A stretch of DNA of 50,129 bases from Coriobacteriia bacterium (GTDB lineage Bacteria > Actinomycetota > Coriobacteriia > Coriobacteriales > Eggerthellaceae). The stretch is taken from contig JAUNCQ010000011.1 in assembly GCA_030526515.1 (NCBI GenBank), positions 1-50,129 on the forward strand, given 5' to 3'. Under the pieces are notes generated by a model. That model ran no database searches, was not told where the DNA came from, and saw only the letters and a list, made by a program, of their open reading frames with translations. Position 1 is the first letter of the stretch. Each line of letters starts with the position of its first letter. The translations under genes and the position numbers were made by a program. Of this stretch, positions 1 through 50,129 are shown in pieces.

Positions 1-4
1 TAAG

Positions 5-32
5 GTTACAGGTTATCTTTACCCGCTATAAT
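5..32 (+). promoter_or_regulatory. Possible promoter before the polysaccharide cluster
   Basis: A perfect TATAAT lies at 27-32, with a weak -35-like hexamer (GTTACA, 4 of 6 matches) at 5-10 and a 16-base spacer. It would leave a leader of about 250 bases before the first gene at 284. I see no open frame or clear terminator in that leader. The -10 match is direct observation; promoter activity is inferred. Confidence 0.3.
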
Positions 33-283
33 CGTATCCATAGACCATGAAATGCAACGCCATCAGGGCACTTGCGTGAAATGGTATGTGTGGAACGAAT
101 TGAATATAGGGTAGGGAAGAGAAGCCGATCTCCGGCGATTCCTGTGGCGCCCCTGACTAGCCGCGGTTATCAAATTCGCCTCTGGCCTGCAAAGATTGTT
201 TTGCGCAAACCATAATTGGTACATTCCATATCCTATTGCACGTACTAGTAAGTGGGTAGTTCGTTGTCTCCGTCGGGGACGAC

Positions 284-1117
284 ATGGATTGGTGGCGAAG
301 TGTTTTGGAGTTGAATTCTCATGGCTCTGATGAGTTGCACTGTCTCTCGTCTGAGCAGGGCTGTGATGTCGCTTTTCCTTCGGGTCAACTTCAAGCCTTG
401 ATTAGCGAGAATCGTGAGAATGAGCCGGTCTTCCACGGGGGTGCACGCCCTGTTTCAGTTATTGACGTATCTGAGCTCGTTGATGTTTCTCAGGAAATCG
501 AGGTTGAGCGAATCGATACTTCCGATTGGCCGAATGATCGTGGGTATCGATTTGTGAAGAGGCTGTTTGATATTGTTTTGTCCTCGCTTGCCCTGATAAT
601 CCTTGCTCTTCCAATGTGTACTATCGCCATCTTGATAAAACTTGATAGTCCGGGACCTGTTTTGTATAAACAGGAGCGTTTAGGTAAAAACGGAAAGCCC
701 TTCATGCTCATGAAGTTTAGGTCGATGTACATAGATGCTGAGGCTGGGGGAGCTCAGTGGGCAACAGATAATGATCCTAGAGTCACAAAGATCGGTAAAA
801 TCCTGAGAGCTTCTAGGCTTGATGAACTGCCTCAGTTTCTTCAGGTTGTATCCGGCGATCTGTCTTTGGTAGGTCCTCGTCCCGAAAGAAAAGTGTTCTA
901 CGATGAATTCGAAAAGTATATTCATGGGTTTAGTCAAAGATTGATTGTGAAACCTGGAATATCGGGTCTTGCTCAGGTCTCTGGTGGATATGACTTAAGG
1001 CCTGCTGAGAAGATTATGTATGACATCGAATACATTAAGAACCGCTCAACCTTGCTTGATTTTAGGATCATCTTGAAGACAATCGTCGTTGTCTTTACTC
1101 ACGACGGGGCGAGATAA
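284..1117 (+). CDS. Undecaprenyl-phosphate sugar phosphotransferase (priming glycosyltransferase)
   Basis: Bacterial sugar transferase family (WcaJ/RfbP catalytic core). It should transfer a sugar-1-phosphate from a UDP-sugar to undecaprenyl phosphate at the inner membrane face, the first step of polysaccharide assembly. Residues 1-85 are a polar, unrecognised N-terminus. One hydrophobic segment follows at about 92-116, then the cytoplasmic catalytic domain with the family motifs KFRSM, the DELPQ segment, SLVGPRPE and KPGISGLAQVSG. At 277 residues it is the short form, without the four-helix N-terminal domain of WcaJ. The ATG at 284 follows a GGGGA stretch. The stop overlaps the next start by one base (TAATG), so the two genes are probably co-translated. 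The donor sugar cannot be read from the sequence. Confidence 0.9.
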   Translation: MDWWRSVLELNSHGSDELHCLSSEQGCDVAFPSGQLQALISENRENEPVFHGGARPVSVIDVSELVDVSQEIEVERIDTSDWPNDRGYRFVKRLFDIVLSSLALIILALPMCTIAILIKLDSPGPVLYKQERLGKNGKPFMLMKFRSMYIDAEAGGAQWATDNDPRVTKIGKILRASRLDELPQFLQVVSGDLSLVGPRPERKVFYDEFEKYIHGFSQRLIVKPGISGLAQVSGGYDLRPAEKIMYDIEYIKNRSTLLDFRIILKTIVVVFTHDGAR

Positions 1118-2292
1118 TGAGGATTCTTGTTCTTACTGATGGGTATTATCCCAGTAGATCGGCTTGCGCTGTTCGCATGAAGGTGTTTGTTGAAGAGTTC
1201 ATTCGCCTTGGTCATGATGTTTGCGTGTTGGCGAGCGACAGCAATCTTTCGGTATCTTTTGAGGGGTACGAGAAGCCGGACTATGTCACATTTTTCCCGG
1301 TCATTCCTCTTGGGGATAAGACAGCTATAAATAGGTTCAAAAACAATATCAGTATTGTCGCTGGTGCTGTTAGAGCCGCTAAAAGCCTGGGTTATTTTGA
1401 TGTTGTGTTTGCTACTTCTCCGCCCTTACTGATAGCGCTTGCAGCTACTCGTATAGCGCGTATCTGCAGAGCCAGGCTTGTGTTCGACGTTAGAGATGTC
1501 TGGCCTGACGTTGCGTATGAGATTGGATCTTTTGGCGAAAGAAGCTTATATGGTCGACTGTTTGCTTGGATTGCAAATAGAACCTACAAGCGTTCGATTA
1601 TGATTACCACCGTGTCTTCCGGCAAAGTTGAAAAACTAAGATCACACGTTCGGGACGAGAAGGACAAAGTTGTCCTTCTTCCTAACGGGCTTGATGAAGC
1701 GTTTTTGATGCAGGAAGAGGATGTCGGAATCATTGAAAAATATGGTTTACACCAGCGCCCAATATGCGTATATGTTGGTAACGTCGGTCTCGCTCAAGGG
1801 CTTGGGACGATTTTCGCATTGGCGGAGAGAAGGCCTGAAGTCAGATTTTTGATATTCGGCGAGGGTGCTGAAAGAAAGCAGCTTGAGCAGCGTGCGAAAG
1901 AATGCGGTGCTCATAATATCGCGTTTTGCGGAACTCTTTCGTCTCAAGGTGTGTTTACGGTACTAAAGCACGCGGACGTGTCCTTTGCACCGTTGGCCAG
2001 TTCAAAACTTTCGGACAGCGTTCCAACTAAAATGTTTGAGGCTATTGGTTGTGGTTGCCCTGTGCTCCTTGCCGCTCATGGAGATGCCGTTGAGACTTTA
2101 AACCGCATTGGTCTTGGTGGTTTTGCTGACCCTGAAGACATCAAGGGGCTTGTTCGGGTTTTTGAGAAGCTTCTCGATGAGCCATTCTCGTTCGAGGAAA
2201 AACAAATGGCCGCAGATTTGGTGGTTAGGCGATATTCGCGTCAGGCAGCAGTTGCGGATTTCGAGAAGTGCTTAGTCGGAAGGCTTACATAG
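1117..2292 (+). CDS. GT4-type glycosyltransferase
   Basis: A GT-B fold glycosyltransferase that probably adds a sugar to the lipid-linked repeat unit in the cytoplasm. The N-terminal half starts with MRILVLTDGYYPSR, typical of WbuB-like enzymes that glycosylate the primed carrier. FDVRDVWPDV matches the acceptor-domain signature of that group. The C-terminal half carries VYVGNVGLAQGL, the sugar-nucleotide site (SVPTKMFEAIGCGCPVLLA) and a final helix. The length of 391 residues is normal for GT4. It is translationally coupled to the priming transferase upstream and followed within 6 bases by the lyase gene. Specificity is unknown. Confidence 0.88.
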   Translation: MRILVLTDGYYPSRSACAVRMKVFVEEFIRLGHDVCVLASDSNLSVSFEGYEKPDYVTFFPVIPLGDKTAINRFKNNISIVAGAVRAAKSLGYFDVVFATSPPLLIALAATRIARICRARLVFDVRDVWPDVAYEIGSFGERSLYGRLFAWIANRTYKRSIMITTVSSGKVEKLRSHVRDEKDKVVLLPNGLDEAFLMQEEDVGIIEKYGLHQRPICVYVGNVGLAQGLGTIFALAERRPEVRFLIFGEGAERKQLEQRAKECGAHNIAFCGTLSSQGVFTVLKHADVSFAPLASSKLSDSVPTKMFEAIGCGCPVLLAAHGDAVETLNRIGLGGFADPEDIKGLVRVFEKLLDEPFSFEEKQMAADLVVRRYSRQAAVADFEKCLVGRLT

Positions 2293-2297
2293 TTGTT

Positions 2298-3926
2298 ATG
2301 AGTAGAGCTTCGTTGTATTTGAAAACGGCTTTTAGGCTAAAGCCGTCTATGATCCTCTCTCGATTAAGGGGCCGCCGCAAGATCTCTCTCGAGAACGAGC
2401 GCGAATATCCGGGTTTCGAATCCGTTCGGATTGTGATTCCGCAGACCGATTTGGATCCTGATTACCTCTTGAGGTTTGATGTTGAGGGCGTTCTTAACGA
2501 GGAGATATGTTTGCTGAATGAGAGGCATAAGGTTGATTTAGAGTTATGGAATGTTCCCGAGGCTAGTCACTTATGGAATTTCAATCTCCATTACTTCGAA
2601 TACTGCATTCCGTTAGCTGCGAAGTGGTCGGATACCGGAGACAACCGCTACTGGCTATGCTTTAAGCGATTGGTTGAGAGCTGGATTGCGGCTTGCGAAT
2701 ACCCGCTAGGAGACGGATGGCATCCTTACACCATTAGTTTGAGGCTTGTCAACTGGCTGGTTTGTCGCGAGCTTTTTGAGCCCATGCTTTCAACGGATGC
2801 TGAATTTGACAAAATGTTGCTTGATAGTATGTATGCCCAGTATCGTCATCTTGCTATCAACCAAGAAACGCATCTTCTCGCGAATCATTATTTTGAAAAT
2901 TTGAAGGCACTTGTGATTTGTTCAAAACTATTTGGAGACGACTGCGAATTTGAGAGAAGCTGGCGAAACCTTGAGGGGCAGCTCGAGGAACAAATTCTTC
3001 AAGATGGCGTTCATTTCGAGCGTAGCCTGATGTACCACAAACTCGTCCTCGAAGGAATACTTCGCATTTCTTTCGTGCTAAGGCAGATTGATGGCTCAGA
3101 GCCTGAAATCCTTAGGACGAAGGCGAGTTCAATGCTTGATGCCATGGTGTCGCTAGAGAAAGGAATGGGGAAAACCCCTTTTTTTAACGACAGCGCAGAT
3201 GGCGTTTCAAAAAGTTGCTCTCAGCTATCGGCCGCCTGCTTATCGATATTTCAACTTGAAGCATGCGATGCTGTAGCGGATTTCCCCTTTGCGGGATATT
3301 ACAAGTTGTATTCCGACGATGGGCGTTTTGCTTTGATGGTTGACGTTGGAGAACCCGGTCCACCGTACATGCTAGGCCATTCTCATTGCGATGCCTTGAG
3401 TTTTGAGCTATCCGTTGATGGCGTTCCCGTGATAATTAATTCGGGTACTTATGGCTATCAATCCGAGCTAAGGTCGTATTTTCGAAGTACTGCGGCGCAC
3501 AATACCGTTCAATACGGTTCTTGCGAGCAGATGCAGTGTTGGGGTGAACATCGAGTTGCAAGCTCCTATGAGTCGTGTTCTGTCGTTGAAAGATCTGGAA
3601 ACTTGATACGTGCAGTGCTTACGCTCCGTAATGGCATTAGGCTCGAGAGGTGTATTCAATTTAGAGCAGATTCTCTTGTGATTTCCGATACCGCTGTTAA
3701 CGGCGCTGACGAGTGCCTGGTGTCTCGGATTCATATTGCGAGCGGGAACCGCCTCGATGCTGTTTCGTCGGATTCCCAAATGAACGTGGAGCAACAGGTA
3801 GCATCTCGAGAATTCGGTTTACTCGAAAATGTGGAGACATTGGTCTTCAAATCGTCTGATTCGATTGTCTGCTCCATCGATTGTGCGAGTTTACGACAGT
3901 ATGTTGTGGGAAAGGATATTGGATGA
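2298..3926 (+). CDS. Heparinase II/III-like polysaccharide lyase family protein
   Basis: An N-terminal (alpha/alpha) toroid-like region (WNFNLHYFEY near residue 90, WHPYTISLR near 145) is followed by a heparinase II/III-like C-terminal domain. Key stretches include GHSHCDALSFEL, NSGTYGYQ and RSTAAHNTV, the family's His/Tyr-rich active-site pattern. Proteins like this are common beside glycosyltransferases in capsule and exopolysaccharide loci and are thought to cleave or edit uronic-acid-containing glycans, which fits the ManNAcA genes next door. No signal peptide is evident, so where it acts is unclear. I place the start at the ATG at 2298, with GGAAGG at 2278-2283 as a distant Shine-Dalgarno; a longer in-frame start at 2268 lies inside the previous gene. 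The end overlaps the wecC start as ATGA. Confidence 0.82.
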   Translation: MSRASLYLKTAFRLKPSMILSRLRGRRKISLENEREYPGFESVRIVIPQTDLDPDYLLRFDVEGVLNEEICLLNERHKVDLELWNVPEASHLWNFNLHYFEYCIPLAAKWSDTGDNRYWLCFKRLVESWIAACEYPLGDGWHPYTISLRLVNWLVCRELFEPMLSTDAEFDKMLLDSMYAQYRHLAINQETHLLANHYFENLKALVICSKLFGDDCEFERSWRNLEGQLEEQILQDGVHFERSLMYHKLVLEGILRISFVLRQIDGSEPEILRTKASSMLDAMVSLEKGMGKTPFFNDSADGVSKSCSQLSAACLSIFQLEACDAVADFPFAGYYKLYSDDGRFALMVDVGEPGPPYMLGHSHCDALSFELSVDGVPVIINSGTYGYQSELRSYFRSTAAHNTVQYGSCEQMQCWGEHRVASSYESCSVVERSGNLIRAVLTLRNGIRLERCIQFRADSLVISDTAVNGADECLVSRIHIASGNRLDAVSSDSQMNVEQQVASREFGLLENVETLVFKSSDSIVCSIDCASLRQYVVGKDIG

Positions 3927-5149
3927 TTAACGTAATTGGTCTTGGGTATATTGGCTTGCCAACTGCCCTAATGTTTGCAACTCATGGCGTTGAGGTGGTT
4001 GGTACGGACTACAACAAAGACCTCATCGTGACCTTGAACGCGGGTAAGACGACGTTCAAAGAAGAGGGTCTCGATGAGTTATTCGATGAGGCTCTGAAGG
4101 CGGGAATTACTTTCACTACGGAGTATCAGTGCTGTGATATGTATATTGTGAGCGTTCCGACACCATATGATAAAACCACGAAGAAAATCGATCCTTGTTT
4201 TGTGAATGCCGCTGTTAAAACCGTGATGGATGTATGCCCAAAGGGTGCAACCGTTGTAATCGAGTCGACTGTTAGTCCCGGCACTATAGACAGGTATGTT
4301 CGCCCCGTTGTGGAAGCAAATGGCTTCACGATCGGCGTGGACATTAATCTCGTGCATGCACCTGAGCGGATCATCCCTGGAAACATGGTGTACGAATTGC
4401 TTCACAACAATCGTACTATTGGCGCTGACGATCCCGAGGTTGGCGAGGCCGTTAAAGAGTTGTATGCGAAGTTTTGTCAGGCTGACATTGCAGTTACCGA
4501 CATTAGAACTGCGGAGATGACAAAGGTTGTCGAAAACACTTTTAGGGATATCAATATCGCGTTTGCTAATGAACTTCAGAAGATCTGCCGTTCCGACGGG
4601 ATGGATGTTCATGAAATCATCCGTATTGCCAACAAGCATCCCCGAGTCAATATTCTATCGCCTGGACCTGGAGTCGGCGGCCACTGCATTAGCGTCGATC
4701 CGTGGTTTCTCGTCGGAGACTATCCGGAGATTGCTCGTCTAATTAGGAACGCACGTGAAACCAATGACTCTATGCCTGATTTTGTTCTCTCGCGTGCCTA
4801 TGAAATCATGCGTGAAAACAGGATATCCGATCCCAGCAAAGTAGGAATCTATGGCCTTGCATACAAGGCAAACGTAGATGACACTCGAGAGAGCCCGACT
4901 CTTCAAATGCTTGAATCTATGGAGCGCCATTTGTGTGCACCTGTTAGCAAAATCTATGATCCATGGGTTGAAGACGATATCGTTCCTAATCAAGTTCACG
5001 ATTTTGATTCGTTTATCGATGGGCTTGATATGGTAATCGTTATGGTTGGGCATTCGCAGATTGCAAACAACCCGTCATTGTTTGGCGACGTTATTCTTCT
5101 CGATTGCTGCAATGTTTGTGGTGTCGGGAACAATGTTTATAAGCTGTAG
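3923..5149 (+). CDS. wecC: UDP-N-acetyl-D-mannosamine dehydrogenase
   Basis: Oxidises UDP-ManNAc to UDP-ManNAcA with two NAD+. It has an N-terminal Rossmann motif (VIGLGYIGLP, residues 4-13), VSVPTP, ESTVSPGT, and the diagnostic WecC stretch GPGVGGHCISVDPWFLV with the catalytic cysteine. A C-terminal UDP-binding domain contains GLAYKANVDDTRESP. The length of 408 residues is typical. The start at 3923 makes an ATGA overlap with the preceding lyase gene; an upstream in-frame start at 3881 would add an unrelated peptide. With the epimerase immediately downstream it forms a complete UDP-GlcNAc to UDP-ManNAcA route. Confidence 0.93.
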   Translation: MINVIGLGYIGLPTALMFATHGVEVVGTDYNKDLIVTLNAGKTTFKEEGLDELFDEALKAGITFTTEYQCCDMYIVSVPTPYDKTTKKIDPCFVNAAVKTVMDVCPKGATVVIESTVSPGTIDRYVRPVVEANGFTIGVDINLVHAPERIIPGNMVYELLHNNRTIGADDPEVGEAVKELYAKFCQADIAVTDIRTAEMTKVVENTFRDINIAFANELQKICRSDGMDVHEIIRIANKHPRVNILSPGPGVGGHCISVDPWFLVGDYPEIARLIRNARETNDSMPDFVLSRAYEIMRENRISDPSKVGIYGLAYKANVDDTRESPTLQMLESMERHLCAPVSKIYDPWVEDDIVPNQVHDFDSFIDGLDMVIVMVGHSQIANNPSLFGDVILLDCCNVCGVGNNVYKL

Positions 5150-5166
5150 AGATCGGATAGAAGCCC

Positions 5167-6261
5167 ATGAAAAAACTAATGCTTGTATTCGGTACCCGTC
5201 CGGAAGCGATAAAGATGTGCCCTCTCGTAAATGAGCTCAAATCGCGACCCGACCAGTGTGAAACTGTTGTTTGTGTAACCGGGCAGCATCGCGAAATGCT
5301 TGACCAGGTTCTGCGCGTGTTCGGTGTCGTTCCAGAGCATGATCTTCGTATAATGAAAGCTGGTCAAACCCTGTTCGACATCACCTGCGACGTTTTGACT
5401 AAGCTCAAGGGGATTCTTGAAAGCGAGAGACCTGATGTTGTTCTGGTTCATGGCGATACTACAACGAGTTTTGCCGCTGCGTTAGCTTGCTTTTACCTCC
5501 AAATACCCGTGGGTCACGTCGAAGCCGGGCTGAGAACTCGCAATGTCTTCAGCCCGTGGCCAGAAGAGTTTAATCGTCAGGCGGTTGATATCGTATCGAA
5601 GTACTACTTTGCCCCTACTGAAACTTCGAGGCAGAATTTACTCAACGAGTGTAAAGGGCCCGATGGGATATACGTAACGGGAAATACTGGCATCGATGCT
5701 CTCGCTACAACTGTGCGTGATGATTACAAGAACGAACATCTTGATTGGGCTTCTGATAGCAGGCTGATTTTAATTACTGCTCATCGTCGCGAAAACTTAG
5801 GCGACCCTATGAGAAACATGTTTCGTGCTATTCGCCGAGTTATGGAAGTGCATGATGACGTTAAGGCAATTTATCCGATTCATATGAATCCTGCTGTCCG
5901 CAAGGCTGCTCACGCAGAACTTGGCGGGTTCGATCGGCTTCGCATTATCGAACCGCTTGAAGTGATTGATTTCCATAACTTTCTTGCGCGTTGTTATCTT
6001 GTGCTTACTGATAGCGGCGGTATTCAGGAGGAGGCTCCAAGTCTTGGAAAGCCGGTTCTTGTTATGCGTGATACTACGGAACGTCCAGAGGGTGTTGCTG
6101 CTGGCACGCTTCGATTGGTTGGAACGAATGAGGATTCAATCTATTGCGCGTTTACGGAGCTGCTTGATTCCGCAGACTGTTACTTAAGTATGTCCAAGGC
6201 TAGCAATCCCTACGGAGACGGAAAGGCAAGTATCCGCATTGCCGAAGCGCTTTTAGGATAG
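5167..6261 (+). CDS. wecB: UDP-N-acetylglucosamine 2-epimerase (non-hydrolysing)
   Basis: Converts UDP-GlcNAc to UDP-ManNAc, the substrate of the neighbouring dehydrogenase. The full-length 364-residue WecB fold is visible: FGTRPEAIKM at the N-terminus, VHGDTTTSFAAAL, GHVEAGLRT, ITAHRREN, and the nucleotide-binding SGGIQEEAPSLGKPVLVMR near the C-terminus. It starts 17 bases after the wecC stop. The order wecC-wecB is the reverse of the enterobacterial one. Confidence 0.93.
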   Translation: MKKLMLVFGTRPEAIKMCPLVNELKSRPDQCETVVCVTGQHREMLDQVLRVFGVVPEHDLRIMKAGQTLFDITCDVLTKLKGILESERPDVVLVHGDTTTSFAAALACFYLQIPVGHVEAGLRTRNVFSPWPEEFNRQAVDIVSKYYFAPTETSRQNLLNECKGPDGIYVTGNTGIDALATTVRDDYKNEHLDWASDSRLILITAHRRENLGDPMRNMFRAIRRVMEVHDDVKAIYPIHMNPAVRKAAHAELGGFDRLRIIEPLEVIDFHNFLARCYLVLTDSGGIQEEAPSLGKPVLVMRDTTERPEGVAAGTLRLVGTNEDSIYCAFTELLDSADCYLSMSKASNPYGDGKASIRIAEALLG

Positions 6262-6345
6262 CGATTCGTTTAGGACGCGATACTGGGTAGAGATGCGACG
6301 TCCGGTGTTGCGCTTGCGCGGATATTGTAAAAAATGAAGGCAAAT

Positions 6346-7491
6346 ATGAAAACAGTATTGTTGTTAAATCATGCGCCAAATCCCCGAATGTTGAAAAGAG
6401 TCTCTTTGATGATGGAGTTCGGGGAGGTTCATGTCGTATGTTTGGATCGGACCGACGTGAATATTTGGGAAATTGATTCCTCTCTCTACACATCGATTGA
6501 GGCTGTCAAGATGGCTGTTCCGTCATCGAAGCATCTCGTCAAAAGGTACATTGCGACACGAAAGTTTAGGAAAATCGCAAAACGAAAGATTTACAGTATT
6601 GAGCCTGATTTGATTTACACTGAACTATTTGACTGCCTTCTTATCGCGGCAGAAGCGAAGAGGCAAATCCCGGGTTGCTCGATGGTGTATGAGGTGGCAG
6701 ACATCCGCGAGGCATTGCTCAGCGATGAGACGTCTCTCTTGCGGAAACTTAAGCAATCCGTGATAAAGGCTATTGAAAAGCGCGCTTTCTCAGCAGTTGA
6801 TAGATTGGTGGTTACTTCTGGCCGCTTTTATGAGGACTACTACTCTTCTTTAATGCCGTTTGACAGGACGATATTTGCTCCTAATGCACCAGATTCCTCA
6901 TTGTTTGAAGGTTACTGTGCGAACGTTAATAGAGGGCGGTTTTGCCTCGGTTTTGTCGGCAGCATTCGGTACCTTGATCAGCTGAAGCTGATGGTGGACG
7001 CATGCCATATCACGGGAGTATCTTGCTTGATAGCCGGCGCGGCTGTGTCCGATGCTGCAGATAAGGAGATCCGCGAGTATTCACAAGGTAAGGACGTATC
7101 TTTTACCGGGCGATTTAACTATGCGCAACAGGTTCGGGAAATCTACAGCCAGATTGATTGCGTGTTCGCGGTATATGACGCGGACAATCCTAATGTGCGC
7201 ATTGCCTTGCCGAACAAGTTGTATGAATCAGTGTTTTGCGGCTTACCGATTCTTGTGGCAAAGGGCACATATCTCTCTGAGCTTGTTGAAGAGTGGGGTG
7301 TTGGCTTGTCTGTCGATCACAAAAACCTCGAAGACCTCGTTGGGGCTATTCAGCGGCTGAGAGACGACAAGAATCTGCGTTTATCTATCCAGGACAACTG
7401 CAAAAGGGTTCTTTTGGATGAATCCTGGCTTGATTGGCGAAAGGATCTTTCAGATTTTTGTCACCAGATTGAATTCAACGCATCGAAATAG
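6346..7491 (+). CDS. Glycosyltransferase, GT4-like
   Basis: A GT-B glycosyltransferase with a divergent N-terminus (VLLLNHAPNPRMLKR) and a clear C-terminal donor-binding half: FVGSIRYLDQL, ISCLIAG-like strand, SFTGRFNYAQ, and PNKLYESVFCGLPILVAKG. It probably adds a residue to the repeat unit. I prefer the ATG at 6346 because GAAGG (6336-6340) lies five bases upstream; an in-frame ATG at 6334 would add four residues. An 84-base gap separates it from wecB, so it may have its own initiation, but it stays on the same strand. Sugar and linkage are unknown. Confidence 0.82.
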   Translation: MKTVLLLNHAPNPRMLKRVSLMMEFGEVHVVCLDRTDVNIWEIDSSLYTSIEAVKMAVPSSKHLVKRYIATRKFRKIAKRKIYSIEPDLIYTELFDCLLIAAEAKRQIPGCSMVYEVADIREALLSDETSLLRKLKQSVIKAIEKRAFSAVDRLVVTSGRFYEDYYSSLMPFDRTIFAPNAPDSSLFEGYCANVNRGRFCLGFVGSIRYLDQLKLMVDACHITGVSCLIAGAAVSDAADKEIREYSQGKDVSFTGRFNYAQQVREIYSQIDCVFAVYDADNPNVRIALPNKLYESVFCGLPILVAKGTYLSELVEEWGVGLSVDHKNLEDLVGAIQRLRDDKNLRLSIQDNCKRVLLDESWLDWRKDLSDFCHQIEFNASK

Positions 7492-7564
7492 AGCCTATCC
7501 TGGAGTCTTCCGGTTGATAGCATTGTGCTCGAGATAGGTTGTCAGGTGTACCATTGGTTGTGTT

Positions 7565-8818
7565 ATGAAAACGCGTTCTAGAAAAAAATATTTCTGCGAT
7601 GGGCAAAATCGAGCATCCTCGACGACGATTGATTGGGCTAAAGCCATTTCGGTCATACTGGTCGCGCTTGGTTCGATTGCCTTTTTTGCACTGTGCACGG
7701 TAGCGGGAGTCGAGAATACTCAGACTGATAATGGTTCCGTGTACATAGTTTATATCCTGTTAACTTCTTGCCTTTGCGCTGTTTGCCTTATACATGAGCT
7801 TGTGATTCAGGCTGTTCGGCTTTCACGTGGTACCTGGATTCTCCTTCTCGTCTCTTTGGCCATATTGCTCGATTTACTGATAGAGCGCCAGTCGTTTGGG
7901 TCGTACGATTTTCTGTTGTTTTACATAGGCTTGGCGTTGCCAGGATTGGCTGCAGGGCTGCTGGCATCGAATCCCTTCGTTTTCAGGCTGGTAAAATCTC
8001 TTGTCGATCCTTTTGTGTTGCTTGTGACGGTCGCGGTAGTGTTGTTTGAGGTGAATATCTACGCGAGCGGGTGGTGGCGAAGCTTGCAGTTAGGTAGCTT
8101 TGGCTATCAGACTGCAGCATATTCAGCAGCTGTCGCTTTTGGATTAAATGCTTGGTCGATACTTCGTTGTGGCCACGAGGATCGCTTCCGTATTTTCAAT
8201 TTGACATGTTTTAGGACGATTCGTCTTGCGTTGCTTCCGATATTAGCGGGAGCAACCCTGTTGTCCGGCGGCCGCGGTGGCGCTGTTCTTGTATTGATGT
8301 ATTGCGTGATTGTCATAAGTTGGGTTGGAACAGGGAAAAAGCATGGGATTGCGTATAGCATACTGGTGGCGCTCTTGGTCGTTCTTGCTGGAGGCATAGC
8401 GTTTAATCTTGTCGATGTCTCTCAGTTCGCCGGTTTGGATCGCATTCTGAATAGAGGAGATAATCGGTCGAGCGTGATCGAAGGAGCTCTTTCTCTATTT
8501 TCTGAGTCGCCCGTATTCGGGTACGGATTCGGTGGGTATGGACAATTGCTATTTGAGCCTTATCCGCACAACATCGTATTGGACATACTGTTGTGCGGCG
8601 GCATAGTTGGACTGCTGTGTTCGCTTCTGTATTCGGGCTGGTTTGTTTTCAAGATAAAAAAGATTGGGGCATCTTCAGTCAGTTCCTATTCTCTTCTGTT
8701 GGTTATTGCTGTGTATGCGCTCACGTTTCTTATGTTCTCGGGTACTTTCTTGTCAAGCGCAGTTTTTTGGTTTTGCCTTTCCTTTGTCACTTCATATTGC
8801 ATTCGTGACGAAACGTAG
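7565..8818 (+). CDS. O-antigen ligase/polymerase family membrane protein (Wzy-like)
   Basis: A polytopic membrane protein of 417 residues with about ten or more hydrophobic segments. It has the O-antigen ligase family loop near residues 305-345: NRSSVIEGAL, ESPVFGYGFGGYG and YPHNIVLDILLCGG. The P-H-N motif followed by a membrane helix is characteristic. In a Wzx/Wzy pathway this protein would polymerise flipped repeat units on the outer face of the membrane; the flippase gene follows directly. A WaaL-type ligase function is less likely in a Gram-positive host. Confidence 0.82.
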   Translation: MKTRSRKKYFCDGQNRASSTTIDWAKAISVILVALGSIAFFALCTVAGVENTQTDNGSVYIVYILLTSCLCAVCLIHELVIQAVRLSRGTWILLLVSLAILLDLLIERQSFGSYDFLLFYIGLALPGLAAGLLASNPFVFRLVKSLVDPFVLLVTVAVVLFEVNIYASGWWRSLQLGSFGYQTAAYSAAVAFGLNAWSILRCGHEDRFRIFNLTCFRTIRLALLPILAGATLLSGGRGGAVLVLMYCVIVISWVGTGKKHGIAYSILVALLVVLAGGIAFNLVDVSQFAGLDRILNRGDNRSSVIEGALSLFSESPVFGYGFGGYGQLLFEPYPHNIVLDILLCGGIVGLLCSLLYSGWFVFKIKKIGASSVSSYSLLLVIAVYALTFLMFSGTFLSSAVFWFCLSFVTSYCIRDET

Positions 8819-8923
8819 TCTTTGGGATGTGTTTTAGATTAGCGTAAACACGCAGGTTGGCCCTGCTATCACCGCCATGCCGAAGCTGCATATAGTGCGG
8901 TTGTCGTCACCAAGAGGTTGTAT

Positions 8924-10114
8924 ATGAACAAAATTCAGAGTGCAGCAGTTGATATGGCTTTAAACGTCATATCAACGCTGCTTCCTTCAATGGTGCTCCA
9001 GTTATTCGTTCTTCCCGTTATTTCGAGAAGCATGAGTGGAGATGAGTATGGCATTGTGATCGCTTCTATTGCGCTGCTGGGGCTGATTCCGCTTACCGTT
9101 GGTAATGTGCTGAATAACGTCCGACTGCTAAATGACGAGTCTCACAAGCGCAGTGGACTAGAAGGGGGCTACCCCTTGGTCGTTGCCTGCCTCTGCGCAT
9201 TGTCTGCTGTTGCGGTGTGCATCGGGTCTTGGGCCGTTGGCGTTGTGGGGTCAATCGAATTATTCGTCGTAACTTTGGCGTCAGTTATTATGCTAATTCG
9301 CGAATATCTTATTGTTGAATATCGCTTGAGTCTCAGTTACCGAAAGATGTTGTGCGCCAATGTTGTTCTTGCGATAGGCTTCGTTGCCGGCGTCGGATTT
9401 TTCGGTGCGTTAGGCAGTTGGGGCTTAGTGTATTTGGTTGGATATGGCGCAAGTCTTGCATACGTTGTTTCGACAACTACGATATGGAGGGAAAGTCGTG
9501 CAGTCTCGCCGGATATCAGGCTGACGATACGCGACGCGGCAACGCTGGGCATTTCAGGGCTGCTGAATAAGTCGACGGCGTATGCTGACAAATTGATACT
9601 TGTGCCCCTACTTGGCTCATCGGCGGTTGCTGTTTATTACATTTCGTGCTTGTTTGGCAAGGTGCTATCTCTGGTCATCGCTCCCATCAGCAGTGTTATG
9701 CTGAGTTACCTTGTGAAGGAGGACAGGGTCTCTAGAAGGGCGTTCCAGTTTGCCTTAATCATCGGCTGTACATTGTGCGTCTTCGGCTATATTGTCACTG
9801 TGGTAATAGCAGAACCAATACTGATGTTAATGTATCCTCAGTTCGCTGAAGATTCGATGATTTATCTGCCCGTTGTGACCGCCGCATCGTATGTCATGGT
9901 CCTCTCAGGCATCGCGAATCCGTTTGTTATGCGCTTTGGGGACTTGAGCTGGCAAATCGGCTTGAATGGCGTCTTCTGCTGCATATTTTTTGTTTCTTGT
10001 CTTGCTGGCTATTTATATTCAGGTTTAATTGGCTTTTGCATGGGCACGCTCGTTGCAAACATTACTCGACTCGTATTAACCATAGTTTTGTATGCTAGGC
10101 TCACTGCGCGTTGA
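8924..10114 (+). CDS. Polysaccharide flippase (Wzx-like, MOP superfamily)
   Basis: Nearly the whole 396-residue protein is hydrophobic helices. It has the polysaccharide-biosynthesis exporter start (AAVDMALNVISTLLPSMVLQLFVLPVISR), abbreviated here as seen at residues 8-35, and the GDEYGIVI segment typical of Wzx. It should flip lipid-linked repeat units across the membrane for the polymerase encoded upstream. I chose ATG 8924 with AAGAGG (8912-8917) six bases upstream over the in-frame TTG at 8918. It is the last intact gene of the polysaccharide cluster. Confidence 0.83.
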   Translation: MNKIQSAAVDMALNVISTLLPSMVLQLFVLPVISRSMSGDEYGIVIASIALLGLIPLTVGNVLNNVRLLNDESHKRSGLEGGYPLVVACLCALSAVAVCIGSWAVGVVGSIELFVVTLASVIMLIREYLIVEYRLSLSYRKMLCANVVLAIGFVAGVGFFGALGSWGLVYLVGYGASLAYVVSTTTIWRESRAVSPDIRLTIRDAATLGISGLLNKSTAYADKLILVPLLGSSAVAVYYISCLFGKVLSLVIAPISSVMLSYLVKEDRVSRRAFQFALIIGCTLCVFGYIVTVVIAEPILMLMYPQFAEDSMIYLPVVTAASYVMVLSGIANPFVMRFGDLSWQIGLNGVFCCIFFVSCLAGYLYSGLIGFCMGTLVANITRLVLTIVLYARLTAR

Positions 10115-10116
10115 TG

Positions 10117-10133
10117 GCAGCACTTAGTGCTGC
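10117..10133 (+). terminator. Small hairpin after the flippase gene
   Basis: A perfect 7-bp stem (GCAGCAC / GTGCTGC) with a TTA loop sits three bases after the flippase stop. No T-tract follows, so it is at best a weak terminator or an RNA-end stabiliser. Confidence 0.3.
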
Positions 10134-10253
10134 GCTGACTATGCCACCTCTCTTGCTTGAGTCGACTTGATCATTGGATGCTTGCGGCGTTTGAATAGCG
10201 CTTTGGCGGATGATTTGCATACTCAGTAGTATTTATGGCAGGGCAATGGGGTT

Positions 10254-10678
10254 GTGATTGTGGGGATAGGTTTGCGTGGCTGCAGCATATATAGGTGTGG
10301 ATTTCTTGGAGACGGCATCTTGGTGGTACTTGTCGTATCTTTCGTCCTGATGATGGGGTGCTGCGGGGTTGCGGAAGCGGCTACTAGTGATGGTGACCTT
10401 GAGGCGCCCGCGGTGGCTGTTAAGAAGGCTGGCGGGTGCCGGTTCAGCGTGGGCTGGGGCGAGGTGCCTGGGAAGGCTTCCGGGTATGTGGTGCGGTATG
10501 CATCGTCCAAGAGCATGAAGGGTGCTCGAAAGGACTACGTGCGGTCCGTGTATACGACGCGGACTGCCGTGGTGGTCGAGGGGAAGCGCAAGAGCGTATA
10601 TTTCGTCCAGGTGAGGGCTTGCAAGAAGTTTGGGGCCGCGTGGTGCGCGGGCTCTGGAGCGCGGAGCAGAAGGTGTAA
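10254..10678 (+). pseudogene. Secreted FN3-domain protein, frameshifted
   Basis: A GTG-initiated frame encodes a hydrophobic signal-like segment (about residues 20-44, ending AEAA) and one fibronectin type III-like module (FSVGWGEVPGKASGYVVRY, VYFVQVRACKKFG). The frame then breaks near 10632. One base over, the module's expected end continues as RVVRGLWSAEQKV and stops at 10676-10678. Adding one G to the GGGG run restores KKFGG-RVVRGLWS, which matches the end of the FN3 module of the secreted protein ending at 25235. This suggests loss of a single G. A sequencing error in the homopolymer is the main alternative. Confidence 0.6.
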
Positions 10679-10960
10679 CTGGGCACGGTGCGGGAGCTGA
10701 AGGCTGCCGTGGGAGTGTGTGCGAACTTCGGGAAGAACCTGTATCGCTGTCCCAAGGGCGGCTAAGCAGCAGAAGTACATTGTGCTGCGCGATACCAAGG
10801 GGTCGGGGTCGCTAATTGCGTCATTGGCTAGTGGGCGAGCAGCGGCAATCGCGTGGCGACGCAGCTGATCGTGGGGTGCGACGGGCGCGTGAGCCAGTGC
10901 GTGCCGCTGGATGTGATAGCGCACCATGCGGGCATTGGCGGCGGTTGGGGTTGGCCTTGA
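10679..10960 (+). pseudogene. N-acetylmuramoyl-L-alanine amidase remnant
   Basis: Pieces of an Amidase_2 domain can be read across three frames: NLYRCPKGG (frame 1), QKYIVLRDTKGSGS (frame 2), then WASSGNRVATQLIVGCD and QCVPLDVIAHHAG (frame 3). Together they follow the family order YIVLHDTEG, W-A-S-S-G-N-R-V-A, VG-DG, QCVPLD-IAHHAG. The lesions are a shift near 10757, a shift near 10812, an in-frame TAG at 10829-10831 where the family has Trp, the catalytic-site His replaced by Arg (LRDT), and loss of the C-terminal half after 10960. The multiple lesions argue against sequencing error. In life it would have cleaved peptidoglycan stem peptides. Confidence 0.6.
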
Positions 10961-11107
10961 AATCGCCATCTGGGACTTTCCTAATTCCTTGCAGTACTTT
11001 GCAAAGACCTTGCTGAATAACGGTAGAGAACTTTTCAGAACCTTTCGTAAGTTTGTGTTGCGACCTTCTTTCAAGGCCAAGACAACCCTACAAGAGGAGA
11101 CTGAATC

Positions 11108-13861
11108 ATGAGAAGACGCTTCACGAGCTGCATCCTGGCTGCCGCATTGGCGGCGACCGCAACCCCGGCCTTTGCCGCCACTTCAATCGACGGCGCGAAC
11201 CAGGTGGGGCAGGAGCCCGGCGCTACGGTTCCCGATTCGCGATCGGGGCTGATGATCGATAAGGTTTACGGTGGAGGCGGAAAGGGCGATACGCCGATCT
11301 CCAACAGCTTCGTCGAGCTTTACAACGCCACCTCGAGCCCCATTGATCTGAGCGGGTATGTGCTGAGCGATGGCGCCAAGGAGCTTCAGCTTTCGGGCGT
11401 GGTGCCTGCTAAGGGCTCGTTCTTGATCGTTGGTGCGCAGGAGGCTACGAGCGACGACTATCTGACTTACGATCTTCCTCAGGCGGATTTGACCTGCGAC
11501 TGGGTCATCAACAACAAGACCTATTCCCTGAGCCTGAAGCAGGCCGATACGGTGGTTGACGTCGTGGAAGTCGACGGCGTGGCGTTGCAGGTTTCCAAGC
11601 AGAAGGTCCTTGGGCGCATCGGCCACATTGACACCGATACCGTTGCGGATTTCCAGGTGCTTTCCTGGAAAGCAGGCGATGTAGTGGTGGACGCTGCCTT
11701 CGTTGAAGCTGCAGGTCCGCGGAACAGCCTTGGTCAGATGGGCGCACCGCATGCATCCGCCGGCGGTGATGCGCAGGATCCGACGTACGTTCCCGTGGTT
11801 GCAGGCACGCAGCGCGTCCAGGGACTGTTCGACCAGAATGTTTCCCTGAAGACGGAGCTTGCGGGTCGCTATAACTCTGGCGCCATGAGCGCGGATGGCG
11901 GTAGCTTGGAGATCGTGACCTTCAACAAGTCCAATGGCTACGCGTATGCTGTCAGCGGCGTTAAGGGCAAGCTTATTGCCGTCAAGGCCGGCGGTCAGCT
12001 GAAGGGTCAGGAAGTCATTGACTTTGCGGGCACCGAGTATGATGTGAAGGCTCTTGTTCCCGATGTGGACTACGGTGACATGACCAGCGTGAGCGTTTCG
12101 CCCGATGGAAGCAAGATCGCGGTCGCAATTCAGGCCCAAGGATACGCCGATGCGGGATCCGTGGCACTGTTTGCCTGCGCTGCTGACGGGTCGTTGCAGC
12201 TGCTCAGCACCGTGCAGGCAGGCGTGCAGCCCGACATGCTGACCTTTGCCGATGACAAGACCATTCTTGTTGCCAATGAGGGTGAGCCGCGCAATGGCGT
12301 GGTAGGCGCTGACCCCAAGGGCAGCGTTTCCGTGGTGACCGTTGGTGATGATAATGCAATGACCTGCGACAACATTGGGTTCGAGGCCTTTGACGACAAG
12401 CGGGACGACCTGGTGGCCAAGGGCGTGCTGATTCGCAAGGGCAGCGTTCCCTCGACCGACTTCGAGCCGGAGTACATTGCGGTGGCCGGCGACAAGGCCT
12501 ACGTAGCATTGCAGGAGAACAACGCTATTGCCGTGCTTGACCTGACCCAGAAGGCGTTCACCGGCGTTCATGCCCTTGGCTTCCAGGACTACGGCAAGGT
12601 GAAGGTCGATCTGGAGAAGAACGGTACCGCGGAGCTGAAGAACTACGAAGGGGTCTTCGGCGTGCGCATGCCCGACGGAATCAGCGTGATGCAGGCTAAC
12701 GGCAAGACCTACGTGCTGACCGCCAACGAGGGCGACAGCCGCGCTGACTGGAACGGCTTGGATAACGAGCTGGAAAGCACTACGTCTCCCAGCGGCAAGA
12801 CCGTGCTCGGAGCCAAGGCGGTGTGGATCAACCCTGATACCACTGACGGCCTGAGCGCTGATGCGGACTACGTGTTCGGCAGTCGTTCCTTCAGCCTGTT
12901 CGAGGTGACGGATTCCGGGCTTGAGCTGGTGTTCGACAGCGGCAGCGACTTCGAGGCCATTACCGCCCAGGTGTTGCCCCAGTACTTCAACTGCTCCAAC
13001 GACAAGACCTCCCTGGACAATCGGTCCGGCAAGAAGGGCCCGGAGCCCGAGACCGTGGTCGTAGGCACGGTGGGCGATACCACGTATGCCTTTGTTGCCC
13101 TTGAGCGCGTTGGCGGCGTGATGGTGTACGACGTGACGGATCCTGCGAAGGCGTCCTTCGTGAACTACATCAACTCCCGTGAGTTCGATGCGGCCATTCA
13201 GGGCGATGTTTCCCCGGAGGGACTGTGCTTCATTCCCGCTGAGGCGAACGGTGGGCAGGCACGCCTGCTGGCTGCTTGCGAGGTGTCCGGCACCCTTGCC
13301 GCATATGACCTGAGCCAGTCCGTGCCCCAGCCGCAGCAGGCCGCTCAGAGCATCAGCGTAGCCAAGACGTCTTGGAGCAAGGTGTACGGCAACTCCTCCT
13401 TCAGCCTGGGTGCCAAGGCCAAGACGGCCCTGACGTATAAGTCCAGCAACACCAAGGTCGCCACGGTGAGCTCTACCGGCCGCGTGTACATCAAGGGTGC
13501 GGGCACTGCGAAGATCACCATCTCCGCCAAGGCGACCGACCAGTACAAGGCCGCGACCAAGACCGTGACCATCAAGGTCGCCAAGAAGGACCAGGTACTG
13601 ACCGTATCCACCGCCAAGAAGACCGCGGCCAAGGGCAAGTACACCACGGCAGTCTCCGTCAAGGGTGCCAAGACCTCCAAGTCCTTCAAGAAGGTCAGCG
13701 GCTCCAAGTACCTGGGCGTTACCAGCACTGGCAAGATCAAGGTCAGCGCCAAGGCCAAGCGCGGAGCAACCTATTCCGTCAAGCTGAAGGTGAGCGCACG
13801 GGAAACCGCCAATTACAAGCCGGCTTCCAAGATTGCGACCATCAAGGTCAAGGTCGGCTAG
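11108..13861 (+). CDS. Secreted choice-of-anchor I beta-propeller protein with LTD and Ig-like domains
   Basis: A 917-residue exported protein. Residues 1-23 are a signal peptide (MRRRF..., hydrophobic core, AFA-A). Residues about 45-165 form a lamin-tail-like domain (FVELYNATSSPIDLSGYVLSDG). Residues about 190-740 form a beta-propeller of the choice-of-anchor I type (VSVSPDGSKIAVA, LVANEGEPRNG, PEYIAVAGDKAYV, TANEGDSRADWNG, PEGLCFIP). The C-terminal 170 residues are two Lys/Ser/Thr-rich bacterial Ig-like repeats (YKSSNTKVATVSSTGRVYIK). No LPXTG motif or terminal helix is visible, so it is probably secreted or bound through the basic Ig repeats. The ligand is unknown. AGAGGAG precedes the ATG and a strong terminator follows. 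Confidence 0.85.
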   Translation: MRRRFTSCILAAALAATATPAFAATSIDGANQVGQEPGATVPDSRSGLMIDKVYGGGGKGDTPISNSFVELYNATSSPIDLSGYVLSDGAKELQLSGVVPAKGSFLIVGAQEATSDDYLTYDLPQADLTCDWVINNKTYSLSLKQADTVVDVVEVDGVALQVSKQKVLGRIGHIDTDTVADFQVLSWKAGDVVVDAAFVEAAGPRNSLGQMGAPHASAGGDAQDPTYVPVVAGTQRVQGLFDQNVSLKTELAGRYNSGAMSADGGSLEIVTFNKSNGYAYAVSGVKGKLIAVKAGGQLKGQEVIDFAGTEYDVKALVPDVDYGDMTSVSVSPDGSKIAVAIQAQGYADAGSVALFACAADGSLQLLSTVQAGVQPDMLTFADDKTILVANEGEPRNGVVGADPKGSVSVVTVGDDNAMTCDNIGFEAFDDKRDDLVAKGVLIRKGSVPSTDFEPEYIAVAGDKAYVALQENNAIAVLDLTQKAFTGVHALGFQDYGKVKVDLEKNGTAELKNYEGVFGVRMPDGISVMQANGKTYVLTANEGDSRADWNGLDNELESTTSPSGKTVLGAKAVWINPDTTDGLSADADYVFGSRSFSLFEVTDSGLELVFDSGSDFEAITAQVLPQYFNCSNDKTSLDNRSGKKGPEPETVVVGTVGDTTYAFVALERVGGVMVYDVTDPAKASFVNYINSREFDAAIQGDVSPEGLCFIPAEANGGQARLLAACEVSGTLAAYDLSQSVPQPQQAAQSISVAKTSWSKVYGNSSFSLGAKAKTALTYKSSNTKVATVSSTGRVYIKGAGTAKITISAKATDQYKAATKTVTIKVAKKDQVLTVSTAKKTAAKGKYTTAVSVKGAKTSKSFKKVSGSKYLGVTSTGKIKVSAKAKRGATYSVKLKVSARETANYKPASKIATIKVKVG

Positions 13862-13881
13862 CATAGCTTGTCGATCATGCG

Positions 13882-13909
13882 CGGGCTCCCGTTGGGAGCC
13901 CGTTTTTTT
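13882..13909 (+). terminator. Rho-independent terminator
   Basis: A perfect 9-bp stem (CGGGCTCCC / GGGAGCCCG) with a GTT loop is followed by seven T's. It ends the transcript of the beta-propeller gene. Confidence 0.92.
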
Positions 13910-14023
13910 ATAATTGGGTACTGACTTGCGCCTGCGGAGAGCGGCATCTGCGATCTGCATTTTGGCAGGGTTGTGAGGGCGCCTGGTTGTACCGGGCTTG
14001 TTGGACGAGAGGCTGGCTGTTGC

Positions 14024-15340
14024 GTGAGGACGTCTTACTACAACGTTGAGGTTCGAAACGACGACGGGTCGTGGACGGTGCACAACTGCGCTACCGGTGC
14101 GTTGGTGCAGGTGAGCGAAGGGGTTCACGAGGCGTTGGCGTGCGAGGGCGCGGGTTGCGATGGGCTTGGCGACCTCGGGGCGCTGGTGGAGGCTGGCGTG
14201 CTGGTTGAAGAACCCGAGGAGCAGGTGCGGGCGATAAGCGCTCGGTACGAGGCTGCTCGGCTGCAGCGAGACGAGCTCTGCCTGTGCATTGCGCCTACGC
14301 TGCGGTGCAACCTGGCCTGCGTGTACTGCTACGAGCCTCAGGGGCAGGCTGCGCCTGGGGATATGGGCGACGAGGTGATCGAGGGCATATTCGCCCTGAT
14401 AGAGCAGATCTACCGGCGGGATGGGTTCACGCGGCTGAGCATCCAGTGGTACGGCGGCGAGCCGACGCTGTGCCTGGGGACCATGCGGGCTATCAGCAGC
14501 TGGTGCCGGGAGTTTGCGGCGCGCAACGGCGTTTCCTTTGGGGCTGAGCTGATCAGCAACTGCAGCCTGGTGGACGACGAGGTCGCGCGGATCCTGCACG
14601 ACGAATGCTGCGTGGGGTTTGCCCTGCCCACCGTTGACGGCCCCGCTGAGCGCCATAACAGGCGCAGGCCGCTGAAGGGCGGCGGCGCGTCCTACGACGC
14701 CGTTTTGCGGGGCATACGGGCCCTGGTGGGCGCTGGGGTGCGGGTGACGGCATCGGTCAATATGGACGGGCGCATGTTCGACGAGTTCGAGGGCGTGCGT
14801 GATACCGTTGCCGAGCTGGGGGCCGGGTGCTCCTGCTGCGCGCTGTGTGATTACAGGGGCACGTTCGGAACCGCGGGATTTGAGGAGCCGGAGTTCCAGA
14901 TGATCAGTCATGAGGAGTACGCGCGGCGATCCCATGAGCTGTTCACGCGGAGCGGGTTCGATGCTGCGGCGGTGGCTGACCTGCTGCGGCCGATGGATCG
15001 GTTCTGCCGGGGGAGTGTGGAGAACTACTTCGTCATTGGGCCTACGGGCGACGTGTGCAAATGCGACGGCTGGATAGGGACCGGGAAGCACGTGCTGTTC
15101 AACCTGAGGGAACCCCAGAGCGACGATGCACTGCTGGACATGGTGCGCTACAACCCCACGGAGGATCCGGAGTGCCGCACCTGCCGGGTGCTGCCCCAGT
15201 GCATGGGGCATTGCCGCTGGAACCGGGAGGTGTTCAACGGGTTCTGCCACTACCTGAAGGTGAACGTGGAGGACTACGTGCGGGATTATCGGGGCTGCTT
15301 CGGTGCTGCGGAGGGCGACGTCTGCGTGCTGGTGGGCTGA
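14024..15340 (+). CDS. Radical SAM/SPASM peptide maturase
   Basis: A 438-residue enzyme with the radical SAM CxxxCxxC cluster (C95, C99, C102 in RCNLACVYCYEP), the GGEPTL motif after strand 2, and a Cys-rich C-terminal SPASM region (GDVCKCDGW, then CRTCRVLPQCMGHC) that should bind auxiliary Fe-S clusters. The N-terminus (YNVEVRNDDGSWTVHNCATGALV) resembles the precursor-recognition part of RiPP maturases. SPASM enzymes of this type usually install thioether or C-C crosslinks in ribosomal peptides. No precursor gene adjoins it. Candidates in the window are the Nif11-leader peptides at 28-34.6 kb and the peptide at 22974-23144. GTG 14024 has GAGAGG at 14007-14012; an in-frame GTG at 13973 would add 17 residues. 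Confidence 0.85.
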   Translation: MRTSYYNVEVRNDDGSWTVHNCATGALVQVSEGVHEALACEGAGCDGLGDLGALVEAGVLVEEPEEQVRAISARYEAARLQRDELCLCIAPTLRCNLACVYCYEPQGQAAPGDMGDEVIEGIFALIEQIYRRDGFTRLSIQWYGGEPTLCLGTMRAISSWCREFAARNGVSFGAELISNCSLVDDEVARILHDECCVGFALPTVDGPAERHNRRRPLKGGGASYDAVLRGIRALVGAGVRVTASVNMDGRMFDEFEGVRDTVAELGAGCSCCALCDYRGTFGTAGFEEPEFQMISHEEYARRSHELFTRSGFDAAAVADLLRPMDRFCRGSVENYFVIGPTGDVCKCDGWIGTGKHVLFNLREPQSDDALLDMVRYNPTEDPECRTCRVLPQCMGHCRWNREVFNGFCHYLKVNVEDYVRDYRGCFGAAEGDVCVLVG

Positions 15341-15483
15341 GCGTGCTGCAGGAACAGCAACAGGAAGGGCAATCGAGCGCACGGCTGTTTCCGATCCATC
15401 GTCGGCGTTTTCGTTCTTCATAATGAGTTGAGCCTTGGAAAACGTTTGCCAAATGCCCATATCGTCTCCGTGTAATTTACGAG

Positions 15484-16998
15484 CTAGATAATATTGACCA
15501 CGAACGGATCGCTTCGACCGTATACCACGTTGTCTTTCGTAAGAAGGCACTCAACGTAGTGCTTTCCCTTGTAAAGTGTTGTCTCGTATCTCATCCTTCT
15601 TCCATTTGAGGATGAGCTGCATTTATAGAAATCGCCGCGCAAGCAGTTCGCATTTAACGCTTCCTGGTCATTGTTCGTGATTTGCCACATAATGTCGAAC
15701 CGCTTAATATCCTCGGCTTTAGCGTCAAATTGTAGGCTCATGCCTTTCGCCAGAGGGTCGCCTGAACTAAACGAAACATACAGGCCGCCGCTGCGAGCCC
15801 GCCTTGCGGTCACTTCAACCTTCACCGCGTCCAGTTCCGTCATACCGTGTTGGCGGTGATGTGGCAGATGATCGAGAAACAACCTGGTCGAAGATAGACT
15901 TGTTTTGTCAATACTTTTAACAGGGACGCCCAAAGACTCTCGGAGATCGTCGAGCGCATATTTGTTGATAAATCGGCGCTTCCGAATTCCGTTTTCAATC
16001 ACTAGATCAGACATCATTTTCCTATGCCATTGCAAAAACTTTTCGTAGCTTTCTGGCCCCCAATCGAATAAGAAATTCTCCAGAGAATTTGAAGGGTTGA
16101 TGACGGCGTATCCTTGCCCCAATAATTCGATATATGAAGGAATATTCTTGGCAACCCGAACAAAGTCTTCATACCATCCGCCATGAACAGGGATCGCCTC
16201 GTATGCCCTGGCCGCCAGAGTCGTAAGAACCACGGACCTCACGGGTGACTCGCAGTTGGATTTCGCGCAAAAGATGTCTCGATGGCGCTTGAGTAGCTGA
16301 ACGTATGCCTGGAGGGGCGATTTGACCGTGTATACCCTAACTTCTTCGATAGACATCGATCTCTCGACGGCGGCTCTGAATCGGTGTTGTTCGTATGCTG
16401 CGGCTTCAAGGAACCACTCAGCGAAACCCTCAGGATTCGTTGTCAGCCAATCATCGCAGATCTCTCTGTATCGCGGATGCCTACTGTCGGGGTGCGCAAG
16501 GCGTTTCATCCCCTCGATAACGTCGAACTCCCTCGCGTTCGACGTCGTTGTTCGATCGTAGGAGTCAATGACGGTAGGGAGAATGTCTATGTGGAAATTC
16601 GCCTCGTCGACGTACTCCAAAGTCCAACACCTCTTTCCATTGTGGGGGATATTGGACATTCCGTGGTGGCGCGCATAAGCGAGGACCTCTTTGCCTACCG
16701 TTTCTTTGAGCTCGCTCTGGGATATATCCTTTTTCCTTAGGCTACTAAGGTTGCACACTAGGTCGATATCGTATGAACCATCTTTCGTAACTGGTTTTAT
16801 CGCGGTGCCTATTTTGATGGATCCTTGTAGAATGATCCGAGGTAAATACTTCGATAGTTCTGATTTCTCTGACGTGAGATCCTTGGAGATCGATTCGTAG
16901 GAGGCGATAGCCTTATCGTAGTAGGAATTTGGCATCTCGATGCTCCGAAGAGCATCCTTGAGCTGGCCCTCCATGTAGCGACTGAGTTGTGCATCCAA
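15484..16998 (-). CDS. CD-NTase (CBASS cyclic oligonucleotide synthase) with AGS-C sensor domain
   Basis: A cGAS/DncV-like nucleotidyltransferase. It has GS at residues 59-60, DxD at 77-79 (SYDIDLV) and a third acidic residue at 138 (FHIDILPT), so the catalytic site looks intact. A helical core follows. The last ~120 residues match the AGS-C sensor domain that accompanies SMODS cyclases (WQITNNDQEA, LRGDF, ETTLYKGKHYVECL). In CBASS such an enzyme makes a cyclic nucleotide on phage infection and triggers an effector; the TM-NUDIX gene just upstream is the obvious one. No Cap2/Cap3 genes are present. I chose TTG 16998, which follows the upstream stop directly with AAAGG before it. TTG 17037 or ATG 16935 are alternatives. 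Confidence 0.85.
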   Translation of the reverse strand: MDAQLSRYMEGQLKDALRSIEMPNSYYDKAIASYESISKDLTSEKSELSKYLPRIILQGSIKIGTAIKPVTKDGSYDIDLVCNLSSLRKKDISQSELKETVGKEVLAYARHHGMSNIPHNGKRCWTLEYVDEANFHIDILPTVIDSYDRTTTSNAREFDVIEGMKRLAHPDSRHPRYREICDDWLTTNPEGFAEWFLEAAAYEQHRFRAAVERSMSIEEVRVYTVKSPLQAYVQLLKRHRDIFCAKSNCESPVRSVVLTTLAARAYEAIPVHGGWYEDFVRVAKNIPSYIELLGQGYAVINPSNSLENFLFDWGPESYEKFLQWHRKMMSDLVIENGIRKRRFINKYALDDLRESLGVPVKSIDKTSLSSTRLFLDHLPHHRQHGMTELDAVKVEVTARRARSGGLYVSFSSGDPLAKGMSLQFDAKAEDIKRFDIMWQITNNDQEALNANCLRGDFYKCSSSSNGRRMRYETTLYKGKHYVECLLTKDNVVYGRSDPFVVNII

Positions 16999-17000
16999 AG

Positions 17001-17732
17001 TTAGAGAACCTTTCCCGCCGTCTCTGCAATCCGGCAAAATCCGCTGTTCGTTGCAAATGTCTTTCTCTCGATCTCCTCCTCGGTTACTAGCGCAAGATCG
17101 CCGTCAGGGTTGTCGTTGATGTGCTCTGCCAGACGTTTTTGCTCGGAATCGGTCAGTATGACCTCGTAGACGTCGTGAACAAGCACTTCGTCAATGCCCA
17201 ATTGCTGGGAGTAGGTTAGTATCCGTTCACATTGGGCTACAAATTGCGGGTTGAATGACTCAATGCGAAAGCTTTCAAGGTAGCCAGGACGGATAAGTTC
17301 CTCGTTGAATTCCCTAAGGGTTGTCACTTCTCTTCCGGCTCCAGAATCGAACCAATCGAGAAACTCAAGCAGGTTCTCTCCCTTTACTCGTATCCTGAGG
17401 TCGTCGGAATCAGTGGAGCACGACTTCATAGAATCATCGGATACAACTCCAAGCCTATTAAAAGTTGACCTGGCGCTATCAAAGGCTTTGTACACGCCTC
17501 CAACGGGTTGGAATTGATCCTTTATCCTCTTCCCCCTGATTAGTAGATACTTTCCATGTACCTTAATCCTGAAAAGATACGCAGCGCTGACACGTACCCA
17601 TTTGCCTCTCCTCAATTGAGCCTGAATAGCCAGTTTCACCCTCTTTCTGTTGGTCCACGCTTTACCTGCCAGAAAGCAGATAAAAGCGGTAATGAGATTG
17701 CAAACTACGTTGGTCGCTTCTGATGCGAGCAT
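17001..17732 (-). CDS. Membrane-anchored SMODS-associated NUDIX protein (probable CBASS effector)
   Basis: A 243-residue protein with an N-terminal membrane segment at about residues 8-25, a basic stretch (NRKRVKLAIQAQLRRGK), then a NUDIX-like domain. VSAAYLFRIKVHGKYLLIRG and FQPVGGVYKAF are the first strands. LREFNEELI keeps part of the NUDIX box, but the box is degenerate. This is the architecture of TM-NUDIX effectors (Cap16 type) in CBASS, where cyclic-nucleotide binding is thought to lead to membrane disruption. The start directly abuts the RloB stop and the gene ends two bases before the cyclase start, which implies co-translation. Effector identity rests on architecture and neighbourhood. 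Confidence 0.78.
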   Translation of the reverse strand: MLASEATNVVCNLITAFICFLAGKAWTNRKRVKLAIQAQLRRGKWVRVSAAYLFRIKVHGKYLLIRGKRIKDQFQPVGGVYKAFDSARSTFNRLGVVSDDSMKSCSTDSDDLRIRVKGENLLEFLDWFDSGAGREVTTLREFNEELIRPGYLESFRIESFNPQFVAQCERILTYSQQLGIDEVLVHDVYEVILTDSEQKRLAEHINDNPDGDLALVTEEEIERKTFATNSGFCRIAETAGKVL

Positions 17733-18347
17733 TTATGCCTTCCCTCCACCCAACAGCCTTTCAGCAAGCAAATAGGCGTCAGTCATGCCAGGGGCTGGGA
17801 TGGGCTGCTTTCGGCCGGTCCGATTTGTACGCGAGTTCTTGATGGCTGCTTCCACTTGCTTCTTTGAAAAGTGGGTTGTCGTAATTCTTTTTGCGTAGCG
17901 GGGCCAGTTCTTCTTCAAAGCCGCATCGACGGCTTGAGGCGTAGTGCGTCCGTTGCAACGCTCGTAGTGCATGACGAGGAAAAGCTCGAACTTCGGATTG
18001 CTGATGGCTAGGTGATGCCTTGGGTCGGATTCTGCCCAAGAAAGTAGCTCTTCGAACTCTGCGTCATCCCATGTGTCAACATCAACCACAATCCAGGCCT
18101 CATCGCTTTTACGAAAGTTCCCGGTACGAAGCGCTTTCTTGAACCGCTTGAGTACTTGGCCGGGATTGCGACGATCGGGATGAATGTTCCTGGGAAATTT
18201 TATCGAAACGTCAGCATCCTTGAATGCGTCCATGCTGAAATAGTCTTTCTCTGTATGACCTTCTGCAGAGATCCAGCAGACGTTTTTGTATTCTCGGGTA
18301 CGGGTTTTCCGCTTAAGTGTGTTGTATTTCCTCCTAGCCACGTGCAT
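17733..18347 (-). CDS. RloB family protein
   Basis: A 204-residue protein with the RloB signature. A basic N-terminus is followed by SAEGHTEKDYF (E29 and E33) and a later acidic strand (WIVVDVDTWDD). A third region, HLAISNPKFELFLVMHYE, is typical of these TOPRIM-like putative nucleases. RloB is found with RloA-type ATPases in restriction-associated and AbiL-like phage-defence pairs. It overlaps the upstream ATPase gene by 14 bases and GGAGAGG lies before its ATG. It is probably the nuclease partner of that ATPase. Catalysis is inferred from the family, not shown. Confidence 0.83.
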   Translation of the reverse strand: MHVARRKYNTLKRKTRTREYKNVCWISAEGHTEKDYFSMDAFKDADVSIKFPRNIHPDRRNPGQVLKRFKKALRTGNFRKSDEAWIVVDVDTWDDAEFEELLSWAESDPRHHLAISNPKFELFLVMHYERCNGRTTPQAVDAALKKNWPRYAKRITTTHFSKKQVEAAIKNSRTNRTGRKQPIPAPGMTDAYLLAERLLGGGKA

Positions 18348-19680
18348 CAGCCTCTCCAAGCATCGGGATACCTCCGAAGCGGCCGTCGAGATAGCTTCGG
18401 ACGAGATCCCTGTCGAAGCGAATTCCATTGAATTCGGCCAGGCCGATAAGCTCGGAGCATCCGTCAGCGTCACGCTGGGCGATGTACATCTCGTCGCGAC
18501 GCATAAGCGACTGATCCATGAGTAGAAGGTCGTGGGTGGTGAACAGAAGTTGTTTACGAGTTTCAGCGTCACAGCTGGCGGTAAATTCCTCTATAAGGCG
18601 TTTTGTGAGCATGGTGTGCAGGCATCGGTCAAGCTCGTCGACCACATAGACTTTCTCGCCGATGGAGCCGCTTTGATTTATCAGGTCGAATAGCATTGGA
18701 AGCAAGCCCATAAGGCGCTGGGTGCCAGAGGATTCAGCTGAAAGGGGAAAGCTGTGCTCATTCCCGTCGGGGCCTATATGAATGGTGCGCAATCTCTCGG
18801 CGACGGGGTGACTCTCGTCTTTGCGGACAGTAACGACCTCGAAACCGTAATCACCTGCAGCGCGTTCTGACACAAACGTGACGAGCGAGCCGGGGTCGAG
18901 CTCTGCGATGGTTTTGCGAAGCTCTGCGTCTTGAGGAAGCATGTCTAGATTTGCGGATTCGGTGGTTAGGTTAACAATGCCTGTATCTAAGCGAGACAGC
19001 ACGTCTGCGGCATATTGGAGAAACCCCTCCTTTTCGACGGCGCAAGTCGCGAAGGAAAACGCCTGGGATTCCACGCCGACCAGATTTAGCGTGCTAGAGA
19101 ACCATCCGTACGCTTCCTCGAGTTCGATGACATTCTGGGCAACTGCACTGCCGAGGAAAAGCTGGTTCAACCGCGTGCTTTTAGCGGCATAGGCAACATG
19201 ATCCGATTGAGCAAAGAAACTAGTGTTTAGCAAATAGGGCTCGTTTCGTTCGGTATCACGTTCAAAGATGTCAACGGCCCCCCTTTCGGATATTTTCTCC
19301 AAGGACTCGTATCGAACACCATCGAGAGTTGCCTCAACCACATAGCGATAAACCGTCTTATTTGCGAGGAACGTGATGTCGAAAACAGACGGTTTAAGGG
19401 CTGTTTCACGCTCTAGCATGAAGGGGCTTACAGGCAGTACCCCATTGATGCCGGCATCGCTAATTACCATTCGTTTCAGGCATGCCAATGCGCGAAAGAC
19501 ACCTGTCTTGCCGGATGCGTTGCCGCCATACACGGCGGCAACAGGCAGTGCTTTCATTGATCGGAACCCGGGCATTTTCGCGAGTGTCTCCATGTGCTGA
19601 CGTTCCCTTGAGCTTGTAAGGTTGAGCGTTGCCTCGTCGCGATAGGACATCCAATTCTCGATGGTCAGATTTAAAAGCAT
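18334..19680 (-). CDS. RloA-like AAA ATPase (AbiL-type defence)
   Basis: A 448-residue ABC/SMC-like ATPase of the AAA_15 type. The start MLLNLTIENWMSYRDEATLNL is the classic 'FxNF-S' strand of OLD/RloA proteins. Walker A is GGNASGKT (52-59), Walker B and neighbours are VYVVDELDRCLH (344-355), and TTHD near 380 acts as the H-loop. With RloB it forms the AbiL-like toxin/defence pair, where the ATPase probably senses infection and licenses the nuclease. AAGGAG lies seven bases before ATG 19680; an earlier in-frame start at 19701 has no such site. It is the first gene of the four-gene minus-strand operon. Confidence 0.85.
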   Translation of the reverse strand: MLLNLTIENWMSYRDEATLNLTSSRERQHMETLAKMPGFRSMKALPVAAVYGGNASGKTGVFRALACLKRMVISDAGINGVLPVSPFMLERETALKPSVFDITFLANKTVYRYVVEATLDGVRYESLEKISERGAVDIFERDTERNEPYLLNTSFFAQSDHVAYAAKSTRLNQLFLGSAVAQNVIELEEAYGWFSSTLNLVGVESQAFSFATCAVEKEGFLQYAADVLSRLDTGIVNLTTESANLDMLPQDAELRKTIAELDPGSLVTFVSERAAGDYGFEVVTVRKDESHPVAERLRTIHIGPDGNEHSFPLSAESSGTQRLMGLLPMLFDLINQSGSIGEKVYVVDELDRCLHTMLTKRLIEEFTASCDAETRKQLLFTTHDLLLMDQSLMRRDEMYIAQRDADGCSELIGLAEFNGIRFDRDLVRSYLDGRFGGIPMLGEADARG

Positions 19681-20343
19681 CTTTGTTCTCCTTATGCACA
19701 TTTAAAGAGATTGTATCACTTACAATGCGTATATGGGCTGAGTATGGAAGCATATAACCTCAGCTGGATCAGTCCAAGACCTGCCTCCATTGATGCACTG
19801 AAGATGAAATTCTGCACCTTCAGTGCGATCAAGCATGCAGAAAGCAGCTATCGCTTGCTGGTATATAGCAGCAGCTTAGCAGTATGTCCTGTTCGATGCA
19901 TTGGGTAGGGATGGTGCTCACAACTGCGTTTCCGTTATCTTATTCAGGGGAACTCCCCTGGGGGCATAGCCGAGCGTCTTTCGCGCGAGCGATAGTGGTA
20001 ATTTTGAGTTGACTCCGATTCAGTACCGTTTGCTTGTTTTCTCGAATCTGCCTATTCATTAACGGAGCCCGAAGTCACCTGTCTGTTCGCATGGCGTATT
20101 GGGCCCATCTGAATGAACGGCTTGCGAATCAAGTGTCTTATGCCATTGGGGTCGACGGTGCGAATTTGCTCGTTTTAGTGCATTACACTTTATATGGATT
20201 GTTTTACCATCAGGACGTACGTTATCCGCCTGCATACAAGACGATAATTTGGCTCTTCGCGGAAGGTTTCGTTTCCTCTCCGGCCAATTGCGTACTGGAA
20301 CGGATTTCGGTTTTACGATATCGCTTGATTATCAACTAAGCGC
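19681..20343. other. Intergenic region between divergent defence genes
   Basis: This 663-base stretch separates the leftward RloA operon from the rightward nuclease gene, so both promoters should lie here. Visible elements are a 9-bp inverted repeat (GCACTGAAG 19795-19803 / CTTCAGTGC 19818-19826) and a hairpin CAGGGG-AACT-CCCCTG at 19945-19960. A plus-strand frame at 20034-20339 (101 codons) has no ribosome binding site and no recognisable domain; I do not call it. The rest looks non-coding. Confidence 0.5.
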
Positions 20344-22065
20344 ATGGTGATGAAAATGGAAGTTAATTTGCAGGATGATGCCATCGCTCTGCCGTGCGAT
20401 GGTTGCGCGGATGGTTTCCGTATAGCGAGAAACGACAGCATCAAGGAGCTGTTCCCATCATATCCGTTTCTTGAGTTTAAGGAATTTCGGGTCGAGTATA
20501 AAGTGGGTAAGGCACCTAACGCATATCTCGCCTACGTCGTTCTTGATGCTGTTCCCGATAAATGCGTGGTAGTCGATGATTCTCGTGTAGCGCTTCTCTT
20601 CGATGATTTCTCGTTGTTCTTGGAGCACTATTCTACGCTGGTCGATCTGATTTCGATTGTAGGCAGATGGAAATCTTTTTCGATGGCGCTCAACTCGGTC
20701 GAGATCGACTGGCTGATGTTTCGGTATCTTGCAAGCTTCTGGGAGGACCGTGATGGCATCACCTTGCCTGTGCGCAGGTCATCTATCTTGGATATCAAGA
20801 GAAGGTATGTATCGAAGCCGAGGGCGAGCAAAATGGGGTCGAATGCTGAGTCGCTTCCCCGTATCTATCTTTCAAAGAATGCGGTTGGTGAGGTAGCACG
20901 TTCCGTCAGTGAACGATTCGAAGAACTGTATCTGCAAGCCTTCGAGTACAAGAAGATGAATATCGATCCGCATAGCGTTGTCTTTGAGGTGGAAGACAGC
21001 CTGGTGGTTAGCGTGACAACATATGTTGAGGAGCATAGCGCTCGTGGCTCTGTGGGCAGAACAGCTCGCCGCTATGACGGGAGGGGCGATGTCTCTTGGT
21101 GTTTTTGCGTCGTTCAGGAACATACCCCGAACCAGTTATATAAATTCAACTACGCAGGCTTTAGGAGGAACTTCTCCTGCGACTATTGCTCCGTTGATTT
21201 TCTTAAGTATCGAGGCTTCCGCTATTACTGCAAATATGGTTCATACAATGCAGGAACAGACTCCACTGATTGGCTTTTGCGCGAGTGTCCCGAACTTGCT
21301 ATCAGGGAGAAATGCGAGGATTACCAAGGAGATCTGTATCATTGCGTCGTGTTCGAAATGGAGTCCAAGTCCGGCTCAATCGAACGCGGATTTGGCTTCA
21401 CTCGAAACAAAGTTCATACATTTGTTCAGAGAGTGTGCAATGACTTGGAGACAAAGAATTCCGCTTCGTTGAGGGCCAATGGAGCGAACGGCCTGAACTC
21501 TCGAATGAGTCGTGGTTTTATCGAGGCGTTTCTGTCTTGGAAGGGAAAACGAAAGCGATGGAGGTTGGAGGATAAGCTCGAATACTTTTACTTTGACTTC
21601 TACTGCAAGGATGAGGGCGATTTGTCGTATAGGCTTCCGAATGAGATAGCAGCAAAGCTTTGCGGAGGCGCATATGACGAGTGCGACAGGGGCACATACG
21701 TCAAGCCTGTCAATCGATGGAAAACGGAAGAGTATGTGCTGAATATTGTGAAAAAGGAGTATGGAAGCCTGGGGGTAGTCTCCCAATTCCGTCCGCACTA
21801 CCTAAAGACCGAATGCGGATGCTTGTCCTATGACATTTACATAGCGGGATTGAAGGTTGCTCTGGAGTATCAAGGCAAGCAGCACTTTGAGCCGGTTGAT
21901 TATTTCGGTGGCGTAGACTCTTATGCAATGCAGGTCGAGAGAGACCAGCTGAAGAGGCAACGGAGCGTCGAAAATGGAGTTCGACTAATCTACATCGGCT
22001 ATTCCGAGGATGTAACCCCAGCTCTTGTGAAAGGTAAAATAGAAGCGGCATTGAAGGAGCAGTGA
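20344..22065 (+). CDS. Unknown protein with C-terminal Vsr/PD-(D/E)xK-like nuclease domain
   Basis: The 573-residue protein has a long unrecognised N-terminal and middle part with scattered cysteines (DYCSVDF, RYYCKYG, RECPELAIREKC). The last ~110 residues resemble a Vsr-like restriction-endonuclease fold: SYDIYIAGLKVALEYQGKQH, then PVDYFGG, VERDQLKRQRSVENG and VRLIYIGY. The D...ExQ arrangement is the usual catalytic signature of this group. Position beside the RloAB-CBASS operon suggests a defence or mobile-element nuclease. No signal peptide. The ATG at 20344 is followed by in-frame ATGs at 20350 and 20356. Function of the first 450 residues is not known to me. Confidence 0.75.
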   Translation: MVMKMEVNLQDDAIALPCDGCADGFRIARNDSIKELFPSYPFLEFKEFRVEYKVGKAPNAYLAYVVLDAVPDKCVVVDDSRVALLFDDFSLFLEHYSTLVDLISIVGRWKSFSMALNSVEIDWLMFRYLASFWEDRDGITLPVRRSSILDIKRRYVSKPRASKMGSNAESLPRIYLSKNAVGEVARSVSERFEELYLQAFEYKKMNIDPHSVVFEVEDSLVVSVTTYVEEHSARGSVGRTARRYDGRGDVSWCFCVVQEHTPNQLYKFNYAGFRRNFSCDYCSVDFLKYRGFRYYCKYGSYNAGTDSTDWLLRECPELAIREKCEDYQGDLYHCVVFEMESKSGSIERGFGFTRNKVHTFVQRVCNDLETKNSASLRANGANGLNSRMSRGFIEAFLSWKGKRKRWRLEDKLEYFYFDFYCKDEGDLSYRLPNEIAAKLCGGAYDECDRGTYVKPVNRWKTEEYVLNIVKKEYGSLGVVSQFRPHYLKTECGCLSYDIYIAGLKVALEYQGKQHFEPVDYFGGVDSYAMQVERDQLKRQRSVENGVRLIYIGYSEDVTPALVKGKIEAALKEQ

Positions 22066-22914
22066 AGTGGTGCATTTGCGTGTCGTTTTCAAAGAACAGT
22101 CATTTGACGGCTGGTCAAAAGAGGGGCGTTAGTTTTCAAAATGCAGAATGGAACGACTTACTCTCATCGTCTCCATTATGCACAACCAGGCGACACTAAG
22201 ATTAGACTATCATCGCATTCAAGGCTGCGATGTGAAAGAGCTGTCTTCTGTCGCATGCGTGCTTCCGTCTGATCTCGGGATCGATAGCCGTTGAGTTCTG
22301 TCTCGACCAAGCAATGAGATATATCAATTTCTGTTTGGTTATGTAGCATATGATGCGGCGATACTCGTTCAAAACTTGGACGCATCTGCTCTGCGAGTGT
22401 CGTATGTTGACGGCAGCGCGAATCAGAGTCGTTGCATCATGCGAGGTCCACGTGTTGTCAGATCATGGAGATATGGGAGGCTTACAAGGCTCCTAAATCG
22501 CTTAGAGCCATTCAGGAGCCTTGGGCGCGTCGATTAGTGCTGCGTGTGCTCCAAAGACACAATGCTGGTGGCCGTAAAGAATGAGCGCAAGTGAAAACGT
22601 TGCTATTGTATCCAGTTTGGCGTGGAGCGAAATACTCCTGATTGCGTGGGCCTTAGTGTAACGCAAGCTAGACCAGGAGATTGCGTGGAATGATGCGCAT
22701 TGCGGGTTCGAGGGCAAAATAATTGACCGCAAGACGTAGGCGCCGGGGAGTTCAGACGCGGACCTGCGATTTGCAGAGTACTTGCGGAATAATCGACGGT
22801 CCCGGACTCCCTCGAAGCCTGCGGCAACGTTCGAGACCGGCGTGGGGCTTGTTGAGGGCTCGTGGTGATCAAATATGGGAGCGGAGATTAGATTTCGTCC
22901 CCATGATTTGAGCC
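22066..22914. other. Non-coding or decayed region
   Basis: About 850 bases without a supportable gene. It holds a 9-bp inverted repeat (AAGGCTCCT 22486-22494 / AGGAGCCTT 22514-22522). Short stretches look like former coding DNA, for example a frame reading DQEIAWNDAHCGFEGKIIDR around 22672-22733 that is closed by stops on both sides. Base composition varies along it, as expected for a graveyard at an island edge. I cannot assign the parent gene. Confidence 0.45.
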
Positions 22915-22921
22915 AGACATG

Positions 22922-22947
22922 AAAAGAGCCACCCCGGAGGGTGGCTC
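22922..22947 (-). terminator. Rho-independent terminator of the small peptide gene
   Basis: On the minus strand a perfect 9-bp stem (GAGCCACCC / GGGTGGCTC) with a four-base loop is followed by TTTTC. It lies 26 bases after the stop of the 56-residue peptide gene, defining a monocistronic unit. Confidence 0.85.
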
Positions 22948-22973
22948 GAAAAGCGCTTCGTTACGCTGATGCC

Positions 22974-23144
22974 TTAGTTGTGGCAACGGTTAGCGTTGTT
23001 GAAACGGCAGGAGATCAGCTCATGGTCGCCGTGCACCTTGTTGCCGTTGTCGTGACGATAGCCCAGACCCCAGTACCAGTTCGGGTCGATCTTCTTGTTG
23101 ACGGAATCCTCGTGACGGGGCTTTTCGATATGCTGCTCAGCCAT
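22974..23144 (-). CDS. 56-residue small protein, unknown; possible peptide precursor
   Basis: Encodes 56 residues beginning MAEQHIEKPRHEDS. It has an aromatic middle (DPNWYWGLGYRHDNG) and a C-terminus with two cysteines (SCRFNNANRCHN). The gene is well supported: AGAGGAG lies five bases before the ATG, a promoter-like pair lies at 23203-23231 and a strong terminator at 22922-22947. No membrane segment, no signal peptide and no double-Gly motif are visible. I do not recognise the family. A charged N-terminal part followed by a short Cys/Asn/His-rich tail would fit a RiPP precursor or a metal-binding peptide, but nothing proves either. Confidence 0.7.
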   Translation of the reverse strand: MAEQHIEKPRHEDSVNKKIDPNWYWGLGYRHDNGNKVHGDHELISCRFNNANRCHN

Positions 23145-23202
23145 GGTCACTCCTCTCTTCTGTAGTACTGAAAGTAAGTCATTGCTCTTGCGAGCGATTG
23201 AA

Positions 23203-23231
23203 ATATTACGTTTGGAAAGAGGTAGTGGCAA
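23203..23231 (-). promoter_or_regulatory. Promoter of the small peptide gene
   Basis: Reading the minus strand, TTGCCA (-35, 5 of 6) and TAATAT (-10, 4 of 6) are separated by exactly 17 bases. Transcription would begin about 50 bases upstream of the peptide's ATG. Confidence 0.55.
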
Positions 23232-23363
23232 TGCTCTGCTAGGTGCGAAAAACGCAACACGTGATGCTCGGATTTCACGCTGTGTTGCGGTTCGCGCACG
23301 TAGTGGCGCTCGGTCGTGGTAGCGTGTATGTAAGCGGTTTCACCAGAGGAAAAGAGGTGGATC

Positions 23364-25235
23364 ATGAAGCGATTCGGTTTCGAACGCACTGTCAGGTGGT
23401 TCGGGCGAAAGGCAGGTGCGATAGCGGTTGGCGTGGCGCTTGCCTGCGGGGTTGCGCCTGCGGTCGCCTTTGCGGCAGAGGCTGGGACCCCGGCCGAGGG
23501 GGCGGAGCTGCAGGCCCTTGCAGAAACGCAATTTGACGTCCCGCAGGACCTTGCTGCCTATTGGGACAGCGAGGAGCTGGCCGCCTGGAGGGACTACGCG
23601 GTGGCCATTGCAGAGATGGGCGGAGACGTTAGCGCTGCCTTCGATTTTAGAGGCGAACCCGAGTGGTACCCAATAGAACGCCACTATGTTGTCCTTTCCC
23701 CAAACGGGCACTTCACCTGGTCCGATGGAAGCGATGAGTCGAGGGGGATATGGCTGACCGTTTTGCCCAGGCCGCTTAATAAGGCTGACTTCGAGTTCGT
23801 GGGCTACGTGGATGACGAGTCGCTGGCCGAAAAGTACGCCAAAGTGGCCGGCGGCATATGGGACATAGAGATCACCGCTGGCGGCCAGGTGGTCCCCAGC
23901 AAGCTCATCGACGCGCCTTTCGGGTCCACTGAGGTGACCGTAAAGCTGGGGAGCCGATACACCTGGGCCGACGGCACTCGCGACCTGTACAAGACCACGT
24001 GGAACCTACGGGGCAGGGCTGACAAGCCCCCTGCTGGCTATAACTTGGATAAGGGCACCGGCGATGAACGGTTCTGGGAGGGGCTGGTAAATCAGCGCTA
24101 TTACCGGGTTCTGTTCGATCAGGGCACTCCTCCCAGCACACTGGACGAGATGACGTTCGGCGATCACGTAGTGCGGTTCATCCTGAACGACCATTGCGAA
24201 TGGAAGGACGGCACGATAGACGAAATAAGCGGAACGTGGAGCGTCCGCGGCGTTGTGCCGGTGCCGTCGTTGGATTTGAGTTTTGTGGCTGGCAGCCAGG
24301 CGATCAGCACGTGGGCCATGAGTGCCATTCAGAACGTCAACTACGCGTACTCGTCCGATGAGCTGTCCTTCAAGATGGCTGACCAGTGGATGCCCGGCGT
24401 ATACGATATTTCGGTCAAGCCGGCCGCAGGTGGTAAATGGAATGACACCTACGGCACCGAGGAGAGGACTGTTACGCTGACCGTGCTGCCCCGAGACCTG
24501 GCGAATGCCGAGGTGGTCATTGCGCCGTACGTGAAGAAGTACGATGGCACCCCGCGCAAGCCGGGCGTGACGGTTCGCTGGAACGGGCAGGACCTGGTGG
24601 AGAACGTTGACTACAAGGTCTCCTACAGCAAGAACGTGAACGCGGGAACGGCTCGGGTGAACATCTTTGGCATTGGCCTGTATGAGAGCACCTACAAGGT
24701 GGTCGGGTTCGAAATCGATCCGGCTGCGGTGTCGGCTTCGAAGATGGCCTTGGGAAAGACCGTTTACACGTACACCGGCAAGGCGATTAAGCCGGCTCCC
24801 GTTGTGACGTATGGTGATGCTGCGCTGGTTGCAGGTCAGGACTACACGGTGACCTATTCTGGGGGCTGCAAGAGCGCAGGCGTGTACAAGGCGACCGTGA
24901 CCTGCACGGGCAACTACAGCGGCTCCAAGACGTTCACCTTCCGAATCAAACCGAAGGCGGCTTGCGTGAAGAAGGCGACTGCCGGCAAGGGGAAGGTGAC
25001 GGTGACCCTGGGCGGCAAGCCTGCCGTGACCGGCGGCACCGTGTACCAGATCAGCTACCGGGCCAAGGGTGCCAAGACCTGGAAGACGGTGAAGACCACC
25101 GCGGGCTCCAAGACCATCAAGCAGCTGAAGAAGGGCAAGCGCTACTACGTGAAGGCGCGCGCCTACAAGAAGGTCGGCTCCACGGTCCTCTACGGCAGCT
25201 GGAGCAAGGCCAAGCTGAGCGGCATCGTTAAGTAA
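23364..25235 (+). CDS. Secreted repeat protein with MBG-like and FN3 domains
   Basis: A 623-residue exported protein. Residues 1-38 are a signal peptide (basic start, hydrophobic core, AVAFAA-E). The first half carries three copies of a Trp-Asp-Gly motif (W119 FTWSDGS, W201 YTWADGT, W280 CEWKDGT), each leading into a strand ending in Trp. Residues about 380-530 hold two ~75-residue bacterial Ig/MBG-like repeats (KKYDGTPRKPGVTV, YTYTGKAIKPAPVV, each with a DY-V-YS motif). The C-terminus is one FN3 module rich in Lys (YQISYRAKGAKTW, RYYVKARAYKKVG). No sortase signal is seen. It is likely a surface-associated or secreted adhesin-like protein. GAGGTG precedes ATG 23364. Confidence 0.8.
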   Translation: MKRFGFERTVRWFGRKAGAIAVGVALACGVAPAVAFAAEAGTPAEGAELQALAETQFDVPQDLAAYWDSEELAAWRDYAVAIAEMGGDVSAAFDFRGEPEWYPIERHYVVLSPNGHFTWSDGSDESRGIWLTVLPRPLNKADFEFVGYVDDESLAEKYAKVAGGIWDIEITAGGQVVPSKLIDAPFGSTEVTVKLGSRYTWADGTRDLYKTTWNLRGRADKPPAGYNLDKGTGDERFWEGLVNQRYYRVLFDQGTPPSTLDEMTFGDHVVRFILNDHCEWKDGTIDEISGTWSVRGVVPVPSLDLSFVAGSQAISTWAMSAIQNVNYAYSSDELSFKMADQWMPGVYDISVKPAAGGKWNDTYGTEERTVTLTVLPRDLANAEVVIAPYVKKYDGTPRKPGVTVRWNGQDLVENVDYKVSYSKNVNAGTARVNIFGIGLYESTYKVVGFEIDPAAVSASKMALGKTVYTYTGKAIKPAPVVTYGDAALVAGQDYTVTYSGGCKSAGVYKATVTCTGNYSGSKTFTFRIKPKAACVKKATAGKGKVTVTLGGKPAVTGGTVYQISYRAKGAKTWKTVKTTAGSKTIKQLKKGKRYYVKARAYKKVGSTVLYGSWSKAKLSGIVK

Positions 25236-25266
25236 AGGCGGACGAGTGTTTCGCCCTGAACATGAA

Positions 25267-25297
25267 AATGGCTCCGGGGGCGAATCCCGGAGCCATT
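25267..25297. terminator. Bidirectional terminator between convergent genes
   Basis: A 12-bp stem (AATGGCTCCGGG / CCCGGAGCCATT) with a seven-base loop lies between the secreted-protein gene and the convergent cytochrome gene. The minus-strand reading ends in ATTTTC and is the better terminator; the plus reading has only a weak T-tract. Confidence 0.75.
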
Positions 25298-25330
25298 CCT
25301 TTGCAAGGTGCCTTCAGCTGTTAGGGGAGC

Positions 25331-26068
25331 TTACTTGGCCACGACCTGCTGGTTCATTTCCTGAGCCTGGGCAACGGTGACCCAGCCCTCGGGAACCTCT
25401 GCGTTGTGGCAGGAGGTGCAGTACATGACGGAGGTGCCATGCACGTTGTGGCAGGTGCCGCATGCCAGGTCGCCCTGGTGGGATGCGTGCGGGTTGAAGA
25501 CGCCGGACTCGGAATCGTGCTTGCCGCCGTTGTAGTTGGCGGTCTTGGCGATGACCTTCTCGTAGTCATGGCACTGAGTGCAGAATTCCTTGTTGGCCTT
25601 GAAGTGGCCGTCCTCGATGACCAGCTTGCCGTCCTCGGTCAGAGTGTAGTCACCGTCGATGGTCATGCCGAGCTCCTTGATCTGCTCGCCGATGGAAGCC
25701 GGGTGGCAGTCCAGGCAGGCCTTGTTGGAGTCGGAGACGCCGTCACGCAGGGTGTCGGTGGCCTTGCCGCTGACGTGGCCCATGCGGTATGCCAGGGTGG
25801 TGTCGTCGGAGGCGTAGCTGTCAGAGTAGTAGCTCATGGTGGTGTGGCACATGGTGCCGCAGAAGCCCGGGGTGTTGTGCCAGGCAAAGCCGCCGATGCC
25901 GGCGACCACGACCACCAGCGCGATGACGCACGCTGCGAACTTGCCGCGGGTCAGGGTCAGCTTGCCCAGGCTCACGGTTTTCTTGGCGGAAGGCTCAGCC
26001 GGGGTTGCGGGAGCAGCCTCGGTGACCTCAGGCTGGTTTTCGTCCTGATTCTTGATCTCTTCGCTCAT
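25331..26068 (-). CDS. Membrane-anchored multihaem cytochrome c
   Basis: A 245-residue protein: acidic cytoplasmic tail, one membrane anchor (about residues 45-63), then an external domain with five haem-binding motifs. Four are canonical CXXCH (117-121 CLDCH, 162-166 CTQCH, 202-206 CGTCH, 216-220 CTSCH). The first, CGTMCH at 70-75, is CX3CH. It probably passes electrons from the menaquinol pool to the Tat-exported flavoprotein encoded upstream. This pairing is common in Eggerthellaceae anaerobic reductases. AAGGAGGTG overlaps the end of the flavoprotein gene, so the two are co-transcribed and probably coupled. Confidence 0.88.
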   Translation of the reverse strand: MSEEIKNQDENQPEVTEAAPATPAEPSAKKTVSLGKLTLTRGKFAACVIALVVVVAGIGGFAWHNTPGFCGTMCHTTMSYYSDSYASDDTTLAYRMGHVSGKATDTLRDGVSDSNKACLDCHPASIGEQIKELGMTIDGDYTLTEDGKLVIEDGHFKANKEFCTQCHDYEKVIAKTANYNGGKHDSESGVFNPHASHQGDLACGTCHNVHGTSVMYCTSCHNAEVPEGWVTVAQAQEMNQQVVAK

Positions 26069-26083
26069 GTTCTATTCACCTCC

Positions 26084-27835
26084 TTACAGGTTTGCAACGT
26101 ACTTGCCGGCATGGCGGCCGAAGGTCATGGTGCGACCGCAGGCAACGCCGGTGGCAAGGTTCGGATACGAGGTGCTGAAGAAGCCGCCGGAGCAGTCGCC
26201 GGTGGCGAACAGGCCCGGGATGGGCTCGTTGTTCTGGTCGAGCACCTGCATGTCGGTGTTGATCATGACGCCGTCGAGGGTGGTCAGGTGCCATGCGCCG
26301 GTGCGGGCGCCGTAGAAGGGCGGGGTGTCCACCGGGGTGATGCGGTGGGGCTCCTTGTAGTAGTCCGGGTCGTGGCCGTCCTTGGCGTACTTGTTGTACT
26401 TCTTGACCTGTGCCACGAACTTATCGGCCGGGATGCCCAGGCCCTCTGCCAGCTCCTCCAGGGAGTTGGCCTTGACGACATAGCCGTCAGCCATGAGGCC
26501 GTCGAGCATGCCCTCGACCACCTGCAGGGGGATGTTGTTCTTTGCGCCGTTGGGGAACGGGAACAGACGGCAGCAGCCGACCTCGTCGAACTGCTCTGCG
26601 TACTTGGCGTAGTTCTTGTCCCAGATGGTGCAGTAGGTGTGCTGCGGCTGCATGTAGGCGGCGTGCAGCATGTAGTCGTAGGGGCCGGACTCGTTGCAGA
26701 AGCGCTCGCCGTTCAGGTTGACCTTCAGGTTGGGCTGCTCGCCGAACCAGAACCAGCGGCCCGGGGTGCCGTGACCGCAGGTGTCGGTGGGCTTGCAGCA
26801 GGCACGGTTGAACAGCATGGAGGTGCCGACCGGGTCCTTGCGGGCGCCGACCCACATGGCGGCCTTGATGCCCTGGGAGGTGGACTTGCTGCCGGAGCCG
26901 TCGCAGGCGATCTTGACGTCCAGGATCTCAGGCTGCATGGCCTTCATCATGTTGACGTCGTTGGAGTAGCCGCCGGTTGCCAGGATGACGCCCTTGCTGG
27001 CGTTGACGCGGAAGTACTGGTCGGTGAGCTCGTCGCGGCAGATGGCGCCGGTCACGCGGCCGGTTTCGTCCTGCTCCAGCTTGGTGAAGAAGGCGTTCCA
27101 GCGGTAGGTTGCCAGGTTGAAGGACTCGATGTACTCCTTGAAGACGTCTTCGATGGAGGGGCAGTTTTCGTCCGCCGGGTCGTTCTTCTGGGGGCTGTGG
27201 CCGGTTGCCCAGGCGCGGTCGCGCTGACCGTCCTCGGTACCCAGGCCTGCCTCGTACTCCAGATGCCACTTGCCGGACTTCTCCAGGATCTTCTGGTACC
27301 AGTCCATGTAGGCGCCGGACTCGTTGATCCAGACCTTGATGAGGTCGTAGCTCACGTAGCCGTTGGCGTAGCGGACCAGGTCCTCCAGGATTTCCTTGTG
27401 GTCGATCTTGAACTCCGGATGCTCCTTATAGTAGGCCTTCTGCATCTTGGAGTCGACGACGCCGATGTCCTCCTTCATGGCGAAGGGAGCGCCCTGGCGG
27501 TCCACCACGTAGACCTTGGCGCCTTCCTCCACGGCTGCGGCCACGGCCGGCATACCGCCGGTAGCGTAGCCCACGACCAGGACTTCGGTATCGATGGTTT
27601 CGGTAATCAGGGATTCGTCGATCTGGGGTGCTTCGCCCAGCCAATCAGGATTCTGATCGGGATAGCCGGTCTTGGTCTTGACCAGACGGGTGGTGGCGGT
27701 GCCCTCAGCCGACTTGGTCTCCGCTGCGTTGGCGACGGAGCCAGCGCCCAGCGCGGTCAGCGCACCAAGGGTGCCTGCAGCGCCGAGGCCCTTCAAGAAG
27801 TTACGACGAGACACGCCGCAATTCTTTTCAGCCAT
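26084..27835 (-). CDS. Tat-exported FAD-dependent reductase (fumarate/urocanate reductase-like)
   Basis: A 583-residue flavoprotein with a twin-arginine signal (SRRNFLKGLG, residues 9-18, then a hydrophobic stretch to about 40). An FAD-binding Rossmann motif (VLVVGYATGGMPAVAAA) is followed by the long FAD_binding_2/fumarate reductase fold: GVILATGGYSND, GERFCNESGPYD, and a C-terminal IPGLFATGDCSGGFF. It would reduce an external electron acceptor using electrons from the neighbouring multihaem cytochrome. The substrate cannot be read from the sequence; the family includes fumarate, urocanate, steroid and drug reductases. AAAGGAGG lies six bases before the ATG. Confidence 0.88.
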   Translation of the reverse strand: MAEKNCGVSRRNFLKGLGAAGTLGALTALGAGSVANAAETKSAEGTATTRLVKTKTGYPDQNPDWLGEAPQIDESLITETIDTEVLVVGYATGGMPAVAAAVEEGAKVYVVDRQGAPFAMKEDIGVVDSKMQKAYYKEHPEFKIDHKEILEDLVRYANGYVSYDLIKVWINESGAYMDWYQKILEKSGKWHLEYEAGLGTEDGQRDRAWATGHSPQKNDPADENCPSIEDVFKEYIESFNLATYRWNAFFTKLEQDETGRVTGAICRDELTDQYFRVNASKGVILATGGYSNDVNMMKAMQPEILDVKIACDGSGSKSTSQGIKAAMWVGARKDPVGTSMLFNRACCKPTDTCGHGTPGRWFWFGEQPNLKVNLNGERFCNESGPYDYMLHAAYMQPQHTYCTIWDKNYAKYAEQFDEVGCCRLFPFPNGAKNNIPLQVVEGMLDGLMADGYVVKANSLEELAEGLGIPADKFVAQVKKYNKYAKDGHDPDYYKEPHRITPVDTPPFYGARTGAWHLTTLDGVMINTDMQVLDQNNEPIPGLFATGDCSGGFFSTSYPNLATGVACGRTMTFGRHAGKYVANL

Positions 27836-27895
27836 CTTTCCTCCTTTCGAGTAGTGCTTAGGTGGCAGGATTTGCCAAATGAGGATTTTAATGGA

Positions 27896-27921
27896 AAAAC
27901 CCCTGATGAACAGGGGGTTTT
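27896..27921. terminator. Hairpin in the reductase upstream region
   Basis: CCCCTG-ATGAA-CAGGGGG flanked by AAAA and TTTT reads as a terminator on both strands. It lies 60 bases upstream of the reductase start, so on the minus strand it could stop read-through from the precursor genes upstream or act as an attenuator. The rest of the 27836-28149 gap shows no gene. Confidence 0.6.
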
Positions 27922-28066
27922 GCCAAACTGTTACGTTAGTGGCTCATATCTTCTATACGCGGTTGAGGATAGAGTGAAATTTGGTCGTTTGAGCAGGTCG
28001 GCGGCGGGTTTATGGGTTTTGCCGATACGGTCTTGGATTTTGCTGCTATGTGGTGCTGCGGACAGC

Positions 28067-28098
28067 AAAAAGGGCCGGGGCATTGCGGCCCCGGCCCT
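28067..28098 (-). terminator. Rho-independent terminator of Nif11 locus A
   Basis: On the minus strand a perfect 10-bp stem (AGGGCCGGGG / CCCCGGCCCT) with an eight-base loop is followed by five T's counting the stem's last T. It closes the two-gene precursor operon. Confidence 0.9.
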
Positions 28099-28149
28099 GA
28101 AGTGAATTGTTGAGAGAGCTTTGGAGATGCTTGAGTTCAGCCGGAAGGC

Positions 28150-28521
28150 CTAGGACCAGCCGGCAGCCCTGGTGCAGCGTTCGCCCTTTAAGCAGTTGTT
28201 CGAGTATTCGCAGGTGTTCAGAACCATTTCGCATGCGTAGATCCAGAAGCAGAACTGCTCGCTCGAATTTCCGCCGCCGGCAACGTCGGCCAGAAAGGCA
28301 TCGTCGACCTCACGGTTCTTCGCGGTAGCCAGGGCCAGCTCCTCGGGGTCCAGGTCATAGCCGTACTCCTTGGCGAATTCCGCCAGGAACTCGAGCCTTG
28401 CGGCCTCGGGGTCCTCGGCCTGCTTCACCTTCTCTTCCGCCTGGGCGGACTGGACTTCGAGGGCCTTAGCCAGCTCCGGGTCCTTCTGCAGGTCTTCGAT
28501 GAATTGCTTTACGTCCTTCAT
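28150..28521 (-). CDS. Nif11-leader RiPP precursor 1
   Basis: A 123-residue precursor. Residues 1-80 are a Nif11-like leader (MKDVKQFIEDLQKDPELAKAL at the start, EYGYDLDPEELALATAKNREVDD later) ending in a double-glycine type cleavage site (LADVAGGG). The 40-residue core has five cysteines spaced C-x5-C-x6-C-x5-C-x5-C, with NTCEYSNNC in the centre and an aromatic FCFWIYAC start. The leader family guides modification enzymes and is cut off at the Gly motif by a peptidase/ABC exporter. AGGAG precedes the ATG. It is the second gene of a two-precursor operon, 85 bases after precursor 2. No maturase is adjacent. Confidence 0.85.
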   Translation of the reverse strand: MKDVKQFIEDLQKDPELAKALEVQSAQAEEKVKQAEDPEAARLEFLAEFAKEYGYDLDPEELALATAKNREVDDAFLADVAGGGNSSEQFCFWIYACEMVLNTCEYSNNCLKGERCTRAAGWS

Positions 28522-28606
28522 GGAGTGCTCCTAACTTGCTTTTGGAACCGCGCCTTGCTCTTTCCATTGCTTGAGCTTGGGCGAGTGGGTTCTATTCTGA
28601 AGGGCC

Positions 28607-28972
28607 CTAGTTCTTACCTGCATCCGTAGTGCAGGCCATGGCCATATAGCAGTTGTTCTTGAACATGCAGTTGTTTAGCGCGAAGTAGCAAGCATAGTTG
28701 ACCAGGCAGGTGCGCAATCCCGAACCACCCGATACGTCAGACAGCGCTTCGTCGTCGACCTCGCGGTTCTTCGCGGTAGCCAGGGCCAGCTCCTCGGGAT
28801 CGAGCTCGTAGCCGTGCTCCTCGGCGAAGGCCGTGAGGAGCTCGAGTTTCATGGCATTTGGGTCTTCGGACTGCTGGATCTTCTCCGTCATCTGCTCGCA
28901 CAGGGCATCGAGGGCCTTGGCCAGCTCAACGTCCTTCTGCAGGTCTTCGATGAATTGCTTTGCATCCTTCAT
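28607..28972 (-). CDS. Nif11-leader RiPP precursor 2
   Basis: A 121-residue precursor with a leader closely related to that of precursor 1 (MKDAKQFIEDLQKDVELAKAL; LALATAKNREVDDEALSDVSGG). The core after SGG has the same five-cysteine grid, C-x5-C-x6-C-x5-C-x5-C, with NNCMFKNNC in the middle. Other core residues differ widely from precursor 1. The ATG has AAAAGGAGC seven bases upstream. It is the promoter-proximal gene of locus A; the gap of 145 bases to the decayed kinase gene should hold the promoter. Confidence 0.85.
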   Translation of the reverse strand: MKDAKQFIEDLQKDVELAKALDALCEQMTEKIQQSEDPNAMKLELLTAFAEEHGYELDPEELALATAKNREVDDEALSDVSGGSGLRTCLVNYACYFALNNCMFKNNCYMAMACTTDAGKN

Positions 28973-29117
28973 ATGGTGCTCCTTTTAACGCCTTGCGCGG
29001 CCGTCCCGCGCGTGTGGCCTGTTGGTCCGAGCAGGCAACATCATGCTGTTCGGATGTTCTGCATTCTATACCTATGCGCACTTGGTTTGGAGGGAGCCGA
29101 CAAGTCTCCACATTTGA

Positions 29118-29786
29118 TTAGTTGAGGACGGCCTGCATGGTTTGGAGGAGCAGCTTGATGTTCAGGGGCTTGGCCACGTGGCCGTTCATGTTGGGCATCT
29201 GCATGTCCATGAGGACCAGGTCGTAGGTGCTCGGCTCGGATTGGGACACCTTGTCCACGGCTTCTGCGCCGTCGACGGCGCGGTCGATGGCCATGCCGTA
29301 GTCGGAGAGGAGCTCCTGGGCTATTTCGTAGTTGAGGTCGTTGTCTTCCGCGATGAGCACGCGCAGGCCCTGGAGGCGCTCCTGGTCGATGGGAGCGTGG
29401 GCGGGGGAGGGATCCTCGGCGGGGCTTTCGTCCACTTCAAGGGGAAGCACCACTTCGAAGGTGGAGCCCTGGTTGGGCTGGCTGGCGACTTCGATGGTGC
29501 CGTTCATGAGGGTGACGATCTGCTTGACGATTGCCAGGCCCAGGCCGGTGCCCTGGATGGTGTTGACGCGGGTGTCCACGGCGCGGCTGAACTGCTCGAA
29601 TATGGTTTCCATGAACTCCGGGGTCATGCCCATGCCGGTGTCCGCGATCTGGGCGTGCAAGTTCACGGTGGCACGGTCGCTCCGGGGAGGCTGGCGGGAG
29701 GCTGACGGGGCTTTCGCCCTGATTAAATGTATGTTGCGGGCGCCGCTCGTCGGACGGATGGGGCTGACTTCTGCCTGTTTGGGCAT
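29118..29786 (-). pseudogene. Decayed hybrid histidine kinase (ATPase end plus deleted receiver)
   Basis: What remains is the end of a HATPase_c domain (DTGMGMTPEF G1 box, GTGLGLAIVKQI G2 box) and a receiver domain (VLIAEDNDLNYEIA, then LVLMDMQMPN). The sensor, membrane, DHp and N-box parts are absent; the first ~38 codons of the frame look unrelated. Inside the receiver, MDMQMPN jumps straight to MNGHVAKPLNIKLL, so roughly 40 residues including the conserved Thr strand are missing, in frame. With no dimerisation His and a broken receiver it cannot signal in the normal way. It lies upstream of the Nif11 genes on the same strand and may once have regulated neighbouring genes. Confidence 0.75.
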
Positions 29787-29836
29787 ATAATGGACGAACT
29801 TTTTTACGAATTGAGCTTTGAGCGGGGAGTTTGCGC

Positions 29837-31171
29837 ATGAAGAGGATAGTGATTCTGGGCGGCGGCTTTGGCGGTTACTACACGGCCAAGGACCTTGAGA
29901 AGCTGCTGAAGCCTGGTGAGGCTGAGGTTACGCTGATCGACGTGAACGGCATGCTGTGCTATCAGCCGTTCCTGCCTGAGGTGGCTGGCGGCAATATCGA
30001 GGCACGTCACGTGATGGTGCCGCTGCGTAGGCACCTGCGCAAGACGCGGGTGATGACCGCCCATGTGGACGCGATCGACCACGCCAACAAGCTGGTGACT
30101 GTGACTGGCCGTCATGACAACTCCTGGACCGTGCCGTACGACGAGCTGGTCGTTGCCATGGGCGCCGTGACCAAGACGTTCCCGACTCCCGGCATTGCCG
30201 ACAACGCCGTGGGTCTGAAGGCCATGGAGGAAGCGGTGTTCATCCGCAACCGCATCGTGCAGAACATGGCCCGTGCTTGCGACCTGGACCCTGAGGACCC
30301 CGTGCGCAAGAAGATCCTGACGTTCTGCGTCATCGGCGGCGGCTTCTCCGGCATGGAGGGCATTGCCGAGATGAGCGACTTTGCGTACCGCCTGCTGAAG
30401 GACCACCCGGCGATTCGTCGCGAGGAGCTGCAGTTCCACCTGGTGGAGGCCACGGACCGCGTCATGCCCGAGCTGACCCGCGAGCGTTCCGCGTGGGTCG
30501 TGAAGATGCTGGAAGAGCGCGGCGTGAAGTTCCATATGAGCGTATTCGCGCAGAGCGCCATCGACAACGTGGTGAAGCTGAGCGACGGCACCTCCATCGA
30601 GTGCGACCTGATCGTGTGGACCGCTGGCGTGAAGGCCTGCCCGGCACTGGAGCACTCTGACCTGCCGCTGGACGAGCGCGGCCGCATGACCTGCAACACC
30701 AAGCTGCAGGTGGTTCGCGATGGCGAAGTCGTGCCTCACGCTTGGGGCCTGGGCGACGCCACCCGCGTCGAGGACCTGAGCGGCGGCGGCCTGCCGGATG
30801 GCTCCTGCGCTCCGACGGCCCAGCATGCCGTGCGTCAGGGCCACCAGATGGCGAAGAACCTGATTGCCGTGCTCCGTGGCGGCGAGCCGTCTGACTACGT
30901 GCACAAGAACGCCGGCTGCGTTGCCGGCCTTGGCCAGTGGCAGGGCGCCTTCTGCAGCGGTGCCAAGAAGCTGACCCTGGGCGGTCCGTTGGCCTGGCTG
31001 GCCCACAAGGGCTACCACGGCTTCGCGATGCCGTCCTGGGAGCGCAAGTTCCGCGTGTGGGGCGACTGGATCGGCGCGCTGATCCTGGGCCGCGACACCG
31101 CTTGCACCCGTCGCACCGAGCGCCCCCGCGGCTTCTTCGAGGACTTTGCGGTTCGCCCGAAGGAGGACTAG
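29837..31171 (+). CDS. ndh: Type II NADH dehydrogenase (NDH-2)
   Basis: A 444-residue single-subunit flavoenzyme that should oxidise NADH and reduce menaquinone at the membrane without pumping protons. The FAD motif is at residues 5-13 (VILGGGFGG), with the quinone-site-type CYQPFLPEVAGG after it. A second nucleotide motif, CVIGGGFSGMEGIAEM, binds NADH. The C-terminal HAWGLGDATRVE and APTAQHAVRQG are the usual FAD contacts. A C-terminal amphipathic part (LAWLAHKGYHGF) would anchor it. I prefer ATG 29837, seven bases after GCGGGGAG, over TTG 29831. It feeds the same quinone pool as the reductase at 26-28 kb. Confidence 0.88.
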   Translation: MKRIVILGGGFGGYYTAKDLEKLLKPGEAEVTLIDVNGMLCYQPFLPEVAGGNIEARHVMVPLRRHLRKTRVMTAHVDAIDHANKLVTVTGRHDNSWTVPYDELVVAMGAVTKTFPTPGIADNAVGLKAMEEAVFIRNRIVQNMARACDLDPEDPVRKKILTFCVIGGGFSGMEGIAEMSDFAYRLLKDHPAIRREELQFHLVEATDRVMPELTRERSAWVVKMLEERGVKFHMSVFAQSAIDNVVKLSDGTSIECDLIVWTAGVKACPALEHSDLPLDERGRMTCNTKLQVVRDGEVVPHAWGLGDATRVEDLSGGGLPDGSCAPTAQHAVRQGHQMAKNLIAVLRGGEPSDYVHKNAGCVAGLGQWQGAFCSGAKKLTLGGPLAWLAHKGYHGFAMPSWERKFRVWGDWIGALILGRDTACTRRTERPRGFFEDFAVRPKED

Positions 31172-31210
31172 TTTCTTTGTTGTTCGTCTTTGCGCTTAAG
31201 GAGCTATGGC

Positions 31211-31411
31211 ATGACGGGATGTTTCGATCGCAAACAACAGGCGGGCGTAGAGTCGCGTAGCCAATCTGTAGAGGCTACGCCATACGAGCGTCGCTTGGCT
31301 TGCGCCTTGAGGGAATCTCGCGCGGATTATGCGACGGGCAGCTATTACGAGAGTCGTGAGGAGATGCTCATGGCCGTTGCAGCGAAGCGTGCTGTAACGG
31401 CCATTTGGTAG
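31211..31411 (+). CDS. 66-residue small protein, unknown
   Basis: Starts MTGCFDRKQQAG. AAGGAG lies seven bases before the ATG and a strong terminator begins 11 bases after the stop, so it is probably a real gene, perhaps co-transcribed with the NDH-2 gene 39 bases upstream. The C-terminal 40 residues look helical and charged (YERRLACALRESRADYA, ESREEMLMAVAAKRAV). No domain is recognisable. A small DNA-binding or antitoxin-like protein is conceivable but unsupported. Confidence 0.55.
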   Translation: MTGCFDRKQQAGVESRSQSVEATPYERRLACALRESRADYATGSYYESREEMLMAVAAKRAVTAIW

Positions 31412-31421
31412 TGATCTTGTG

Positions 31422-31458
31422 AAGGCCTGGTTAGCATTGCTAACCAGGCCTTAATTTT
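31422..31458 (+). terminator. Rho-independent terminator
   Basis: A perfect 14-bp stem (AAGGCCTGGTTAGC / GCTAACCAGGCCTT) with an ATT loop is followed by AATTTT. It ends the NDH-2/small-protein transcript. Confidence 0.9.
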
Positions 31459-31867
31459 GCACTCTGAGGCAGATTATGGTTGGCATGCTTCGGGCTTGCT
31501 CAGCTAGGGCAGTTCTTCGAGTTTAGAGAGGGTGTCCGGACAGAAGTGCGTGTTTAGAGCGATTTGCGAGCTCGATCGCGTAGGTCAGGATGCCTTGGGC
31601 GGTCTCCTGGGCAGGATTGTCTGCGGGCTCTCTTTATAACACCAGGTCACAGGCTTGCTTGGTTGAGCGGGTGTTTCTTGTCTGCTTTGAGTTGGGCTAA
31701 GGAGCTCACTAAGCTCGCAGTTTTGTCAGAGGGTGCTCTCTAAACTCGAAAAACCGTCCTGAGGGCAAGGAGCGTCCTTGCGCTATCGGTCTGGAGCGGC
31801 TTGTGGCGGTAGAATGAGTCCCATGATTGAGCAATGCGAGCATCCGTCCGCGACTCTGGAGGCTGAT
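31459..31867. other. Intergenic region before the amidohydrolase
   Basis: About 410 bases with no supportable gene. On the minus strand around 31540-31635 a short frame without a start reads like coding DNA (EPADNPAQETAQGILTYAIE), ending in a stop; an adjacent frame reads LSKLEELP before another stop. This may be the tail of a decayed gene. A GCAAGGA-GCG-TCCTTGC hairpin lies near 31768-31784. Confidence 0.4.
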
Positions 31868-33442
31868 ATGAAGGTTTACGAGGGTTCTATCCTGACCGTT
31901 GATGCACAGGATTCCGTTGCGCGGTACCTGGTCGAGGACGGCGGGCGGATTGTGTTCGTGGGCGACGAGCTTCCGGATCAGTACGCCAGCACGGACAGGG
32001 TCGTGCTGGGCGAGCGGGCGCTGTGCCCGTCCTTCGTGGACAGCCATGAGCACTTCGCGTCCTTCGCCGTGTTCAACGCAGGCCTGAACGTCATGGACGC
32101 CCGATCCAATGCCCAGATTGCCCAGATGGTGAGTGACTTTGCCCAGAAGTGCTCCGCCAAGGTGCTGGTGGCATTCGGCGCGTCGCCCCACACGGTGGCG
32201 GAGGGGCGGCTGCTTACCCGCGCCGAGCTGGACGCAGTGTGCCCGAACAAGCCGGTGTTCATGGTGAAGTACGACGGCCATGCCTGCATTGTCAACTCGG
32301 CGCTGCTGAAGCTGGTCGAGGGCAAGGTGAAGGGCCTGCGGGGATATCACCCCGAGTCGGGCGAAATGAACCAGGAGGCGTTCTTCGCCGTAAGCGACTA
32401 CATCACCGGGTCGCTGTCCATTCCCGAGCTGATCCGCAACATGCAGGGCGCCATGGATTACCTGGCCGAGCGCGGAATTGGCATGGTGCACACCGTCAGC
32501 GGCGTGGGCTTCACCGGCGACCTGGATATTTCCCTGGAGAAATGGATGGGTCGTAGCGCGGAGTCTGGATTCCAGCTGCGCGTGTATCCGCAGTCCATGG
32601 ACGTGAAGGTGGCCACCAAGCGCGGGCTGCCCCGTATTGGCGGATGCTTCCAGTGCGCGTTGGACGGCGCCTTCGGCAGCTGCGATGCGGCGGTGCACGA
32701 GCCCTACGTGGGCGCTGGCGCGGTGGGGGAGACCGGCGTGCTGTTCTATGCCGACGAGCAGGTGATTTCCTTCTGCAAGGAGGCTAATCGCGCCGGGCTG
32801 CAGATCCAGATGCATGCCATCGGCGATGCCGCCTTCGATCAGGCCACCCGTGCGCTTAAGGCTGCGCTGGACGATTGCCCGCGGGATGACCATCGCCACG
32901 GCATCATTCATGCCTGCCTGCCCACGGAAGACGGCATTGCCATCTGCGCGGAGTACGGGATTCACCTTCCGGTTCAGAGCGCGTTCATAGGCTGGGCGCA
33001 GGAGCCGGATGCCTACTTGGAGGAATTGCTGGGCCCCGAGCGCGCTGCCGCTCTGAACCCACTGCGCAGGTTCGCGGATGCGGGCTTGGTCATGACCGCA
33101 GGCTCCGATGCTCCCTGCACGGATCCGAATCCCCTGGTCTGGATGGAGAAGGCCTGTAACCACAGCACTGCCGGCCAGAGCCTGACGGTGCAGGAAGCCC
33201 TGCGCATGTGCACGTACAACGGCGCTTGGGCCACCTTCGACGAAGGCGAGCGCGGTTCCCTGGAGGTGGGCAAGGTGGCTGACATGGTGGTGCTCAGCAG
33301 CAATCCCTATGCGGTTCCGGTCGACCAGCTCGGCCAGCTCAAGGTGGAGCAGCTGCTGCTGGGCGGCAAGCCCTACGAGCATCAGCAGCAGGGGTTCGTT
33401 TCGGCAGTAGTGCGCGGCATGATGGGAAAGAAAAAGGTCTAG
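31868..33442 (+). CDS. YtcJ-like metal-dependent amidohydrolase
   Basis: A 524-residue cytoplasmic Amidohydro_3 family enzyme. The entry strand LCPSFVDSHEHF carries a D-S-H-E-H metal motif. QMHAIGDAAFDQAT supplies the middle His, GIIHACLPT another, and TAGSDAPCTDPNPLVWM the catalytic Asp near the end, before the SLEVGKVADMVVLS composite beta domain. The fold hydrolyses amide or ester bonds in small molecules; YtcJ substrates are mostly unknown. I chose ATG 31868 because TGGAGG lies five bases upstream and the protein then begins directly with the beta-sandwich strand MKVYEGSILTV; longer starts at 31814 and 31778 exist. Confidence 0.87.
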   Translation: MKVYEGSILTVDAQDSVARYLVEDGGRIVFVGDELPDQYASTDRVVLGERALCPSFVDSHEHFASFAVFNAGLNVMDARSNAQIAQMVSDFAQKCSAKVLVAFGASPHTVAEGRLLTRAELDAVCPNKPVFMVKYDGHACIVNSALLKLVEGKVKGLRGYHPESGEMNQEAFFAVSDYITGSLSIPELIRNMQGAMDYLAERGIGMVHTVSGVGFTGDLDISLEKWMGRSAESGFQLRVYPQSMDVKVATKRGLPRIGGCFQCALDGAFGSCDAAVHEPYVGAGAVGETGVLFYADEQVISFCKEANRAGLQIQMHAIGDAAFDQATRALKAALDDCPRDDHRHGIIHACLPTEDGIAICAEYGIHLPVQSAFIGWAQEPDAYLEELLGPERAAALNPLRRFADAGLVMTAGSDAPCTDPNPLVWMEKACNHSTAGQSLTVQEALRMCTYNGAWATFDEGERGSLEVGKVADMVVLSSNPYAVPVDQLGQLKVEQLLLGGKPYEHQQQGFVSAVVRGMMGKKKV

Positions 33443-33468
33443 GCTCGCGTTTGCTTGCCTAGACCTTT
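33433..33468. terminator. Bidirectional terminator overlapping a stop codon
   Basis: A 12-bp perfect stem (AAAGGTCTAGGC / GCCTAGACCTTT) contains the amidohydrolase stop codon in its left arm. The minus-strand reading continues as TTTTT and closes Nif11 locus B; the plus reading ends the amidohydrolase transcript. Confidence 0.82.
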
Positions 33469-33491
33469 CGACGGGCTATTTTCGTGCCGGG

Positions 33492-33875
33492 CTACTGGAC
33501 CTGGTGCGCGCAACCCTCTTTGTGCACCTTTGCCTGGCACTCATGGGTGCGTTCGCATTCGTTGCTGTACACGCAGGTGTTCCAGACGAAATTGCACCAG
33601 TAGTCCAGGTTGCAGGGTCCCTTGGTTCCACCCGCAATTGCGGCCAGATCCTCATCGGTGACCTCGCGATTTGTGGCGGTCTGGAGGGCGAGCTCCTCAG
33701 CCTCGAACTGGTAGCCATGCTCGGCTGCGAAGGCGGTTACGGCCTCAATGCTTGCAACCTCGGGGTCTTTGGCCTTGGAGACGGCCTCCTCGATGGTCGG
33801 ACCCAGCGCCTCGAAGGCCTGGGCCAGGTCCTTGTCTTCCTGAAGGTCAGCTAGGAACTGCTTTGCGTCCTTCAT
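33492..33875 (-). CDS. Nif11-leader RiPP precursor 3
   Basis: A 127-residue precursor. The leader (MKDAKQFLADLQEDKDLAQAF; EHGYQFEAEELALQTATNREV) ends at LAAIAGG. The core has the same five-cysteine grid as precursors 1 and 2 (C-x5-C-x6-C-x5-C-x5-C), with NTCVYSNEC at its centre, then a sixth cysteine eight residues on (KVHKEGC). It is rich in aromatic and acidic residues. It is the last gene of a three-precursor operon, with AGAAAGGAACC before the ATG and the shared terminator downstream. It is closer in core type to locus A than to its own neighbours. Confidence 0.85.
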   Translation of the reverse strand: MKDAKQFLADLQEDKDLAQAFEALGPTIEEAVSKAKDPEVASIEAVTAFAAEHGYQFEAEELALQTATNREVTDEDLAAIAGGTKGPCNLDYWCNFVWNTCVYSNECERTHECQAKVHKEGCAHQVQ

Positions 33876-33919
33876 TCTGGTTCCTTTCTGTTACGGCAGG
33901 TCTAGGTTAGAAGTCCCTA

Positions 33920-34237
33920 TTATTCGGGCGGCCACTTCATGTTCTCCGCGGGGCACTTGTAGCCGAAGACGCACTGGGAGTCACCCAGGCACTTCGGGGC
34001 ACCGCCGGCTGCCATTTCCAGCTGCTCGTCGGACACCTCGCGGTTGGTGGCGTCCTGGAAGGAAAGGTCCTCGGCCTCGAACTGGTAGCCGTGCTCGCGG
34101 GCGAAAGCGGTGATGGCCTCGACGCGTGCAGCGGCTGCGTCCTCCTCGGAGGAGATGTCGGCGATTGCTGCTCCCAGGGCCTGATCCAGCTCCTGGTCAA
34201 CCTTCAGATCCTCCAGGAATTGCTTTGCATCCTTCAT
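33920..34237 (-). CDS. Nif11-leader RiPP precursor 4
   Basis: A 105-residue precursor with leader MKDAKQFLEDLKVDQELDQAL..., TNREVSDEQLEMAAGG, and a short core with three cysteines spaced C-x5-C-x5-C (KCLGDSQCVFGYKCPAE), ending KWPPE. The leader is identical, base for base, to that of precursor 5, while the core differs at eight residues. The 44-base 5' spacer (RBS AGAAAGGAACC) resembles that of precursor 3, which suggests repeated tandem duplication. Confidence 0.85.
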   Translation of the reverse strand: MKDAKQFLEDLKVDQELDQALGAAIADISSEEDAAAARVEAITAFAREHGYQFEAEDLSFQDATNREVSDEQLEMAAGGAPKCLGDSQCVFGYKCPAENMKWPPE

Positions 34238-34281
34238 TTTGGTTCCTTTCTGTTACGAAAACTCCAGGTTAGAAGACTCCA

Positions 34282-34599
34282 TTATTCGGGCGACCACTGC
34301 ATGCTCTCCGCGGGGCACTTGTAGCCGACGAAGCAGCGGGCGCTGCCCAGGCACTTCGGGGCACCGCCGGCTGCCATTTCCAGCTGCTCGTCGGACACCT
34401 CGCGGTTGGTGGCGTCCTGGAAGGAAAGGTCCTCGGCCTCGAACTGGTAGCCGTGCTCGCGGGCGAAAGCGGTGATGGCCTCGACGCGTGCAGCGGCTGC
34501 GTCCTCCTCGGAGGAGATGTCGGCGATTGCTGCTCCCAGGGCCTGATCCAGCTCCTGGTCAACCTTCAGATCCTCCAGGAATTGCTTTGCATCCTTCAT
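34282..34599 (-). CDS. Nif11-leader RiPP precursor 5
   Basis: A 105-residue precursor, first gene of locus B. The leader is the same as in precursor 4. The core is KCLGSARCFVGYKCPAE followed by SMQWSPE, so the three cysteines, the GYKCPAE block and the Trp-x-Pro-Glu end are kept while surrounding residues change. GAGAGGAGT lies seven bases before the ATG, a different and stronger 5' region than precursors 3 and 4. The promoter should lie in the divergent gap before the nitrilase gene. Confidence 0.85.
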   Translation of the reverse strand: MKDAKQFLEDLKVDQELDQALGAAIADISSEEDAAAARVEAITAFAREHGYQFEAEDLSFQDATNREVSDEQLEMAAGGAPKCLGSARCFVGYKCPAESMQWSPE

Positions 34600-34985
34600 T
34601 CCAAACTCCTCTCAATTGTGCCGCCGGATGGCGGAGCAACAGCTGACCGCGGTCGGCTGCTTCACATGGATAGCAGTATAGTCCCTGATGATGCCGCCGT
34701 TGCGCTGATCGACAGGAGAATGCAAAGGTTTCCACAGAGGCTACAAAGTGACGGCCAGCTGCCTCAGGTCGGCCCGTTCATGGGACCTCGTTTGGTGAAT
34801 GCCCTGATGATAGCGCGTTCGGGTACGAAGGGGCAGAGCGGCGGGACGCCTTGGTGTTTCCCATGGCGTATGGGAGCTGTGACGGAGTGTGAAGTCGGAC
34901 CTGACGGATTGTCGCTTCACAAGAATGTGATAGATGTTGCACAATCTGTGACATCTTATTCAGACCTCAACGCTAGGAGGAACCC
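34600..34985. other. Divergent regulatory gap between precursor and nitrilase genes
   Basis: This 386-base gap must carry promoters in both directions. No gene is supportable. Near the nitrilase side there is a 7-bp inverted repeat (TGTGAAG 34888-34894 / CTTCACA 34915-34921) and TGTGA occurs four times between 34879 and 34951, which could be an operator region. AGGAGG at 34975-34980 is the nitrilase ribosome binding site. Confidence 0.4.
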
Positions 34986-35981
34986 ATGGCGAAGATCAAG
35001 CAGTACAAGGTGGCCGCGGTGCAGATGGCCCCGGTCCAGAACGACACCGACGCAACCATCACCAAGGTCATCGGGTTCGTGGAGGACGCTGCCAAGGAGG
35101 GCGCCAAGATCGTGGCGTTCCCTGAGGCCGTGATTCCCGGCTACCCCTGGTGGATCTGGATGGACGGCCCCATGCAGGGCATGGACCTGTTCTGCCAGCT
35201 GTACGACCAGGCCGTGGAGATTCCCAGCCGCCAGGTGGCGCGGCTGTCCCAGGCCGCCAAGGACAACGGCGTGTACATGTGCGTCAGCGTGACTGAAAAG
35301 GACGGCGGCAGCCTGTACCTGACCCAGCTGTGGTTCAACCCTGCCGGTGACCTGATGGGCAAGCACCGCAAGATGAAGGCCACCTCCAACGAGATGACGG
35401 TCTGGGGCGACGGCGACGCCTCCATGATGCCCGTGTTCGAAACCGAGCTGGGCAACCTGGGCGGCCTGCAGTGCTGGGAGCATTACATCCCGCACAACGT
35501 GGCCACCATGGCCGCCAAGAACGAGCAGGTGCACGTGAGCGCCTGGCCCATTGGCATGCCGGACCCGGGCGCATCCTTCGCCGACGAGCAGTGCGCCACC
35601 GGCGCCCAGTACTACGCGCTGTCCACCGGCACCTGGACCCTGTGCACCAGCCAGCTGTGGACGCCCGAGCTTGAGGCTGTGTGCTGCAAGACGGACGCCC
35701 AGAAGCAGGTGCTGGCCTACGGCCACGGCTTCACCCGCATCGTGAGCCCCACTGGCTGCGTTGTGGCGCAGATGCCCCATGACGAGGAGGGCATCCTGTA
35801 CGCGGACATCGACCTGAACCTGATCCCCGTGACCAAGTACTTCATGGACCCCGCGGGCCATTACTCCACGCCGGGCAACATGCAGCTGTTCGTGGATGCC
35901 AGCCGCCAGAAGCCGGTGCACATCGTGGACGAGCCCATGCCCCAGGCCCTGAGCTACGAAGAGATCCAGTTCGAGGAGTAG
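34986..35981 (+). CDS. Nitrilase family carbon-nitrogen hydrolase
   Basis: A 331-residue enzyme with the complete catalytic triad: Glu47 (AFPEAVIPGYP), Lys129 (GKHRKMKAT) and Cys163 (GGLQCWEHY). The CWEHY context and total length fit true nitrilases/cyanide hydratases, which turn nitriles into the acid and ammonia, rather than amidases or beta-ureidopropionase-type members. Cytoplasmic, no signal. The AGGAGG site five bases upstream and high-GC codon use suggest good expression. It stands alone with a terminator downstream at 36095. The substrate is not known. Confidence 0.88.
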   Translation: MAKIKQYKVAAVQMAPVQNDTDATITKVIGFVEDAAKEGAKIVAFPEAVIPGYPWWIWMDGPMQGMDLFCQLYDQAVEIPSRQVARLSQAAKDNGVYMCVSVTEKDGGSLYLTQLWFNPAGDLMGKHRKMKATSNEMTVWGDGDASMMPVFETELGNLGGLQCWEHYIPHNVATMAAKNEQVHVSAWPIGMPDPGASFADEQCATGAQYYALSTGTWTLCTSQLWTPELEAVCCKTDAQKQVLAYGHGFTRIVSPTGCVVAQMPHDEEGILYADIDLNLIPVTKYFMDPAGHYSTPGNMQLFVDASRQKPVHIVDEPMPQALSYEEIQFEE

Positions 35982-36094
35982 GCGCGACGCGAGGGCGCGG
36001 GCCGAGCAGGCGTGCGCGGTAGCGCGCGGGCTCCGCGGGCTTGCGCAGTTGCATGCGGGCTTTCGTCCCCTTGGCTTGAGCCTCTGAGATGACG

Positions 36095-36128
36095 ACGGCC
36101 GCCAGCATTCTTCGCTGGCGGCCGTTTT
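36095..36128 (+). terminator. Rho-independent terminator
   Basis: A 12-bp stem (ACGGCCGCCAGC / GCTGGCGGCCGT) with a seven-base loop is followed by TTT. It ends the nitrilase transcript, about 110 bases after the stop. Confidence 0.85.
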
Positions 36129-36181
36129 ACGTGCGGGGCTTTCGTCCTGATGCTATGCCCCGTTGGTGCGGGGTGCGCTCC

Positions 36182-37609
36182 CTAGAGGGGGAGGGACTGC
36201 AGGCGGGCGATGGCGTAGATGTAGATCTTCAGGGCCTGCTTGAGCAGGGGTTCGCTGACGCCTTCGTCGGGGCCGTGCATGCCGCCGACCCAGTCGGGCT
36301 GGGGCTCCCAGGGCTTTTCGGGGCCGAAGCTGACGCCGCGGCTGAACTCGCGGGCGTAGGTGGCGCCACCCATGGTGAAGGGCTCGGCGGATTCGCCGCT
36401 GACCTGGTTGTACACGTCAATGAGCGCGGCTACCTCGGGGCCGGTGGGGTCGACCTTGAAGGGCGGGATGTCTCGCGTCAGGGCGAAAGCGCCGCCCGCT
36501 TCAGCCGCCGCCTGGGTGAGCTTGCGGGTGATGGCCGCCGGGTCCGCGGTGGTGGGCAGGCGCGCGTCCAGGGTCTGGCTGATGCGGCCGTCCTTGAGCT
36601 CGATGGTGCCGCCGACGATGGTCAGCTTGCCGAAGTCCGGGTCCTGACAGGCCAGGCCCAGGGAGCTGCCGTCCCAGGTGCTGGCGAGGGTGCGGACCAG
36701 GATCAGGAACGCGGCCTCAGCGGGGGAGCACAGGTCGGCTTCCAGCAGGTAGTCGGCCAGCAGGTGGATGGCGCTTCGGCCTTGCTCGGGCAGGCTGGCG
36801 TGGGCGGACTTGCCCTGGGCGGTGACGACGACGTATTCGCCCTGCTGCTCGAGGGTGATGTGGGGCGCCGTGGGCAGGTCGGCTGCCGTGGCGTTGCGGA
36901 CGGTGGCGGTGGCCACGCCGGGGACGGCGTTGGTGGCGGCGCCGCCCTGGAGCTGCACCAGGCGGCCGTCGGCCAGGGGCGCGCTGGTCAGCGTGCCGCC
37001 GTAGAGGCCCTTTTCGCCATAGCAGACGGGGAACTCGGCGTCCGGGGTGAACAGGAAGTCGGGGTCGGCGTAGCGGGCACGGTAGTGGGCCACGTCGGCC
37101 ATGCCGGTTTCCTCGTTGGCGCCGAAGAGCACGCGGACCGTGTGGGGGAACTGCTGGCCGGTTGCCGCCAGCTGCTCCTGCCAGTAGCGGACGGCGAAGA
37201 GGGCGCACAGGATGGGGCCCTTGTCGTCAATGACGCCGCGGCCCAGCAGGTAGCCGTCGCGACGAGTCACGGCGAAGGGCTCCACGGTCCAGCCGGGGCC
37301 GGCGGGCACCACGTCCACGTGGCCGATGATTCCCAGCTGCTTGGAGCCGCTGCCGGGCAGGTCGGCGAAGCCTAGGTAGCCGTCAACGTCGGTGGTCTGC
37401 AGGCCCAGGCTTTCGGCCAGCTCCAGGGCTGCGGTCAGGGCGGCGCGGGGGCCGGCGCCGAAGGGAGCGTTGGTGGATGCGTCTGCGGTTGCCGGGTCCT
37501 CGGTGCTGGGGATGGCCACCAGGTCGCTGATAGCGGTCAGGACCTGGTCCCAGTGCTGGTCGATCCACTGATCGATGTGGTTTTCGTCCGTATTGAAAGT
37601 ATGGAACAT
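36182..37609 (-). CDS. M20 family dipeptidase (PepV-like)
   Basis: A 475-residue zinc peptidase. The metal ligands are visible in order: GHVDVVPAG (His and the catalytic Asp), VIDDKGP (bridging Asp), FGANEETGM (catalytic Glu and metal Glu), PDAEFPVCYGEKG, and a late GGATYAREF with MHGPDEGV (last His). The large lid domain between them is typical of PepV/Sapep dipeptidases, which release N-terminal amino acids from dipeptides in the cytoplasm. The gene is convergent with the nitrilase gene and divergent from the SPFH gene. Confidence 0.87.
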   Translation of the reverse strand: MFHTFNTDENHIDQWIDQHWDQVLTAISDLVAIPSTEDPATADASTNAPFGAGPRAALTAALELAESLGLQTTDVDGYLGFADLPGSGSKQLGIIGHVDVVPAGPGWTVEPFAVTRRDGYLLGRGVIDDKGPILCALFAVRYWQEQLAATGQQFPHTVRVLFGANEETGMADVAHYRARYADPDFLFTPDAEFPVCYGEKGLYGGTLTSAPLADGRLVQLQGGAATNAVPGVATATVRNATAADLPTAPHITLEQQGEYVVVTAQGKSAHASLPEQGRSAIHLLADYLLEADLCSPAEAAFLILVRTLASTWDGSSLGLACQDPDFGKLTIVGGTIELKDGRISQTLDARLPTTADPAAITRKLTQAAAEAGGAFALTRDIPPFKVDPTGPEVAALIDVYNQVSGESAEPFTMGGATYAREFSRGVSFGPEKPWEPQPDWVGGMHGPDEGVSEPLLKQALKIYIYAIARLQSLPL

Positions 37610-37649
37610 TTGTTTGCCTTTCAGCCTATGCAGCAGGTGTTTTGGCTAG

Positions 37650-37655
37650 TATAAT
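37650..37655 (+). promoter_or_regulatory. -10 box upstream of the SPFH gene
   Basis: A perfect TATAAT, about 34 bases before the SPFH ATG, in the divergent gap with the dipeptidase gene. I see no good -35 at the standard distance, so the call rests on the -10 alone. Confidence 0.4.
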
Positions 37656-37688
37656 GGTGGCCTTATATCTGAGCGAAAGGAGTTCGGC

Positions 37689-38624
37689 ATGAGCGCGGTA
37701 TTTAGCGTGATTCTGGGGTCGTTGTTCCCGCTGCTGTTCGTGGTGGTGATTCTGATGATCATCGGCGGCGGTGTGTACGTGGTGCAGCAGCAGACCAACG
37801 TGATCATCGAGCGTCTGGGCAAGTTCAACCGCATCTGCGGTCCCGGCGTGCACGTGAAGCTGCCCTTTGCCGAGACCATTGCCAAGCGCGTGAACCTGCG
37901 CACGGACCAGGTCACCTTCCGCATTGACGCAAAGACCAAGGACAACGTGACCATAACCATGGACATTGCGGCCCAGTACCACGTGAACATGCTTCGTGGC
38001 ACCTGCCCGGAGGACAGCGGCGTCTACCGCAGCTACTACATGCTGGTGGACCCCGTTGCCCAGATGAGCAGCTACTTGATCGACGCCCTGCGCTCCGCCG
38101 TGCCTGGCTACACCCTGGACGAGGTGTTCGAGAACAAGGACTCCATTGCCAACGATGCAAACCAGACGGTGTCCGGCATCATGATCGAGTACGGCTACGA
38201 CCTGGTCAGCACGCTGATCACCAGCATCGGCCTGCCGAAGGACGTCGAGGCCTCCATGAACCGCATCAACTCCGCCCAGCGTGAGCAGACCGCTGCCCAG
38301 GCCCTGGCAGAGGCTGAGCGCATCAAGGTGGTCACCGAGGCCCGCGCCCAGGCAGAGGCCATGGAGCAGGCCGGCATCGGCATCGCTGCCCAGCGCAAGG
38401 CCATCGCGGACGGCATCGCCGACTCCCTGGAGACCATCAAGACCTCTGGCGTGAGCTCGAAGGAAGCCAACGAGCTGTTCCTGTTCACCCAGTGGACCGA
38501 CATGATGGAGAAGTTCGCCAAGAACGGCAAGCAGACCACCGTGGTGCTGCCCAGCGACTTCAACTCCACCAGCGGCATGTTCGAGCAGATGCTGGTGGCC
38601 AACGAGGCCGACAAGAACGAATAG
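37689..38624 (+). CDS. SPFH/Band 7 (stomatin-like) membrane protein
   Basis: A 311-residue protein with one N-terminal membrane helix (about residues 7-30), then the SPFH domain (VIIERLGKFNRICGPGVHVKLPF, shown at residues 38-60; VNLRTDQVTF, VTITMDIAAQY). A long Ala/Glu-rich coiled region follows (EAERIKVVTEARAQAEAM). Family members form membrane rings that organise microdomains and shield proteases. Length and order match QmcA/YbbK-type proteins; there is no NfeD partner here. AAAGGAG lies six bases before the ATG. Confidence 0.88.
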   Translation: MSAVFSVILGSLFPLLFVVVILMIIGGGVYVVQQQTNVIIERLGKFNRICGPGVHVKLPFAETIAKRVNLRTDQVTFRIDAKTKDNVTITMDIAAQYHVNMLRGTCPEDSGVYRSYYMLVDPVAQMSSYLIDALRSAVPGYTLDEVFENKDSIANDANQTVSGIMIEYGYDLVSTLITSIGLPKDVEASMNRINSAQREQTAAQALAEAERIKVVTEARAQAEAMEQAGIGIAAQRKAIADGIADSLETIKTSGVSSKEANELFLFTQWTDMMEKFAKNGKQTTVVLPSDFNSTSGMFEQMLVANEADKNE

Positions 38625-38628
38625 CCCC

Positions 38629-39558
38629 ATGTCGGACGGCAAGAGCAACGTTGGTGCCGTGGCTGTCGGCAGCGCCTTTGCCGTGCTGCAGGCGGTCCTG
38701 TACTCCACCATGGGCATTTTCGGGAAGGTGCTCTACGCCACCGGCCTGGGTCCCCAGGAGGTGCTGGTCCTGCGTTACGCCTGCTCCACGGTACTGCTGG
38801 GCGCGTTTCTTCTGATCTGGCGCAAGCAGTCGCTGATGAGCAGGGATCCCGTCGTGTACGTGCTGGCTGCCTTGGGCTTCCTTTCGTCCGCCACGTACTT
38901 TCTGGCGGTGGAGCGGATGTCCGCAGGTCTGACCACCGTAGTGTTCTACACATATCCGGCCGTCGTGGCCGTTGCCAGCATCTTCGTGTTCAAGGAGCAG
39001 TTCACGCTGAGCACGTTTCTTTCGCTGGTTCTGGCCATGGGTGGTCTGATCTTGGTATCCGGCGTGCATGCGGGCGACGTGGTGCTTGATGCCCTGGGCA
39101 TGGCCTATGCCGTGGTAAGCTGCCTGGCCTTTGCGGTGTACACGCTGCTCATACAGAAGCATCCACGCAAAGACGGCCCGATGACCTTCACCTTCACCCT
39201 GAGCTGCGCGAGCTTGGTGGGCTCCTGCGTGCTCTTTGCCCCGGTGCTGCCGAACCTAGTGTCCGTGACCGCTGAGCAAATCGGGTTGTCCTGCGCGTTG
39301 GCTCTGGCCTGTACGTTGCTGCCCATCCCACTGTACTTGGAGGCCGTGAAGCGCATTGGCGGCACCAGGGCGTCGTTGCTGGGGATCACCGAGACGCCGT
39401 CTTCGCTGCTGCTGGCGTTTCTGGTGCTGGGAGAAGTGCTGACCTTCGACCAGGCTCTGGGTTCTGCGCTCATTGTGCTGAGCATTGCGGTGATCACCGT
39501 CGCGCCCCTGGTAGGCAAGCGCATGGAGTCTCTGCCCGGGCAGACGAAATCCGACTAG
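38629..39558 (+). CDS. EamA/DMT family transporter
   Basis: A 309-residue membrane protein with about ten hydrophobic helices in two homologous halves, the usual DMT/EamA layout. Half one includes STMGIFGKVLYATGLGPQEV and VLRYACSTVLLGAF; half two includes a similar LEAVKRIGGTRASLLGITETPSSLLLAFLVLGE, a classic EamA end motif, at residues 240-272. It probably exports metabolites such as amino acids; the substrate cannot be deduced. It starts four bases after the SPFH stop without a clear Shine-Dalgarno, so translation is likely coupled. Confidence 0.87.
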   Translation: MSDGKSNVGAVAVGSAFAVLQAVLYSTMGIFGKVLYATGLGPQEVLVLRYACSTVLLGAFLLIWRKQSLMSRDPVVYVLAALGFLSSATYFLAVERMSAGLTTVVFYTYPAVVAVASIFVFKEQFTLSTFLSLVLAMGGLILVSGVHAGDVVLDALGMAYAVVSCLAFAVYTLLIQKHPRKDGPMTFTFTLSCASLVGSCVLFAPVLPNLVSVTAEQIGLSCALALACTLLPIPLYLEAVKRIGGTRASLLGITETPSSLLLAFLVLGEVLTFDQALGSALIVLSIAVITVAPLVGKRMESLPGQTKSD

Positions 39559-39559
39559 C

Positions 39560-39572
39560 GGGGCTTTCGTCC
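39560..39572. repeat. Dispersed GGGGCTTTCGYCC motif
   Basis: The 13-mer GGGGCTTTCGTCC begins right after the EamA stop codon. Exact or C-variant copies also lie at 29421-29433, 29707-29719, 36135-36147 and 42786-42798, and one-mismatch copies at 36056-36068 and 40954-40966. All are in the same orientation and several are intergenic. The function is unknown. Confidence 0.6.
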
Positions 39573-39576
39573 TGGG

Positions 39577-41052
39577 TTAGAGGACAGTCAGGCGGCCTTC
39601 GATCTGGTAGTCCAGGTTGTTGTGGCTGATCAGGTACTCCTCGATCACGTCGCGAGCGCTGGTGGCCAGGGTTCGGAAGTCGCCGTTGGGCTTGCAGTCC
39701 TCTTGGCTCACTCCCAGGAACTCGGGCATGTTCTGGAAGTGATAGTGGGGCAGGCCCACGGTGTAGATGCGGTCGGCGTTCAGGGGCTCGCCGGCAACGT
39801 GGAACTCCGCGAACTCGTCTGCCGCGCGGTCGAAGGTAATGCGGGTTCCGCCGTTGAACTGATAGAACTCGCAGTGCTGGCCGCTGGCGGCCTGCGCTAG
39901 GACATGCCTCACCATGCGCTCGAGCTGAGCCCCGGTGACGCTGATCTGGTAGATGGCGCCGTCGTAGGGGAAGGCCTCCGCCAGGTCGCCGTAGGTGATG
40001 ACAGGGCCCATGCGGTCCACGCGGATGCTACCGGAGCCAGCGAACATGATGTCCACGCCCAGGGACTCGGCCAATGCATCGGACACCAGGCTGCCCAAGG
40101 TCGTCTCCCGATTTCGGTCGGGATGGGTGAGCTCGCGGACCAGGCGGGTGAGGATGCGCCCGTACTTCAGGTCCGTTTGCCCCTTGTAGTTCAGGATCAG
40201 GTCCTCCAGGACGTTATCCAGAGGCGCGGTGGCATCGTTCAAAGGGATGCTCTGCCACTGATAGCTGTCCATGCGGTTCTTCTTGGTGTCTACCACGATG
40301 TCGAAGCGGCCAAGCTGGTCGGTGCCGGTGCCCACCTGGACGATGGGGATTCCGTTCACCACCACGGGCTCGTCGATCAAGGTGTGGGAATGTCCGCCGA
40401 TGATCAGGTCGACACCCCAGGCCGGGTCCAGCTGTTCGGCCAGTGCCTTGTCCTCCTCGAAGCCGATGTGGGTCAGGAGCACCATCAGATCCACGTCCGT
40501 GGTGTTGAAGGCATTGCAGATGCGGCCCACGTCAACGGCGGCATCCTCCACGTTCAGGAAGGTGCCGATCAGGGTGTCGTTCTTGGCCGATGCCAGGATC
40601 TGCTCGGTGATGACGCCGATGAACAGGACCTTCATGCCGCCGATCTGGATGATCCGATGGGGCTCGAACAGGCGCCGACCGTTGGTGGTGATGTGGAAGT
40701 TCGCGTTGACGATGGGGAAGTTGGCGCACTTTTCCATGAGAAGCAGGTGCGCCACGCCGTAGTCGATCTCGTGGTTGCCGATTGTCACCACGTCCGGACC
40801 AAGCAGGTTCATGATCTGGATGGTGGACAGACCCTGGAACTCGCTGTCGATGACGCTGCCGCGGAACATATCGCCCGAAATGGCGTAGAGCACGTTGGGG
40901 TCCCGCTGGCGGGCCCGGTGAACGTAGCCCGACAGGCGGGATACGCCGCCAACGAGGCTTTCGTCCACCTGTTCGGCAAGGAAGTCGCCGTGCAGGTCGT
41001 TGCTGTGAAGCAGGGTCAGCTTCTTGTAACGCTTCTCCGATCGTCCGAACAT
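39577..41052 (-). CDS. 5'-nucleotidase/UshA-like metallophosphoesterase
   Basis: A 491-residue two-domain phosphoesterase. The N-terminal calcineurin-like domain has the metal motifs in order: LLHSNDLHGDF, ISGDMFRGS, TIGNHEIDYG, LLTHIGFEEDKA and IIGGHSHTLID. The C-terminal 5'-nucleotidase substrate domain has TTLGSLVSDALAE, MFAGSGSIR and LAEAFPYDGAIY. Such enzymes dephosphorylate nucleotides or UDP-sugars. Unusually there is no signal peptide; it starts MFGRSEKRYKKLTLLHSND, so it may act in the cytoplasm. GGAAGGAGC precedes ATG 41052. Its first 37 bases overlap the end of a small Cys-rich gene. Confidence 0.88.
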   Translation of the reverse strand: MFGRSEKRYKKLTLLHSNDLHGDFLAEQVDESLVGGVSRLSGYVHRARQRDPNVLYAISGDMFRGSVIDSEFQGLSTIQIMNLLGPDVVTIGNHEIDYGVAHLLLMEKCANFPIVNANFHITTNGRRLFEPHRIIQIGGMKVLFIGVITEQILASAKNDTLIGTFLNVEDAAVDVGRICNAFNTTDVDLMVLLTHIGFEEDKALAEQLDPAWGVDLIIGGHSHTLIDEPVVVNGIPIVQVGTGTDQLGRFDIVVDTKKNRMDSYQWQSIPLNDATAPLDNVLEDLILNYKGQTDLKYGRILTRLVRELTHPDRNRETTLGSLVSDALAESLGVDIMFAGSGSIRVDRMGPVITYGDLAEAFPYDGAIYQISVTGAQLERMVRHVLAQAASGQHCEFYQFNGGTRITFDRAADEFAEFHVAGEPLNADRIYTVGLPHYHFQNMPEFLGVSQEDCKPNGDFRTLATSARDVIEEYLISHNNLDYQIEGRLTVL

Positions 41053-41207
41053 GATTGCTCCTTCCGTCGCTTCTCCCATGCGACGTAGCTGCACCGAACG
41101 GCAACGTTGCCGTTTTCGTCCAGCCCAGCCACGGTATACGGGCACATGGCCCGGCAGTCGCGGCAGCGGGGTAAGTTGATGTTCTTTGCGGGTATTGGCT
41201 TCCTCAT
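41016..41207 (-). CDS. 63-residue Cys-rich small protein, unknown
   Basis: Begins MRKPIPAKNINLPRC. Cysteines are arranged C-x2-C-x3-C (CRDCRAMC) with a fourth 18 residues later (RCSYVAW), which could form a small zinc-binding site. It ends inside the start of the 5'-nucleotidase gene (37-base overlap) and would be co-transcribed with it. TACAAT (minus strand, 41214-41219 region) lies only six bases before the ATG, so the mRNA may be leaderless. No known family is recognised. Confidence 0.5.
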   Translation of the reverse strand: MRKPIPAKNINLPRCRDCRAMCPYTVAGLDENGNVAVRCSYVAWEKRRKEQSCSDDRRSVTRS

Positions 41208-41278
41208 GGCTCCATTGTACGGGAAGCGGGCAAAGGAGTATCATCAGGGACAAACATACTTCAATACAGGGGGGATTT

Positions 41279-41968
41279 ATGAACAAGTACGATGGACCCA
41301 TTCTGAACGTTTCCGAGGTCAAGCAGCTCGAGCAGAACATGATTGCTGCCGGCACTCCCGCCGCGGTGCTCATGGACCGCGCCGGCTTTGCGGTGGCCCA
41401 GGCCGTGGCCGACCGCTTCGAGGGCGGCATGGATGACCTGTCCAGCTTCGGCATCACCATCTTCTGCGGCACCGGCAACAACGGCGGCGACGGCTGGGTT
41501 GCCGCCATGTACCTGACCGACGTGGGATTCCCGGTCACCGTGTTCAGCCCGGTGGCTCCCCAGGAAATCCCCACCGAGCCCGCTCGCTCCGCCGCCATGT
41601 CCCTGGCAGCAGCTCAGACCAAGGCCAATCTGGTGGTCGAGCCCTCCGCCGAGGACGTGGAGGCCGCCTTGAAGAACACCCGCGTGGTCATTGACGCCAT
41701 GGTGGGCGTTGGCTTCAACGGCGCCGAGCTGAAGGAGCCCTACGCTTCTTGGGCCAAGGCCATCAACGCAGAGCACGGCGTGGGCCGCGGCATGCTGACC
41801 CTGGCCGTTGACGCACCCTCCGGCCTGAACGCCCAGACGGGCGCAGCCGTTCCGGACTGCATCATCGCTGATGCCACCGTGACCACGATGGCCTACAAGC
41901 CCGGCGTGATCATGGAGGAAAACCTGTTCTACTGCGGCATCGTGGGCCTGGCTCCGCTGACCCAGTAA
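41279..41968 (+). CDS. nnrE: NAD(P)H-hydrate epimerase (YjeF N-terminal domain)
   Basis: A 229-residue protein with the YjeF_N fold. It interconverts R- and S-NAD(P)HX so that damaged cofactor can be repaired. Key motifs are ILNVSEVKQLEQNMIAAG at the N-terminus, FCGTGNNGGDGWVAA (cofactor loop), VIDAMVGVGFNG and LAVDAPSGLNAQTG. The ADP/ATP-dependent dehydratase domain often fused to it is absent here and would have to be encoded elsewhere. CAGGGGGGA precedes the ATG. Confidence 0.88.
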   Translation: MNKYDGPILNVSEVKQLEQNMIAAGTPAAVLMDRAGFAVAQAVADRFEGGMDDLSSFGITIFCGTGNNGGDGWVAAMYLTDVGFPVTVFSPVAPQEIPTEPARSAAMSLAAAQTKANLVVEPSAEDVEAALKNTRVVIDAMVGVGFNGAELKEPYASWAKAINAEHGVGRGMLTLAVDAPSGLNAQTGAAVPDCIIADATVTTMAYKPGVIMEENLFYCGIVGLAPLTQ

Positions 41969-41991
41969 CGGCAAAGTCATAAGACGAAAGA

Positions 41992-42028
41992 AAAGGACCG
42001 CGAGCCGGATTGGCTCGCGGTCCTTTTT
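41992..42028. terminator. Bidirectional terminator between convergent genes
   Basis: A perfect 15-bp stem (AAAGGACCGCGAGCC / GGCTCGCGGTCCTTT) with loop GGATT and T/A runs on both sides serves the epimerase gene and the convergent NUDIX gene. Confidence 0.9.
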
Positions 42029-42129
42029 GCGTTTGGCGTGCGTTTCAGGAAGCGGGAGACGAGTGCGGCTGCACGCGCTAGCGGTACTGGAGGCGCTTTG
42101 GTCCCGATGGCCCGAAAGGTGCGGGCCGC

Positions 42130-42726
42130 TTACTGCTGCGGGGCCAGGGCGCGGGTCTTTTCGATGAGCTTCTTGTACACGCGCTCGCAGATCCAGGGCT
42201 CGGTGCTCAGGGGGATAACCTGGTCAAGGTCGACCCACTGGACGCCGGAGTTTTCGTCCGGCTTCACCCGCAGCGGCTGCTCGGGGTCAGCCACGGCCAG
42301 GTAGGTCACGTTCAGGTGCAGGTGGGAGCTGACGTACTCGCCCCGCTTCTCGTGCCCGTCCACGGTCAGCACGTCCAGGCTGAAGATGTTGCCGGGTCCG
42401 CACTCCACCAGCGTGCCGGTGACGCCGGTTTCCTCCTGGAGCTCCCGCAAGGCCACCTCGGCCAGGTCAAGCTGACCGTCGGCGTGGCCGCCGATCCAGC
42501 TCCAGCTGTTGTAGATGTTGTGGTGCACCAGCAGCGTGCGGGTGAACGTGGGGTCCACGGTCCAAATGGAACAAGCCATGTGGGCCGGCGGGATACGGTC
42601 GAAGGCCTGACGGCGCTCCTTGGAAAGCAGGCCAAGGATCAGCTCCTTGTCGGCCGCCTCCTGCTCGTTGTGGGGCTGATAGCTCAGCAGGTCGGTCATC
42701 AGCTGCAGGCCGGTAGATTCGCTCAT
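42130..42726 (-). CDS. NUDIX hydrolase
   Basis: A 198-residue cytoplasmic hydrolase with a canonical NUDIX box: GGHADGQLDLAEVALRE followed by LQEETGV, matching GX5EX7REUXEEXGU. The preceding IYNSWSWIGG strand is typical. It would cleave a nucleoside diphosphate linked to another group; the substrate is not apparent. AAAGGAG is six bases before ATG 42726. It is separate in sequence type from the degenerate NUDIX of the CBASS effector. Confidence 0.87.
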   Translation of the reverse strand: MSESTGLQLMTDLLSYQPHNEQEAADKELILGLLSKERRQAFDRIPPAHMACSIWTVDPTFTRTLLVHHNIYNSWSWIGGHADGQLDLAEVALRELQEETGVTGTLVECGPGNIFSLDVLTVDGHEKRGEYVSSHLHLNVTYLAVADPEQPLRVKPDENSGVQWVDLDQVIPLSTEPWICERVYKKLIEKTRALAPQQ

Positions 42727-42845
42727 GCTCCGCTCCTTTTCGTCCTCCTGCACAGGCATGCGAGCGCGCGATGAACCCCTCACCAGGGGCTTTCGCCCGA
42801 TGTCACACCCATGATTGCAGGATATGTGCATTTCACGTACTTAGA

Positions 42846-42872
42846 TTAGCACTCGAAGGCTTCGGGTGCTAA
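42846..42872 (+). promoter_or_regulatory. CIRCE operator for HrcA
   Basis: TTAGCACTC-N9-GGGTGCTAA matches the CIRCE consensus (TTAGCACTC-N9-GAGTGCTAA) with one change. It lies 48 bases before hrcA, next to a possible -10 (TAGATT, 42842-42847). The HrcA repressor should bind here, giving autoregulated heat-shock control of the hrcA-dnaJ transcript. Confidence 0.92.
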
Positions 42873-42919
42873 AATTCCACTATTACTGAACAGTTCCGCA
42901 CATCTGAAGGGCGAAAGGG

Positions 42920-43999
42920 GTGGCCGCAGGCATGCTTTCAGACCGACGTCAGCGCGTCTTGGCCGCGCTCATCGAAGAATACGTGGCCCGGGCGCTGCCC
43001 GTGGGATCCCGTACGCTGACCGAGCGCTACGCCCTGGGCGTCAGCCCCGCCACCGTGCGCAACGAGCTGTCGGCGCTGGAGGAGGAGGGCTACATCAGCC
43101 AGCCCCACACCTCCGCCGGCCGCGTGCCCACGGACTTCGGATACCGCACGTTCGTGGACGGCCTGATCGCTGACGGCCTGGTGGCAGCGGGGGATGAGTA
43201 TCGCCGCACCGTGGCCGAGCTGCGGTCCTGCGCCACCGAGCTTGACGGACTGATGGAGCGCACCTCCGCGGCACTGGCCCGCATGACCGACTGCCTGAGC
43301 ATTGTCCTGGCGCCGTCGGTCCTGAGCCTGAGCATCCGGCAGATCACCTTGGTCAGCCTGACGGACACCAGCGTCCTGCTGGTGCTGGTCACCGAAGACG
43401 CCCAGGTCCTGAACCGCCACATGGAGTTCACCGCGCCCATCAGCCCCGATGACCTTTCGCTGGTCCAGCGCTACCTGAACCAGGTGCTGACCGGCGCCAC
43501 CCTGGCCGAGCTGGAAGGCGGCCTGCAGTCCGCGCTGCGCCAGTCGCTGGCGGATCCGCTGGTACGCGCCGTGCTGGACGAGGTGGTGGCCTGCCTGCGC
43601 CAGGGCCAGCAGAGCGCCGCGCACCAGCACGCCCATCGCGTGGGCATGCGAGGCCTCATGGCCCAGCCGGAGTTTTCCCGCTCCGCCGCGCTGCTGCCGC
43701 TGGTCCAGGTGCTGGAGGATGACACGGTCCTCATGCGCATCCTGGGCGACGCATCCTCCGCGGACATGCCCACGGTGACCATCGGCCGGGAAAACCGCGC
43801 CGAGGGCCTGGAGGGTGTTTCCGTGGTGGCAAGCCGCTATGGTCGGGGCGAAAGCGCCGGCGTGGTGGCGGTCATAGGCCCCACCCGCATGGACTACAGC
43901 CGCGTCATCAACGCGGTGCGCGTGGCCAGCAGCGCCCTGGGGGACGACCCGGATGGGGGAGCGGATGTTTCGCCCCCTGGATCTGACCAGGCGCAATAG
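42920..43999 (+). CDS. hrcA: Heat-inducible transcription repressor HrcA
   Basis: A 359-residue repressor with the N-terminal winged helix (LSDRRQRVLAALIEEYVARALPVGSR, at residues 6-31; VSPATVRNELSALEEEGYISQPHTSAGRVPT follows) and the GAF-like HrcA domain (RQITLVSL, VLVLVTEDAQV, IGRENRAEGLEGVSVV). It binds the CIRCE site upstream and represses the operon until heat stress. GTG 42920 has GAAGGG at eight bases; an ATG four codons on (42932) is the alternative start. dnaJ follows 110 bases downstream. Confidence 0.93.
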   Translation: MAAGMLSDRRQRVLAALIEEYVARALPVGSRTLTERYALGVSPATVRNELSALEEEGYISQPHTSAGRVPTDFGYRTFVDGLIADGLVAAGDEYRRTVAELRSCATELDGLMERTSAALARMTDCLSIVLAPSVLSLSIRQITLVSLTDTSVLLVLVTEDAQVLNRHMEFTAPISPDDLSLVQRYLNQVLTGATLAELEGGLQSALRQSLADPLVRAVLDEVVACLRQGQQSAAHQHAHRVGMRGLMAQPEFSRSAALLPLVQVLEDDTVLMRILGDASSADMPTVTIGRENRAEGLEGVSVVASRYGRGESAGVVAVIGPTRMDYSRVINAVRVASSALGDDPDGGADVSPPGSDQAQ

Positions 44000-44109
44000 G
44001 CGGCGCCTAAGCGGAAGGAACCGCTGGCGCTACCCGAGGCGCCAGCACCACTGATTGGAAACAACGGGCGAAGGCCCGATCGCAACTTAAAGGAAAGAGG
44101 CATGTAAGC

Positions 44110-45240
44110 ATGGCAAACGATCTGTACGAGGTCCTGGGGGTCTCCCGCGACGCATCGGCCGACGAAATCAAGAAGGCCTTCCGCAAGAAGGCACGCACCC
44201 TGCATCCGGACGTGAACAAGGAGCCGGACGCCGAGGAGAAGTTCAAGGAGCTCAACGAAGCCTACGACGTGCTGTCCGACGCCAACAAGCGCGCCCAGTA
44301 CGACCGCTTCGGCACCATCCCCGGCGCAGGCGGCCCGGGCGGCGGCTACGGCGGCGGCTTCGTGGACCTGGAGGACCTGTTCGGCGGCGGCATGGGAGAC
44401 ATCTTCAGCAGCTTCTTCGGCGGCAACGGCGGCGGTGGCCGCAGGGTGCGCACCGAGGGCCGCGACATGAACATCGGCCTGCGCCTGACCCTGGAGGAAG
44501 TGGCCACCGGCGTCAGCAAGCCCATTGCCTACGACCGCCTTGCCACCTGCGACGACTGCCACGGCACCGGCCTGGGCGAAAACGGCCGCAAGGTCACCTG
44601 CGGCAACTGCAACGGCACCGGCCGCGTGGTCACCGTGCAGCAGACGTTCCTGGGCAACATGCAGTCCGCCACCACCTGCCCCGAGTGCCAGGGCCTGGGC
44701 ACCACCGTCGAGAACCCCTGCCCCGAGTGCGAGGGCCAGGGCCGCGTGCCCGACCGCCAGCACCTGGACATCAAGGTCCCGGCGGGCATCCGCGACGGCC
44801 AGCAGCTGCGCGTCAGCAAGATGGGCGAGGCCGGCGCCATGGGCGCGGAGTCCGGCGACCTGATCGTGAACATCCGCGTGCAGCCGCATGACTTCTTCCA
44901 GCGCGACGGGGACAACCTGCACGCCGCCGCCACCATCAACATGGTCCAGGCAGCCCTGGGCGCCGAGATCACCATCGACGGCATCCTTGAGGACGAGGTC
45001 GTGAACGTGCGCATCCCCGAGGGCTGCCAGAACGGCCAGGTCATCCGCGTGCGCAACCACGGCATGCCCAAGTTCCGCTCCGACAACCGCGGCGACCTGT
45101 ACATGCACATCAGCGTGGAGATCCCCAAGAAGCTTTCCAAGAAGGAGCGCGAGCTGCTGGAGAAGCTGGCCGAGGAAATGGGCACCAGCGTGTCCGAGTC
45201 CCGCAGTCCGCTGCAGAAGCTCCGCGACGCGTTCAACTAA
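44110..45240 (+). CDS. dnaJ: Chaperone DnaJ
   Basis: A 376-residue co-chaperone that stimulates DnaK ATPase and delivers clients. It has the J domain with HPD at 32-34, a Gly/Phe-rich linker, and four CXXCXGXG zinc repeats ([32 protein letters not shown]), then the C-terminal substrate domains. This is the full type I form. dnaK and grpE are not in the window. AGAGG lies nine bases before ATG 44110; an ATGTAA start-stop sits between them at 44102-44107. Confidence 0.95.
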
Positions 45241-45249
45241 GCGGCAGCC

Positions 45250-46044
45250 ATGAGCCTTCAGCACTTCTACCTGGAAGACCAGGTCATAGCAGATCAGGGC
45301 GAAAACGAGTTCGAGCTGCGCCTGCTCCCGGAGGACGCCAAGCACCTGCAGGTCCTGCGCATGGGCCCTGGCGAGCACATTGCCGTGGTTGACGCGGCCC
45401 AGGACTACTTCGAGTGCGAGATCGTGAGCGTGACGGCCGGCATCCCCACGGTGCGCATTGCCCAGCACCTGGACGCCGGCGCCGAGCGTCCGCAGGTCCT
45501 GCTGTTCCAGGGCCTGGCCAAGGGCGACAAGATGGAGACGGTCATCCGCCATGCCACCGAGCTGGGCGTGGCGGGTTTCGTCCCGCTGGCCTGCGCCCGC
45601 TCCGTCATGAAGCTGGACCCCAAGAAGGCCCCCAAGAAGATCGAGCGCTGGCAGTCCATTGCCAAGAGCGCCGCGACCCAGTCCGGGCAGCCTCGCATCC
45701 CCGAGGTGCTGAGCCCCATGACCGTCAAGCAGGCCTGCGGCGCCCTGGCCGGCGCCACCTGCGTGTGCGTGTGCTGGGAGGAGGCTCCGCAGACCGTCAA
45801 CATGCGCCAGGCTATCGAAGCCGGCCTGAAGGCGTGGCAGCAGGAGCCCGCCGACGCCCGCATTGCCGTGGTGGTGGGCCCCGAGGGCGGCCTGACCTCC
45901 GACGAGGTGGACCTGCTGCTGGCCGCCAATCCGGCGGCGCGGCTGGTTTCCCTGGGCCCGAGCATCCTGCGGACCGAGACCGCGGGCATAGTGGCCCCCG
46001 CCCTGGCCCTGTACGAGCTGGGCGGACTGGGAGGTCGAGCATGA
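45250..46044 (+). CDS. rsmE: 16S rRNA (uracil1498-N3)-methyltransferase
   Basis: A 264-residue SPOUT methyltransferase that modifies U1498 in the 30S decoding region using SAM. It has an N-terminal PUA-like part (QHFYLEDQVIA, LPEDAKHLQVLRMGPGE) and the C-terminal knot motifs (GLAKGDKMETVIRHATELGV, AVVVGPEGGLTSDEV, VSLGPSILRTETAGIVA). The dnaJ-rsmE-mtaB order is common in Gram-positives. Nine bases follow dnaJ; its stop overlaps the mtaB start (ATGA). Confidence 0.94.
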   Translation: MSLQHFYLEDQVIADQGENEFELRLLPEDAKHLQVLRMGPGEHIAVVDAAQDYFECEIVSVTAGIPTVRIAQHLDAGAERPQVLLFQGLAKGDKMETVIRHATELGVAGFVPLACARSVMKLDPKKAPKKIERWQSIAKSAATQSGQPRIPEVLSPMTVKQACGALAGATCVCVCWEEAPQTVNMRQAIEAGLKAWQQEPADARIAVVVGPEGGLTSDEVDLLLAANPAARLVSLGPSILRTETAGIVAPALALYELGGLGGRA

Positions 46045-47282
46045 GGTTCTGCTGCGTGAACCTGGGCTGCAAGGTCAACCGCGTCGAGACTGACGCGGTG
46101 GCCGCCTGGCTCATCAACGAAGGCAACGGCGAAACCACCCAGGAGGACGCCGACCTGATCATCGTGAACACCTGCACCGTCACCGGCGAGGCCGATAAGA
46201 AGACCCGCAAGGCCGTGCGCCACGCCCTGCGCGTGAACGACCATGCCCAGGTGGTGGTCACCGGCTGCGCGGCCGCCATCGACGCCGAGTTCTACGAAGG
46301 GCTGGACCCCCGCGTGGAGTTCGTTCCCAAGGGCCAGCTGATGGACCGCACCTTCGAGCAGGCCCACGTCACCGAGCGCGCCCGCGTGCTGGCGGGCGAT
46401 GCCTTCCGCACCCGCGTGGGCGTGAAGGTCCAGGACGGCTGCAACAACGCCTGCACCTACTGCATTGTCCACGTTGCCCGTGGCAAGTCCGTGAGCCGCC
46501 CCAGCGCCCAGATCGTGGAGGAGTGCGTGGCCCTGGCCGACGCCGGCGTGCGAGAGATCGTCCTGTCCGGCATCAACCTGGGCTCCTACTGCGAAGGCCA
46601 GCGCCGCGACCCGGACGCCCTGCGCCTGCCGAGCCTGCTGCGCCAGATCCTGGAGTCCACCGCCGGCACGGGAGCCGACGGCGCCCCGCGGGTTCGCTAC
46701 CGCATAGGCTCCGTGGAGCCCCGCGACGTGACTCCCGAGCTCATGGAGCTCATGGCCGCCAACCCGGAGCGCCTGTGCCGCCACCTGCACCTGCCCCTGC
46801 AAAGCGGCAGCTACAAGGTACTGAAGGAGATGGCCCGTCCCTACGACGCCGCCTTCTTCACGGACCTGGTGGAACGCTTCCACGAGCAGGTCCCGGGCAT
46901 GGCCCTGTCCACCGACGTCATAGTAGGCTTCCCGGGCGAAACCGAAGAGGACTTCCAGCAGACCCTGAACGTATGCCGCGCATGCGGCTTCATGAAGATC
47001 CACGTGTTCCCGTACTCCCTGCGCGCCGGCACGCCGGCCGCGGAGCGCACGGACCAGATTGCCCCCGAGGTCAAGGCCGACCGCGCCGCACGGCTGCGCG
47101 CCCTGTCCGACGAGCTGGCCGCCGCCGACCAGGCGCGCCGCGCCGGCACCACCGAATGGGCGCTGGTCGAAGGCCCTGGCCGCGCCACCGTGGAAAGCTA
47201 CCACGAGGTGACGGTGGGGGAGGACGTGGCCGACGGCGATTTCGTCCTATGGAGCTGGCCTTGCGGGGATGCCGATGACTAG
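46041..47282 (+). CDS. mtaB: tRNA t6A37 methylthiotransferase MtaB
   Basis: A 413-residue MiaB-family radical SAM enzyme that adds a methylthio group to t6A37 of tRNAs. Three N-terminal Cys (NLGCKVN, NTCTVTG, VTGCAA) hold the auxiliary cluster and CNNACTYC holds the SAM cluster. HLHLPLQSGS and DVIVGFPGETEEDF are further family motifs, followed by a short TRAM-like end. It overlaps rsmE by four bases. The high-GC codon use is like its neighbours. Confidence 0.94.
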   Translation: MRFCCVNLGCKVNRVETDAVAAWLINEGNGETTQEDADLIIVNTCTVTGEADKKTRKAVRHALRVNDHAQVVVTGCAAAIDAEFYEGLDPRVEFVPKGQLMDRTFEQAHVTERARVLAGDAFRTRVGVKVQDGCNNACTYCIVHVARGKSVSRPSAQIVEECVALADAGVREIVLSGINLGSYCEGQRRDPDALRLPSLLRQILESTAGTGADGAPRVRYRIGSVEPRDVTPELMELMAANPERLCRHLHLPLQSGSYKVLKEMARPYDAAFFTDLVERFHEQVPGMALSTDVIVGFPGETEEDFQQTLNVCRACGFMKIHVFPYSLRAGTPAAERTDQIAPEVKADRAARLRALSDELAAADQARRAGTTEWALVEGPGRATVESYHEVTVGEDVADGDFVLWSWPCGDADD

Positions 47283-47336
47283 ACGTTTGCGCCCGTCAGG
47301 CTGCATGTTCGCGGATTGTTTGCTAGAATGCGCCTG

Positions 47337-48305
47337 ATGAGTACCGAAGATTCACATATTACGCTGACCGTGCCGGAAGGCGTGTCCATGGCGGGCATAG
47401 TTGGCCCCGCTGACGACCACCTGCGGCTGATCCAGTCGGCGTTCGCAACCCGCATCACCGTGCGGGGCAACCAGATTGCGCTCGCAGGCGACTCCATTGA
47501 GGTCCAGAGCCTGACGGCGCTGTTCAGCGACCTGATCAAGCTTTCCGCCGACGGCGAGCTGCCGACCTTGGACTACGTGCGCCGGTCCATCGACCTGCTG
47601 CGCACGGCCGAGTTCAGCCCGACGGCGCTGCGGGAGGACATCCTGCTGACGTACCGTGGCAAGGCCATCCGTCCCAAGACTACCGGCCAGAAGCGCTACG
47701 TGGACGCCATCCGCCGCAACACCATCACCTTCGGCATTGGCCCCGCCGGCACCGGCAAGACCTACCTTGCCATGGCCATGGGCATGGCGGCGCTGAAGCG
47801 CAAGGAGGTCGGGCGCCTGATCCTGACCCGCCCCGTGGTGGAGGCGGGCGAGAACCTGGGCTTCCTTCCCGGCACGCTGACCGAGAAGATCGACCCTTAC
47901 ATTCGCCCCCTGTACGATGCGCTGTACGACATGACGGACATGGAGCGCGCCAACGCCATGCTGGACAACGGGATCATCGAGATCGCGCCGCTGGCCTTCA
48001 TGCGCGGCCGCACACTGAACGACAGCTTCATCATCCTGGATGAGGCCCAGAACACCACCCCCGAGCAGATGAAGATGTTCCTGACCCGCCTGGGCTTTGG
48101 CTCGAAGATGGTCATCACGGGAGACATCACCCAGCTCGATCTGCCCCACGGCGTGTCCGGCCTGAAGCAGGTCCGCGGGGTGCTCAAGGACGTTGACGAC
48201 ATTGCGTCCTGCGATTTCACGGGCAAGGACGTGGTGCGCCACTCGCTGGTGGCGGCCATCGTGCGCGCCTATGACCAGGCGGCCGGCAAGAACGTCGGCC
48301 GCTAG
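47337..48305 (+). CDS. PhoH-like ATPase
   Basis: A 322-residue PhoH protein. It has an N-terminal KH-like part ([14 protein letters not shown]), Walker [30 protein letters not shown], Walker B with [23 protein letters not shown], and [13 protein letters not shown]. Function is thought to be RNA-related, next to YbeY and Era in ribosome maturation. I place the start at ATG 47337. TAGAAT at 47324-47329 ends seven bases before it, with no Shine-Dalgarno, so the mRNA may be leaderless. In-frame TTG 47316 and ATG 47328 are alternatives. Confidence 0.88.
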
Positions 48306-48340
48306 CCCTGCTGCCTAACGGAAAGGAACCCCAACACCCC

Positions 48341-48889
48341 ATGGACATACAGTTCAACTATGAGTATCGCGAAGACCAGGTCCGTGCGTTTCCGCTGGAG
48401 GAGCTGGCGGTCTTTGCCCTTCAGCTCGAAGAGGTGGAAGACAATGTGGAGGCGTCCGTCACGTTCGTGGACAACGAGCAGATGGCGCGGTTGAACGAGG
48501 AGTACCGGGGCAAGGTGGGACCCACCGACGTGCTGTCCTTCGAATGCGACGGCCTGGACGACGACGGGTTCCCGGATCCGTTCGCGGAGGCCTTCGAGGA
48601 GGAGGAGCTGCCGTTCCAGCTGGGCGACATCGTCATTGCGCCGGACGTTGCCGAGGAGCAGGCCAAGAAGTTCAACACCACCTTCGAGGGCGAGATGAGC
48701 CTGCTGCTGGTCCATGGCCTGCTGCACCTGTGCGGCTACGACCACATCGAGGACGATGAGGCCGAGGTCATGAAGCAGAAGGAGCGCGACATCCTGACCG
48801 CCTGGGGCGCCCACCAGGGCGACGACACCGCCGTGCAGACCCTGATCCTGCTGGAGCACCCGCACCACGGCCGCAACGGCGAAGAGTAG
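48341..48889 (+). CDS. ybeY: Endoribonuclease YbeY
   Basis: A 182-residue UPF0054 metalloprotein for 16S rRNA 3'-end processing and ribosome quality control. The zinc motif HGLLHLCGYDH (H-x3-H-x5-H) is intact, preceded by LNEEYRGKVGPTDVLSFE. The acidic insert (DDDGFPDPFAEAFEEEELPF) and a short C-terminal tail after LTAWG make it longer than the ~155-residue norm. It lies 36 bases after phoH. Confidence 0.93.
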   Translation: MDIQFNYEYREDQVRAFPLEELAVFALQLEEVEDNVEASVTFVDNEQMARLNEEYRGKVGPTDVLSFECDGLDDDGFPDPFAEAFEEEELPFQLGDIVIAPDVAEEQAKKFNTTFEGEMSLLLVHGLLHLCGYDHIEDDEAEVMKQKERDILTAWGAHQGDDTAVQTLILLEHPHHGRNGEE

Positions 48890-49051
48890 CGGGCGTCAGG
48901 CGCGGACGGTCGGTCGCCGCGCAGGCGCGGCAGGCGCGGCTGCACGGCCGGGGATTTCGCCCACGCGCTCTTTTACCTGACGGGCGGCATTTTCGCCCCC
49001 TGAATGCGAACCCGCGGCTTGGCGGCCGCGGTACGAATAGAGGAGATTCAC

Positions 49052-50083
49052 ATGGATGCATTTGACAAGCTCGAGGAGCTGGAGCGGCTGGAGGAGCTGG
49101 CTGAGGCCGGCGAGCTGAGCGCCGAAGACGAGCAGCGCCTGATGGAGGCCATGGGCGGCTTTGCGGTGCCGAACAGGGCCGAGGGCTTCAAGTCCGGCTT
49201 CGTGACGCTGGTGGGCCGCCCGAACGCGGGCAAGTCCACGCTGCTGAACGCCATCATGGGCAAGAAGATCGCCATCACGTCCAGCACGGCTCAGACCACG
49301 CGCCATCGCTTCCGCGCGGTGCTGACCAAGGAGGACTTCCAGATGGTCATCGTGGACACGCCGGGCCTGCACAAGCCCATTGACGCGCTGGGCGAGGAGC
49401 TGAACACGTCCGCGCTGAAGGCGCTGGAGGACGTGGACGTGGTCGCGATGCTGATCGACTGCGGCCAGCCCATCGGCAAGGGCGACCGCTGGGTTGCCAA
49501 GCAGGTTCAGGCGTGTCGCGCCAAGAAGATCTGCGTGCTGAGCAAGACCGACACGGCCAACCGCGAGCAGATCGCCAAGCAGATCCAGGCTGCCGAGGAG
49601 CTGGGCCAGTGGGACGCCATGGTCGGCCTGTCCTCCGTGACCGGGCGCAACGTCGACGCGTTCATCGAGGAGGTCACCTACTTCCTGCCCGAGGGTCCCG
49701 CGTGGTTCCCGGCGGACATGGAGACGGACCAGCCCATGGAGGTCATCATCGCGGAGTTCATTCGCGAGAAGATCCTGCGCACCATGCACGACGAGGTGCC
49801 CCACGCGATCGGCGTGATGGTCGAGGAGATGGAGTGGAACCGCAAGTCAAAGACGCAGTCGATCCGCGCCATCATCTACGTTGAACGCGAGAGCCAGAAG
49901 GGCATCATCATCGGCAAGAAGGGCGCGTCCATCAAGCGCATCGGCTCCGAGGCACGCCACGACCTGGAGGTGCTGCTGGGCTGCAAGGTGTTCCTGGACC
50001 TGCAGGTGAAGGTCAAGAAGAATTGGCGCCGCGACGCGAACCAGATCCGCCGCTTCGGCTACGGCGAGGGCATGCAGCTGTAG
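49052..50083 (+). CDS. era: GTPase Era
   Basis: A 343-residue ribosome-assembly GTPase that binds 16S rRNA. It has G1 GRPNAGKS (55-62), the AQTTRHR switch I, G3 DTPGLHKP, G4 as SKTD rather than the usual NKxD, and the C-terminal KH domain (IIGKKGASIKRIG). An acidic N-terminal extension of about 45 residues (repeated LEELE) precedes the GTPase domain. AGAGGAG lies seven bases before ATG 49052; an in-frame start at 49004 would add unrelated residues. A GC-rich repeat-like tract follows to the window end. Confidence 0.93.
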   Translation: MDAFDKLEELERLEELAEAGELSAEDEQRLMEAMGGFAVPNRAEGFKSGFVTLVGRPNAGKSTLLNAIMGKKIAITSSTAQTTRHRFRAVLTKEDFQMVIVDTPGLHKPIDALGEELNTSALKALEDVDVVAMLIDCGQPIGKGDRWVAKQVQACRAKKICVLSKTDTANREQIAKQIQAAEELGQWDAMVGLSSVTGRNVDAFIEEVTYFLPEGPAWFPADMETDQPMEVIIAEFIREKILRTMHDEVPHAIGVMVEEMEWNRKSKTQSIRAIIYVERESQKGIIIGKKGASIKRIGSEARHDLEVLLGCKVFLDLQVKVKKNWRRDANQIRRFGYGEGMQL

Positions 50084-50129
50084 GCTTCGGCCGCGGCCGG
50101 CGCGGCGCTGCGGCTGCGGCCGGCGCGGC

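Follow-up and report, generated by a model that had tools for sequence, protein, structure and literature searches.

Three short genes in a contig from a Coriobacteriia bacterium of the Eggerthellaceae encode peptides with a Nif11-type leader and one exact arrangement of five cysteines. The window, meaning here the whole stretch of 50,129 nucleotides that was analysed, has no maturase or exporter gene adjoining these three precursors (P1 to P3). The locus raises the question of which enzymes act on the peptides and what becomes of their cysteines. The answer we consider probable is that P1 to P3 are three of thirteen precursors of one dispersed RiPP system, in which a radical SAM/SPASM maturase encoded on another contig (C36) would work in trans, form thioethers between a cysteine and the fourth residue after it (Cys+4), and leave secretion to an NHLM exporter.

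Precursors in the window

Five Nif11-leader genes lie on the minus strand of the window:

28150-28521, minus strand: P1, Nif11-leader precursor, 123 aa (leader, residues 1-83; core, 28153-28272; grid, 28174-28251, positioned by DNA pattern search); PF07862, 33.3 bits; TIGR03798, 33.3 bits (cut-off 32.3); ribosome-binding site AGGAG
28607-28972, minus strand: P2, Nif11-leader precursor, 121 aa (core, 28610-28723; grid, 28631-28708); PF07862, 26.4 bits; TIGR03798, 33.5 bits; ribosome-binding site AAGGAG
33492-33875, minus strand: P3, Nif11-leader precursor, 127 aa (core, 33495-33626; grid, 33537-33614); PF07862, 32.8 bits; TIGR03798, 42 bits; ribosome-binding site AAGGA
33920-34237, minus strand: P4, same leader family as P1 to P3, 105 aa (core, 33923-34000); PF07862, 29.6 bits; profile A1 match, E 5.1e-30; sequence
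34282-34599, minus strand: P5, recent duplicate of P4; PF07862, profile A1 and sequence comparison

The open reading frames of P1, P2 and P3 have good ribosome-binding sites, and their leaders end in Gly-Gly, followed by a core with the spacing C-x5-C-x6-C-x5-C-x5-C (the grid). The preliminary description of P1 to P3 as Nif11-leader precursors with one exact five-cysteine grid was verified in its reading frames, ribosome-binding sites, leader models and grid. Its family assignment, drawn from the leader, is borne out as well: P1 to P5 pass the PF07862 cut-off and P1 to P3 that of TIGR03798. Two of these three have an additional cysteine, which is located in the leader of P2 and, as a sixth core cysteine, after the grid and close to the C-terminus of P3. 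P4 and P5, which adjoin P3, have the Nif11 leader in common with it and a shorter core, C-x5-C-x5-C, which in P4 includes C-x3-Y-x-C and holds no five-cysteine grid. Upstream of P2 (29118-29786, minus strand) is a hybrid histidine kinase fragment that comprises HATPase_c and an incomplete response regulator and is probably a truncated gene.

Thirteen grid precursors in one genome

The window genome (2.4 Mb in 93 contigs, 96% complete) has Nif11 precursors on five contigs. Beyond P1 to P3, ten more grid precursors are spread over the four other contigs, giving a set of thirteen (window, 3; C36, 5; C61, 3; C55, 1; C75, 1). The DNA pattern of the grid has 17 matches in the genome, 13 of them in Nif11 precursors, versus 2 matches for a reversed control pattern; the occurrence of the grid therefore exceeds chance. 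Common to all thirteen aligned precursors are the leader and the five cysteines. The residue at Cys1+4 is aromatic in every grid core (Tyr in 11 of 13), Asn directly precedes the third cysteine in 11 of 13, Asn or Asp lies four residues past the third cysteine in 12 of 13, and Glu precedes the fourth cysteine in 11 of 13. The third loop, from the fourth to the fifth cysteine, is without a conserved acceptor. The shared centre noted earlier, N-x-C-x-[YF]-x-N-x-C, is accurate for P1 to P3 and does not extend to the genome-wide set, most of whose members have another residue at [YF]. A Y-x-N cyclophane motif, considered from Y/F-x-N in P1 to P3, was dropped because the aromatic residue there is absent from most of the thirteen cores.

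The grid is confined to this genome in every set searched. Outside the window genome, profile A1 gave nothing but leader-type matches when run on 138 genomes of the family and 398 of the class, and the 13 matches of core profile A3 among 398 class genomes are all within it. The same core profile had no match in 44 genomes with relatives of the maturase, in a search without a positive control.

Divergence of the cores

Over 78 pairs, the leaders are 59% identical versus 30% for the cores, cysteines excluded; with an invariant Gly-Gly boundary and a core this variable, the set has the make-up of Nif11-leader precursors. Non-synonymous difference (pN) is higher in the core than in the leader in 77 of the 78 pairs. 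Two close pairs illustrate the pattern. C36a and C36b have leaders that are 90% identical and non-Cys core residues that are 20% identical, with every cysteine retained. P4 and P5 have identical leader DNA, and all 11 nucleotide differences fall inside the core, where nine codons are changed (eight of them non-synonymous) and the cysteines and Tyr are retained. Such a pattern would be expected of a library built on a fixed scaffold; part of it could alternatively reflect gene conversion that homogenises leaders. For P4/P5 and C36a/b, the core changes are of mixed base types and give no support to a DGR-like origin.

Maturase and exporter locus

Contig C36 alone encodes a 477-aa radical SAM/SPASM protein amid its five precursors, together with NHLM ABC2 (743.6 bits vs a cut-off of 709.4), and the contig end cuts ABC1. 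C61 ends in the missing N-terminal part of ABC1, which carries the C39 peptidase domain, and shares an exact overlap of 55 bp with C36. The joined stretch of 23 kb contains eight grid precursors, the radical SAM/SPASM maturase and both NHLM exporter subunits. The export pair defined by TIGR03796 and TIGR03797 (C39 peptidase-ABC subunit and ABC2) is therefore present, with ABC1 split over the contigs and scored as two pieces (profile positions 1-239 and 224-709). A small membrane protein of unconfirmed family sits where the HlyD-like partner usually stands. Because the joined locus holds precursors, maturase and both NHLM subunits, one set of enzymes most likely serves the window precursors in trans, for modification as well as export. 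Between two precursors of the C36 locus (L022, about 7705-7780, minus strand) is a short remnant resembling the N-terminus of the maturase (YILNSDYFICGWRDLPYALM), which suggests a duplicated, decayed enzyme-precursor unit.

The C36 maturase is itself located between precursors (L022). It has Radical_SAM and SPASM domains and, as SPASM enzymes should, the canonical set of ten cluster cysteines. Its AlphaFold model (mean pLDDT 91.9) best matches the solved folds of SkfB, anSME, SuiB, ChlB and CteB; SkfB is closest (Z 26.9), and CteB and anSME score nearly as high. The N-terminal 75 residues are covered by the alignments to SkfB and SuiB and look like a candidate RRE, or leader-binding domain. 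Among the NCBIfam matches listed, the enzyme falls below all equivalog cut-offs. It scores 55.3 bits (cut-off 340) with the PapB model, the test for a ranthipeptide enzyme, and 91.6 bits (cut-off 725) with TIGR04103 (Nif11-class radical SAM maturase 3), and the SCIFF maturase model is absent from its best 25 matches. Its chemistry is thus not readable from homology, since there is no equivalog and the fold matches include enzymes that make different bonds. A modelled fold nearest to SkfB does not fix the bond chemistry.

Relatives of the maturase

A scan of 84,980 genomes recovered 286 stretches with relatives of the C36 maturase, and none was found in viral contigs. The best 80 of the 286 are about 39-47% identical to it, and the majority belong to Bacillota and Coriobacteriia from ruminants and other gut sources. 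The loci of these 80 carry Nif11-type precursors, 26 of them have NHLM transporter genes, and the grid occurs at none. The link between enzyme and grid accordingly rests on one genome, the 80 relative loci and the 44 whole genomes being without it. In NCBIfam scans, representative precursors from the relatives gave a Nif11 leader or weak matches only.

The precursors of the relatives contain a related unit, C-x2-[ND]-[DY]-x-C, in cores that recur as three kinds. In their C-x5-C pairs, Asn prevails at position 3 and Asp (0.70) or Tyr (0.16) at position 4, with Ala or Gly at position 5; all counts from these pairs are approximate, as the precursors were picked by a hand-set filter. Asp or Asn occupies loop position four after Cys in 71 of 100 C-x5-C pairs, versus 32.5 expected and a maximum of 48 in 5000 shuffles, an excess that carries no strict probability, since the sequences are related. 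Unit 1 in the window cores reads C-x2-[ND]-Y-[AG]-C and is composed like the units of the relatives; we therefore read the grid as two C-x5-C units plus a fifth cysteine. Homologues that keep the leader and lose the spacing, taken in the preliminary description as evidence against a shared grid, do exist in a weak sense: P4, P5 and all sampled relatives have Nif11-type leaders and other spacings. The constrained element thus seems to be the C-x5-C unit, not the whole grid.

Alternative enzymes and bonds

Other modifying systems were looked for in the genome. For a prochlorosin-type LanM, the best LANC_like match in the window genome (96% complete) reaches 10.1 bits (cut-off 23.2), and for a TOMM/azole system there is one YcaO match, on another contig, of 21.5 bits (cut-off 25.7). 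The genome has 29 radical SAM matches, eleven of which were scanned by NCBIfam, and three of those eleven are of the SPASM peptide-maturase type: the C36 enzyme and the following two:

13973-15340 of the window (start may be 14027), plus strand: orphan radical SAM/SPASM enzyme; best NCBIfam match TIGR04463, 160.9 bits (cut-off 525)
128-1297 of L024, contig C55, plus strand: ACGX-system radical SAM/SPASM protein; TIGR04340, 611 bits (cut-off 400)

The ACGX-system enzyme lies about 5 kb from the lone grid precursor on C55.

The window orphan is about 13 kb from P1, and among the NCBIfam models that it matches more weakly are those for the nif11 (93.1 bits), PapB and SCIFF maturases, so that it could be supposed to modify P1 to P3. 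It is present in 26 of the 138 family genomes, including this one, and the other carriers are without grid precursors, which makes it an unlikely partner. The C36 enzyme, moreover, sits inside a precursor array, and no precursor adjoining the orphan was found where one was looked for. Modification of P1 to P3 by the orphan is accordingly a very improbable reading. Slightly better placed, and still improbable, is a fate without any enzymatic cross-link, in which the cysteines form disulfides or bind metal after secretion. Five or six cysteines at fixed spacing fit either outcome; yet the precursor array contains a radical SAM/SPASM enzyme, and an odd number of cysteines fits pure disulfide pairing poorly.

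A closer alternative retains the system as proposed and differs in the bond, with sulphur joined to alpha carbons (sactionines) in a hairpin and with acceptors that are not at Cys+4. The cores are indeed Cys-rich with variable spacers, and the closest solved fold is that of SkfB, which we take to be a sactipeptide maturase. However, CteB and anSME score nearly equal to SkfB, and the C-x5-C units of the relatives are conserved at Cys+4, as in the CX3D ranthipeptides; we regard sactionines as unlikely. The earlier claim that the grid reflects a fixed modification pattern imposed by one enzyme system is well supported by the thirteen precursors, the embedded maturase, the NHLM set, the frozen cysteines and the lack of LanC or YcaO above cut-off. 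Among the modifications it allowed (thioethers, disulfides or metal binding), thioethers are the likely type.

Proposed maturation and comparison with known systems

In the preferred reading, in which the C36 enzyme forms Cys+4 thioethers in trans, the RRE-like N-terminal domain of the maturase would bind the Nif11 leader, and the enzyme would act on the C-x5-C units of the core. Thioethers would run from Cys to the residue four positions on, which is Tyr in unit 1 and Asn or Asp in unit 2. Cleavage after Gly-Gly and secretion of the core would then fall to the NHLM C39 peptidase/ABC exporter. The precursors of the window, like the other dispersed ones, would be served in trans by the C36/C61 enzymes, as prochlorosin precursors are by ProcM. 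With the cysteines and acceptor positions fixed and the other core residues changing fast, the set may serve as a library on one scaffold. As to biological role, our guess is varied secreted peptides for competition or signalling.

The nearest parallel in organization is found in the prochlorosins and synechococsins (ProcM, SyncM), which likewise have a Nif11-type leader ending in Gly-Gly and many dispersed precursors with hypervariable cores (PMC10783134). ProcM handles 29 Nif11-type substrates, and the single promiscuous enzyme working in trans there is what is proposed here (PMC10783134). The chemistry differs, being of the LanM lanthionine type there and assigned here to a radical SAM/SPASM enzyme, with no LanC above cut-off; the cysteine spacing, in addition, is fixed here. 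The ranthipeptides (freyrasin/PapB, SCIFF/CteB) are alike in their radical SAM/SPASM enzyme, Cys-rich cores and recurrent Cys-x3-acceptor spacing (PMC9413430). PapB forms Cys-Asp thioethers to the beta carbon in six CX3D motifs and is promiscuous, tolerating other spacings (PMC9413430), and in another ranthipeptide Cys is linked to Asn at the beta carbon (PMC8326336). In contrast to these, the present system has a Nif11 leader, a presumed acceptor position held by either Tyr or Asn/Asp, and a maturase far below the PapB cut-off. The NHLP/Nif11 systems with TIGR03796/TIGR03797 exporters (Haft et al. 2010) also have Nif11-type precursors near NHLM exporters, as here (PMC2887384), whereas the enzymes described for them are of the YcaO or lanthionine kinds and the local one here is radical SAM/SPASM.

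The statement that no described product class has the grid spacing is consistent with open-licence papers and curated NCBIfam models, in which none was found. The parts of the system are of known kinds; as far as our searches go, the combination, the five-cysteine scaffold with thirteen cores and the maturase family without an equivalog are new. This family, with 286 relatives, falls outside the NCBIfam equivalogs tested and is directly expressible. A wider reading, which we offer tentatively as possible and short of probable, is that of a widespread radical-SAM RiPP class in gut and ruminant Bacillota and Coriobacteriia, built on C-x2-[ND]-[DY]-x-C units with promiscuous Cys-to-(i+4) thioethers on Asp, Asn or Tyr, and expanded in this genome as a five-cysteine library. 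If that is true, the system is a radical-SAM counterpart of the prochlorosins, and the one-enzyme, many-precursor strategy of cyanobacterial lanthipeptides arose also with radical SAM chemistry, in gut-type anaerobes. The naturally varied substrate set would then separate the positions that the enzyme needs (cysteines and Cys+4) from those that are free.

Other precursor arrays at related loci

Tandem arrays of Nif11-type precursors, with at least eight members, are located behind one maturase relative in ruminant Clostridia assemblies (L118, 4084-10067, plus strand; L121, 9495-14597, plus strand). Another paralogous family of Nif11-like precursors occupies the locus centre in L150, L151, L161, L163 and others, in a genus (g72) of the same order; its cores have the pattern C-x-C-[VI]-x2-G-x2-K-G-C-x-C and occur in up to nine copies per genome.
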